Source: Vigna angularis
Lineage: Eukaryota; Streptophyta; Magnoliopsida; Fabales; Fabaceae
DNA: 64,000 nucleotides
Direction: 5' to 3'
Assembly: GCF_016808095.1 (NCBI RefSeq)
Contig: NC_068975.1
Span: 6,377,501 to 6,441,500 of the forward strand
Under the pieces are notes generated by a model. That model saw nothing but the letters and a program-made list of their open reading frames with translations. It was not told the DNA's origin and did no database searches. The position numbers and the translations under genes are program-made. Positions 1-64,000 of the stretch are shown here, one piece after another (positions within the stretch are counted from its first letter, which is position 1; every line of letters begins with the position of its first letter).

Positions 1-2033
1 AGAAAGAGTTAGGGAGAAATTTTTAGTTGCAAGAAGAGTAGAGGTTCTGAAGAGTTTCGGGGGAAACAAATTCGGAGTAGGAGATTAAGTCTGGAATAGA
101 GGTAGGGGAGCTAATCCTTCTTGTATATGATTTTTATCTATGTTACGATAATGAATATGAGTTATGAGTATGTTAAAATTTTGGTAATGATAGTTATTTA
201 TTCACTTATATAAATTTAGTTTTCATGATTATAATTTTCTTATTTTCGAGTTAGTATGGTAAAACTTTTCTTTTAATTATTTTGACCGTTGGATTTAACT
301 AAAATTTTAATAAATGAATCCTAAGACCTATTTCTTCACTTTGACCGTTTGGATTTGTAATTAGAAGTCTGTACTTAGAGAAATAAATCCTGCATGTTTG
401 AGTAAATTAATTACCCCTGTAGATCTGTTACTTAGTCATCTCGGTAAAATATATATTATGACTCATTTGACCGATAGATCAACTTGAAAATTTTATATAT
501 GATTCCTAAGATATATTAATACACTTTGACCGATCGGATTTTTAATTGAAAGTCTATGGTTGGAGAAAATAATTTTTAAGTTTTGAAAAATCTGATGAAC
601 ACTATATTTCTGTTCTTAAGTTATCCTGGTACAAATTTCATATATATTTCATTTACCGCTAGATTGAGCCCAAAATTTAGTATGTAATTCATAAGACATA
701 TTAAGTCATTTTGACCGTTCAGATTTGTAATTAAATGTTTGTGCTTAGGGAAATTAGTTCCACATTTTGAGTATAACCAAAAACCACTTAAAATTCTGCA
801 CCTGAGTTACCTCGGTAAAACCTCAATATCTATCTAGTTAACCGTTGGATCAACCTGAAATTTTAATATGTAGTTCATAACAAATAGTGAATTATTGTGA
901 CCATTCAGATTTGAAATCGGAGTTACAGATTTATAGATATTAATTTCGTATCTTCTCAGGGATCTCAATATTGCTTAATTTCTATTTTTTTTATATCTAT
1001 ATTAAATTTCGGTGTTAATATTATATGCTGTTGTTTTAAATCTGTAAATAAGAAATTTGTTAAAAACTAGTTGAGGAACGCTTTGGCTAAGGAAAGATTT
1101 GGTACTTAAGTTGTCCATTGTGACGCACCTCTCGTTCCTGGAAGTTTACTCGACAAGTTTTTAACTTAAATCCTATTGAACAGATTATGTACTGTTAAAT
1201 TATTGTGTAATATATCTTGTTGGAATATATTCAGTTTGTATGATTTCTGAAATAATTGGATTTTATTAGATTTGAATTTATGCATCTGAACATGATTGTG
1301 AATTATAATGATGTGATTTATGTGGAGAGTATGTGAATGTATGCGATATAGTCAATTTGTATGACTTTTGGGATGGATGGACGTGATGCATATTGGTGTA
1401 TGCATTCTGATTTGGTGTTTGATGCATATTGGTGTATGCATTCTGATATGTTGTTGATGCATATTGGTGTATGCATTCTGATTTGGTGTTTGATGCATAT
1501 TGGTGTATGCATGATGCATATTGGTGTATGCATGATGCATATTGGTGTATGCATTCTGATTTGATGTTTGATATATATTGATGCATGCAATGTGGTTTAG
1601 TGTGTAACTCATATTTGTTTATGTAATTTGATCTGGTATAGTGAGCATAGTATGGTTTGGTATCGAAGTATGTTTATTGTATTGAATTGTTAGCTCACCC
1701 TACTTGTTTGTGTATGCATGTGAATGCGATGATCGTATAATGCGTGATGTTATACAGGAGCAGATGTTATTACAGATGCGATGGCTGACGCTTTTGAACA
1801 TGCATAAAGGTCGAAAGAGAGATGGGATAAAGGACTTGGGATTGTGATTTTAGTGTTTTAAAAATTTATTTCGATCCTGACTATGTGGACATTTTATTTT
1901 CGGAAGAATCGATTGTAATAAATAATGTACTATTTTCTGTCTATGTTGAAGTTTAAAATTTCAAAATTTCTACATTTATTTTTTTACGAAAAAATTTAGT
2001 CGATGTAGCGCCAAAAAAACTCGGGGTGTTACA
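1..2033 (+). repeat. 5' LTR (partial) of the chromovirus
   Basis: It matches 6942-8974 almost base for base and ends in GGGTGTTACA. Between about 250 and 930 it holds roughly four diverged copies of a repeat of about 185 bp, each with a (G)GTAAAA start and TTGACC-type segments. A second set of short repeats lies at 1384-1570. No gene is present; small open frames over the repeats are by-products of repeat periodicity. Confidence 0.95.
1384..1570 (+). repeat. Short tandem repeats inside LTR (TGCATATTGGTGTATGCA units)
   Basis: About six copies of an 18-base imperfect palindrome, TGCATATTGGTGTATGCA, are spaced by TTCTGATTTGGTGTTTGA-like linkers, giving a period of about 36 bp, then about 22 bp where the linker is missing. 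The same array is at 8325-8511 in the right LTR, so it was present when the element inserted. Confidence 0.9.
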
Positions 2034-2037
2034 CTTG

Positions 2038-2049
2038 TGGTATCAGAGC
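2038..2049 (+). other. Primer binding site, initiator Met tRNA type
   Basis: TGGTATCAGAGC lies 4 nt after the end of the left LTR. This is the classic complement of the 3' end of plant initiator methionine tRNA and primes minus-strand DNA synthesis in many plant LTR elements. Confidence 0.95.
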
Positions 2050-2177
2050 GGTGATTCTTTTCCGAAAAATAAAATTTTTGGGATTGGGGAGTGAGAAATC
2101 CTATCATGCATAAATGTGTATTCCTTGTTTGTTTGTGAAATTGATCTAGTTATTATGATGCGTGTAAATAGAGCATC

Positions 2178-3341
2178 ATGTCTAGGAGAACTGAAAATGG
2201 CAACTCTCAAAATGTGACTGAGAGAATAGAAGGAGTTGTTGGTGCTATCGAGAGGGTGGTAGACATTCTGCACCACAATGCTACAACTGGACCAAGAGAA
2301 CAAATTAGTCTGACTCATTTTATGCGTCATAATCCTTCCAAGTTTAATGGGAGCGCAACACTTGACGAAGCAGAATACTGGGTCCAAGAAATCGAGAAAA
2401 TCTTCGAGGCTATATCTTGCCCAGAAGACAAGAAAGTGATATTTGCAACCTTTTTACTGATTGGAGAGGCAGAATCTTGGTGGAGTGGATTTAAGCGACT
2501 TATGGAGTCCAACAGGGAAGTTATCACCTGGGAGAATTTCAAAGACAAATTTCTAGAGAAATACTTTCCCAGTCACGCAAAGTTCACAAAGGAGCTTGAA
2601 TTCCTGAGTCTACACCAAGGAAGAATGTCTGTACACGAGTACGTGGTGAAGTTTGACCAACTTTCAAGGTATTACTCGCAGACCCTCTCAGATGAATGGA
2701 AGTGTCAGAAGTTCGAAGAAGGTTTGCGCCACGAGCTAAAGAGAGCAGTGATACCGTTGAATATCAGACATTTCTTGACTATGGTCGAAACAGCTAAGAG
2801 GGTGGAAAAGCTAGAGATAGATCCAGAGAGGGTTGTCAGACCTCAGAAAGGAAGCTCGTCCGTGACTAAATTTCAAAAGTAGCCTTATAATCGACCTCAG
2901 AGGCCACAACAAGGATCAATGAAGTGTTTTAACTGTGGAGGGGCACATTTTAAGCGCAACTGCCCTCAATTGAGAGACACACAATCTTTTATTAGATGCT
3001 TCATTTGCAATGAGCAGGGACATTATGCCAACATGTGTCCCAACAAGAAGACAATGGATGGACCCAAGCCACAAAATTCAGCAGGAGCAAAACCTCAAGC
3101 TGCAGGGAGAGTATTTGCTATGTCTGGGGAGGAGGCTACTCAATCAGGTAACCTGTTCCTAGACACCTGTTTAATACATGGAAAATGTGTACATGTGTTG
3201 TTTGATTCAGGAGCTACACACTCCTTTGTGTCCTTGTCTTGTTTAGAAAGACTTAGTTTGCCAGTAAGTGATCTAGGATGTAAGTTACTAGTTTCGACAC
3301 CAACATCTGGGCAGATTACAACCAATTCAGTTTGTGTGTGA
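2178..3341 (+). pseudogene. gag: Chromovirus gag and start of protease, broken by stops
   Basis: The frame opens at ATG 2178 and encodes a retrotransposon Gag core (for example WWSGFKRLME and EKYFPSH) to a TAG at 2880-2882. The same frame continues to two zinc knuckles near 2920-3040: a CX2CX3HX4C form (CFNCGGAHFKRNC) and CX2CX4HX4C (CFICNEQGHYANMC). The aspartic protease motif LFDSGATHSF follows near 3200. A second in-frame stop, TGA at 3339-3341, cuts the protease. Gag packages the element RNA and protease matures the polyprotein. Both stops are compatible with C-to-T changes. Everything to 5219 is in one frame, so gag and pol were originally a single reading frame. Confidence 0.92.
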
Positions 3342-5219
3342 TGTCCGATCGTAGTATCTGGGCGCAAGTTCAAAGTGAACTTGATTTCCTTACCTCTTCA
3401 AGGGCTGGACGTTATCCTAGGAATGGATTGGTTGACCACCAATCACATTCTTCTCGATTGTGCAAGACAACAATTAGTATTCTCAGACTCTAACGATTTA
3501 GAGTTGATCTCAGCTAAAGAAGTTCTGAAGGAGGTCACTAGAGGAGTTGCGTGTTTTGTAGTAATGGCTCAAGAGAAGAGGATAAATTCTGAAGATCCGG
3601 TAATGAGTATTCCAGTGGTAGAAGAATTTGCGGATGTCTTTCCAGATGAAGTGCCAGGATTACCACCGAGCAGAGAGGTAGAGTTCTCCATAGATCTGGT
3701 ACCAGGAGCTGGACCGATATCTATAGCTCCGTATAGGATGGCTCCGGCAGAGTTGGCTGAACTAAAGAAGAAAATTGAAGAGTTGTTGGAAAAGAAGTTC
3801 ATTAGACCAAGTGTGTCGCCATGGGGAGCACCAGCATTATTGGTGAAGAAGAAAGATGGGAGTTCAAGATTATGCATCGATTACCGACAGTTAAATAAAC
3901 TGACTATTAAGAACAAGTACCCACTACCGAGAATTGAAGACTTGTTGGATCAATTGCATGGCGCTAGCGTGTTTTCAAAAATCGATTTGAGGTCTGGGTA
4001 CCATCAGATCTTGGTCAAACCCGAAGACTGTCATAAGACAACTTTCAGGTCACGTTACGGACACTATGAGTATGTGGTGATGCCGTTTGGAGTGACCAAT
4101 GCTCCTGCCATATTCATGGACTATATGAATCGAATTTTCCGACCTTGGTTAGATAAGTTTGTTGTTGTGTTCATAGATGACATTCTCATCTATTCTAAGG
4201 ATCGAGAGGAACATGTAGAGCATTTGAGGACAGTGTTGGATACGCTCAGGAAGCATCAATTGTTTGGAAAATTTTCCAAGTGCGAGTTTTGGTTGGAGGA
4301 AGTACAATTTCTGGGTCATGTAATTTCTGCTCAAGGAATCTCAGTGGATCCCGCAAAGGTGGAAGCGGTGTTGAAGTGGGAACGCCCGAAGTCAGTATCG
4401 GAAGTAAGAAGTTTCGTGGGCCTGGCTGGATACTACAGGAAGTTCGTCAAGGATTTCTCAAAAATTGTAGGTCCATTAACACAGTTGACTCGGAAAGATC
4501 AACCGTTTTCTTGGACGTGCAAGTGTGAAGCAAGTTTTGAGGAAATGAAGAGAAGACTGACAAGTGCTCCAGTGCTAATGATCCCAGATACTTCAAAGGC
4601 TTTTGAAGTATTTTGTGACGCTTCATATCAAGGACTTGGTTGTGTGTTGATGCAGGAGAAAAGACCAGTGGCATATGCGTCGAGACAATTGAAGGTGCAT
4701 GAAAGAAACTACCCGACACATGACCTTGAGTTAGCGGCTGTCGTTTTCGCTTTAAAGACTTGGAGACATTATCTGTATGGGTCACGTTTTCAAGTCTTTA
4801 GTGATCACAAAAGCCTGAAGTATCTCTTTGATCAGAAGGAATTAAACATGAGACAGAGAAGATGGATGGAGTACATGAAAGATTTTGAATTTGCGTTGCA
4901 ATACCATCCGGGAAAAGCAAATGTTGTTGCAGATGCTCTAAGTAGAAAGCATATGCAAATGTCGACAATAATGGTGAAGGAGCTGGAAATGATCGAGAAG
5001 TTCAGAGATATGAATTTGGGTGTACAGTTGGGCCAAAATCACATCTGGTGTAGCCATTTGGAAATCACAAATAACTTCTTGGAAAGTATACGAACTAAGC
5101 AGAAAGAAGACACAAGTTTACAACAAATAGTGAGGTCATTGGGGACAGAACAAGCAAAGGACTTCAATTTGGGAACTGATGGTGTTCTTCGATCAGAAGT
5201 AGGGTATGTGTTCCTGTAA
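3342..5219 (+). pseudogene. pol: Chromovirus pol: protease end, reverse transcriptase, RNase H
   Basis: The same frame as gag continues after the TGA at 3339. The protease end shows ILGMDWL near 3418. Reverse transcriptase follows, with [12 protein letters not shown] near 3975 and the catalytic [10 protein letters not shown] near 4170. RNase H starts at [10 protein letters not shown] near 4610 and closes at [10 protein letters not shown] near 4920. Together these copy the element RNA to DNA. The 614 codons from 3375 to 5216 are uninterrupted, so reverse transcriptase and RNase H are intact as sequence. The frame then shifts near 5190, just before integrase, and ends at TAA 5217-5219. Confidence 0.95.
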
Positions 5220-6502
5220 ATTCAAGGTTGATAAGACAAATTCTTGAGGAAGGACACAAGAGTCGTCTTAGCATACATCCTGGTATGACTAAGATGTACA
5301 AGGATCTAAAGGATTCTTTCTGGTGGACTGGAATGAAAAAGGATGTGGCAGACTTCGTTTCTGCTTGCCTAACTTGTCAGAAGGCAAAGACAGAACATCA
5401 AAGACCGGGTGGAATGTTGCAGCAGTTGGATATTCCCCAATGGAAATGGGACAGCATCTCGATGGATTTTGTAACCCATTTACCAAAATCATCGAAGGGT
5501 CATGATTCCATTTGGGTAATAATTGATTGACTGACGAAGAGCGCTCACTTTTTGCCAATAAACCTAAGGATGTCAATGGAGAAGTTGGCGGAGTTATACA
5601 TTCGAGAAATAGTGAGATTGCATGGTGTGCCCAAAAGCATTGTCTCAGATCGAGATCCAAGGTTTACCTCAAGGTTCTGGCAGTTATTGTAGGAGGCATT
5701 AGGTTCAACGTTGAGAATGAGCTCAGCCTATCACCCTCAAACAGATGGACAGACTGAGAGGACTATTCAGTCATTAGAAGACTTACTGAGAGCATGCGTA
5801 TTGGATCATCTGGGAGGTTGGAGTGATATCCTACCGTTGGTGGAATTTACATACAACAATAGTTATCACTCTAGCATCGGGATGGCGCCATATGAAGCTT
5901 TATATGGGAGAAGATGTAGAACACCGTTATGTTGGTTCCAAGATGGGGAATCACTAATAGTAGGACCAGAGTTATTGCAACAAACAACAGAAAAGATAAA
6001 ATTGATCCAAGATCGAATGAGAGCAAGTCAAAGTAGACAAAAGTCATATGCTGACAAAAGGAGAAGGCCGTTGGAATTTGAGGAAGGAGATCATGTATTC
6101 TTACGAGTAACACCAACTGCAGGAGTCGGGAGAACTATCAAGATGAGGAAATTGACACCTAAATTTCTTGGACCATATCAAATTCTCAAAAAGATTGGAC
6201 CAGTAGCTTATAAGGTAGCACTACCGCCTCAATTGTCAAATATACATAATGTTTTTCATGTATCCCAACTGAGGAAGTATATTCCAGATCCAAAACATGT
6301 GTTGGAAGTTGACGAAATTCAGGTTAAAGAGAATTTAACGACGGAGGTTCGACCAATACGAATAATGGATGTTCAAATGAAAAGGCTAAGAGGAAAGGAC
6401 ATTCGCACGATAAAGGTGCTATGGAATGAAGATACACAGGAAATGACTTGGGAATTAGAGGAATTAATGAGAAAAGAATGTAAGACCCATAAAAATAAAT
6501 AA
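5220..6502 (+). pseudogene. pol: Chromovirus integrase with chromodomain-like tail, broken
   Basis: Downstream of the frameshift near 5190 the reading frame holds the integrase HHCC zinc region (with CLTCQKAK near 5370), the DDE core (MDFVTHLP near 5463, VSDRDPRF near 5645, HPQTDGQTE near 5732) and the conserved NVFHVSQLRKYIPDP near 6250. The end resembles the chromodomain-like tail of Tekay-type elements (KRLRGKDIRTIKVLW near 6385). Two in-frame stops interrupt it: TGA at 5528-5530 and TAG at 5690-5692. The frame runs straight into the 3' LTR, which starts at 6479, with no long spacer or clear polypurine tract, so a short stretch before the LTR may have been lost. Confidence 0.93.
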
Positions 6503-8974
6503 ATAAATATATATATATATATATATATATAGTAGTAAATTTTAGCATTTTATTAGTAATAATAATTTTAGTGGATAGAAAAATGTAAATTTTGGATATA
6601 AAATTATAGTAATTTTAGAAGGAGAGGTTCAAATTTTTGGTAATTTATTTAGTATTTTTTTAATTGAATAATAAAAAGTGAATAATAAATAGTAAAAGTG
6701 AATAGTGAATAGTAAAAATAAATTCTTATCATGAAAGAAATTAGGATTCCTTAGCATGTAAGAAATTAGGATCAAAATTAATAAGTAAATGATTAAAATA
6801 TTTTTTTAAATAATATTAAAATAATAAATAATATTAAAATATTAATGAATAGTAAACTTTTTTACCTATAAATAGCCATAGGAGGGAATGGTATTTTGCA
6901 CCAAGAAAAGAGGAATCAAGTGAGAGCTTGAGAAATAGAGAAGAAAGAGTTAGGGAGAAATTTTTAGTTGCAAGAAGAGTAGAGGTTCTGAAGGGTTTCG
7001 GGGGAAACAAATTCGGAGCAGGAGATTAAGTCTGGAATAGAGGTAGGGGAGCTAATCCTTCTTGTATATGATTTTTATCTATGTTACGATAATGAATATG
7101 AGTTATGAGTATGTTAAAATTTTGGTAATGATAGTTATTTATTCACTTATATAAATTTAGTTTTCATGATTATAATTTTCTTATTTTCGAGTTAGTATGG
7201 TAAAACTTTTCTTTTAATTATTTTGACCGTTGGATTTAACTAAAATTTTAATATATGAATCCTAAGACCTATTTCTTCACTTTGACCGTTTGGATTTGTA
7301 ATTAGAAGTCTGTACTTAGAGAAATAAATCCTGCATGTTTGAGTAAATTAATTACCCCTGTAGATCTGTTACTTAGTCATCTCGGTAAAATATATATTAT
7401 GACTCATTTGACCGATAGATCAACTTGAAAATTTTATATATGATTCCTAAGATATATTAATACACTTTGACCGATCGGATTTTTAATTGAAAGTCTATGG
7501 TTGGAGAAAATAATTTTTAAGTTTTGAAAAATCTGATGAACACTATATTTCTGTTCTTAAGTTATCATGGTAAAAATTTCATATATATTTTATTTACCGC
7601 TAGATTGAGCCCAAACTTTAGTATGTAATTCATAAGACATATTAAGTCATTTTGACCGTTCAGATTTGTAATTAAATGTCTGTGCTTAGGGAAATTAGTT
7701 CCACATTTTGAGTATAACCAAAAACCACTTAAAATTCTGCACCTGAGTTACCTCGGTAAAACCTCAATATCTGTCTAGTTAACTGTTGGATCAACCTGAA
7801 ATTTTAATATGTAGTTCATAACAAATAGTGAATTATTATGACCATTCAGATTTGAAATCGGAGTTACAGATTTATAGATATTAATTTCGTATCTTCTCAA
7901 GGATCTCAATATTGCTTAATTTCTATTTTTTTTATATCTATATTAAATTTCGGTGTTAATATTATATGCTATTATTTTAAATCTGTAAATAAGAAATTTG
8001 TTAAAAACTAGTTGAGCAACGCTTTGGCTAAGGAAATATTTGGTACTTAAGTTGTCCATTGAGACGCACCTCTCTTTCCTGGAAGTTTACTCGACAAGTT
8101 TTTAACTTAAATCCTATTGAACAGATTATGTACTGTTAAATTATTGTGTAATATATCTTGTTGGAATATATTCAGTTTGTATGATTTCTGAAATAATTGG
8201 ATTTTATTAGATTTGAATTTATGCATCTGAACATGATTGTGAATTATAATGATGTGATTTATGTGGAGAGTATGTGAATGTATGCGATATAGTCAATTTG
8301 TATGACTTTTGGGATGGATGGACGTGATGCATATTGGTGTATGCATTCTGATTTGGTGTTTGATGCATATTGGTGTATGCATTCTGATATGTTGTTGATG
8401 CATATTGGTGTATGCATTCTGATTTGGTGTTTGATGCATATTGGTGTATGCATGATGCATATTGGTGTATGCATGATGCATATTGGTGTATGCATTCTGA
8501 TTTGATGTTTGATATATATTGATGCATGCAATGTGGTTTAGTGTGTAACTCATATTTGTCTATGTAATTTGATCTGGTATAGTGAGCATAGTATGGTTTG
8601 GTATCGAAGTATGTTTATTGTATTGAATTGTTAGCTCACCCTACTTGTTTGTGTATGCATGTGAATGCGATGATCGTATAATGCGTGATGTTATACAGGA
8701 GCAGATGTTATTACAGATGCGATGGCTGACGCTTTTGAACATGCATAAAGGTCAAAAGAGAGATGGGATAAAGGACTTGGGATTGTGATTTTAGTGTTTT
8801 AAAAATTTATTTCGATCCTGACTATGTGGACATTTTATTTTCGGAAGAATCGATTGTAATAAATAATGTACTATTTTCTGTCTATGTTGAAGTTTAAAAT
8901 TTCAAAATTTCTACATTTATTTTTTTACGGAAAAATTTAGTCGATGTAGCGCCAAAAAAACTCGGGGTGTTACA
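6479..8974 (+). repeat. 3' LTR of the chromovirus (2,496 bp)
   Basis: It starts TGTAAGACCC and ends GGGTGTTACA, a TG...CA pair with matching TGTAA/TTACA termini. A (TA)n tract lies at 6508-6531. The first 463 bp have no counterpart in the window because the left LTR is cut. The sub-repeats seen in the left LTR recur here. Confidence 0.95.
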
Positions 8975-9096
8975 TTTATGGGTTGCTATATTGTTATTGA
9001 TAGGATCATTAACATCCAGGGAACATTGTCCTTTAGAGGCAGTCTTGTTGTTTCGTGCCTATAATCGATAATACAAGATCTTTTCAGTGAGTTTAA
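8975..9096. repeat. Flank copy 1 of a duplicated block
   Basis: TTTATGGGTTGCTATA and the following 120 bases match 13559-13680 with a few differences. The match continues about 245 bp into the LTR remnant that follows each copy, so flank and LTR start were duplicated together. The chromovirus inserted exactly at the TTTAT of this copy; copy 2 shows the empty site. Confidence 0.85.
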
Positions 9097-10341
9097 GTTA
9101 ACACCCCTAACTGAGTGCCCACTTGACAATAATAAAATTCTGAAATTTACACCAAATTTTTTCATTTAAATAACGTCGCGGAAATAAAAACCTCAACAAA
9201 CCAATCGCCTTACAGTATAAAAATAAATCCTTACAATTCTTGAAATCCATTATTCAAAAATATAAAATAACTTTAAAACATAATAAATTCCCCAACAACA
9301 AATTCTTATATCTCTTGTTGAGTACTCTAGCCTTGCCTTATCAGCAATGCCATTTACTCTCGTACAAGTACGATCATTGCAGGTGAAACCATAACCACAA
9401 CAGGAAAGGGTAAGTAACGAGTAATATAACATAGCATACAATTTGGTAATCATATCATCATAACATAGACTATACCAGTCATTATATCACATTAAATCTC
9501 AATACTCAACTCATAACTCCAACATCACATTACATCTCAGTGCTCAACTCATAACACCGACTAAAATAGTAATTACATTACAATGCACCACAGTATTCAA
9601 CTCATAACTCAGATCATTCACACAAGCTTATGTTGCTTCCTTGAATTTTGTTGTACCAAACCTGTTTCGCAAAATAGAACGATTAGAGTCGTCTTCCATC
9701 GCAACTTCAGACCTATCTCCCCGACTCCTCAAGGACTAACGAGTAAAAACTTTGGTTAGGCGCACCCACCGAGCACTATACTCAACACGAGCCAAAGTCA
9801 TTAGGCGAGACATTCAACCCTCTCTAGTCCTCGTGCACGAGGAAAGGGTGACACTCGAATCACAATCTCCGCAAAGACTCAACACACTATCGTATTGCAA
9901 TGCGAAAACCATCCGATAAAATTCTAAGGAAATGACAGAACACTTGTTCTAAAAAACTCACCATCACAACTGTACACATTTCCTCATACCATGTACAAAG
10001 TCAACCAAATTCATTGACCAACAATTAATTAAAATTCACAAATAATTAAATAACTTAATTTTCCAAATTAATTAATTTAACTATTTTTTCTACTGACACA
10101 CTTGCATGAAATTATTAATTTCACACACCTGTCCACCAGAACAAATAATTCTAGTGCAGCCTTACTTTTACTGAAATCACAACATAATAGAAAACACAAA
10201 TCTTTAATGTACCCCTTTTTATCCTAAATACACTTTCTCTCTTAAATCTACCACCCAAGTGGACCCATTAGCCTTTTTAAATTTTAAAAGAAAACTTTAT
10301 TTTTCTCTCACCAAGTGGACCCCACACAACACATTCATCTC
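9097..10341 (-). repeat. Minus-strand gypsy LTR remnant
   Basis: It starts with a decayed (G)TTAACACCCC, the reverse complement of an LTR end. From about 9310 to 9965 it is the diverged reverse complement of 46500-47100, for example the stretch around TTAGGCGCACCCACCGAGCA. Its far end is not clear and is taken as the start of the next element. No gene is seen. Confidence 0.75.
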
Positions 10342-11360
10342 TGATAACAGTTGATTTCACCGTTATTTAGGCTTAAAATTTGGTAATAAAAGAACCCTTC
10401 TTGACTTAGAAACTTGTTTGTTCTCTTGCTTTTAGCTTATTTTGTTGAATAAGAGAGTTGAGGTTATACTTGAAGATTTTATCACTAAATTTCCTTGATT
10501 TTGTAGGAAAAGCAAGAGAACAAACAAGTTTCTAAGTCAAGAGAACAAACAAGTTTCTAAGTCAAGAAGGGTTCTTTTATTACCAAATTTTAATAAAAGA
10601 ACATTAAAATTGTTTGTTGAAATGTTGGGGCGCTGAGCGATGGCAATGTTGGCCCATGATCCAATTCAGCCCTATTTAAGGATTTCTCGACCTAGAGAGT
10701 ATCTTTTGACAGAATTCACACAAATTTAGATTTCTTCAACTCTCTAGAGGCAGACCTGGATGAGGAAACTCTCCTCTTCAATTTTTAGGGTTTATCTTTC
10801 ATTCTCATTCCATTGTTCATCTAGTTTCTCCATGACAAGGGGGAACTAAATTCAATTTCTTGTTGGGGGATGATGTAACCTTGTGAACTCTCATGTATTT
10901 GAATTGGTTTTAATTATTATATGCTACTTTTATCAATTGTTAAGGATTTTGTCCTTTGCTCTATGCTTGTTATGTTTTGATCATTCATGGCATGATTTTA
11001 TGGTCTTCTTTGTTATTAGGAAATACCTAGAAACCACGATCTGGAGAATTTCTCCCAAAAGCAATATTGCCCAAGGATGGGGATAGGAGGTTTGGTCGTC
11101 TTAAGCTTCTAATCGTAATGCATAATTAATTATTAGGGATGCAAGGGATTGTGGTCTTGTAATTAAGGATAGGCTTTCTTCGTTGAGGGATCGATTTTTA
11201 AGTAATTTAGAAAGTGACGTTAACAATTGAAAGAAGAAGAGGAATTCATATATGCATAAGTGTTAACTAGGTGAAATAGAAACCCCAACAACATACTAAT
11301 ATCAGAATTGCAATATCATTCATGCACCTTTCTGTTTTTCTTCAATTGATCAAAAGTTTT
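10342..11360 (+). repeat. Old TGATAACAG-family LTR, truncated, with inverted repeat
   Basis: It begins TGATAACAGTTGATTTCACC and runs parallel to the solo LTR at 12090-13454: the same order of AATAAGAGAGTTGAGGTTAT, CATCTAGTTTCTCCATGACA and AACCCCAACAACATACT. The end expected for the family is missing, so it is truncated near 11360. No open frame is credible. The internal inverted repeat is listed separately. Confidence 0.75.
10385..10596. repeat. Inverted repeat (foldback) inside LTR remnant
   Basis: The left arm, about 10385-10432 (GAACCCTTCTTGACTTAGAA then ACTTGTTTGTTCTCTTGC), is repeated in reverse complement at about 10505-10590. Inside the right arm a 27-base part (AGAGAACAAACAAGTTTCTA...) is present twice. 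The solo LTR at 12090 lacks the right arm, so the inverted copy arose in this copy only. Confidence 0.85.
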
Positions 11361-12089
11361 TATATTCATTTGACATTACTCTTTTCTTACTTTTTACTTT
11401 TTTCTTTCTTGAAAAAATACAAAAGTTTACACTTTTATGACCGTGTCAAATGAATGTAAAACTGTGTCATGGTACCACTACTCAATAAAAATTAAATAAC
11501 CATGGATGGAGATGAGTTTTTATGTCGAATGAGAGATAATCAAATATCTAGTCGTCGTATTGTCATCCCTACTACTCACAATACCTAAACTACTATAACT
11601 AATATTTTATGTGTTGTTTAATTTTAAAAGAATGATGACTTTTTTTTTCTAATGATAAATACTTTCAATCACATCTAGAATATTTTTCTCTCCCCTCAAA
11701 AACCCTACGTCCCAGTCTTTCCTACTTCTCTTCTTTCTAATATCTTCCTCCCTTTGGGTCACAACCCCTTCCTCTGTCACAACCACCATTGCAATTTGGT
11801 CTACCCCAACCTCCATTGTTTTCGAAGTCTACCATTACCCAATATCCATACATTTATCGTCTCCAATCGCGAATTTGTCTTTCCCTTTCCCCATTGCTCA
11901 TCAGACATGGAACGTCAGTTTCTTGCAGCCCTTTTGTGGTTTCATGAGCAAGGTGGTGGTTGACGTGACTGTGAATGATGAAGTTTAAAAACTGATGAAG
12001 TTTAAATTGATATATACTCTGAATGAGTTTGTGCATTCTGATTTCATAACGAACGTTTGGTTATTGTTCTGTTAGATGTATTGCCATAA
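11361..12089. other. No gene seen; AT-rich spacer
   Basis: Low-complexity T-rich DNA with weak open frames only (longest about 69 codons, no recognisable domain). It is the left flank of the solo LTR at 12090-13454, and the sequence resumes at 13455. Confidence 0.6.
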
Positions 12090-13454
12090 TGATAACGATT
12101 GATTTCACTATTATTTGGGATTAAATTTTGATAATAAATGAACCCTTTTTTACTTAGAAACTTGCTAGTTCTCTTGTTTTGAGCTTATTTTGGTGAATAA
12201 GAGAGTTGAGGTTATACTTGAGGATTTTATCACTAATTCATTTGATTTTGTGGGAAATTGGGATGAATTGGAAGACGAGTTAAATTGTGAAGAAGTTGAA
12301 ACTCATAAAGGACAAAAAGAGCACCAGAAGGTCCGTGGGCACCCTTTTCTAGGGCCGTGGGCGCTGGTTGTCTCGCAACCATGCTTGGGCGCCCTTTTTT
12401 GGACCCTTAGCAATGAAGGTCTCGCACCCACGCCTGAGCGCCCTTTTAGGGACACTGAGCGCCAATCTTCAAGTATCGTTTCATGCCTTGGCGCCCTTCT
12501 TAGGGCACTGAGCCCCATTTCTCTCACAAGCTCACTTGAGCGCCCTGAGTAGAGGCATTGAGTGTTGGCAACATTGGCCCATGATCCAATTCAACTGTAT
12601 GTAAAGTCTTGCACGTCCTAGTGAGGGTATCTTTTGACATAAGTGACACAAATTCAGACTTTTCCAAGTCTCTAGAGGCAGAAGTGGATGCAGAAGCTCT
12701 CCTCTTTGGTTTTTAGAGTTATCTTTCATTCTCATTCCATTGTACATCTAGTTTCTCCATGACAAGGAGGAACTAAATTCAATTTGTTGTTGGGGAAGAT
12801 GTAACCTCTAAACTTTCATGTATTTGAATTAATTCCAAATTATATATGCTTCTTTCATTAATTGTTAGGGTTATTCTCCTTTGCTCTATGTTTGTTATGT
12901 TTAACTCATTCATGGCATGATTTTGGGTTTTCTTTGTTATTGACAAATACCTAGAAACCTAGAACTGGGGAATTTCTCCCAAGGGAACTATTGCCTAGAC
13001 ATAGGGATAGAACGCTTGGTTGTCTTAAGCTTCCGTTCGTAATGCAAAATTAATTATTAGGGAAGCAAGACATTATGGTCTAGTAATTAAGGATAGACTT
13101 CTTTTGCCGAGACATCAAGTTCTAAGTAATTTAGAAAGTGACATTGACATTTAATGAAGAATAATTCTTATATACATGAGAGTGATTAGGTGAAATCTAA
13201 ACTCCAACAACATTTTCATCTCATAGTTCAAACATCATCATTCATTTTTGCGTTTCTTTTCAATTGATCAAAATTGCATTCATATTTATTTTCTTTTTTT
13301 TTGCATTTACAAAACCCTTAATTATTTTTCAAAGTCTTAATGAGTTAAGTAATTACATAATTGTTTAGTGTCGTGAGTCTCTTGGGAAATGATACTTGGT
13401 CTTACCATTTATTGTTACTTGATAAGATTCGGTACACTTACCGAGATCTTAACA
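12090..13454 (+). mobile_element. Solo LTR, older TGATAACAG family, TSD CATAA
   Basis: It starts TGATAACGATT and ends ATCTTAACA. CATAA lies on both sides (12085-12089 and 13455-13459), which fixes the ends. Length is 1,365 bp. At about 12340-12570 it has roughly four copies of a GC-rich unit of about 60 bp around GGCGCCCTTTT and GGGCACTGAGCGCC. A 120-codon open frame at 12190-12552 lies over this repeat and is not taken as a gene. Confidence 0.88.
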
Positions 13455-13680
13455 CATAACATTTAGGTTTCTTTATATTTCATTTGCAATAGAGAAGAAG
13501 AAGTAAATTGGCATAGATTCTAGTTGTGTTTTAAGGTCATAACTTGTAAGTTATAGGTTTATGGGTTGCTATAGTGTTATTGATAGGATCATTGACATCC
13601 AGGGAACATTGTCCCTTAGAGCCACTCTTGTTGTTCTCGTGCCTATAATCGATAATACAAGATCTTTTCAATGAGTTTAG
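13455..13680. repeat. Flank copy 2 of the duplicated block (uninterrupted)
   Basis: 13559-13680 matches 8975-9096. It keeps AGGTTTATGGG intact where copy 1 is interrupted by the chromovirus, giving the pre-insertion sequence. Confidence 0.85.
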
Positions 13681-14571
13681 TGTAACACCCCTAACTGAGT
13701 GCCCACTTGACAATAATAAAATTCTGAAATTTACACCAAATGTTTTCATTTAAATAACATCGCGAAATAAAAACCTCAACAGATCAATCGCCTTACAGTA
13801 TAAAAATAAATCCTTACAATTCTTGAAATCCATTATTCAAAAATATAAAATAAATTTAAAACATAATAAATTCCCTAGTAGCAAATTTTCATATCTCACG
13901 TCGAGTACTCCAGCCTTGCCTTATCGTCACGGTGGTTGGTGAGAACGACGGACAACCAAGAGACAACAGTGAGAGAGAGATTTCAATTTGTTGAGAAGAA
14001 GAAGATGAACCCTTTTACGAAATAATATTTCAGAACCCGTGAAACAAAATTTGTTAGTAAAACACCCTCTACATACGATTTCATTTATGAAAACATGATT
14101 TGAAATGGACCAATCAAATGCCGCCACTTGGCATTGTCAAAAAGTTGGAAAAAATTAGTTGTTGAAGAAACATTTTCCATAAATAAAAGCAAACAATGAC
14201 AATGCTACCTACTCTAGAGACCATGAACATAAAAGAGCCTCGCATTCAACTTTTCTCTTTCCAAACACATGCACAAAAGCTATAAAATAATATTACTACC
14301 CTTACACTTTCTCTTTCATCATAAATGTTAGAAACCAATACACACAACAACCACTAGATCAAGCTCCATCCACTGATATTATAATGCAAACAATTATATT
14401 TGAGTACTCGTTCAACTCTTTTTGACAATTAATAATGTAATAAATACTAATTTACTTTTATTCACCTCTTTAAATATTTCTCAACACCATTTCATAAAAT
14501 AATTTATTATTTAATATCCAAAAATAAAATAATTAAATTAAAAGGTCATTTTATTTATACAGGTCTTACAA
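13681..14571 (-). repeat. Minus-strand gypsy LTR, compact form
   Basis: It begins TGTAACACCCCTAA and ends AGGTCTTACA, the reverse complements of LTR end and start, giving 891 bp. The first 245 bp match 9097-9345; after about 13925 the two differ completely, so this copy has a different or rearranged interior. No exact target duplication was found (ATGAG occurs at 14572-14576 and, offset by 5, at 13671-13675). Confidence 0.75.
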
Positions 14572-15832
14572 TGAGTGTTAATCAATTACCTATCTCTTAT
14601 GAATTCACAAGACGTTGCAAAAAATATATTTTAAAACACTATTCAACACCCCTTCTAGTGTTTTCTTGTGTTTTCACTTTGGTGCTTTGATGATAGCATT
14701 TTCTTGTGCGACGACCATGCGCAACTTTGTGTTTGGAGGAATGGCGATGGCTCATAAGTTGGTGGCACTGTCACAAATATGAAAAAAAAAAGCGATTTGA
14801 GTCACTTGTTGAAGAACATAGAGAATGAAGTATTGTGGAAATATCAGTGATGGCCTTGGCATGACGATGATACACAAAGAGAGAGAGGTTCAATTCGAAG
14901 AAGAGAGTGGGAATGGTGAAGGCGAAAATGAAGGAGGTCGGGGAGAAGATAGAAGGGTTGGGACGCTAAGAGCAAAAATAATTAGACGAAAAACTATAAT
15001 GAGGGTTAGGGATTTGAAATTTGAGAACCCTTTTTTTTGTCTCTATCTTTACAAGTAAAAACAAAAAGAATAAGAAATTACTTTCTATATATTAGTAATG
15101 ACTAGAAAAAATATAGAATTTTTTTCTTTATTACATAAGTGCAATCACATTCACTTTCTCTATTGATAATTATAACTACAACCAATGTAGAAAGTGTTAT
15201 CTTATTTATAATTTCGTCCTTGCATCACTTATTATATTGGGTGGATTATAATTATTATAAAAATTAGTTATAAAAAATGATTTTTGTATAAGTTTCTCTC
15301 GTCATGATTTTTTCTTTACATTATAGTTAGAAATCTTTCTTTAGAATGCAACAAGCTTTTCTTGGTGATAGGATTTCTTGATCAAAATATGCTTTATATT
15401 AAAATGTTATTATTTATGTTAAAAAATTACCGTAAAAGACATTTTAATAAGGTAGATAATCACTTTAATTTATTAGAATCATCAATAATCATAAGTATTT
15501 ATAGGGGTGTCTATTTTAATATGTTAAAATTAGATTTTGGTAGATTAAAATCTCCACATCTCTATCAACATTTTATACTTTTTTATTTAAATACATTAAT
15601 ATAGTGAATAATTAACTAATTTCATGAATAAAGGAAATTAACATATTAAAATGTAATTGAACATGATTAAAATAGACATTTTGAAATCATACAATTCTCT
15701 CACATCATATCAAAACAAAAGCTTCATAATTAATCATATGTTTTTTTGTAATATGAAATTGACAAGTACAACAGAATGTATTATAACCAATGATTAACTA
15801 TTGAAATGAAAATAAGAAAAAATATTAACTAT
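14572..15832. other. No gene seen; AT-rich spacer before the F-box gene
   Basis: Contains short open frames such as 14825-15058 (77 codons, Glu/Arg-rich, no recognised domain). The last few hundred bases are the 3' flank of the minus-strand gene ending at 15833. Confidence 0.6.
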
Positions 15833-17852
15833 TTATTCTTTTTCAATTCTAATGAGACTTTCCTTATAAACAACTAATTGGGAAAAACGACCTTGTACGT
15901 TGACACCAAGCTTTTGCAATACATGGGTACTTAAATCAAACCAGGCAAGATCACCATCATCTGTTTGGAAGAGTACATCACTCATATTTCCTATTCCAAT
16001 AGGAAATCTAATGTATGGTATGGGTCCAAAAACAAGGAGTTTAGTCCATGTTTCCTTCTTACCAACTTCAATCAGAATTGATACGTAAAAGGTTGTTGTT
16101 TGTGCATAATTTGATATCAAAGCAATTGATCCATTTAAGAGAAATAATTCTCTGTTCACCAAATACATTTCAAAATTATCATATGCATCCATGGGTATGT
16201 CTAAAGGTGGGGGGGTCATCATCCACACATTATTGATCAAGTCAAATGATACTAAGTGTTCAATAAATTGGTCTTGATAACCCCACCAATGACACATTCC
16301 CTCCAAGTAAAATTTATTATTAACCTCAGTACACACAGGTATACCTCCACCAAATTGAAGGTTTGTCCAAGAGTTACTTCTTAGGCTATACATCTCCCAC
16401 ACACATCCCGCGGTGAAACGATCATGTGCTAACTTATCATCATCATCATCATCATCGGTAACAGCAAGAAATGTTAGTTTCCTAATCACCTTATAGTCAT
16501 TTCTAACACAATCATAGCCAAATCCATGATACAAAATGACAACATCAATATAATCTGGTACATAATCAAATGGACTAGGAGGAATGACCATGAATTCATT
16601 GATAGTTGGGTTCCACAAATATGCATGTTGTCGTCTATATTGTGCTTGTAGGCAAAAAATTCCATGAATACTTGAAGAACCTAAAATATACAATTGCCCA
16701 ATGATATCTGGAAATTGACTTGGCCAAGGTAATTTTTCCATATTTTGAAACCTCTCACCAGAAGATAAAAATAACGACGATTTGCTAAGATTCTGATGAA
16801 CTTGAGTGAGATTCAAAAAGATACATTCATCTCCATAGTATGAGTGATAATTGCGTATGAAGTTATTACGAAAGAGGTTCATAAAATGAGAATTTTCAAA
16901 CAAGAGCGTCCATGATCTTCGTACACATCCAAATCTCTTGAGAGATTTCAAAGGTAGTTTAGAAAGAATAGAGGGTACAAGATCATCAAGTACGTGATTC
17001 ATATGCCTTTGAGCTAAAAAATTATTGTCTCTCTCTTGGTTTTGGAACCAAATGTTAATAAGTTGCCAATAATCTTTGTTGTTCTCATTCGATAGGTAAA
17101 TTTGGTGGGAAATGTGTTGGCAATTTTTAATAATGAGATTCCTTATGGTGGTCTCTTCCAAGTACTCCAACTGTTAAATAAAATGAGTAAACAAAAAAAA
17201 TAATAACAAAAACGTGAATGAGATAATTTGTGAACCTGGTTATCATAGAGGAAGAGGGTGATATTTGTTCCCCTTGAAGGTTGTTGGGCATTGATGTCCT
17301 TGGTAACAATGAAGGAGGCATCTGGTTGAGATTCCCAGATATATTGATCATGGTCATTGTGCTTAGAGGTGACAATAACCTTGTAGGCAACCAAATAAGC
17401 AGAGTAGAAGCCAACTCCCAAATTATATGCCAAATCTAAAATAAACACATACAAATTTTACAATTAATAAGTATGCAATAAAATTGCAAATGAATATGAA
17501 AAATAGGCACCATCCTACCTTCCTTTGTCAACCCAATACCAAAGTCGATGATGGAAAGTGTTTTGTTAGCCTTGTGGGGAACCAATCTTATCAACCGATC
17601 ATCTGAAATGATTTTGTGTGTATTTCCCTCAAATTGAACTTGATCTAAAGCCTGTGTATACATGCAATGATCGATAAGACTAATATAAAATAAATGTACA
17701 AATAAAAACCAAATCAAAGGATTACTTACATTCGAAGCATTATTGATAAGTTCACGAAGGAATACTTCTTTATTAGAATAAAAGGTCTTGTTCATTTGTC
17801 TTAATGCCAGACTCATCACATCCTTGAATACAAGCATCTCATCATTTGCCAT
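15833..17852 (-). CDS. HSP90 N-domain / F-box / F-box-associated domain fusion protein (4 exons)
   Basis: Four exons give 597 aa: 17852-17730, 17651-17519, 17435-17236, 17170-15833. All junctions are GT/AG (donors GTAAGT, GTAGGA, GTTCAC; acceptors ACACAG, TTTTAG, AACAG) and the phases 0, 1, 0 fit. Residues 1-182 match the HSP90 N-terminal ATP-binding domain: [18 protein letters not shown] (E34, N38), [12 protein letters not shown] (D77), [25 protein letters not shown]. The segment between DLAYNLG and GVGFYSA, about 35-40 residues holding the ATP lid, is missing. Residues 210-255 are an F-box ([26 protein letters not shown]), which in SCF ligases binds SKP1. Residues about 317-592 resemble the F-box-associated domain of legume F-box families ([20 protein letters not shown]), with a seven-Asp run at 391-397. 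HSP90 sequence continues without a break from exon 3 into exon 4, the F-box exon. Domain calls are sure; function and expression are inferred. Confidence 0.85.
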
Positions 17853-17920
17853 TAGAGTAGATTCAAAATAATAGCAAACCAAAGGAACTCAATTCAACAA
17901 AAGAAAACTCGTCAACCACT

Positions 17921-17926
17921 TTTATA
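17921..17926 (-). promoter_or_regulatory. Probable TATA box of the HSP90/F-box gene
   Basis: On the minus strand AAATATAAAAG lies about 70 bases before the ATG at 17852, a normal plant TATA spacing leaving a 5' leader of about 40 nt. A diverged copy of this stretch is at about 19300-19320. Confidence 0.55.
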
Positions 17927-17935
17927 TTTATTTAT

Positions 17936-20068
<2,133 letters not shown>

Positions 20069-23000
20069 TGTCAAGGGTTTTTAAGAAATTCTACTAATAT
20101 TTACCAATTTGAAATTTCCTAAAATAACTTTTTATTTTCCCTTTTTTTTTATAATTTATAATGTTTTTAATTTAGTCATTCATCTCTTTATCTAATGCTC
20201 TTATGAGGAAAACCTTTTTCATTCGTTTATAATCGGATGCAAGTTTCTCTATAATTCAGCTATAATGTCTTAACGTTCGGTTCTCTTAAAAGTATTAGGT
20301 TTGATGCATAGTTTGTAAGAGTAATCATAAGTGTTCAGATTAAGTTGTAAGTATTTGTCTTAGGTTGTACCGTTCGATCTCGTGTTAAGAATAGATAAAT
20401 CCTCGTTCGGTCTTGTTTGGTGGTTAGTAAAATATCGTTCAGTCTTGCTTTGAGGATAGTAGAATATCGTTCGGTCTTACTTTAAGTGATTGATCCTATC
20501 AAAGTATTCGAATTTAGGTGAGCATTCATTTTTGGAAGTATTAGGCTTAATTATATTGTTCTACCCTTAAAGGTGTTCGGCTCATTCTTGAGCCTTACTT
20601 GTTAAATGATCGTTCGGTCATATTTGTAGGTTGTATTGATTTTTTCCGTTATATTGTTGTCAGGGGTTGTAATGTTTAACGTTCGGTTTTCTTCTATGGA
20701 ATTTTAGTTGATCTTACAAGGTTTATTTCAAGTTTTGATTCTGGTTGTTTATTATAGTATTGATATATTATGTATGATAACTTATATTGGTGTTCAAGTG
20801 AGGTTGATATTTCATGTAACATGGAAGAGAATTCCAAGGAGGAATGTCTTAGCGTAAAGTATGTTGTTGTGGTAAAAGTATGAATACGGACAGTGAAATT
20901 CACGGTGTTCATCCTGATATTATGATGATTATCAGTTCTGAAGTAGAGATGGGTAATTCATTGTGTGAGAATGACAGGAGGTCCTAACCCATAGGTTCTT
21001 GGGTGAGTTATAACGGACTAATCTCGGGTGGCAGCGGATGGTTTTCCAGTTACTACACCACCTGGGTACACGAACAACCTCAAGCTACATATTCATACAA
21101 TCCGGATGGTCAAGTCAGGTGTTCGGTTTATGCATGTAATATGGGGCTAAATTTGTATATGTCTATAATCATTGGTTTTGGTATGTTATAGTGTTCAATT
21201 TTGTATTGTTTATGCTTATACTAATTGTATGTGTGTATACCCAATTAAATTTTAGTAGCTTACTGATGAATCATTATTTTCTTCACTTCACTTAGTTTAT
21301 TGTGCTAGAATTAATTAGGGAATTGTGCATAATTGTTCAGTATTTTCCCATTTTACTGAATTAAGCTTAATCCGATCAGAAATTCTTATTTTAATTAATT
21401 TGAATTATCTGAGACTAATTATTTACATTATTGAGTGCAGGGAAAATTCTGCAAATATTCTAGGACATTTGGAAGAAGATTAATTTGCACACTGTATTAT
21501 TTACTTGGAAGGAGCTGCACCACATTGATTTATTTTTTTGTGTGTTGAAATAGAAAATTTAATTTGGAACTACTACATACTTCACGTCCAAGAGAAGTCC
21601 AAGGAAATGCTAAAATTTTTGATACTTTATCAATTAATTGAAGAAAGAAGGATGCCATCATCTAAGGTTGGAATTCTCGGTCTTATTGTAGCAAGCATTA
21701 CATGTATTGAATGGAAAAGAGGAAGGGACCACTTGAAGCTCACGGTTTTTAGTTGGAAAATAACAAGTGTGCTGCCACATTCTCAAAGTGAATGCCACGG
21801 CCATACCAAACCATCCACATAAATCTTCTTCCTTGTAAAGCAAATGGAAAGTGGGAGCCACCTTTGGAGAATTCTTTTTGGCTTGGAGAATGAAGTGTGT
21901 ACGCATATGATGAAGATGGATGGAAATGAAGGGGACCGCATCCAACAATTAACAAGAAAGAAGTGGCCACATTGGAAATGAATTCACGGAAGAAGTTAAT
22001 GGCCTTGCAAGCATTTAGCAAAGTGGGAGCCACCATGTTGGAAAGTTCATGACAAAACATAAAGCTTGGAAAATTAATTTTGGGAAGGGGCCACCAAGTG
22101 AAAAGCTCACGGCCATTCATTTTGGCAAAGTATATATCAAAAAGAAATGAAGGAGGCAGTAAAACATAATTGGAGGGGACCACAAGTGCACCAACGGTTC
22201 TCAAATAATTTGGAAGATAATTTATCATGAAATGAAACTCATGGCACACACAAAAGAATTTTCTTTCTCTTTACAAGTGAGTGGGAAACAACATATTATG
22301 AAGGGGCCACCATACTTATTCTTTCTGAAACATTATTTTCAATTACCTTGGCCTTGGAGAAGAGCATACGGTGTTGTCCCAAGGAAATACCATTTCACTT
22401 TGCTGGAAAACACACACGGTGATGAAGAGCTAAGCCACGTCCAAGGAAGTTCCGGCAGCTGCTCTAGCAGAAGAATAGAAGCAGCTTCACGTCCAGCCTC
22501 CTTGCATCCAGATCTTCAAACAGCAGCCCCTCCATTCTTCTCCAACACGGCAGAAGCTTGCACACAGCTATCTCCACGTTGCAGCATCCAGGAAGCTCAC
22601 GGTTGAAGGGAGAGAAACCCGCGGAGAATGAGAGTGAACGGGAACGTGGAAGGAGAAGAGGATGAGCAGAGTGGAGTCCAGCAAGTGTCTCGGCCAGGAA
22701 GAAACTCTTCACGCAGCAGCATCACAGCCTGGTTCGCTTGAGTAAGAGACGCACACAGCAGCTTGAAGGTACCGTCCAGCATGCTGAGTTTGAAGAAGTC
22801 CAGCCACACATCTAGGAGCATCACGGCCTTGGCAGCAGAGGAGGTGCTCACGGTGCAGCAGCCACACGCAAGAAGTCAAACGTCCAAGCAACCACCACCT
22901 TGCAGCTTTCATTCTTCAATTCACGGTGCATTCCCACACTACACATTCACTACATTTGGAGGGGACCATGTTGAAAGAAAAGAAGCTCACGGTTTCTACA

Positions 23001-24578
23001 TCTCACGGTTTGTCAACTCTTTGGAATATAAAAAGAGTTTGTGTGCACGGTGATGGATGGGAGCAGTCACGGTTGGAGCAGCAGTCCAGCATCCTCCACC
23101 ATTCCAGCAACTTGGTTGCAATCCAGCAGAGGGAGTAGCTACCGAAAAGAGAAGAGTTATGATGTTCTCCATCCAGCTGATCCAGCACCTTCACGATCCA
23201 GCAAAGAGGGAGCTGTTGCTGCCACTTCCAGGAGGTGTTCACGGTGATCTTTGTTTTAGAAGAAAGAATACACATTAGTCTTGAATTAATTTGATGGAAA
23301 GTAGATCTGGAATGTGGAAGCAAAGAGGAGAAATGGCACGGCCAAACATAGCATACAGCAGTCACATTTCACGGCTTGCTAATTGGAGGAGCAAAAGGAT
23401 GATGTGCTGGAATGGTGTGCAAGAGGACAAGATTGAGGGGTCCTCACCCTATTTTCTCACGGACAGAAAACTATTGCTCAGCATGCAAGGAAAATAGGCT
23501 CACGGGTTCTCAGTTTTGGCTATAAAAGAAGCAAGCATCCAGAGGAAAAACTCAGTAGATTTAGGAGTAGGAGTAGTGTGGTGTAGAGAGCAATTTACGT
23601 TTGAGCTTTCATTTTTCCCCCTCCCCCTTTGGGGGGTTTTGGGTTTGTTTTCCAGTTTGTTTTTCAGTTAAATTTTAATTTACAGTGTGTTTTCTTGAAC
23701 TCTATTTTCATCTGCGAATTACTTTGCAATTTATAATTTCATCTGCACGTTTAAAGCTTTGATCAAATCATTGCCATTTTCTAATTTACTGCAAGTTTCT
23801 GCTCAAATCAATTTCATCTCACTTCATGCCTTATTTCAAATTGCACATTTTAAATTCCGTCAAAAGTTTATTTGTTTTGCAATTTAGCTATTTCTGAATT
23901 TACCATTTTCTGAATTTACCGTTTCCTGCACATTACTGTTTCTGCGATTTACGTTTTTCAGTTTTACTTTTACTGTACTGCTTGATTTACATTTTCATCA
24001 ACTTTATTTTTACTGCATTTATTTAATTTTCTGCATCAAAACATTCACAACCCCCCCACTTCATGTTAAAATCTAAGACTTGAACCACCACAATATTGGT
24101 CCTTGAGAGACGACCTAGGAGTCACTTCCTAGTCTATACTGCATTCCTTTATGCTCAACTTTTTGCGAGAGGCGCGACCCTCTCGTCACTTACCCTTATT
24201 TCCTGTTTTTATCCTTGTTGTCGTTCGGTTTTCTATTACAATGATCATCCTTGTTTGATGTGAGCAGAAGGTGAAGAGTTTACGTTGGAGCAAGAGCTGG
24301 ACGGTGAGACTCCTGCTGAATAGGTGATGATCGTTCAGTCATATTAGTGTAGATACTTTTGGTGAATCGTTCGGTCACTATTTTGTTTTGTAAATATAAC
24401 CTTTCGATTATATGTGTTTAGTTTGATAGTAGTGTAGGAAACTCTTGTAAAGTTTTAAATTTTATGGTTATTTTGTAATAATTGTAAGTTTAACTTTATT
24501 AATGCAGTAATTGTTCTATCATATTATTAAATGATGACACCTGTATTTAGTTATGTGCTATATTTTTGGGGTGTTACA
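20069..24578 (+). repeat. Gypsy-type LTR split by a nested solo LTR
   Basis: The right end TTTTGGGGTGTTACA (to 24578) is a typical gypsy LTR end. The left end is uncertain; TGTCAAGGG at 20069 is a candidate, but the 5-base flanks (CTAAG, AAAGT) do not match. The body has CGTTCGGTC motifs repeated at 20400-20480, 20610 and 24340-24375, on both sides of the nested LTR. A stretch near 21000-21110 (ATCTCGGGTGGCAGCGGATG) is the usual middle of such LTRs. No internal coding region is attached. Confidence 0.7.
21264..24188 (+). mobile_element. Solo LTR, 2.9 kb, Athila/Tat-like family, TSD CTTAC
   Basis: Ends are TGATGAATCATT and CCCTCTCGTCA, flanked by CTTAC at 21259-21263 and 24189-24193. The terminal 130 bp (GGTCCTTGAGAGACGACCTA, GAGTCACTTCCTA) match, in reverse complement, the LTR at 53718, and the first 150 bp match 50190-50399 in reverse complement. 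The interior at 22430-23250 is unusually GC-rich for the region and full of CAGCA and CACGG words; several overlapping 60-130 codon frames there have no domain and are rejected. Confidence 0.92.
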
Positions 24579-25689
24579 AAAGTAATGCAACATGCATGAG
24601 AAAGGAATGGGTTGTGTTGCCCTCACGTGTGGCAGAAGGGATGAAGTCTCTCTCTCTTGGATTTGTTTAGCTGTTGTAGAGTTTAGTGGGTCCCAGGTGG
24701 GCATTTGACCAATAAGATTGAGAATTATTTATGGAAGCAGCTTCACACTTCAAGTGAGAGTTCTCCACAAATCAGAATAGATGCAGCGGAATGAATTGAT
24801 GAAGGAAGATGCAGGTGCACACCAAGTGTTTGTGAAATGGTTCAGTGTAGGTTTGGTGAGTGCATGACGTTTCCAAAGCTCAGAAGGCCTTCTAAAGGGG
24901 AAAGAAGTTAGAGGATAAGAGATTTGAACTCTAAGGATAAGTATGGAGCTAACTCAACAACATTTCATTATCTCTTCAAAGTTGAAATTTACATAGAGAT
25001 GAGCCTCTCTTTTATAGGTGAAGAGAGGACTCTATAGTTGATCTACTAAGGTCTAGAGAATGAAAAAAAAATGTGTTGAAGATGTAATTCAAGCTTAGCT
25101 CGCAAGTCTCACATGAAACACATTAAAAACATATTTTTCAAAGTTGAATTCTCGTCTGTTTTGACTGGCCGTAGGCTAGCCGTGAGCGCCTAATTCTCTC
25201 CCCAAACAAATTTTATTGGCTAACCAATCAACTCTGGGGCCCACCATACATACCCTGTCATTACGTTGCATGCTAAAAAAAGCGAATGAAATTCTCAAAC
25301 CTAATTAGTAATTCCTTGGGCCCACCTGCGGCCGCACCTTACCAACACAAGTAAAACAAAATATTATAAATCTTCTCCGAGCCGTGGAAATCGAAGACGA
25401 GCGTGCAGCAGTGCCTTCCCAAGGTCAACCATCCCAACCACTGAACCAAATCACTTTAATTGCTATAATACTACAAACGTTAATATATAAACCTTCTTTA
25501 ACAGATTTCGTAAATTTAATAATAAACCTAAATTCAATTCAATTCCATTCAATCCACCACAATTTCATCATCCACTAACATACCATAATTAAATATTTAC
25601 TTTTGGAAATATTAAAATAAAAATAAAATAAATTTTTATTTTAATCGAGTTTTACACAATGCACTATAAAGATATAGGTTTTTACAGCA
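24579..25689. other. No gene seen
   Basis: Unclassified DNA between two LTR remnants. Short frames only, for example 25384-25578. A NotI-like GCGGCCGC occurs near 25328. I recognise no element ends here. Confidence 0.5.
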
Positions 25690-28021
25690 ACCTTACGTGA
25701 AAATGTAAAACACCTCTCTAATCGACTAATCTAAATATAGGCAATACAACAACAAGACATGCAGCAAGAACACCCTTTTCTGTTGTCAAACCCTTTGAAA
25801 CACTCTTAAAGTCAAGAACACAATTCTTCTTCCTGTAATTGATGACAAATTTATGAACACCGAAAAACGGCGCCACAAACTTGTTTAACAATCGGCAAGT
25901 GTGACCGAATCGTATCAAGTAATAAAACTCGGTAAGACCAAGTATCGTTCTCCCAAAGGACTCACGGCCTAGTTAGTTATATGATTTGTTGATTATTTAA
26001 GACTTGTTAATGATTGATTGTAAGGTTTAAATGCAAAAGACAGTAATTAAACATGTATGCATGAATTTGATCAATGGAAAAGAGGAAAACAAACACTTTA
26101 ATGAATTAGATGGATGAGTATGTTGTTGGGGTTATCAATTTCATCTTATCCACTCTCATATACTTTTAGGAATTCATCATTCTTTTCATCAATTGCTAAT
26201 GTCACTCTCTAAATCACCTTGCAAGAAGGCCTATCCTTAATTACGAGTTCATACAATTCCTAGCATTCCTAGTAATTAGTTCTGAAGTGCAGGAGCTTAA
26301 AGGCAACCAATATGCTATTGGGAGAAATTCCCCGAATCTAGATTTCTCCGTACGTTCCCATATCGACAAAATCAATAATCATGGCAATGAATGAATTAAA
26401 CAAAGCAAGCATTAAGCAAAGAGGAAAATCCCTAACTAAAGATGAAAGAAAGCATAAGTCTTAAAATAAGATGTTAAAACAAATTCCATATATGAGTGTT
26501 TCACAATACTACATTGATTCCCCAACAACAATACAAGGTTTAGTTCACAATATTCATGGTGAAACTAGATGAACAATAATGAAAGAATGGAAGAGATAGA
26601 AAAACCCTAGAAAGAGGAGGAGGTAGCCTGAGCATCCCAGATCTTCCTTCAAGGAGTGGAAAAGAGAGTGTTTGCTTCGTCTCAGCCAAAGATACAAACC
26701 CTAGGATGTCCTAAAGCTTATATACTATTCTAAAATATACAGAAAATTAGGCCCAAGCCCAAAATAGTGCCGCTCAGCGGTAAGTGTGTGAGTTGTTTTC
26801 CTCCCCTCAGCGGCCTTTTCACCCCTAGATGGATCCACCGTGATTTCCTGAGTGCCGCTCAGCGGTAAACTGCCGCTGAGCAGCAGTTGCGGCTTCTCCT
26901 TTTGCACTTTTTTTATGTCTTTTCTGATTCCATCTCTATCCTTCTTCACTTCTTTCACCAAATTCACCTTAAAACCTGCATAAACCACTGAAATCAAGCA
27001 TAAACCTGTCCAGCTCTCTTATTTCTGAAAATATACCCAAAAGCATGATTTCAAGCTAGTTTCTAAGTGTTAAAGGTTGCTTTTAGTATCAATTTTAAGC
27101 ATGAAAATAACATTTTTTCAACTGTTATCAGTAATCACCATAGGGAATACCAGTCAATATTCACGATTGTAGAGTTCCTGATCAAGCAAAATACACCTTG
27201 TTGTGCAAAGAGATTAGACGATCAAACACAGTAAACCTTGCTGCGCAAGAAACCTTCAAGACTCTAAATCACTAAGTAGATGATGCAAGCACCTCCTTTG
27301 AATGGAAATCACAACAAGGTGTAAGATATCACAACGTTTTCCGAAAGATATGAATGTGTAAAGATTAAAACTTTTGTCTTTTCTTTTTTCAAAAATCAAA
27401 GCATGCGTCAATATATATTATTTCACAAAACAAACTCGTTTTAATCGATTTCACTATTAACGCAGTCAAATACATTTGACAGTTGTAACAAAATAATATC
27501 AGTCAAATGCATTAATTGAATACACATTTAGTATAATCGATTAATAATAAATGCTTAGTCAACATATTTAAAAATATGACCGTTGTATCAGTTATGTCAA
27601 GCATTTAACTAATTTTCAAATATATAACAAACTTAGTTGAATACAAGTTGCATGCAATCGATTAAGTAGAAACACTTAGCACATTTTTGAAAACTTTTCT
27701 TCTCAAAATATCTCACAGCACACTTGAAAAGTATTTGTGCAAACCCACGAGTTTTAATTGATTTGAACAATAATGTAATCGACTTAAAATTGTTGTTTTG
27801 CCACACTTTAAAGTTCAACAATAATGCTTGTGGTTTTTCATTTTTGAAACCTTATTTTATGCAAACACAAATAAAATCACATATCAATCACAATGGTATG
27901 CTATAATCAACACAATAATGTTCACATATATGCTTTTACAGATATAACAAAGTCAACATAAGCATATGACATGTATAACATAGTACACACATGTGTTGTT
28001 ATTAATTATGTGTTGTCATCA
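25690..28021 (-). repeat. Ty1/copia SIRE-like LTR remnant (3' LTR), split by a solo LTR
   Basis: Read on the minus strand, a G-rich tract (28066-28076, GGGGGAGCAC) is followed by TGATGACAACACATAATTAA at 28021, the usual tract-to-LTR transition of SIRE/Maximus elements. The LTR body shows AATCGATTA-type words at 27440-27790 as in the copia LTR at 61129. It is interrupted at GTAAT by the solo LTR 25840-27130 and fades out near 25690. No coding part remains. Confidence 0.6.
25840..27130 (-). mobile_element. Solo LTR, TGATAACAG family (CCGCTGAGCGG type), TSD GTAAT
   Basis: Plus-strand ends are TGATGACAAATTTATG and CAACTGTTATCA, flanked by GTAAT at 25835-25839 and 27131-27135. Length is 1,291 bp. 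The part at 26765-26890 holds three or four GCCGCTCAGCGGTAA palindromic words. No internal region; formed by LTR-LTR recombination (inference). Confidence 0.95.
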
Positions 28022-28076
28022 TTAAAAACATAGTTATCACTGAGATTGTGGGTTCATCTAAACAAGTGCTCCCCCT

Positions 28077-28431
28077 ATCAACAATCTCTACAATTATTTT
28101 TGAATAATGTAATTGAACAAGGCTTTTGGAACAATGAAAATTGATTTGTTTTCGCAAGTTTAAATATTGAGGTTTTTGAAAAATATGTTTCCGTGTTATA
28201 AGAAATTTTACAATTATCGATTTTTCTAACAATCTGTGACAGCTCTAATTTGGGACGTTACAATATTGGCGTCCTATGAAATTGAGGAAGGAAATGGAAC
28301 CCTGGTACCATCTAATGGAACCCTCGTACTATAGTTACACCACTTTCCCTCACTATTGTTGGTGATAACCTATATTGGCCAAAGATAGGGCGAGAAGCTG
28401 AGGTGGTTGTTGCTCTATATGTGTTGAGTCA
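28077..28431. other. No gene seen
   Basis: Short spacer between the copia remnant and the next solo LTR. GGGACGTTACA at 28252-28262 looks like an LTR end but has no partner I can find. A repeated AATGGAACCCT(G/C)GTAC occurs at about 28293 and 28316. Confidence 0.5.
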
Positions 28432-29732
28432 TGATAACAGTTGAAAAACTGTTATTTTCATGCTTTAAATTGATACTAAAAGCAACCTTTATACTTAGAA
28501 ACTAGCTTGAAATCATGCTTTTATTCATATTTTCATAAATAAGAGAGCTGGACAGGTTTATGCTTGATTTCAGTGTTTTTGTGCAGGTTTTAAGGTGAAT
28601 TTGGTGAAAGAAGTGAAGAAGGAGAGAGATGGAATCAGAAAAGACATCAAAAAGTGCAAAAGGAGAAGTCGCAACTGCCGCTCAGCGGTATTTTACCGAT
28701 GAGTGGCACTCAGGAGTTGACGGGAGATCCGCTGAAGGGCAAAATGGTCGCTGAGGGGAAGAAACCAACTCACGCACTTACCGCTGAACGGCACTTTACC
28801 GCTGAGCGGCACACTTATGGGCGTGGGCCTAAATTTTCTGTAATTTTAGAATAGTATATAAGCTTTGGGACGTCCTAGGGTTTGTATCTTTAGCAGAAAC
28901 GAAGCAAACACTCTCTCTTCCACCCCTTTGAAGGAGGATCTTGGATGCTCAGGCTACCTCTTCACCTTTTTAGGGTTTTATCTTTCATTCTTCCATTATT
29001 ATTCATCTAGTTTCACCATGAATATGGTGAACTAAACCTTGTATTGTTGTTGGGGAATCAATGTAGTCTTGTGAAACTCTCATATATGGAATTTGTTTTT
29101 ACATCTTATTTTAAGACCTATGCTTTCTTTCATCATTAGTTAAGGTTTTTCCTCTTTGCTCAATGCTTGCTTTGTTTAACTCATTCAGTGCATGATTATT
29201 GATTTTGTCGATACGGGAACGTACGGGGAAATCTAGATCCGGGGAATTTTTCCCAATAGTATATTGGTTGCCGTTAAGCTCCTGCACTTAAGAACTAATT
29301 ACTAGGAATGCTAGGAATTGTATGAACTCGTAATTAAGGATAGGCCTTCTTGCAAGGTGATTTAGAGAGTGGCATTAACAATTGATGAAAAGAATGTTGA
29401 ATTCCTAAAATATGAGAGTGGATAAGATAAAATTGATAACCCCAACAACATACTCATCCATCTATTTCATTAAAGTGTTTGTATTTGGTTCTCACCATTG
29501 ATCAAATTCATGCATACATGTTTATTTTCTGTCTTTTGCATATTAAACTCCAATTATTTTGTTCTTAAGTCTTAAATAATCAACAAATCACATAACTAAA
29601 CTAGGCCGTGAGTCCTTTGGGAGAACGATACTTGGTCTTACCGAGTTTTATTACTTGAAACGATTCGGTCACACTTGTCGATTGTAAAACAAGTTTGTGG
29701 CACCGTTTTCGGTGTTCATAAATTTGTCATCA
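28432..29732 (+). mobile_element. Solo LTR, TGATAACAG family (CCGCTGAGCGG type), TSD AGTCA
   Basis: Ends are TGATAACAGTTGAAAAACTG and ATAAATTTGTCATCA, flanked by AGTCA at 28427-28431 and 29733-29737. Length is 1,301 bp. CCGCTCAGCGG-type palindromes lie at 28677-28815. It closely matches 57199-58478 and, in reverse, 25840-27130. Confidence 0.95.
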
Positions 29733-30294
29733 AGTCACCTTTGAGATTTCATGGCCAAGATCTAGATTTCACAAGTAGAAACAAGGGAGATCAATTCTTG
29801 AATGGCATGAGAATAACCTATACGAGTTTGAAGCCTAATACAAGTACGAGATCTACTAATAATATATGAACTATCATTAACCAAAATACCTAATCAAATA
29901 AGATTGATCATAAAGGCATAACCATCAACACTTAATATATTAATCACTTCCTATAAAGCACGCGATCATGCACTGGTAAGGCTAAAATGCTAACTCTATT
30001 GATAACTTAATAACTGACCATGATCGAACATCCAACATTTCTGCATAATTTTGCAGAACTCTTATAAAATTATACAAAACCACCCAAAACTCAGAGACAT
30101 ACATTTCATACAATCATATACAAATCATCAAATCAATTCATTCCATACATACACAAAATCATCACACACACAATTAAATTTAATAGCTTCCCTTACCTCT
30201 TAGACCAGACTGCTCACTGTTGCAGAATTTGCCCACCACAAACCACTCAAAACCAAGATTCACTGTTTGAGGAAAACAAACCACCCAAAAGACC
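29733..30294. other. No gene seen; probable LTR of the minus-strand gypsy remnant
   Basis: AT-rich DNA without credible frames. Because the minus-strand pol remnant ends at 31461, its 3' LTR should lie here, to the left; GGTAAGGGAAGCTATTAAAT (minus strand, near 30190) is LTR-like. Ends were not found. Confidence 0.4.
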
Positions 30295-31012
30295 TGATGG
30301 CAACCCCTTTAGGGACTTCCCATCCAAAGAAGTATCAACTTCACTCTAAGACCAAGAAAGGGAAGTTGAATAAAGGACTTAATCTTTAACTAAATATCTT
30401 CACCTTGTTTTGTAGGACATTAATAAGGATGGAAAGTATGCTTATACATCCTAAAAAGCTTACAAGCAAGAGAGTACGTGAAGCCTTCACATGGGAGCAC
30501 ATTTCCAACACTTTCCATGTGCCAAATAAGCAACCATGCACATATGGAACACATTCCATCCGTGGACCATATTTTCCACGTGAAAAACATTCAAACCATG
30601 CATCTCCTTCATCTAAAGCATATTGTCCACGTGAAACATCTTCAGCTAGTAGTCTATGCACGTTTGAATAGCTTATTTTGCACATTTCAGATGCTCCTCT
30701 TACTCTATAAAGGAGAGCTTCTCATTCTTGTAAAATCAACTTGAATTGCATAAAGAAATGTTGTTGAATTGGTTCCAGCTACTTCTTCTTCAAGTTCACT
30801 GACTTGTGCCTTCTTAGCACACTTATCTCTAGCTTCCTTCCCCCTTGGAAGGTTGTTTGAGCTAGAAACACTGCATACACACCTCCAAAACCGCACCAAA
30901 CCTTCCATCGAACACCTGGTGTGCACCTCCGATTTCCTTCATCAAACCATTCCGCTGCCACATTCTGCTTCAAGGAACTGTCCAGTTTTGAAGACTTGGA
31001 CCGTTTCTATCA
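30295..31012 (+). mobile_element. Small solo LTR (TGATGG...CCATCA family), imperfect TSD AGACC/AGACT
   Basis: TGATGGCAACCCCTTTAGGG to TTTCTATCA; flanks AGACC (30290-30294) and AGACT (31013-31017). It matches 61659-62444 along its length: TCCAAAGAAGTATCAACT, CTCTATAAAGGAGAGCTTCT, GAAATGTTGTTGAATTG, CCCCCTTGGAAGGT. Short frames inside (up to 164 codons, running past the end) are not genes. Confidence 0.85.
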
Positions 31013-31017
31013 AGACT

Positions 31018-31460
31018 AGAAACATGATCAAATTTGAAGAAGAAAAAAGAAGACAAACACATGCAAACAGAAACTTAGTTTGCATGTACCAGAAACTATG
31101 TTTTCTTAGAAGTAGAAAGACCTACCAGCTCAAACCACCACTTGGCCGATTGAAAAGAGAACCTTTGCCACCATCAAACCTCAAACACCCTCTGATGAAT
31201 GATTCAATGAAAGAAAACATGAAATATGTGGAGGAAAGTATGATGTTTTTAGAGAGAAGTTAGAGAGAAGGAGGAGAAAATAAGTTCAGAAAGTTTGGAG
31301 GAAAAGATTGTATGCAGAAAGTGGGACCAAATTTCAAAATTTCAGATTATATATTCCCTCTTCAAACCGATCGACCCACTCTCATGCAGCCACCTATCTT
31401 CCATTTTTCTGAGTTTCATTCCCCTCTTGCAGACACATGTTTCCCACTAAGGTGGGGAAT
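31018..31460. other. No gene seen; start of the 3' LTR or spacer of the minus gypsy remnant
   Basis: On the minus strand, TTTTCGAGGACGAAAATTTA then GTTGGGGAGAA (about 31478-31510) is the usual spacer and polypurine tract after a Tekay-like pol. TGGCAGAACC after it may be the LTR start. No frames of note. Confidence 0.45.
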
Positions 31461-31758
31461 TTAATGGTTCTGCCATTCTCCCCAACATAAATAAATTTTC
31501 GTCCTCGAAAATTTAGACTTACCCGAGAAGAGGTGGGGATATAACTTCCTCATGACCTCTTCACGCTCCCAAGTAGAATCACTTGTCCTCTTGTCCCATA
31601 CTACCTTGACTAATCTGATAGATTTTCCTCTAAGCGTTTTTGTTAGGCTCTCGATAATGTTGACTGGCTGCATCTCCATTGAACCGTCTTCTCTGACTTG
31701 AATATCTTCTACTTCAAGCACAGAGAAGGATCAAACACATACTTTCTCAGTTGCGAGA
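31461..31758 (-). pseudogene. pol: Gypsy pol C-terminal tail, separated from the rest by a 15.8 kb nest
   Basis: On the minus strand the frame encodes a chromodomain-like tail: EVEDIQVREDGSM, RGKSIRLVKVVWD, WEREEVMRKLYP. The upstream part, beginning with the conserved QLRKY motif, reaches 31758, exactly where CGAGA and the inserted LTR start. The sequence on the far side of the nest (47549 onward) carries the residues just before that motif, so the two parts belong to one integrase C-terminus. Confidence 0.88.
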
Positions 31759-33218
31759 TGATAACAGTTGAAAAACTGTTATTTTTATGCTTAAAATTGA
31801 TACCAAAAGCAACCTTAAAGACTTAGAAACTAGCTTGAACTCATATTTTTGCTCTAGTTTTGTGAATAAGAGAGTTAAAAGTGAATTTAATGGTTTTATG
31901 CAAGATTCCCTTGATTTTGTAGGCTAATTGAATGATTTGAAAGAAGAATTGAAGTACCGAATGATTGGAATGCTGAAAAGTCAACCAGAAACCAGAAAAG
32001 TCAATCAGTCAACCAGAAAAGTCAACTAGTCAACCAAAAAAGTCAACCAGTCAACCAAAATACGAAAAAAGTCAACCAAACGAGTTTTGGTCCAGTTTTA
32101 TGCGATTTTATGATCTGTTTGGGCCTGGACCCATTTTCTATTATAAGTAATGCGTGATGATGCTTTGAGATTGATTGATGTTGAGATGTGCACATTAACT
32201 GCTTATACAGGTGATTCACAAACTTTGTGAACAAATGCATGATATTGTGATTGTGATTGTGAGATTAAGCAGGGTGTGTATGTCAAATGTGAATGAGCTT
32301 ATATGTGAGGTTTTGAGCTCCAGATTTTTTATTGATTGAATGCTATTACTTTGAAAACATGAATGATTTTGCCCAGGTTTTCTATGATTGAATCAATTGC
32401 TTGTTTTGCATCATATGATCAAGGTCATTTGTTGGAACCCTTTGTATTGGCCAAATTCATAAAGTTAGCCCACTAAAAGAGAACACTTTGTGTTCTATCC
32501 TTTGAACCCTTAGCCTTGAACATAAATTGAAAACCCTTGTTGAAAAGCTTTACCTTGAGTTAAGTAGAAAATCTTGTGTGGTATTGATAAATGTTCAAGT
32601 TTGGGGTTGTTGGGAAAGCATGAAAAAGAAAAAGGAAAAGCATTCAGCTAAGAGCTAATAAGAATGTGAAAAGAAAAGAAAAGAAAGAAGCAAAACTCAA
32701 TGCAAAAGAAAGTTGGGAATGAATAAGAATGATTGTGTTGATATGATTCTCTTAACTCAAGGGTTTTGTGATCTAGAAAAACCAATTTTCTTGTTAGCCC
32801 AGCCACGTTATAAGCCATTGAAAAGTCCTTGTGATGATGCATGCTAGTGAATGTTTTTGATTGTGGTTAAATGAAAGGCAAAGTTGATTCATGTGACATT
32901 GTGATAGTAGAGTGAATGAGTGATTACTTCTTATACACTTGTGTTTGAGTGAAACACTTTACCTAGTGAGGAAATATTCCATGAGCACATGAACATCCAT
33001 GCTTAGTTGATTGATCATTCATGAAAAATAGCATTTGTTGGATATTAAGTGACTTTGTGAACACCGAAGCATGTGCATGTCTTGATTGAAATCTTTGTCA
33101 TGAGTTGAATTGAAGTTTGTACTTATCTTGAAAAGAGGATTTTTGAATGAGTGAACCGTTATACAGATTGGTAGAAGATTGAGTTACATCTTGTTTGCTT
33201 GAGGACAAGCAAAGTTCT

Positions 33219-33231
33219 AAGTTTGGGGTTG
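33219..33231 (+). other. Polypurine-type tract before 3' LTR
   Basis: AAGTTTGGGGTTG sits directly before TGATAACAG at 33232. The mirror copy at 41579-41591 precedes the 3' LTR of the minus-strand element, so this is the conserved plus-strand priming tract of the family. Confidence 0.75.
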
Positions 33232-34745
33232 TGATAACAGTTGAAAAACTGTTATTTTTATGCTTAAAATTGATACCAAAAGCAACCTTAAAGACTTAGA
33301 AACTAGCTTGAACTCATATTTTTGCTTTAGTTTTGTGAATAAGAGAGTTAAAAGTGAATTTAATGGTTTTATGCATGATTCCCTTGATTTTGTAGGCTAA
33401 TTGAATGATTTGAAAGAAGAATTGAAGTACCGAATGATTGGGATGCTGAAAAGTCAACCAGAAACCAGAAAAGTCAACAAATCAACCAAAAAAGTCAACC
33501 AGTCAACCAGAATACGAAAAAAGTCAACCAGACGAGTTTTGGGCCAATTTTATGCGATTTTATGATCTGTTTGGGCCTGGACCCGTTTTCTATTATTTTT
33601 ATGTCCTATTTAAAGACCTAGATGTCTTAGGGTTGGTATCTTTGGCAGAAACGAAGCAAACACTCTCTCTTCCACCCCTTTGAAGGAGGATCTTGGATGC
33701 TCAGGCTACCTCTTCACCTTTTTAGGGTTTTGTCTTTCATTCCTCCATTATTATTCATCTAGTTTCACCATGAATATGGTGAACTAAACCTTGTATTGTT
33801 GTTGGGGAATCAATGTAGTCTTGTGAAACTCTCATATATGGAATTTGTGTTTACATCTTATATTTAAGACCTATGCTTTCTTTCATCATTAGTTAGGGTT
33901 TTTCCTCTTTACTCAATGCTTGCTTTGTTTAACTCATTCAATGCATGATTATTGATTTTGTTGATACGGGAACGTACGGGGAAGTCTAGATTCAGGGAAT
34001 TTCTCCCAATAGTATATTGGTTGTCGTTAAGCTCCTGCACTAAAAGAACTAATTATTAGGAATGCTAGGAATTGTATGAACTCGTAATTAGGGATAGGCC
34101 TTCTTGCAAGGTAATTTAGAGAGTGACATTAACAATGATGAAACGAATGTTGAATTCCTAAAATATATGAGAGTGGATAAGATGAAATTGATAACCCCAA
34201 CAACATACTCATCCATATATTCCATTGAAAGTGCTTGTATTTTGTTTTAGCCATTGATCAAAACTCATGCATACATGTTTATTTTCTATTTTGTGTAAGA
34301 CCCTAGAACCCCATGAACTTACCTAGTTGTAAAAAGTTTAAGTTATAATGTAAAATAAAGTGCTGTCAGACTTGACATGGTTCACTATTTTAATTATAAG
34401 CTTTTGTGGAAAATATAAATTTAGCTGATTCTTCTTTTATTGGATAGTAGACTCAAAGAGCTTCGATTTGAGTACTCATACGCGTATTTTCGACTTCGGT
34501 AAGGGGGTCAACCGGACTGTCAAAGTTGCGATAAATTTTGCTGTTGGGGATTTGCGTGAGCAGTAAATTTTTTGGATTGTAGACAATGTGAGCTGGCTTG
34601 GCTGCGGTTCCTTTTGTGGGAATATTTTGGGGACCCTTTCAGACATTTCCTCCATGTTTTGGGGCTGGAAAGGAGTATGGGGCATTGTTTTATTGAATTA
34701 TCTTTACCAAATAACAATTCCATGGCACTACAATAAAATCGTATA

Positions 34746-34826
34746 TTACCGAAGGTTTATTACCGAGGGCCATTTGCCCTTCGGTAATGTCTGCTTACCG
34801 AGGGTCGTTTGCCCTTCGGTAATGTC
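34746..34826. repeat. Left subterminal repeats of the CACTA element
   Basis: Two copies of TTACCGAGGG..TTTGCCCTTCGGTAATGTCTGCTT plus a partial one. Arms TTACCGA(A/G)GG and CCTTCGGTAA are inverted, as in the right-end array. Such repeats bind the transposase in CACTA elements. Confidence 0.88.
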
Positions 34827-34844
34827 TGCTTGATATTCGAACCA

Positions 34845-35295
34845 CATCTTCATTTAGCCATTCTCTGGAGAGATCCACCCGCACACATTTCTTTTTCTCT
34901 CGAAGCTTCCCTCGTCTTCGATCCATATTTCAAGTTCCTTCGCCTCAGATCTTAATCCGCCCAGCCATGGTTAGTCTCTAGATCTTCATTCTCTTGTACA
35001 TTTCTCCCTTACCTCGGCCTAATCCACCAAAGAATCCATTTTTCACCGATTGTTCTATCTTTTGCCCGATTAAAACCGCTGTTCATTCCATTCCATCTAT
35101 TCAATCGTTGAATCCTTTCTCTCCACCGATCAAAACATCCCAAATCCCTAACCCTAGAATTTGCACCGATCAAACCATTCAATCTAGGGTTTGCCTTCGT
35201 TTTCCGTCATCCGTTCTTCTTCTTCTTCGATTAGCTCGATCTGTGCCAGTTTCCAAGGTTCCTCGTCGATCCGCCTCGATCTGTAAGCATTACTT
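34845..35295 (+). pseudogene. Leader-like gene fragment inside the CACTA element, source unknown
   Basis: C/T-rich sequence of plant 5' leader type. CCAGCCATGGTTAGT at 34971 gives an ATG followed at once by a possible splice donor; a second donor-like CTGTAAGCA is at 35281. No protein family is recognised. It may be the first exon and intron of a captured gene; the open frame 34994-35476 runs across it without a domain. Confidence 0.4.
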
Positions 35296-35599
35296 TTCTC
35301 TAATGATTTTATTTTTCATAAACATTGCCTTTATTTCCTTCCTTCATGGTGGCCAAATATCAGTTGTTGTGTTTTGTTTTTTGTATGAAATATCCAGTAG
35401 CATTGTTATTCTTTTTTTGTTATTCTTTTTCTGTGTGGAAAGAAGTTTGGGAAAATACGCTCAATTTACTATTTGAGAATCCCTGCATGACAAATATGAT
35501 ACATCAGCTTCCCTGTCTATTTGAATACAAAATAAAAATCCTTACATATATATTCACGAACAAAAATATAACAAACTTTAATTGTTCAAATATAAAAAA

Positions 35600-35879
35600 T
35601 CCTAGGAAGCAATTGGGATGATGAAAGGGGGATGATGTTGACAGGTTTGGGAGATGAAAGGGAGATGATGAAGTCAGTGAGTATGGATTTCTAGGAAGGT
35701 TTGAACTTGCCATAACAAATGATGTTGACGGAGATTTTACCTGTGAGAAGAGGTGCTCTGTGGAATTGGAACTTCAGTTGGGGCTCTGACTCAGTGAGTT
35801 TGCTGGCTGAACTGAAAGGAAGAATTGAAACAACCAGAAATAAACATAGGAGAAAGCTTAAAGATGTAAGAGAGGCCAT
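35600..35879 (-). pseudogene. Captured 5' part of an EXORDIUM-like (PHI-1 family) gene
   Basis: ATG at 35879 opens a signal-peptide-like N-terminus (hydrophobic residues 5-23, SSASKL) followed by LKFQFHRAPLLTGKISVN and YGKFKPS, the family hallmark near the mature N-terminus. EXORDIUM-like proteins are about 300 aa secreted proteins linked to growth and brassinosteroid response. A TAG at 35691-35693 stops the frame after 62 codons; weak similarity continues to about 35600 and the rest is absent. The upstream region on the minus strand, including a TATATATA at 35951-35960, looks like the source gene's own promoter. Confidence 0.75.
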
Positions 35880-36261
35880 TTGTTTATGTTGTCTAAGAAA
35901 AAAGTGAAATGCTGTTGGTGAATTGCTATGAAAGAGGGAAGTGTTGGCGGATATATATAGTGGGAGGGGTGAAATAAAATGAGGGAGATGGTGTGAGTGG
36001 ACTGAATGAGGTGATAATGCGTTTGCGATTTGGTAGTGAAATTGAAGGGGATTGATTTGTAGGTTTGCATTAACCGAGTGGTAAGGTTGGTGGAGAAAGA
36101 GGATAGCCAGCTAAGGGGAGAGTTGGCACGAATAATAACAACACGAGATGGCGACATGAGGACAAATCCCGTGTACCCTCAAACTCTTTGGCACATAACA
36201 GAAATCAAGGGGAGGGACCCTCACATATACAATGTTTCAATGCAGAAACTATCTCTCCAAA

Positions 36262-36359
36262 AATGATTGTCTTTCTTGCTTCGACACTGCCTCCACCCAA
36301 ATCCGCAACTGCTCCAAAGCCAATGGCGCCAGAGTTATCTACAACGATTGCTTCCTCAG
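36262..36359 (+). pseudogene. Captured DUF26 exon of a cysteine-rich receptor-like kinase
   Basis: One frame reads a DUF26 (Gnk2/stress-antifungal) segment with the CX2C pair in DCLSCFDTAS, then IRNCSKANGARVIYNDCFLR. It ends AG followed by GTATCT, a splice donor, so genomic DNA and not an mRNA was captured. DUF26 domains form the extracellular part of CRK kinases. Only the C-terminal part of one domain is present. Confidence 0.8.
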
Positions 36360-36719
36360 GTATCTATCTGTCTATTCATTCAAATATATTTAAATTCACT
36401 TTGATTTTGCTGTTTGAAATTCTCAAAATCTGACAAGGTTCACAGAGGTATGTAAATGTGGAAAGTTTTCACTTGCATGCAACGCTTGGTATAAATTAGT
36501 TCCTGCTTAATGTTTTTTCAAATAGAAATAATGACAAGCTACCAAAAGCAGTATCAGATTGCGTTTTGTTCGAAGCAATTTAATCTTCGACAATTTTTCT
36601 GCATTTGATGTAGTATACTGCACAACACAACCCTTTTATTTGTTATTATCAATTATTTTATTCTGAAAAGTCGTATCTATATCATTTATTTCAAAATCTA
36701 AACTTGTGTTCCGTTGCAG

Positions 36720-36847
36720 GTGACATACTGGGAGCAACTGAGTTAAGAGGACCAGTTAACTACAAATATAATGATTTGAAAGCTGGAACTAAAAATTTCA
36801 GTGCTGAAAATAAACTTGGAGAAGGAGGTTTTGGTGCTGTATACAAG
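36720..36847 (+). pseudogene. Captured kinase exon of the same CRK gene
   Basis: After an acceptor (CCGTTGCAG, ends 36719) the exon encodes the juxtamembrane and glycine-rich loop: GPVNYKYNDLKAGTKNF then KLGEGGFGAVYK, ending before GTGAAT. This is the ATP-binding loop of CRK-type kinases. The transmembrane exon expected between this and the DUF26 exon is missing or too decayed to see. Confidence 0.85.
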
Positions 36848-37197
36848 GTGAATTTTATGTTGTGTATATTTTAATAACATAATTGCAAGCATCCTAATGA
36901 CAATGATTAATGTGTAAGATTTTTTTAAAAGCTGTCAAAATATTCTCTTTTATTTGAAGTTTTTGTTTATGTTTGCAATTAATAAACAAATAATCATTTT
37001 CCTAATGTCCTTTACAAGTTTTTAAAAGTATACAATAAAGATTTGATAATTTTTTAAAATAAATTAAAAAAAGAAAGAAAAATGTCTTCAAAAAATAAAT
37101 ATAAATACAAAACCTAACAAAGAAATACTTAAAGCTACAGTTACATAAACTGAAGATCTCTTTCACTGATTTGCCAATCATATATTTGGAATAATAG

Positions 37198-37250
37198 GGT
37201 ACTCTAAAAAATGGAAAAATTGTTGCCATAAAGAAATTAGTGTTGGGATT
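37198..37250 (+). pseudogene. Captured next CRK kinase exon, truncated
   Basis: After an AATAG acceptor the frame reads GTLKNGKIVAIKKLVLG, holding the VAIK lysine that follows the glycine-rich loop. It stops matching at LVLG, where an 18-base direct repeat (GGATTAAATGCAATTGGA near 37247 and 37293) begins. The rest of the kinase is absent. Confidence 0.78.
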
Positions 37251-38084
37251 AAATGCAATTGGATGCATCTCTGTTCCGGAATCTAAAAGCCTTGGATTAA
37301 ATGCAATTGGAAGAACAATACTTCTTTTTCCCATGATTTGAAAAGTCCACACATCTTTTCACTTTTGATCAATTATTGATGTGGTTGAACGTTTATCTTA
37401 ATTGCTTTTTTGCATGAATAATTGGAAGCATTGTACCGTAAATATCAATTCCAACCGTAATTGATTTGATTGGCATGGTTATAGATAGATGTACATGATT
37501 CATAAGTCAAAATTAACCTGTCAAATACTAAATGAGTTGATTTATATAAATGATTTTTTCCTTTATATTAACCTGTCAAAATTAACGTTTCAAGTTGGCT
37601 TTATATTCCTTTATTGCTATTTTTTCCAATAAATCTCTTAATTATTTGATTGATTAAATATTAGTGAATATAATATTTAAGTTAATTAGATTTTTCCAGT
37701 AAGATCGAGTTTGATTATTGCACAGATAAAGAGATGAGATATGAGTGTATAAATCAAATTTTGTATTTGATTTTATCAAATATAGATAGCGTTTTGTGAA
37801 TTTTGATAGGAGTATAAAGTTTGATTATTGCACATATCTTACCCATCATATTTGCTAATTATGTGGGCATAAAGCTATTTGTGTCTTGTTTATTTTTCAA
37901 TACTAAAGTCTTGCATCATAAATTTCAATTATATTCTCTACCAATCTTTTATGATTCTGCATCTTAACTGATTTTTCTGATCATACTTTCTTGTCAACCA
38001 TCATAATTGAGTGTTTGGTTATGGGTAATTGATCAGAAAATTGCATCTTCTCATCTTGCAGAAGTAACCGTTTTACTTATGTTC

Positions 38085-38300
38085 AGAACAGAACAAGATT
38101 TGTGTCTTTGGGTGCTGTGAGCAATGATTTAGTTGAAGAGAGTGTGGAAGGTGATGACCTAAGGAGCAGAATCTTGAGGCTAAGGCTCCCCAAGCGAAGC
38201 GCCACAAACATTCTTCAGAAGTGGGTCCTTCAAGGGAATCCTGTTACGCTCTCTCAGCTTCGAGATATTTCCAAAGAGCTTCGAAGATCACAAGGGAAAG
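38085..38300 (+). pseudogene. Captured N-terminal exon piece of a PPR gene
   Basis: The frame reads DDLRSRILRLRLPKRSATN, QKWVLQGNPVTLSQLRDISK, ELRRSQ, which is the region just before the first repeats of P-class mitochondrial pentatricopeptide proteins. It breaks off at RRSQG near 38297, where the family continues into KHALEVSEWM-type sequence. Plus-strand orientation, like the CRK pieces. No start codon of the source gene is retained. Confidence 0.75.
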
Positions 38301-38606
38301 TAGTGCAATTGCTGTTTGTTTTGTCATATCATGCAGTATGTATTAGATTCGTTTGGTTAATTGTAGGTGTAGTGCATTAGGAATTCAATTTTACACGTTG
38401 CTATTATTCGGTCAAATTGACCTGTGTGCTTAAGCTGGTCGGTGAACTTGTTCTAATGCATTCACAAATTGTGTTTTTTTAATTGGATAAGTGCAGATTT
38501 TTCAGAGAAATAAATGAGCTGTTATAGTGAATTGGAATTTGTCTTGTGATAAGTGAGCTGTCATAGAGAAATAAAGAGAAATAAATGAGCTATTATGTGA
38601 TACTGT

Positions 38607-38892
38607 CTTTCGGTAATTACCGAAGGCTTCTGTCCTTCGGTAATTACCGAAGGCTTCTGTCCTTCGGTAATTACCGAAGGCTTCTGTCCTTCGGTAATTA
38701 CCGAAGGCTTCTGTCCTTCGGTAATTACCGAAGGCTTCTGTCCTTCGGTAATTACCGAGGGCCGTAGGCCGTCGGTAATGGTTAGCGACAACATGTTTAC
38801 CGACGGTCTAATAGCCGTCGCTAATCCCTCGGTAAATTGTCATTATCGACGGCTTTTGGATGTTACCGAAGGATTCTGGCCTTCGATAATGC
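38607..38892. repeat. Right subterminal tandem repeats of the CACTA element
   Basis: About five and a half perfect copies of a 27-bp unit, TTACCGAAGGCTTCTGTCC plus TTCGGTAA, at about 38607-38757, then diverged copies (GAGGGCCGTAGGCCGTCGG) to 38892. Each unit is an inverted repeat with arms TTACCGAAGG and CCTTCGGTAA. Open frames over it on both strands are by-products. Confidence 0.95.
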
Positions 38893-39349
38893 CCTCTTTT
38901 TTTGTAGTGTGGGTCCTTGTGTGTCTAGGAATCTTTTCCTTTAATTCCAAAGCTGAATGAGTGTTTTGGACAGCAGAGAAAGGCTCTTAGTGAGAGTATT
39001 TCGAAAATTCTAAGTGTGCTAAGTGTGGAGGTTGTCTTGGCCTGTGAAAGAAGAGAGGGATTCCAAGAAACTAGAGTTCTACCAAGGTTGTGGAAGAGAT
39101 CAAGTTAAAGTGTTCAAAGCTAAAGGTAAGGGGGTTTAACTTGGGATATAACATAGTGTATGATGGGTAGAAGGTAATCATATAAAGTTGTTTCATGCTT
39201 TCTTCCTTGTGTGTTGAGATTAAATTTAACATGTTGAAGCATGTGTTTTTCTTCTTGGTTGTGAGTTTTATGAGTTTTGAGTATAACATGAGTTTTGGAT
39301 ATAAAACACAAAATCTAAAACTGAACTGTTGCGATTTTTCCCAGATTTA

Positions 39350-40260
39350 TTTGAGACCCTTCCCGATATCCAAATTAGTCTTGTGAGTAGTAAAATTAAA
39401 GATAATTGAGACTAGTTTCCAGGAAATCAAGAATCAACTCAATTGGAGTTCGGTAGAGAGAGTAATAAGCAAAACAGTCATCATAGGTCAAAACTGAGAA
39501 GATCAGAGCCTGGTTAAATTTTCCGCTTTTTAATGATTTTACTGCAGCTAGCCCTGTAGTCCAAAAATTTAGATTTATATCTCCAAAGAAATATATTTGA
39601 GTCTAGTTTCCAGAAAAGCAAGAATCAACTCAATTGGAGTTCGGTAGAGAGAGTAATGAGCAAAAGAGTCATCAAAGGTCAAAGCTGAACATACCTGAGC
39701 TTGATTAACGTTTCCGAGTTTTAATGATTTTACTGCAGCTAGCCCTGTAGTCCAAAAATTTATATTTACATCTCCAAAGAAAGATATTTGAGTCTAGTTT
39801 CCAGAAAAGCAAGAAGCAACTCAATTGGAGTTCGGTAGAGAGAGTAATGAGCAAAAGAGTCATCAAAGGTCAAAGCTGAACATACCTGAGCGTGATTAAC
39901 GTTTCTGAGTTTTAATGATTTTACTGCAGCTAGCCCTGTAGTCCCAAAATTTAGATTTATATCTCCAAAGAAAGATATTTGAGTCTAGTTTCCAGAAAAG
40001 CAAGAATCAACTCAATTGGAGTTCGGTAGAGAGAGTAATGAGCAAAAGAGTCATGAAAGGTCAAAACTGAGAAGACCAGAGCGTGGTTAAATTTTCCGCT
40101 TTTTAATAATTTTACTGCAGCTAGATCTGTAGTCCAAAAATTTAGAATTATATGTCCAAAGAAAGATATTTGAGTCTAGTTTCCAATAAAAAAGAAATGA
40201 ACTCATTTGGAGTTATGTACAGAGAATTATGAGTAAAATAACAAGCAAAGGTCAGTGTGG
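39350..40260. repeat. 191-bp tandem repeat array in the level-2 LTR
   Basis: The word ACTGCAGCTAG recurs at 39541, 39732, 39923 and 40114, an exact 191-bp period. Each unit has TTTGAGTCTAGTTTCC, CAACTCAATTGGAGTTCGGT and AGAGTCATCAAAGGTCAAA. About four and a half units; the first and last are more diverged. Confidence 0.95.
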
Positions 40261-40328
40261 ACAGCATTCAATTTTTACTCGTTGGGAATACTTATCTACA
40301 CTCTTTGGCCAAGAGTGTGGGTAAGAGG

Positions 40329-41578
40329 TGATGGACAAATTTATGATCACCAAAATATGATGTCACAAACTTGTTTTACAATCGGCAAGTATGACCGAAT
40401 CGTTCAAGTAATAAACTTGGTAAGACCAAGTATCGTTCTCCCAAAGAACTCACGGCCTAGTTTAGTTATGTGATTCTTTGATTAGCTAAGACTTAAGAAC
40501 AAAATAATTGAATTTTATAATGCAAAACACGAAAATAAATATGTATGCATGAGGTTGATCAATGGCTAAAACAAAAGACAAGCACTTTCAATGAAATATA
40601 TTGATGAATATGTTGTTGGGGGTCAATTTCATCTTATCCACTCTCATATATTTTAGGAATTCAACATTCAAGTCATCATTGTTAATGCCTCTCTCTAAAT
40701 TACCTTGTCAAGAAGGCCTATCCCCAATTACGAGTTCATACAATTCCTAGCATTCCTAATAATTAGTTCTTTTAACACAGGAGCTTAACGACAACCAATA
40801 TACTATTGGGAGTAATTCCCCGGATCTAGACTTCCCCGTACGTTCCCGTATCGACAAAACCAATAATCATGCATTGAATGAGTTAAACAAAGCAAGCTTT
40901 GAGCAAAGAGGAAAAACCCTATCTAATGATGAAAGAAAGCATAAGTCTTAGATTAAGATGCAAGCACAAATTCCATATATGCGAGCTTCAAAAGATTACA
41001 TTGATTCCCCAACAAACATACAAGATTTAGTTCACCATATTCATGCTGAACCTAGATGAACAATAATGAAAGAATGAAGGATAAAACCCTAGAAAGGTGA
41101 AGAGGTAGCCTGAGCATCCAAGATCCTCCTTCAAAGGGGTGGAAGAGAGAGTGTTTGCTTCGTCTTTGCCAAAGATATCAACCCTAAGACATCTAAGTCT
41201 TTAAATAGGACATAAAAATAATAGAAAACGGGTCTAGGCCTAAACAGATCTTAAAATCGCATAAAACTGGCCCAAAGTCTGGTTGACTTTTTTCGTATTC
41301 TGGTTGACAGGTTGACTTTTCTGGTTGACTGGTTGACTTTTCTGGTTTCTGGTTGACTTTTCAGCACTCCAATCATTCGGTACTTCAATTCTTCTTTCAA
41401 ATCATTCAATTAGCCTACAAAATAAAGGGAATCTTGCACAAAACCATTAAATTCACTTTCAACTCTCTTATTCACAAAACTAAAGTAAAAATATGAGTTC
41501 AAGCTAGTTTCTAAGTCTTAAAGGTTGCTTTTAGTATTAATTTTAAGCATAAAAATAACAGTTTTTCAACTGTTATCA
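40329..41578 (-). repeat. 3' LTR of the level 3b element (1,250 bp)
   Basis: Pairs with 45132-46413. The GGTTGACTTTTCTGGTTGACT array (GTCAACC on the sense strand) lies at 41280-41370 and is about 30 bp shorter than in the 5' LTR. Confidence 0.95.
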
Positions 41579-43479
41579 CAACCCCAAACTTAGAACTTTG
41601 CTTGTCCTCAAGCAAACAAGATGTAACTCAATCTTCTACCAATTCATATAATGGTTCACTCATTCAAAAATCTTCTTTTCAAGATAAGTAAAGACTTCAA
41701 TCAAGCTTATGACCAAGATTTCAATCAAGACGTGCACATGCTTTAGTGTTCACAAAGTCATTTAAATTCCAACAAATTCTATTTTTCATGAATGATCAAT
41801 CAATTAAGCATGGATGTTCATGTGCTCATGGAATATTTTCTCACTAGGTAAAGTGTTTCACTCACACACAAGTGTATAAGAGGTAATCACTCATTCACTC
41901 TACTATCACAATGTCACATGAATCAACTTTGCCTTTCATTTTACCACAATCAAAAACATTCACAAGCATGCATCATCACAAGGACTTTTCAATGGCTTAT
42001 AATGTGGCTGGGCTAAGAAGAAAATTGGTTTTTCTAGATCACAAAATCCTTGAGTTAAGAGAATCATCACAACACAATTTTTCTTATTCTTCCCAACTTG
42101 CCTTTGCATTTGCATTGAGCTTTGCTTCTTTTTCTTTTCTTTTCTTTTTTTTTTCTTTGCATATTCTTACTTTTAGCTCTTAGCTCAATGCTTTTCCTTT
42201 TTCATGTTTTCCCAACAACCCCAAACTTGAACATTTAACAGTACCACACAAGATCTTCTACTTAACTCAAGGTAAAGACTTTCAATCAAGGGTTTTCAGT
42301 GTATGTTCAAGGCTAAGGGTTCAAAGGATAGAACACAAAGTGTTCTCTTTTAGTGGGCTAACTTTATGAATTTGGCCACTAAAAAGGGTTCCAACAAACG
42401 GCCTTGATCACATGATGCAAAATAAGCAATTGATTCAATCATAGAAAACCTAGGCAAAGTCATCCATGCTTTCAAAGTAATAACATTCAATCATACCAAA
42501 AACTCTGGAGCTCAAAACCTCACATATACGCTCATTCACATTTGACATACACATCCTACTTAATTTCACAATCACAATCATGATATCATGCATTTGTTCA
42601 CAAAGCTTGTGAATCACCTGTATAAGCATTTTATGTGCACATCTATCTCAACATGAATCACTCGATAAGCATCATCAAGCATTACTTATCAAACAATCAC
42701 AGTTAATAGCAAACCATCACACAAACCAGGTGTCCAATAGAGTACATCAAACCCTAATCTAAAAACAAAAACAAATAAGTTCAGAAAACTTAAACCAACA
42801 AAAGCATAAGCATATGATAGCATTCATCAGTAAATGCTATCTCAGCTCCTCATCAATCTGAGCTGTCCTCTGTATCTTCCTTCTTCTTGGATCTTATAGT
42901 CTTGATTCTTTTTGCCCGATGAGGAGGCCATCCCTGCATCAAACATAATTCACAAAACCAAAAGATACATTGTTAAGCATTAGTAAACCATAATGAAGAA
43001 ATCAGCCCCTTCAATGATGCTCTCTCCCAACCCCAAACTTAGATGGAAAACTAGTGAGAAAGTGAGTGAAAGGGAGATTTTTTCAAAAGGGAAGAGGGAA
43101 AAGATGTGGAGAACCTTGGAAAAGGTATGTAGGAGTGTGTGTGCAGAGAAGAGCCTGAAAGTATGAGCAAATGCGCAGCTTAGGGTATAAAAATACCCTA
43201 ATGGGCTCGAGTCCCGCTAAGGGGAAACTAAAGCCCATCTGCGAGAGTACCGCTCAGCGGTAAGTTGCCGCTCAACGGCACTTTCGTGATGTGCTCTTCT
43301 CCTTCTTTTCTTAACCTACGTGCCTCCTAGACATGCCCCTCACTGGTTCCCTGCAATTCAATGTTTAAAATACTTATGCAAACCCTAACTAAAATAAAAC
43401 AAACAAAAACAATCAATCAACTGGGTTGCCTCCCAGGTAGCGCTTGTTTAACGTCACGAGCCTGACCCAAAATCCACCA

Positions 43480-43640
43480 ACACCCATCAGTAGGTGTTAC
43501 AGACTTACCAGCACCCATCAGTAGGTGCAAAATTTTCTCACCAACACCCATCAGTAGGTGTTACAAACTTAGTATCCTTCAGTAGATACTTAACCACCTA
43601 GCATCCTTCAGTAGATGCTGTATCCAACAAAATATTTACA
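43480..43640. repeat. Short repeats in the internal region
   Basis: About five copies of a 30-40 bp unit, CACCCATCAGTAGGTGTTAC and its variant CATCCTTCAGTAGATGCT. On both sides lie copies of GGGTTGCCTCCCAG..AGCGCT..TTAACGTCA..AGC..TGACCCA (43425-43470 and 43698-43745), a word common downstream of gag in Athila/Tat elements. Confidence 0.85.
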
Positions 43641-43663
43641 AAATAATGTCCACAAATTAAAAG

Positions 43664-44611
43664 TTACAAAACCAAATCAAAAGTTTTTAAATCCACTGGG
43701 TTGCCTCCCAGCAAGCGCTCTTTTAACGTCATTAGCTTGACCCAGTAAAGCTCAAGTTCCTTCTTCTTTTTCTTCTTTCTACTGAACTTCTTCAGAAATT
43801 TGATCAAACCAGGAACCTGTTGCAGTGTCTCAATCATAGGAACTTTAATCTCCAATTTCTTGAAGATTTCCATAAAGCACTTAAATTTCTTTTCCTTCCT
43901 ATGATTCTTCTTTAGATGAGGATGGGATTTTTCATATGATTCCTTCTTCTTTCCTCTCATCTTCTTTTTCTTATGCTTCCTCTCCCCAAATTTTCTCTTT
44001 TTCTTTTCTCTTATTTTTTTCTTCCCTTCTCTTTTTCTTCTCAACTTCTTTATTTTCACACAAATTTTCTTCCTCTCTTCTCTCTCAACCACTTCTTTTT
44101 CATCATCTTTATCTTTCTCACTCAACTCTTCTTTTTCTTCTCTCTCTATCTTTTCCTCATCTCTCTCTATTTTTTTCTCAGCAAAAATCTTGTCACTTTC
44201 AGTAACAATGGCTTGACCTTCCTCCTTAAGGTTAACTTCAGTATTAACCTTAACATTCAATTTTTGACTAATGAAACAAAGGTGCATCTCCATCCTTTTA
44301 CATGATTCTTCAATGCTTTTCTGAGTAAAGTCGGAATTTTTCAAAAATTGTTGAAGGGTGTCATCCAAATTTACTGATGGAGAGGGTTGTTGCTGCCATT
44401 GTTGTGGTGGCGGCCTATCAAATTCTTCGGTAGCTTGAGTGGTTTTGTGATGACAATCAGGTATCTGTATGTACTGTTGAACTGCCTCCTCCAATGTTAT
44501 CCTTCTTCCAGATAGAGAGGGTTTTTTCTGCCTTTGTTGTGGTGGTAGATTCTTAAATTGTTCGACAGCTTGCCAAAATTGATCATTATCCATGCTTGAG
44601 TGAGATCCCAC
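43664..44611 (-). CDS. Gag-derived 315-aa protein of the non-autonomous element
   Basis: An uninterrupted frame starting at ATG 44611. The N-terminal third is Gln/Pro-rich with coiled-coil-like stretches (LDDTLQQFLKNSDF, CKRMEMHLCFISQKL). The middle (about residues 140-235) is almost only Lys, Glu and Arg. The C-terminus has KCFMEIFKKLEIKVPMIETL then PGLIKFLKKF, which is the region after the Gag core in Athila/Tat elements. There is no Gag capsid core and no zinc knuckle, so packaging by this protein alone is unlikely. It remains open despite having no enzymes beside it. It may be a passive remnant or a product that helps the element use a partner's proteins; the sequence does not decide. Confidence 0.7.
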   Translation of the reverse strand: MGSHSSMDNDQFWQAVEQFKNLPPQQRQKKPSLSGRRITLEEAVQQYIQIPDCHHKTTQATEEFDRPPPQQWQQQPSPSVNLDDTLQQFLKNSDFTQKSIEESCKRMEMHLCFISQKLNVKVNTEVNLKEEGQAIVTESDKIFAEKKIERDEEKIEREEKEELSEKDKDDEKEVVEREERKKICVKIKKLRRKREGKKKIREKKKRKFGERKHKKKKMRGKKKESYEKSHPHLKKNHRKEKKFKCFMEIFKKLEIKVPMIETLQQVPGLIKFLKKFSRKKKKKKELELYWVKLMTLKERLLGGNPVDLKTFDLVL

Positions 44612-44764
44612 CAGTGATTGAAATTACCTTAGTAGAATTGAGTGCCTATTAAATTCTTGTTCGAATTGCATCCTGCAAACATTAGGCACAAAACTCTAGA
44701 AAATATTTGTTAGCACAAAAAAGATATAGGAGAAGATATAGATTCAGAATATAAAAGATTCAGA

Positions 44765-45045
44765 GGATAAGATAAAATAATATAATATAAAATAAAATAA
44801 AATAAAATTTAATCTAATCAAATAACATAAAATAAAATCTAATCTAATCAAATCAAATAAAATTTAATCTAATCAAATAAAATAAAATAAAATAAAATCA
44901 AATAAGATAAAATAAAAATAAAATCAAATCAAATCAAATCAAATCAAATCAAATAAGATAAAATCAAATCAAATCAAATAAAATCAAATAAAATAAAATC
45001 AAATAAAATAAAACCAAATCAAATAAAAACCGAAAATAAAAACAG
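44765..45045. repeat. AAATC/AAATA pentanucleotide-type low-complexity tract
   Basis: About 280 bp made of AAATC, AAATA and AAAATA words, between the primer site and the gag-derived frame of the minus-strand element. It lies in the leader of the element RNA. Confidence 0.95.
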
Positions 45046-45107
45046 AAATTCAAAATTAAAGTCAAAGATAATCAATAATCACACAAATTAACCAGTTAAA
45101 CCACGAG

Positions 45108-45125
45108 TCCCCGGCAACGGCGCCA
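45108..45125 (-). other. Primer binding site, tRNA-Asp type
   Basis: On the minus strand TGGCGCCGTTGCCGGGGA lies 6 nt downstream of the 5' LTR. It is the exact complement of the 3' end of plant tRNA-Asp plus CCA, used by Athila/Tat-type elements. Confidence 0.95.
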
Positions 45126-45131
45126 AAAACT

Positions 45132-46413
45132 TGATGGACAAATTTATGATCACCAAAATATGATGTCACAAACTTGTTTTACAATCGACAAGTATGACCG
45201 AATCGTTCAAGTAATAAACTTGGTAAGACCAAGTATCGTTCTCCCAAAGGACTCACGGCCTAGTTTAGTTATGTGATTCTTTGATTAGTTAAGACTTAAG
45301 AACAAAATAATTGAATTTTATAATGCAAAAGACGAAAATAAATATGTATGCATGAGGTTGATCAATGGCTAAAACAAAAGACAAGCACTTTTAATGAAAT
45401 ATATTGATGAATATGTTGTTGGGGGTCAATTTCATCTTATCCACTCTCATATATTTTAGGAATTCAACATTCAAGTCATCATTGTTAATGCCACTCTCTA
45501 AATTACCTTGTCAAGAAGGCCTATCCCCAATTACGAGTTCATACAATTCCTAGCATTCCTAATAATTAGTTCTTTTAGCACAGGAGCTTAACGACAACCA
45601 ATATACTATTGGGAGTAATTCCCCGGATCTAGACTTCCCCGTACGTTCCCGTATCGACAAAACCAATAATCATGCATTGAATGAGTTAAACAAAGCAAGC
45701 TTTGAGCAAAGAGGAAAAACCCTAACTAATGATGAAATAAAGCATAAGTCTTAGATTAAGATGCAAGCACAAATTCCATATATGAGAGCTTCAAAAGATT
45801 ACATTGATTCCCCAACAAACATACAAGATTTAGTTCACCATATTCATGGTGAACCTAGATGAACAATAATGAAAGAATGAAGGATAAAACCCTAGAAAGG
45901 TGAAGAGGTAGCCTGAGCATCCAAGATCCTCCTTCAAAGGGGTGGAAGAGAGAGTGTTTGCTTCGTCTTTGCCAAAGATACCAACCCTAAGACATCTAAG
46001 TCTTTAAATAGGACATAAAAATATTAGAAAACGGGTCCAGGCCCAAACAGATCATAAAATCGCATAAAACTGGCCCAAAACTCGTCTGGTTGACTTTTTT
46101 CGTATTCTGGTTGACAGGTTGACTTTTCTGGTTGACTGGTTGACTTTTCTGGTTGACTGGTTGACTTTTCTGGTTTCTGGTTTCTGGTTGACTTTTCAGC
46201 ACTCCAATCATTCGGTACTTCAATTCTTCTTTCAAATCATTCAATTAGCCTACAAAATAAAGGGAATCTTGCACAAAACCATTAAATTCACTTTCAACTC
46301 TCTTATTCACAAAACTAAAGTAAAAATATGAGTTCAAGGTAGTTTCTAAGTCTTAAAGATTGCTTTTAGTATTAATTTTAAGCATAAAAATAACAGTTTT
46401 TCAACTGTTATCA
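45132..46413 (-). repeat. 5' LTR of the level 3b element (1,282 bp)
   Basis: Pairs with 40329-41578. The GTCAACC-type array is at 46085-46200. The start of the LTR on its own strand carries an AACAGTT..AACTGTT hairpin. Confidence 0.95.
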
Positions 46414-47548
46414 AGAGGGTATTGAGAATTCTCTTCCATTGTTGGAAGAGTAAAGAATGAATTATGAGAATGAGAGGAGTGAAAGAGATTGAGGTTCGAG
46501 TGTGATGGTAAAACTGTGAGAGCAAGCGTTCTGTCATTTCCTTAGAATTCTTATCGAATCGATGGTGTTCGTATTGCGATACGATAGTGTGTGAGTCTTT
46601 GCGGAGACTGAGATTCGAGTGTCACCCTTTCCTCGTGCGCGGGGACTAGAGGGGGTTGAATGTCTCGCCCAATGACTTCGGCTCGTGTGAGTATAGTGCT
46701 CGGTGGGTGCGCCTAACCGAAGTTTTTACTCGTAATTCCTTGAGAGGTCGGGGAGATAGGTCTGAAGTTGCGATGAAAGACGGCTCGAATCGCCCTGTTT
46801 TGCGAAACAGGTTTGATACGACAAAATTCAAGGAAACAACAGAAGCTTGAGTAAATGATTGAGTTGTGAGCTTAATACTGTGATGTATAGTAATATTATG
46901 ACCTTGATAGTCTGAGTGGTGATGATCTGAGTTACGAGTTGAATATTGTGTTGTATTGTAAGGTTGTGACTAGGATACTCTAAGTTATGATATTTTGATA
47001 TTTTGGAATTATATGCTATGTTAGGTTCCTCGTTACTCACCCTGAAATGTTGTGGTTGTGGTTTCCACCTACGATGATCGTACTTGTACGGGAGTAGATG
47101 GCGTTGCAGATGAGGCAGAGATGAAGTAGCACGACGAGAGTTTATGGGAATGACTATGGGGGACTTATCATGTTTTAAGTAATTTTATGTCTTTGAATAT
47201 TGAATTTGATATTTGTAAGGTTTTAACTTTATGTTGTAAGACGCTTAAACTTTTGATGGTTTAGTTCCGCGATGTTAATATAAAAAAAAATTGGCGTAAA
47301 AGTTTTGATTTCGTTATTTTCTAGTGGCACCCTGATAAGGGGTGTTACATTTTGCATATTAAACTCCTCTTATTTCGTTCTTAAGTCTTAGCTAATCAAC
47401 GAATCACATAACTAAATTAGGCCGTGAGTCCTTTGGGAGAACGATACTTGGTCTTACCGAGTTTATTACTTGAAACGATTCGGTCACACTTGCCGATTGT
47501 TCAACAAGTTTGTGGCGCCATATTTCGGTGTTCATAAATTTGTCATCA

Positions 47549-49709
47549 CGAGACATTAAAGACCGAGTGAAGATTGGATAGTTGAGGAGGTAGAGCTATC
47601 TCATAAGCTACTCACCCAATACGCCTCAGAATCTGATAAGGACCAATAAATTTTGGAGACAACTTCTTAGACCGAACAGTTCGTCCCACACCAGTAGTAG
47701 GATTTAATCTAAGGAACATGTGATCTCCAGCAGCAAACTCCAAAGGTCTTCTTCTCTTATCGACATACGACTTTTGCCTACTCTGAGATGCCTTTAATCT
47801 TTCTTGAATCAGTCTCACCTTCTCAGTTGTCTACTACACCAATTCTGGACCAGTCAACACAGATTCTCCATCTTTAAACCAACAAAGGGGAGTCCCACAC
47901 TTCCTTCCATAAAGTGCTTCAAAGGGAGCCATATCGATACTGGACTGAAAGTTATTATTGTAAGTAAATTCTACTAAGGATAACACTTCATCCTAGACTC
48001 CTATGTGATCCAAAGCGCAGGTTCTCAACATATCTTCTAATGTCTGGAACGTCCTTTCAGATTGGTCGTCTGTCTGAGGATGATAAACGGAACTCATATT
48101 TAACTTACTACCCAATTCACCTTGCAAATCATGATGCCTAACTATTCTGGGTAAATGGGTAACAAAGTCCATTGCTATGCTATCCCATTTCCAGTCAGGA
48201 ATATCTAATGGCTGAAGTAGACCGCACGATCTTTGATGTTTTGCTTTAGCTTTTTGACAAGTTAAACAAGAGGATATAACCCGAGCCACATCACTCTTCA
48301 TACTCGGCCTCCAAAACGACTTCTTGAAGTCTTGGTACATTTTAGTCATGCCTGGATGCATGCTAAAACGAATTTGGTGCCCTTCCTTAAGAATTATCCT
48401 CTTCAGCTCTCCAACGTGGGAACACACGTTCTTCCTCTGAACTGTAAGAGGTTGTCCGTCCCGGTATTGAAATCCTTGCTTTTTTCTGAACCGAGTAACT
48501 AAAAAATCTTTTGAAATTCCACATCAACTGACTGCTTCTGCTTGATTCGGTAAAATAAATCACTTGATAACTTGAGATTACAACACCTGATACCGCTCAA
48601 CTCCAACTCAAATCGTAATCTTAAGTCCCTAAAACTCTCAACCAAATTTAATTCTCGAACCATCATAGAAGAAATATGGACAGTCTTTCTGCTTAATGCA
48701 TCAGCCACAACATTAACTTTTTTGGATGATACAACAGTTCAAACTCATAGTCCTTCAAGAACTACATCCACCTTCTCTGCCTCATATTCAATTCCTTTTG
48801 ATCAAAGAGATATTTCAAACACTTGAAACCGAGCACCATATAAATAATGTCTTAAAATCTTCAAAGCAAACACCACCGCTGCCAATTCTAAGTCATGAGT
48901 TGGGTAATTCTTCTCATGAATCTTCAACTGTCGAGAAGCATAAGCAACCACTCTTCTATCTTGCATCAAAACACAACACAACCCATTATATGAGCATTAC
49001 AAAAGACTTCAAAAGATTTTCCCGTATTCGGAATTACTAACAAAGGAGCGTTCGTAAACCTTTGCTTCAGCTCTTGAAAACTAGCCTCACACCGATTGTT
49101 CCATGCAAACGGTTGGTCTTTCCTGATCAACTAAGTCAACGGTGCTACTATCTTGGAGAATCCTTCAATGAACCGTCTATAGTAGCCTGTTAAGCCCACA
49201 AAGCTCCTCATCTCAGTGACCGAATGGGGTCTTTCCCACTGAAGCACTGTCTGCACCTTTGTGGGATCCACATAAATACTGCTTGCTGAGATTACATGAC
49301 CCAAGAACTGCACTTCCTTCATCCAAAATTCACACTTAAACAGTTTTGGATAGAGTTTCTTCTCTCTCAACACACCGAGTACTGTTCTAAGGTGATTCTC
49401 ATGCTCCTTATGAGTTTTAGAATAAATAAGTATGTCGTCAATAAAAACAACAACAAATTTATCTATGAAGGGTCTGAAAATACGGTTCATGTAATGCATA
49501 AAAATACCTGGGGCATTAGTAACACCGAATGAAATTACTACATACTCATAATGACCATACCGAGACCAAAAAGTTGTCTTCTGCACATCCCCCTCTTTCA
49601 CTAACATCTGATGGTATCTTGACCTCAAGTCTATCTTGGAAAATATCCACGGCAGCTTGACATTATGATTCCATATTTCTTGGGAACCACATGTATAGGG
49701 CCCACCCAA
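47549..49709 (-). pseudogene. pol: Level-0 minus-strand gypsy pol: reverse transcriptase to integrase, decayed
   Basis: Read on the minus strand: reverse transcriptase from [13 protein letters not shown] near 49635 with [10 protein letters not shown] near 49430 (open 49709-49131); RNase H in broken frames to ADALSRK near 48705; integrase zinc region with CLTCQKAK near 48250; then HPQTDDQSE near 48080. Most of the integrase core between THLP and the HPQT motif is deleted, removing the middle catalytic Asp. The C-terminal part (KSYVDKRRRPLEF near 47770) runs to 47549, the edge of the nest, and resumes at 31758. It is a Tekay-like relative of the chromovirus at 1-8974 but much older. The N-terminal part stops at 49709. 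Confidence 0.92.
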
Positions 49710-49783
49710 GTGTTGTCATAGTATGAATATATAAGACATGTTTGTAGCAACTTGGTGTCCTTTGTCTTTACAACCCCCATCAA

Positions 49784-50189
49784 TTGAGGGTCGTCAAAGT
49801 GAACCTAATCTGTTTACCTCTTCAAGGTTTAGAGGTAATTTTAGGAATGGATTGGTTAGTTGTCAATCGCATTCTTATAGACTGTAGTAACAAGAAGTTA
49901 GTGTTTCCAGAAGAAGATCTTGAAGAATCATTGACGATCGGTGTGCTAAGGCAAGATATAATGGAAGGTGCCAGTTGTTTTCTGGTATTCTCTCATTTGG
50001 AAGTACTGTCAGAGGCAGATTTTGACCGATCGGTGCAAGATGATAAGAGTGTAAACCGTTCGGTCGTAAGTGAGTTCTTGGATGTTTTTCCAGATGAGGT
50101 GTTTGGATTACCTCCTCCTAGAGAAGTGGAGTTTTCAATTGATCTGGTGTCAGGAGCAAGACCAATATCAATAGCTCCTTATAGGATGT
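49784..50189 (+). pseudogene. pol: Plus-strand gypsy protease/RT-start fragment
   Basis: The frame encodes KVNLICLPLQGLEVILGMDW (protease end) through VSEFLDVFPDEV and [11 protein letters not shown], which is where reverse transcriptase begins. It lies head-to-head with the minus-strand pol, 75 bp away, and is cut at 50189 by the LTR remnant of the next element. Its reading is open apart from these cuts. It could be the inverted front part of the same element or a separate insertion. Confidence 0.85.
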
Positions 50190-50399
50190 CTCCAAATGTC
50201 CCAAATTGTATTTCCAAAATTTTTCCTACAATCAATGATGAAAATAATTAGCTTAAATAATTCAAATTTATTAAAATAATAATTTTTCGTCAAATTAAGC
50301 ACAATTAGCAAAAACGGAAAAATACCGGACATTTAAGCACAATTCCCTGATTAATTCTAGCATACTAAACTAGGTGAAGTGAAGAAAATATTGACTCAT
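50190..50399 (-). repeat. 3' LTR remnant of the gag-only element
   Basis: On the minus strand TGATGAGTCAATATTTTCTT starts at 50399 and parallels 21264-21470 (CTAGAATTAAT(T/C)AGGGAATT, GAAT(T/C)ATTTAAG). It ends abruptly near 50190, inside the LTR. Confidence 0.8.
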
Positions 50400-51946
50400 C
50401 AAAATAGACCACACTTAGTCTTTTGCACTCTTGAGCAAAATCAAGACGCAAAGCAAGGAATAGTTAAAAAGGACATCAGGGAAGTGACACAAACTCAGCA
50501 GACAGAAAACAAAGACTCACGAGGAAAGAAACCAAATTACACAATTCTCAAGGCAGCTAGACCAAGAAAGGTAGTAGATAATATCCAACACAAAATCAAA
50601 GAAAGTAGATACTCACAAAAATCAACCAAGCAATTCGAGACATGGCAAAATGATCAATCAGCTCAAGAGGTGAATCAAAAGTAACAAAACCTCACAGATG
50701 CACTATCAGTGTTTCTCTCAAGTGTCTAAGGTAAAGAATTTCAACTCAATGCACTCAAGAGAACAAGCAATAACAGACTTGGCAACCCTCTAATATCAAC
50801 ACTCAAAACATATGCATGTTCAAATCAAAAGGTCTTTTATGGGTGAAATGAGGTCAAGGACAAGGGAGGATAAATATGGATGAGAAGCTACAAACCAAAA
50901 AGAATACAGGAGCAATGGGGAACAAGTGAAAACACAATCAAATCACACCCAAAACCTCTAATTCAATCCTCTTCTTGACTCCATTATTCACATTTTTTTT
51001 CATTCATTTTTTTTTCTATTTTTTTTCATCCTGTCTCTTTTCTTTTCTCTATTTTCAAAACAAAACTGTAAAAGACAAGATACACATATATTTACAAAAA
51101 CAAAACAAGAAGAGGAACCAACTAGCCAACTCATAAGAATCCCTAAGGAGACCACACTTGTTCCCAAAACACTTCCAAAGCTCCAAAATTTCCTAAGGTT
51201 AAGGTAATCATGGTTTTTCACTTAGGGCTAATGTATGAGCTTCAAAACAAAGAAATGAGGAAAGTATAGGTTCGAAAAGGGTTTTCAAAGAATCAGAACA
51301 AGGTAAGCTTATTTGGCTAGAGAGGCTAAAAAACAAAACTACCTTTATCACTTCCAAACATGCATATCAATCAAGAATTATCAACAAGAGTCAAGCCAAG
51401 GAATATGCACAAGCAATCAAGAGACATATCACACACAAGAAAGAACATAAAGTGGCTCAAATCTCACACAGGGCATTTGTGTCACAATCAATTCAACCTC
51501 TCAAACATCATAATCATCTTCCAAAGCAGAGAAAAGCAAGGATTTCCAACCAATCAGAGTATCAACGAAGTGAAGGTCAAGTCTACAAACTAAATAAAGT
51601 TCAGAAAGCAAGAGAAACATGCAAAATTGTACATAAGACACGACAAAAATAACCTAGAAAAGAAAAAATTTAACCAAGAAAACAAAAACTAACGAAGAAA
51701 AATCAGAATCTCCCCCAATAGACCACACTTAAACTAAACATTGTCCTCAATGTGTCATAAGTATAAGATCATAAATCAGAACATTGAACAGATCATGGAC
51801 AAGTGTAATAAAAGTAGGGAAAGGGGGAGAAGGGAAAAAGAAACCTCCCCTGGTCATGGTGGCAGTTGCCAATTTTGGACTTGTAGGGAGATGTCTTCCA
51901 CCATTGGATCTAGCAAGGAAGTTGTGAGGAAGAATTGCTTCATCCT

Positions 51947-53509
51947 CTAGATTTGATCTAGCAGAGAGATATCTTCCACAGTTGGATCTAAGAAGGAAGG
52001 ATTGTTGATGAGCAAGTTCAGCCAATGCCTGATCTTCAAGTTGTTTTGTAGGCTCGCACCTTTGTCTTCAATTATGGGTGTTTGTTGATCAAATTCATGT
52101 GTACCTCCTACAACATGGTTAGTGCAATGTGGCTCCAAAGAAATGACATGTAGAGGTATAACACCCAATCCCAATTTATCAGACTGAACCTTAATTACAT
52201 CCTCAGAACATGAATCAATTTCAAAATTACAAGCAATATCAATAACAGACTCAGATTCATGTTCAGTGCATGGAGAATAAACATTGAGACGTGATATCAA
52301 AAAGTGATTCTCATCATGCACAGAGGGAGAATTAAAAACATGCTCAACAACAATATGATTATCAGTAACATACCTATCAACAACATAATCATTAACAACA
52401 TAATCATCATCAACATAATCAAATTGAGGTATGTTTTCCTCCACTTCCCTAAAGATTGGAAAAATGGTGGAACATGAAAATGGTCTACTTGGCTCAAAAG
52501 TACTGCTTATATCTGTTGTGTCCTCAAAATCTTCATCAGTCTCCTCAAATGCAAGAGCAGGGACGTAGGACGATGGGAAAGTAGGTGGCACAATGAGAAA
52601 ATGACTCTGGTCCCCATCTTCTATGTTGATGCCACTATCATCATCATCTGGAATCTAAACAGTCTGAAATGGTGATTCCTCTAAATCTTGAGACTGTTCC
52701 TGATTGAGTTGTGTGGCCATCTGCTCTATCTGTTCAGTCAAACTCCGAATGACCGCTTTTATTTCCTGCTCAAACTCCATGTTCTCTTGTTGAAAATGAA
52801 TGTTCTCTTGCTGAAACTGAAGGTTCTGCATGGTCATCTGCTCCAACAACTCCTGCAATGTACGCTCAGATGTAGAAGGCTGATGAGCTATTTCGGCAGG
52901 CTCATGAAGCTGCAGCTATTGTTGTTGTTGGACTGGCGGAAGCATATAAACATTCTAGAGTGGTGGTTCTTGATATTGATGTTGTGGAGTACTATGCCAT
53001 CCCAGGTTAGGATCATTCCATCCAGGATCGTTGTTGTAACCGTACTGTAGAGGGAAGAATTTTTTTAGAAACTGATGCTCAAGATCTTCCCAACTGGTGA
53101 CGGATCCTGGAGGTAGACAATAACACCAATCATTCGTTGCTCCTTGTAACGAGTGTGAAAATGCTCTTACGAAAATGTGATCATCTTGGACATCTAGAGG
53201 TTTCATTGCAGAGCAAATGAGATAGAACTTCTCTAAATGTTTATGTGGGCATTCACCTGCAAAACCATGAAACTCAGGCAGCAAATTTATCAGTCCAGTG
53301 TTGAAAACACAATGAACATCCTCCTCATCAAGTGGAACCGGCTCCCAAGGAGCACTCTCAGAAGTTGGGGAATGAGACATAGTGTTCTCAGCATAAAAAT
53401 CAGTAGAATAAACATGAGGACTATACTCAGAGTTAGATGCAGAAGGAGAATCATAATCAAAGGCACGGGCAGAATAAGCAGTATTCACAAAATCAAAATG
53501 GGTAGACAT
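51947..53509 (-). pseudogene. gag: Athila/Tat-like gag with long acidic extension, three stops
   Basis: ATG 53509 opens a Gag with the core LINLLPEFHGFAGECPHKHL, RAFSHSLQGATNDWCYCLP and LEHQFLKKFFP (to about 53060), the Athila-type retrotransposon Gag. In the same frame follow a Gln-rich coiled-coil stretch (repeats of QQEN near 52800) and an acidic Asp/Glu/Val-rich part to 51947. Stops interrupt it at about 52957, 52917 and 52655. After the core the usual zinc knuckle is missing. The single frame over about 1.5 kb shows that this arrangement once was one protein in a gag-only element. Confidence 0.78.
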
Positions 53510-53695
53510 GGAAAGAGAAAAAAAAGGAAGGTAGAAAAGAAATCTTAAAAAATTACAAAACAAACAAAACACAACACAATTAAAGATACGACACGCACAC
53601 GCAATAACACACAAAAAACAGAACATCACATCACAAGACAAGACAAAACACAACACACACTAACACAATAATAGACCTAAGACCGAACCGTTGGT

Positions 53696-53712
53696 TCCCG
53701 GCAACGGCGCCA
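53696..53712 (-). other. Primer binding site, tRNA-Asp type
   Basis: On the minus strand TGGCGCCGTTGCCGGGA, 5 nt from the LTR edge at 53718. It matches the tRNA-Asp complement for 17 bases. Confidence 0.93.
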
Positions 53713-53717
53713 AAATT

Positions 53718-55555
53718 TGATGTGGGCTGTCGCGGCCCATCAAATTTTATGTGCATTAAAGAATGCAGTAGTGTTAGGAAGTGACTCCTGGGTCGTCTCT
53801 CAAGGACCAAATGTGGTTCAGTCTTAGGTCCGACACATAGTGGAGGGTTTGAAAGTGTTTTTGCGATTCGAAATGAATTAAATTAAAAATTGGAAATTAA
53901 AGATAACCAAAAATAATTGAAAGCATTGAAGTAAATTAAAACATTAAATACACAATGCAGCTTGGAAGTAAAATTAAATACTCAACATAAAAAATTAAAA
54001 TGCAAGAAGTAAGCTTGTGGAACTCTCATAAAAAGGCTGAATGTGGTAGCCATGTCCTTTCTCCAAAATAAATCACTAAAATTAAATATATCAGTTCCTC
54101 CACCCAATACGTAACAACACCTCTAAAGTAATGAATAAGCATTTTCTTTTACTAAAAGAAAAAGTGAACTAACGCCTCTTTTTAAGGCTTCAATAACCGT
54201 GTGTGCATTTCTTAAGGAAAGAAAATAAAATGCATCCTAAAGCTAATAAATCAAATGCATGTAATAAATGCAATGCATCCTAAAGCTAATAAATGAAATG
54301 CTAAGTTATCACCTGAAAAATATAAAGAAAAGGACACATGAATAGAAATGGATTAGAATTATGGAAAGTTAACGATGAACATTGAAAAACGTGAATGGTG
54401 ATTCATAACAAATAACTTCAAAACCGGTGGCCCATTGCTTTTAGTAGTTCAACAATTGGAAATTAATTTAAAATTCATTCTCAAGCAAATTGGTTCAGCG
54501 TTGCAAAGGAAAAAAACCACTTAATACTAAATAAAATATAAAAGAAAATAATGTAAGGTGCTCTTCAAAAGAGTTGACGTGACCACTCTTCATTCTTTAA
54601 TAAAAGAACTCTCCAAGCATAAATCACGTACTTTTACATTCAATAATGAAAAGGGAGAAAACGTTACTTCCAATTGAAAATGAGCACTCCTTTTTTTTTT
54701 CGTTCCAGCCAAGAAGTAATGATACGCTTCGATCAAAGTGCATAGAAAATAAACAAAATGAAAAGGGCAGAGTGCGCTTCCTCCTTCCAAACTCAATCAC
54801 AGCTCTCTGCCTTAGCCGTCTGGACCGTAACCCTCCATGCGTGCTCCCTCTGTGTGCTTTCAATTCAGAATCCCCCCACTTCCCGTGGTGGCTGGACCTA
54901 GTGAAGGATGATGCCCCCAGTGTGCTTTTTCGTGAATTGATTTAATTCTCCATCAAAACCTCTTTAAGTTGGACCGAGAGCTTCCCAAGCTGGACCGCTT
55001 CTCTCCTGGACGTGCTTTGGGTCGTGTGCTCCCTTTCTTCAAACCTTGCTGGACGTGTGTGCCTCCCAAGCTGCTGGATGCGTGCATTGCGAATTGCTGG
55101 ATGCCACCTCTCTGCTTCACGTGCTGGACTCCACTTCCGTTCCAAGCTACCGTTCTTCTCTTTGCGTGATAGGCTGCTCCCATTTCATTGCTCATGGGCT
55201 GTGTAATTTGTTTTTAATTCCAGCCAGCAGCATACACCTCTCCAAGTGCACCCCTTCTAAGCTGCTGGACCCGCTTTGCTGTTCGTCACCCCCTGGTGAA
55301 CCAGAATTTCTCCAAGCTGCTGAATGCACCGCAATGTGTGTGTGCTTCTCCAGTTGAAAGCTGGATGTGCACCCTTGATGCTTCCCATTCTTCGCATGAA
55401 GCCCAAGTGTTGCTGGACACACCCCCAATTTTGCTGGACGCACCAAATTTACGTGGGCTCCCTTCATTCAATAACCATCCTCTTCTTCATTCACTTCTAA
55501 AAATGAAATCCACACCTCTCTTTCATTTTATTTTAAAATATAATTGATGTGGCAT
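53718..55555 (-). repeat. 5' LTR part of the gag-only element
   Basis: Begins TGATGTGGGCTG on the plus strand; its reverse complement carries GGTCCTTGAGAGACGACC and GAGTCACTTCCTA as in 24095-24150. The 54780-55450 part is rich in CTGGACG and CCAGC words, like the middle of the 21264 LTR. Match is lost near 55555, about 1.1 kb short of the expected length. Several 60-100 codon frames on both strands here lack domains. Confidence 0.78.
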
Positions 55556-56846
55556 TTCTATCAAGGATTGAAAAGAGAAAAGATAACATTCCTATCCAGG
55601 ATGACTTTTCCAATGAAGTCTTACTAGCATTCCTTCCACCATGAAGGAGGTAAGTTCCCTCATACTTTTTCTTTGCATTTTATATATAAGGCATACATTA
55701 AGGACAATGCATAGTTTAAGTGTGGGGGTGTGGGGGAAAACAATTAATTTTGTTCCCTATTTTGTTTTTTTTTTAATAAATATTTGCATTGGATTTGAGA
55801 GTTTGAATCAATAACGGGAATGATCATGAATTCAAGAGGAAAATGAGTTAAGTTGATATGAGTGGATTGCTTTTATGATTTGCTGATTGAGTTGACTTGA
55901 GAATTTGTTGATTAAATCTCTTGTGAAAGAAATTTGAAACCATGTGAGTTTTAATGTTAGAGATGGACCACCACGTGCGATACCTATTTTTTCTTGTGTG
56001 ATTTGCCCGTGTTTTCTTGATACTCTAATAGTTAGCTTGATTCTATGTTGTGCAACTGAGGTAAATATGCATGATTTGATATGATTGAGACATTTCTTGT
56101 TTTAGCTACTTAGCCAAATAAACCTGTCCTAACATTAATCCATTGAAACCCCTTTGAGCCTTAAGCCTATTTTTCTTGTTTCCGGTCATTGTCAAATGAG
56201 AAAAGAAGAAGGAGTAATGGATTCTGTTAGAAGTAAAGTGATGAATAAGTGTGTGGGTGAACCCACAAAATAATAAAAAGGACAAAAAGGAAGATGAAAA
56301 ATTGGAGTTTTGACAAAAAAAAGGAGAAAGAAAAATAAAATCTTCCTTAAAAGAGCAAGAAATAGATTTGTTTTTGAAATCAAGTGTCATTACTCTTTCT
56401 ATATATATTTCAAAAGCTTAGAAATTCCAAGAGAAAATCCTACCTTTACCTTTAAAAAGCCCTCATGATCATTAATTGCATGTTTTCTGAAGTATGTGAA
56501 TGTTAGAGTCTTCCTAAATATCAAGAGTGTCTACTTAAATGGGTATTTTGAGTGTAAACACAAGCCAAAAACACTTGAGAGAGTTGGGGAGAAATAGATG
56601 CATTTTGACTTGAGTGTTATCTTTCATATTTGATTTTCTTGGAAATTCGAAAAGGTCAACTCATATGTGAAGAATAGAGTGATTTCATTTGCATGTCCAT
56701 GACAAAGTAATGTCTAGATGATTGATCTATGTCTGGTGCTCTTCATACTTTTCATCCAAATGCAAAAATGGAATAAAATGACCCAGAACAAAGTCTTGGA
56801 ATTAATCAGTTTTTCCCAAGAGTGCAAAAGGATAAGTGTGGGGGTG
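55556..56846 (+). repeat. 3' internal region of another Athila/Tat-like element
   Basis: Non-coding. GGACAATGCATAGTTTAAGTG followed by G-rich GTGGGGGTGTGGGGG (55700-55735) and a second tract AAGTGTGGGGGTG (56834-56846) just before TGATGAGTGC. The same tract pair, in reverse, is in the gag-only element near 51725 and 50405. Confidence 0.65.
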
Positions 56847-59180
56847 TGATGAGTGCATATTTATGCCCACATTTATGCTTTAAAATTAAAATTTTTGACG
56901 AAATTCATGTGCTTGAATGATTGATTTAAAGAGGATTTGTGATGATTGGATATATTATGTTTGGAAATTAAAGGGACTTAAAAAGTTATTTTAATTGCAT
57001 AAATTATTCTTGGAAATTCTTACGTTGATTTGTGCAACTAAGAATATAAGTTATATTGGTCCAAATGGCAATTCAAGGCCCAAAATCAGATTTTGTTTGG
57101 AAAATAATATACAAATGGGCCAAACATATAGACTTTACCCTTGCACCTCCTAAAATCCCTACATACACTATTATTTCTGAAATAGCCCAACAACCAAGTG
57201 ATAATAGTTGAAAAACTGTTATTTTCATGCTTAAAATTGATACTAAAAGCAACCTTTAACACTTAGAAACTAGCTTGAAATCGTACTTTTGGTTATATTT
57301 TTAGAAATAAGAGAGCTGGACAGGTTTATGCTTGATTTCAGTGTTTTTGTGCAGGTTTTAAGATGAATTTGGTGAAAGAAGTGAAGAAGGATACAGATGG
57401 AATTAGAAAAGACATCAAAAAGTGCAAAAGGAGAGCAACTGCCGCTCAGCGGCAGTTTACCGCTGAGCGGCACTCAGAAACCCACGTTGGCTCCGCTGAG
57501 GGGTGAAAAGGCCACTGAGGGGAGAAAAACAACTCACGTACTTACCGCTGAGCGGCACTATTTTGGGCTTGGGCCTAATTTTCTGTATATTTTAGAATAG
57601 TATATAAGCTTTAGGACGTCCTAGGGTTTGTATCTTTAGCAGAAACGAAGCAAACACTCTCTTTTCCACCCCTTGAAGGAGGATCTTGGATGCTCATGCT
57701 ACCTCCTTATCTTTCTAGGGTTCTATCTTTCATTCTTTCATTATTTTTCATCTAGTTTCACCATGAATATGGTGAACTAAACCTTGTATTGTTGTTGGGG
57801 AATCAATGTAGTCTCGTGAAACTCTCATATATGGAATTTGTTTTAACATCTTATATTAAGATACATGCTTTCTTTCATCTTTAGTTAGGGATTTTCCTCT
57901 TTGCTTAATGCTTGCTTTGTTTAACTCATTCATTGCCATGATTATTGATTTTGTCAATATGGGAACGTACGAGGAAATCTAGATTCGGGGAATTTCTCCC
58001 AATAGCATATTGGTTTCCTTTAAGCACCTGCACTTCAGAACTAATTACTAGGAATGCTAGGAATTGTATGAACTCGTAATTCAGGATAGGTATTCTTGCA
58101 AGGTGATTTAGAGAGTGGCATTAGCAATGGATGAAAAGAATGATGAATTCCTAAACAATATGAGAGTGGATAAGATGAAATTGATAACCCCAACAACATA
58201 CTCATCCATTTAATTCATTAAAGTGTTTGTTTTCCTCTTTTCCATTGATCAACATTCATGCATACATGTTTAATTACTGTCTTTTGCATTTAAACCTATA
58301 ATCAATTGTTTACAAGTCTCAAATAATCAACAAATCATATAACTAACTAGGCCGTGAGTCCTTTGGGAAAACGATACTGGTCTTAACTAGTTTTATTATT
58401 TGATACGATTCGGTCACACTTCCCGATTGTTAAACAAGTTTGTGGCGCCGTTTTTCGGTGTTCATAAATTTGTCATCACCAAGCCCAAACACTATGCCTT
58501 TTCTACTACACCTCCCTAAGTTTCTTATACACACCCCTCCTAAACTAGACTCCACCAGATCATGCCATGTGGCAATCTAAAACCCTAAGTGCTATCCAAC
58601 CACATGCTGCCATATCACCCCCTCTCCCACATCATCATCCTCTTCCCATAAACCCTAATTCCCAATCTAAACCCTAGGGTGCTGTTAGCCGCCGCGCCGC
58701 TTCGCCACCAACCTTAACGTCATCTTCCATGCCGCCACCACCAAATCGTCCTCCACAACTATCAACCCTAGCCGCCGCATAACCATCCTCACGCACAGTC
58801 GTCGTCGCACAACAACACCGTCAACTAGCCGCCGCAGAATCGTGCCATCAACTTCATCATTTTCTTCGTTTCCACGGCCATCATTCTCCTCCTTGCATGG
58901 TCGTCTTCTCTATTCGCGATCTGCAAGGAAAAATCAAGAAACCAGAATCAAAACCCAAGTGAACATTAAACTCCCAAATCATCTTCGAGTTCGCATCCTT
59001 CAAGAATCGAGTCGCATCTTCGAACTACCATCTCGCACCTTCATCTTCTCTAGCATTGAACAACAAAAAACCCAGAAACCCTCGTGCCAGCGTTGCACCT
59101 GCACTAAGAAAAACCACAAAGATCCAATTTTCTCGCGTTCTCGTTGTTGCCTAACCTCCATGTATCATATAAATGATCTT
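56847..59180 (+). repeat. 3' LTR of that element, split by a solo LTR; right end not found
   Basis: Starts TGATGAGTGCATATTTATGC after the G-rich tract; CCAAG at 57194-57198 and 58479-58483 marks the nested solo LTR. The continuation at 58680-58870 is GC-rich (GCCGCCGCGCCGCTTCGCC, repeated AGCCGCCGCA). A 127-codon frame at 58842-59225 has no recognised domain. The end is lost under the next LTR fragment. Confidence 0.55.
57199..58478 (+). mobile_element. Solo LTR, TGATAACAG family (CCGCTGAGCGG type), TSD CCAAG
   Basis: Ends are TGATAATAGTTGAAAAACTG and ATAAATTTGTCATCA, flanked by CCAAG on both sides. Length is 1,280 bp. TTTACCGCTGAGCGGCACT words lie at 57440-57560. Very similar to 28432-29732. 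Confidence 0.95.
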
Positions 59181-59982
59181 GAAGAACAAATTCTATACAA
59201 GAGAGTTTCTAAAGATTTACATTGATTCCCAACAACAATAAAAGTTTAGTTCTCCATCGTGATGGAAAAACTAGATGAACAATGGAATAAAAGAATGGAA
59301 GAGATAGAAAAACCCGAGAAAGAGAAGAGGAGAGTCGTCACCATCTCAAATTCTACCCCCAAGGGGTGAAAAATGTGTTTTTGCTTCATCCCATAAAACT
59401 GGCCCAAAACTCGCTCTGGTTGACTTTTTCAACATTCTGGTTGAGTAGTTGACTTTTCTAGTTGACTGGTTGACTTTTCTGCATGCTGGTTGACTTTTTT
59501 GCACTATAACTCCTTGATTTTCAACCTTTCTTTCAAATCATTCCAAAAACCTTATATAGAGTTATAAAATTTATAGAAAAGTAGGGCCAATCCAAAAATA
59601 ATGCCGCTCAGCGGTAAAATACGGTTCAGCGATACCAACACGTAGTCAATTCTTCCCTTCAGCTGCATTTTTACCCCTCAACGGTGCGAACGGGTGTTCA
59701 GAAGTGCCGCTCAACGGTAAAATGGCATTGAGAGTACAAGCGGCTTCACTTCTTTTGCACTTTTTGTGTCCTTTTCTGATTCCAACTCTATCCTACTTCA
59801 CTTATTTCATTAAATTCATCTTAAAAACCTGCACAAACAAGGAAATGAAGCATAAAACCTGTCCAACACTATTATTTCTAAAAATTCAACAAAATCATGA
59901 GTTCAAGCTAATTTCTAAGTCATAAAGGTTGTAATTGAGGTCAATTTTAAGTAAAAAAATAACAGTTTTTCAACTATTATCA
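59180..59982 (-). repeat. Truncated TGATAACAG-family LTR with both repeat types
   Basis: The LTR start, TGATAATAGTTGAAAAACTG on the minus strand, is at 59982. The other end breaks off near 59180 inside the LTR. It carries a GTCAACC array (59410-59500) and also CCGCTCAGCGG-type words (59600-59720), which in other copies occur one or the other. Confidence 0.85.
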
Positions 59983-61128
59983 GAATCAAAGACGTGAGCT
60001 AGAAACGCAAACACCTGAATCATATCTCCATGGTGACTTGCGGCGTAGACGCAGGAGTAGGGGAAGCAGCGCAAACTACTTCACGACGTAGTGTAGAGAA
60101 ATTTCCCCAATCTGAAACCCTAATTAGGTGAGAAAGAGGGCTGCCACGTGGCAAGCTCTCATTGGCCACGCCCTCTCTGGTCAAAACTGGTCAACATATT
60201 TGAATCTGGTCAAGGTTGGTCAAGTAGGGGTTCTGTAGCAATTTTGGGAAATTCAGTTGGGGCTAAAGCGTAGATAGAGAAAATTTCATGGCATTTGTGT
60301 AATTTTGAAAAGTCAGAAAAGCTAATAGATAAAATCAGTTGTTGAATTAATTTAATTTGGGAATTTTTGGGAATATCAACATAAATTATCTTCCAAATAA
60401 TACTTGTCTAAATCTTTTAGTTATTTGGAAGATATAAGATAAAAGATTCTGTCAACTGAATATTCAAAGTCCAAGACCAATCAAGTCTATATAAAGAGAC
60501 CCAAGGGAGGCAGAAAAGACGTGAGTTCATTCATTATCTCATACTCCTCTCACTTTTCTTTCATCTTGTATTCAACTCCATTCATGGAGAACTAAGCATC
60601 TAGGGCTATTCTGCTATAATTCCATAATGGATTCTGAGGTTACGTTAAGATAATGCAATTGTTTACTTTGATTATTGATATAAGTTTTTTTTTTCTCTAT
60701 GTCTTTCATCTCTCTATCTTGTTGAAAGTAAATATTTTTGCATCATAATGTGTTTGAATCTACATGCATATTGATTATATGAGTTCTAGGGTTTCTAGGT
60801 TTAATTGAGAATCTACTTTGATTTAATTTAGGAACTTTCATATGATTACATGGTTTTTACTATCAATTGAGAATGTACTTTGATTGGTAGTAATAATTTC
60901 AACTATAATCAATTGAGAATTTACTTTGATTGATTAACTTTTAATTTGGTTAGGAGATTTAAGAATAGGCATGATTAAACACAATAAAATTTGATTGAGA
61001 ATGTACTTCGGTTGAATTTATTGTGAATAATCTAGAAAGGTTTTGCATTTGATTGAGAATTTACTTTTGTTAAATGCATTATCGTGTTACCAATGAGGAG
61101 CATTGGTAAATTTGAAGATAAATGATTT
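59983..61128 (+). repeat. LTR- or leader-like sequence, unclassified; no gene
   Basis: Contains TCTATATAAAGAGACCCAAG (60488), ATTCATTATCTCATACTCCT, and five spaced copies of TTGAGAAT(G/C/T)TACTTTG between 60805 and 61070. This is the layout of an LTR promoter and leader, but ends were not identified. Confidence 0.5.
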
Positions 61129-61658
61129 TGATGATGCTGCAAGAAGATAGACTGTTCTAATTGTTTTAAAAGCACTTTGTAGATTATAACTGTATTAGGA
61201 AAGGCTTTCAACATGTAATACTTAGAAAAATTTGTACTTCCAGAACTGTTATGCATTTAATCGATTATTAGAAGTTATAAACGATTATCCTGAGCTCTTT
61301 TGAAAAACCTTGTTGCTTTGAAATAATCGATTATTACTCCAAATAATCGATTATCACTGGTTCTAATGAGAACTGCCAAAGTCTCTAGAATAATCGATTA
61401 TCACTTTTGAAAAACCTTGTAATTGACTCAAATAATCGATTATCACTAACAATAATCGATTATCTGTGGGAGTTATAATTCGTCTCTGCGAATTCAGAAT
61501 AGTTGGCTATATAAGGTTCTTCCAAAACTTTTAGAATACATCTCTGAGCTTTTGAGAATACAGTATGATCTGAGGAAGTTCCAAAAGCTAGTTCATTGCA
61601 CTGCCTAGTCTCGAGAAAAGGAGAAGCTCGCGCTTTGTGGGTCAAAGGTCAGAGTGAT

Positions 61659-62444
61659 TGATGGCAACCCCTCTAGGGACTTCCCTTCCAAAGAAGTATC
61701 AACTAAAACTAAGACTAAAGAAAGGGAAGTACAATAAAGATTGCTAAAACTATTTCCTTATCTAAGTCTTAGAATGTTCTCTTTAAGTAAATACATTTAC
61801 CCTTTTTGTAGGTCACTAATAAGAGTGGAAAACCATAGCCAATTAAGCAAAGAAGCTTGGTGAGCTAAGGGAAGCAAAGAAGGTAAAAAAAGAAAGAAAG
61901 GAAGTGCTTTCTAGAATGGAAAATCTGCATAAATGAGTTAGACATCAAACAACAGTGTGTGCAGCAGCACTTTCATAGGTTGCACGTGATAAATGCTTTG
62001 CCTATGACACATACCAATCACATTTATCACATGGAACACACCAACCAGCTTATTCACATTTCAGTACATTTCCCAGCAGCTTTTTGAATGTAATTTGCAT
62101 AGCTTTCTTTGCACGGATCATAGCTCTGCTTCATCTATAAAAGAGAGCTTGATCACTTGTAAACTTCAACTTGAATTGTATGAAGAAATGTTGTTGAATT
62201 GTCCAGCCAATTCTCACTTTCAAGTTCATTGACTTGTGCCTTGTTAGCACACTTATCCTCTAGCTTCCTTTCCCCTTGGAAGGTCGTCTGGGCTAGAACT
62301 TTTGTCTACACATTCCACAAACCGCACCAGACAATTCATCAAACACCTTCCGTGCACCTCCAAGTGCATCTGCGTTTTCCAATTCCGTTGCCACCTTTGG
62401 TCCGAGAAGCTGCTCAATCTTGAAGAGAGAAGTTGCTTCCATCA
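61659..62444 (+). mobile_element. Small solo LTR (TGATGG...CCATCA family), TSD GTGAT
   Basis: TGATGGCAACCCCTCTAGGG to GTTGCTTCCATCA, flanked by GTGAT at 61654-61658 and 62445-62449. Length is 786 bp. Terminal inverted hexamer TGATGG/CCATCA. CATCTATAAAAGAGAGCTTG near 62133 looks like an LTR TATA region. Second copy at 30295-31012. Confidence 0.92.
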
Positions 62445-62642
62445 GTGATTCTCTTCGAGTTGGCAACGCTACTGTTCTTCCAGTTTGTTGGTTGAAGGAA
62501 GAACTGTTCTACACTGTTCTGGTTCATCAATCGAAGGAAAGTGTAGATTGCTTGCTTCCGATTCATTGGTCGAAGGAAGGTTTTATCTCTCTGTTTTTTA
62601 TTCACTCTTGTTGTAGTTTGGTAAACTACTTTTAGTGAAAAC

Positions 62643-62668
62643 GTTAATCACTTTTTATAGTGATTAAC
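62643..62668. repeat. Perfect inverted repeat, 10-bp arms
   Basis: GTTAATCACT and AGTGATTAAC separated by 6 bases, in the LTR end region of the copia element. Could form a hairpin in the transcript; role unknown. Confidence 0.85.
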
Positions 62669-62877
62669 AACTGGGCGTAGATTCTTTTGAATCGAACCAG
62701 GATAAAAATCCAGTGTGTCAATTTTTCTATTCCTTACACTCTTTACTGTTTATGCACATTAACTGTTTGATAAATTTTCTCTAAGAAAATTGTTTTTCTA
62801 AAACGGACCATCAAAACGAGATTTGTGACCGTAACACGCTTTCCAAATATTTTATTCCACTGCGCGACTCTATATCG

Positions 62878-64000
62878 GTGCCAATTGTTCCGACCATTAG
62901 TGACTGTAACACGCTTTCCATCAACAAACCACCTCTTTTTACTGGTGATAACTATGCCTTCTGGAAAGTCAGAATGAAAATTTTTATGGGGTCGGCTGAC
63001 AGAGGCATTTGGGAAGTTGTGCTAAATGGTCCCTATATTCCTAAAAGAACTGTTGAAGGTGTAGAAGTAGAAAAACCATACTTTAACTAGACTCCTGAGG
63101 AAAATAGAAGAGCCCAATTTGATATTAAGGCTCGTAATATTATTTCATCTGTTGTAGTACTTGATGAATTTAATAGAATTTTAGTGTGTAAGACAACACA
63201 TGAGATGTGGGAGGTCCTCAAAGTCACACATGAGGGTACAGACGACGTGAAACGTGCAAGGAAGAACACACTCATCCAGGAGTACGAGATTTCAAAATGC
63301 AACCAGGACAAACAATATATGATGTCCAGAAGCGTTTCACTCACATTGTGAACCACCTGACAGGTTTGGGTAAGACTTTTGACACTGATGAATTTAATGT
63401 CAAAATATTGAAATCATTAGACAGGTCTTGGCAACCAAAGGTGACTGCCATCTCGGAGTCTCAAAACCTCACTCAAATGTCAATGACGATTTTCTTTGGA
63501 AAACTTTGTGAGCATGAGCTTGAGCTGAGAACATTAACTGCAGAAGACGATCAAGGCAAAAGAAAGACGCTTGCCTTCAAGTCTGAAATCTCAAAAGGAA
63601 AAATTTCTAAGAGAATTGAGGACGATGATTCCGATGACGATGAAGAAAACATGAGTCTTATGATTAAGAAGTTTGCTAAATTCATGAAAGCAAAAGGAAA
63701 AGACAAATACCGCAGAGAAAGGAAAGATAATCAAGGATCTCCATCAAGCATTAAATGTTATGGATGTGGAGAAAGAGGACATGTGAAGACTAACTGTCCT
63801 AAGAATAAGAGAAATGAAGAAAAGAAAGAAAGAAAGTTTCCAAAGAAGAAGAAAGCTTACATATCTTGGGAAGAAAATGCTTCTAGTTCTTCAAGCTCAA
63901 GCGACTTAGATGAAGAAGCAAATTTGTGCTTAATGTCAGACTTAGAAGATGCAGGAAGCCAAGTAAGTGATTCTAGCTTAAAGTCAAGTAATGAATTTGA
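62878..64000 (+). pseudogene. gag: Copia (SIRE-like) gag, stop and frameshift, cut by window end
   Basis: No ATG is seen at the start; the match begins near 62878. NKPPLFTGDNYAFWKVRMK is the N-terminal copia Gag motif. A TAG at 63088-63090 replaces a Trp expected before TPEE. The frame shifts near 63296 and then stays open to the window end. The second frame has the UBN2-type Gag region (DVQKRFTHIVNHLTGLGK), an acidic run (DDDSDDDEEN near 63625), a CX2CX4HX4C zinc knuckle (CYGCGERGHVKTNC, about 63757-63800) and a Ser-rich stretch. Gag forms the particle that packages the element RNA. With a stop and a frameshift it is not functional as read. Confidence 0.88.

Follow-up and report, generated by a model that had tools for sequence, protein, structure and literature searches.

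A four-exon gene within a 64-kb stretch of Vigna angularis DNA (64,000 nucleotides, referred to here as the window) joins the N-terminal domain of HSP90 to an F-box region and a C-terminal propeller in one predicted protein. Our best reading, which we hold with middling confidence and which rests on sequence comparison, is that this protein serves as a substrate receptor for an SCF ligase and bears a putative nucleotide-binding module of single origin, derived from HSP90 and devoid of the lid. The HSP90–F-box pairing is kept in several species, suggesting a hitherto unstudied type of ubiquitin-ligase subunit. Should the protein be produced, the nucleotide-binding head of HSP90 would have been re-used outside the chaperone, within an E3 ligase subunit.

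The minus-strand gene model of the preliminary description proved sound: the four exons join in frame, with start phases of 0, 0, 1 and 0 for exons 1–4, all introns are GT/AG, and the resulting open reading frame of 597 residues contains no internal stop codon (Table 1). Exon 4 encodes, in order, the end of the HSP90 N-domain (residues 153 to ~190), the former F-box leader, the F-box region and the propeller. Met209 lies directly before the F-box and would permit an ordinary F-box protein to be made from exon 4 alone. A search of the 64-kb window with tblastn returned no second copy of the fusion, which is single copy there. An HSP90 retrocopy was considered and is unlikely, as the HSP90 part is split by three introns. 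A survey reports between two and four introns for the cytosolic HSP90 genes of legumes (PMC5066796), and the start of a partial record from Trifolium (P0205) coincides exactly with the start of exon 2.

Table 1 Positions of the exons, introns and possible promoter element of the fusion gene in the window
Feature	Position	Strand	Description
Exon 1	17730..17852	-	Residues 1-41; first part of HSP90 N-domain with strand 1/helix 1 and N-box (pocket residues E35, N39 kept); phmmer match
Exon 2	17519..17651	-	Residues 42 to ~86; HSP90 N-domain with DxGxG nucleotide motif (D81, G83, G85 kept)
Exon 3	17236..17435	-	Residues ~86-152; remainder of HSP90 N-domain; without ATP lid
Exon 4	15833..17170	-	Residues 153-597 and stop
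Intron 1	17652..17729	-	GT-AG, 78 nt, phase 0
Intron 2	17436..17518	-	GT-AG, 83 nt, phase 1
Intron 3	17171..17235	-	GT-AG, 65 nt, phase 0; T-rich tract precedes TTTAACAG
TATAAA, possible TATA box	17921..17926	-	74 bases 5' of ATG; consensus match only

Upstream of the fusion gene, three copies of GAAAATTC lie at 22-base spacing (18088-18139). The window contains no three-unit heat-shock element and no Rfam match at gathering scores. Elsewhere, a Ty3/gypsy-type retroelement on the plus strand (2172-6499) consists of pieces of gag, protease, reverse transcriptase/RNase H and the integrase C-terminus that follow one another in successive frames. It is flanked by two repeat-rich open frames on the minus strand (1281-1673 and 8222-8614), which have near-identical starts, lie ~6.9 kb apart and are possibly its long terminal repeats. 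A second retroelement, in pieces, occupies 47996-53659 on the minus strand (gag, reverse transcriptase, integrase zinc domain), and a Copia-type gag with a zinc knuckle is found at the window edge (63234-63998, plus strand). The minus strand also holds a 319-residue open frame (43667-44623) with no Pfam match at E 0.001.

Similarity of the N-terminal part to HSP90 is far above chance, with a best E value of 4.4e-50 against PDB sequences (phmmer) and identity to Glycine max HSP90 (P0202) at 109 of 182 aligned residues. The window protein contains the HSP90 N-terminal GHKL domain, with homology from residue 5 to ~190; HATPase_c was matched at E 0.0093, under the Pfam cut-off. The absence of the ATP lid (27 residues) splits the PDB matches in two, at residues 5-93 and 90-182, with NLG joined directly to VGFYSAYL. 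As originally described, the similarity continues across the exon 3/4 junction: phmmer matches extend to residues 182-185, and tblastn with HSP90 P0042 yielded a match at 17173-17030 (E 5.6e-4), that is, into exon 4. In six relatives (P0001, P0005, P0008, P0009, P0021 and P0022), Pfam PF00183 begins at residues 154-156, with a score under the cut-off in the four of them from Vigna/Phaseolus. Of the 518 positions of PF00183, the match extends to 31-32 in the four Vigna/Phaseolus proteins, to 39 in Cajanus, to 66 in Mucuna, to 73 in P0029 and as far as 105 in Spatholobus. Neither the HSP90 middle domain nor the C-terminal dimerization domain is present in the window protein, whose reading frame runs on into the F-box and propeller. 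For the V. mungo relative, the structure model predicts the HSP90 N-domain fold, and the structural matches listed for it are all to HSP90.

Exon 4 had also been described as encoding an F-box and an F-box-associated domain. Homology points to the F-box and a predicted fold to the propeller; a Pfam F-box match in the window copy was not obtained, either at E 1 with the whole protein or at E 0.1 with exon 4; the F-box there has VL in place of the usual LP. Among the relatives scanned, P0009 (V. mungo), P0021, P0022, P0029 and P0122 pass the Pfam F-box cut-off, and P0001, P0005 and P0008 score marginally under it. Two other proteins of the fusion clade, P0012 (cowpea-like) and P0015 (Vigna unguiculata), are also missing the F-box proline, with IT for IP. 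The structure model of exon 4 (pLDDT 77.7) matches kelch propellers, the best match being 5nkp_B (E 6.9e-9, TM 0.56 by target, rmsd 7.1); Pfam propeller matches in exon 4 are sub-threshold only. A C-terminal propeller of the substrate-binding type (FBA/kelch) is thus supported by the predicted fold. Named F-box relatives in the protein search include CPR1-like proteins.

The search for relatives proposed in the preliminary description returned HSP90 and F-box sequences within one predicted protein in Vigna, Phaseolus, Cajanus, Mucuna, Spatholobus and Glycine. Each protein search covered the best 120 of thousands of matches, and the range of the family rests on the matches listed. Among these, near full-length relatives are Vigna mungo P0001, P0002, P0009 and P0013 and Phaseolus vulgaris P0005-P0008 and P0010; the models of the V. 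unguiculata and V. angularis relatives are shorter or altered, and the same search gave Cajanus cajan P0022 and Mucuna pruriens P0021. Querying with the Cajanus protein added Spatholobus suberectus P0122, whose model stops inside the F-box, Glycine max P0141, which begins late in the N-domain and has a damaged F-box, P0123, which is a further copy from Mucuna, and P0134 of V. umbellata. A third protein search produced no additional fusion among its best 120 matches. The members from Cajanus, Mucuna and Spatholobus, together with P0029, pass the Pfam curated cut-offs for both HSP90 and F-box. Mis-joining of two genes, already discounted in the preliminary description, is ruled out, since other species carry both parts in one protein and the window has both in one exon, exon 4. 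The author of the preliminary description knew of no described protein of such make-up; none was found among the matches listed from the searchable, mostly non-subscription literature, as judged by title and the start of the abstract, and the word F-box is absent from the main text of the legume HSP90 survey (PMC5066796).

Several gene models of the family are ambiguous. Over exons 1-3, the closest sequences to the window are those of V. angularis (151 of 152 residues) and V. umbellata (150 of 152); at these near-identical loci, the models P0003 (V. angularis) and P0134 (V. umbellata) splice from exon 3 into mid-exon 4 and thereby lose the start of the F-box, perhaps through a local lesion or as a real isoform. 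P0029 (505 residues; longest contig, 2,319 bases; source 'lgn', presumably a read-archive assembly set) reads uninterrupted through the positions of introns 2 and 3, and may represent either a transcript from a plant resembling Cajanus or a copy without introns. The model of P0014 (Vigna unguiculata) contains two tandem sets of HSP90-tail, F-box and propeller pieces, from a duplicated gene or a mis-joined model. A number of F-box proteins with no HSP90 domain in their Pfam column carry the name 'molecular chaperone HtpG' (P0039, P0040, P0044, P0050, P0054 and other jgi rows). This label on plain F-box proteins was perhaps inherited from cowpea fusion proteins, and the fusion family may explain why F-box proteins are so called in public databases.

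Trees of both halves fit a single fusion event, as far as these sequences indicate. In the N-domain tree, where one Glycine soja row is present twice, 20 fusions are split from 22 HSP90 rows by a branch with support 100/98. Spatholobus is the first to branch among the fusions (94/84), and the fusions lie inside the plant cytosolic HSP90s, with HSP83-type rows, at weak support (50/75). The F-box/propeller tree comprises 67 chosen rows (17 fusions, window included, 5 partial and 45 F-box-only) and leaves out rows with a short or no F-box, such as P0122, P0141, P0134 and others. Here, a branch with support 96/95 sets 22 fusion or partial rows and 5 ORFs against 40 F-box-only rows, and the 5 ORFs on the fusion side start near the old F-box start. 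At the junction in Spatholobus and Glycine, the start of the HSP90 middle domain (IWLRKPEETT) is followed by '..GLQLQ(E/A)EME..' and then the F-box, and the N-terminus of the unfused F-box protein P0090 reads 'MNLLQFQAEMEK'. Judging from these junctions and the P0090 start, the HSP90 frame appears to have continued into the leader of a pre-existing F-box gene, running past the start codon of that gene. Two proteins, P. vulgaris P0008 and cowpea P0014, still have the old F-box start Met (QEM); R takes its place in the window, in V. mungo P0001 and in P. vulgaris P0005.

The ATP lid is nearly whole in Spatholobus, shortened in Cajanus (NLGRSSQLGVGF) and, differently, in Mucuna (NLGTKMKEGGADIGF), and absent in all Phaseolus/Vigna members covering the site. 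Because the lid end points differ between lineages, at least two separate losses are suggested, if the gene models are right. This erosion, from Spatholobus through Cajanus/Mucuna to Phaseolus/Vigna, amounts to a natural experiment on an HSP90 N-domain without its cycle. The strand 1/helix 1 segment (residues 9-24), the N-terminal dimerization segment, shows low retention over 17 fusions (0.29, P under 0.0001). According to PMC5018835, lidless yeast Hsp82 has no ATPase activity as a homodimer, yet stimulates a wild-type partner. Since the lidless homodimer is inactive and the middle domain is absent here, turnover by the known HSP90 ATP cycle is not expected of the fusion protein.

Retention was compared between 17 fusions and 24 HSP90s at 96 sites that are invariant among those HSP90s. 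We took as pocket sites three lists of 10, 12 and 18 positions; the 10-site list is the 12-site list minus D42 and Y127, which were dropped after the 12-site check of the window. The window protein keeps 10 of the 12 listed positions, the exceptions being D42 (N) and M86 (L), and retains the pocket residues E35, N39, D81, G83, G85, F126 and T173 (barley numbering). Over the fusions, the 10-site list is retained at 0.98 versus a background of 0.68 (P 0.001). With one row per lineage, P is 0.0014, or 0.0072 with the N-terminus excluded from the background; with the Phaseolus and Vigna rows only, these values are 0.0066 and 0.028, respectively. For the 12-site list, retention is 0.89 versus 0.68; P is 0.022 when deep sites serve as the background, 0.0087 when all sites do, and 0.10 for the strictest choice, deep sites beyond residue 24. 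The 18-site list gives 0.020, 0.0011 and 0.11 against the same backgrounds. Every row with a letter at the site has D81, G83 and G85 (24 of 24), F126 (25 of 25) and T173 (27 of 27), whereas E35 and N39 are present in 22 of 24 and are K in each of the two Mucuna copies. D42 is N in 20 of 24 fusion rows. The pocket core is thus retained and D42 is not, with an excess over other conserved sites that is only moderate and depends on the list.

Conservation of the HSP90 part was also compared with that of the rest of the protein. Among 13 sequences, identity is higher in the HSP90 part (residues 1-190; mean 0.72) than in the propeller (residues 256-597; mean 0.53) in 78 of 78 pairs, which are not independent of one another; the F-box is conserved about as well as the HSP90 part in the 13 pairs compared. 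Neutral drift of Glycine HSP90 to 109/182 identity introduced a mean of 4.1 stops, with none in 1.4% of 20,000 runs. The slower HSP90 part and the open frame point to constraint, with the caveat that database proteins are biased to open frames.

These data bear on the reading that the HSP90 exons form a decaying leader and only the F-box part works, from Met209 or from the old start, or that the window copy is on its way to a pseudogene. The absent lid, the substituted dimerization segment, the window F-box without LP, the alternative gene models in close relatives and the five fusion-clade ORFs that start near the old F-box start would all agree with such decay, as would the weakening of the pocket signal against the strictest background; the frame, however, is intact over three introns (P of no stop under drift, 0.014), and the V. 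mungo and P. vulgaris models are near full-length. A dead relic, an outcome the preliminary description had envisaged, is made unlikely by the stronger conservation of the HSP90 part relative to the propeller across all pairs, and less surely by the pocket sites. Overall, we assign decay a low probability. We consider it still more doubtful that the protein acts as a decoy, in which the lidless N-domain would titrate HSP90 co-chaperones or clients, damping HSP90 or NLR signaling, or send them to SCF. The N-domain fold is kept in the predicted model, and lidless yeast Hsp82 can stimulate a wild-type partner (PMC5018835); pairing with HSP90 is nonetheless unlikely because the C-terminal dimerization and middle domains are absent and the N-terminal segment is largely substituted. 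RAR1-contact sites also lean towards erosion: retention at 7 deeply invariant sites is low (0.45, P 0.049), and all 9 sites compared with all sites give 0.50 versus 0.64 (P 0.13). We regard the decoy as very improbable.

A further alternative is an adaptor whose HSP90 N-domain binds the SGT1 CS domain, tying the SCF receptor to the SGT1/HSP90 machinery; it, too, seems quite unlikely. According to PMC2935968 and PMC3896489, from which the SGT1- and RAR1-contact site lists were taken, SGT1-CS contacts strand 4-8, helix 87-93 and loop 141-148 of HSP90-N and recognizes the form with an open lid. The specific SGT1/HSP90 bridge put forward in the preliminary description is not supported at this level, as the seven SGT1-contact hubs are retained at 0.70 versus a background of 0.68 (P 0.46). 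Individual retention over 17 fusions is 1.0 for Y148, 0.88 for H142 and K88, 0.83 for E6 and 0.82 for T87. At F8, 11 of 16 rows have L, and H replaces the SGT1 hub D145 in 24 of 26 fusion rows with a letter; since Spatholobus, Cajanus and Mucuna are among the latter, D145 changed early. The window protein keeps five of the seven hubs, with F8 to L and D145 to H as the exceptions, and its Pfam scan revealed no SGT1 domain. With the surface partly kept, SGT1 might dock, but selection has had no special focus on the SGT1 sites. According to PMC6032283, CPR1 controls NLR receptor turnover and HSP90-SGT1-RAR1 control NLR folding. Because the named F-box relatives include CPR1-like proteins and both systems act on NLRs, a link of the fusion protein to immunity is a fair guess, no more.

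Based on these findings, we propose a plausible scheme for the SCF receptor with a lidless HSP90-derived module. A cytosolic HSP90 gene would have contributed its 5' part together with the introns, placed upstream of an At3g06240/CPR1-like F-box gene and reading into it in frame. This probably happened once, giving rise to a small F-box family seen so far only in Phaseoleae legumes among the matches listed. By analogy with other F-box/FBA receptors, the F-box would dock on SKP1 and the propeller would bind the substrate. The HSP90 part would be an extra, monomeric, lidless, putative nucleotide-binding module, providing a further contact that depends on a ligand or partner; the kept pocket core, lost lid and substituted dimerization segment together fit a monomeric nucleotide- or ligand-binding module on an SCF receptor. 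More speculatively, and in our estimate improbably, the protein might be a nucleotide-gated ubiquitin ligase receptor: ADP/ATP, or a small molecule related to them, would be sensed by the lidless pocket and would switch how the attached F-box/propeller binds its substrate or partner. With the lid lost at least two times in parallel, binding would proceed without a chaperone cycle. If so, the ligase might respond to HSP90 drugs such as geldanamycin and radicicol. The legume clade concerned includes common bean, cowpea, pigeonpea and soybean.

The fusion protein is reminiscent of three known systems. With the N-domain of plant cytosolic HSP90 it shares homology over residues 5 to ~190, the pocket core and, in the V. 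mungo relative, the predicted fold; unlike HSP90, it has no lid, middle domain or C-terminal domain, and its dimerization segment is largely substituted. Its F-box and propeller belong to the same family as those of the legume F-box/kelch (FBA) proteins of the At3g06240-like/CPR1-like type, which they adjoin in the trees, whereas none of the 45 F-box-only proteins compared matches HSP90. Finally, SGT1 is a co-chaperone that binds both SKP1 and HSP90 (PMC6032283 and PMC2935968), and the fusion protein would likewise occupy a place between SCF and HSP90, provided that the inferred contacts exist. SGT1, however, binds HSP90, whereas the fusion protein itself contains a piece of it.
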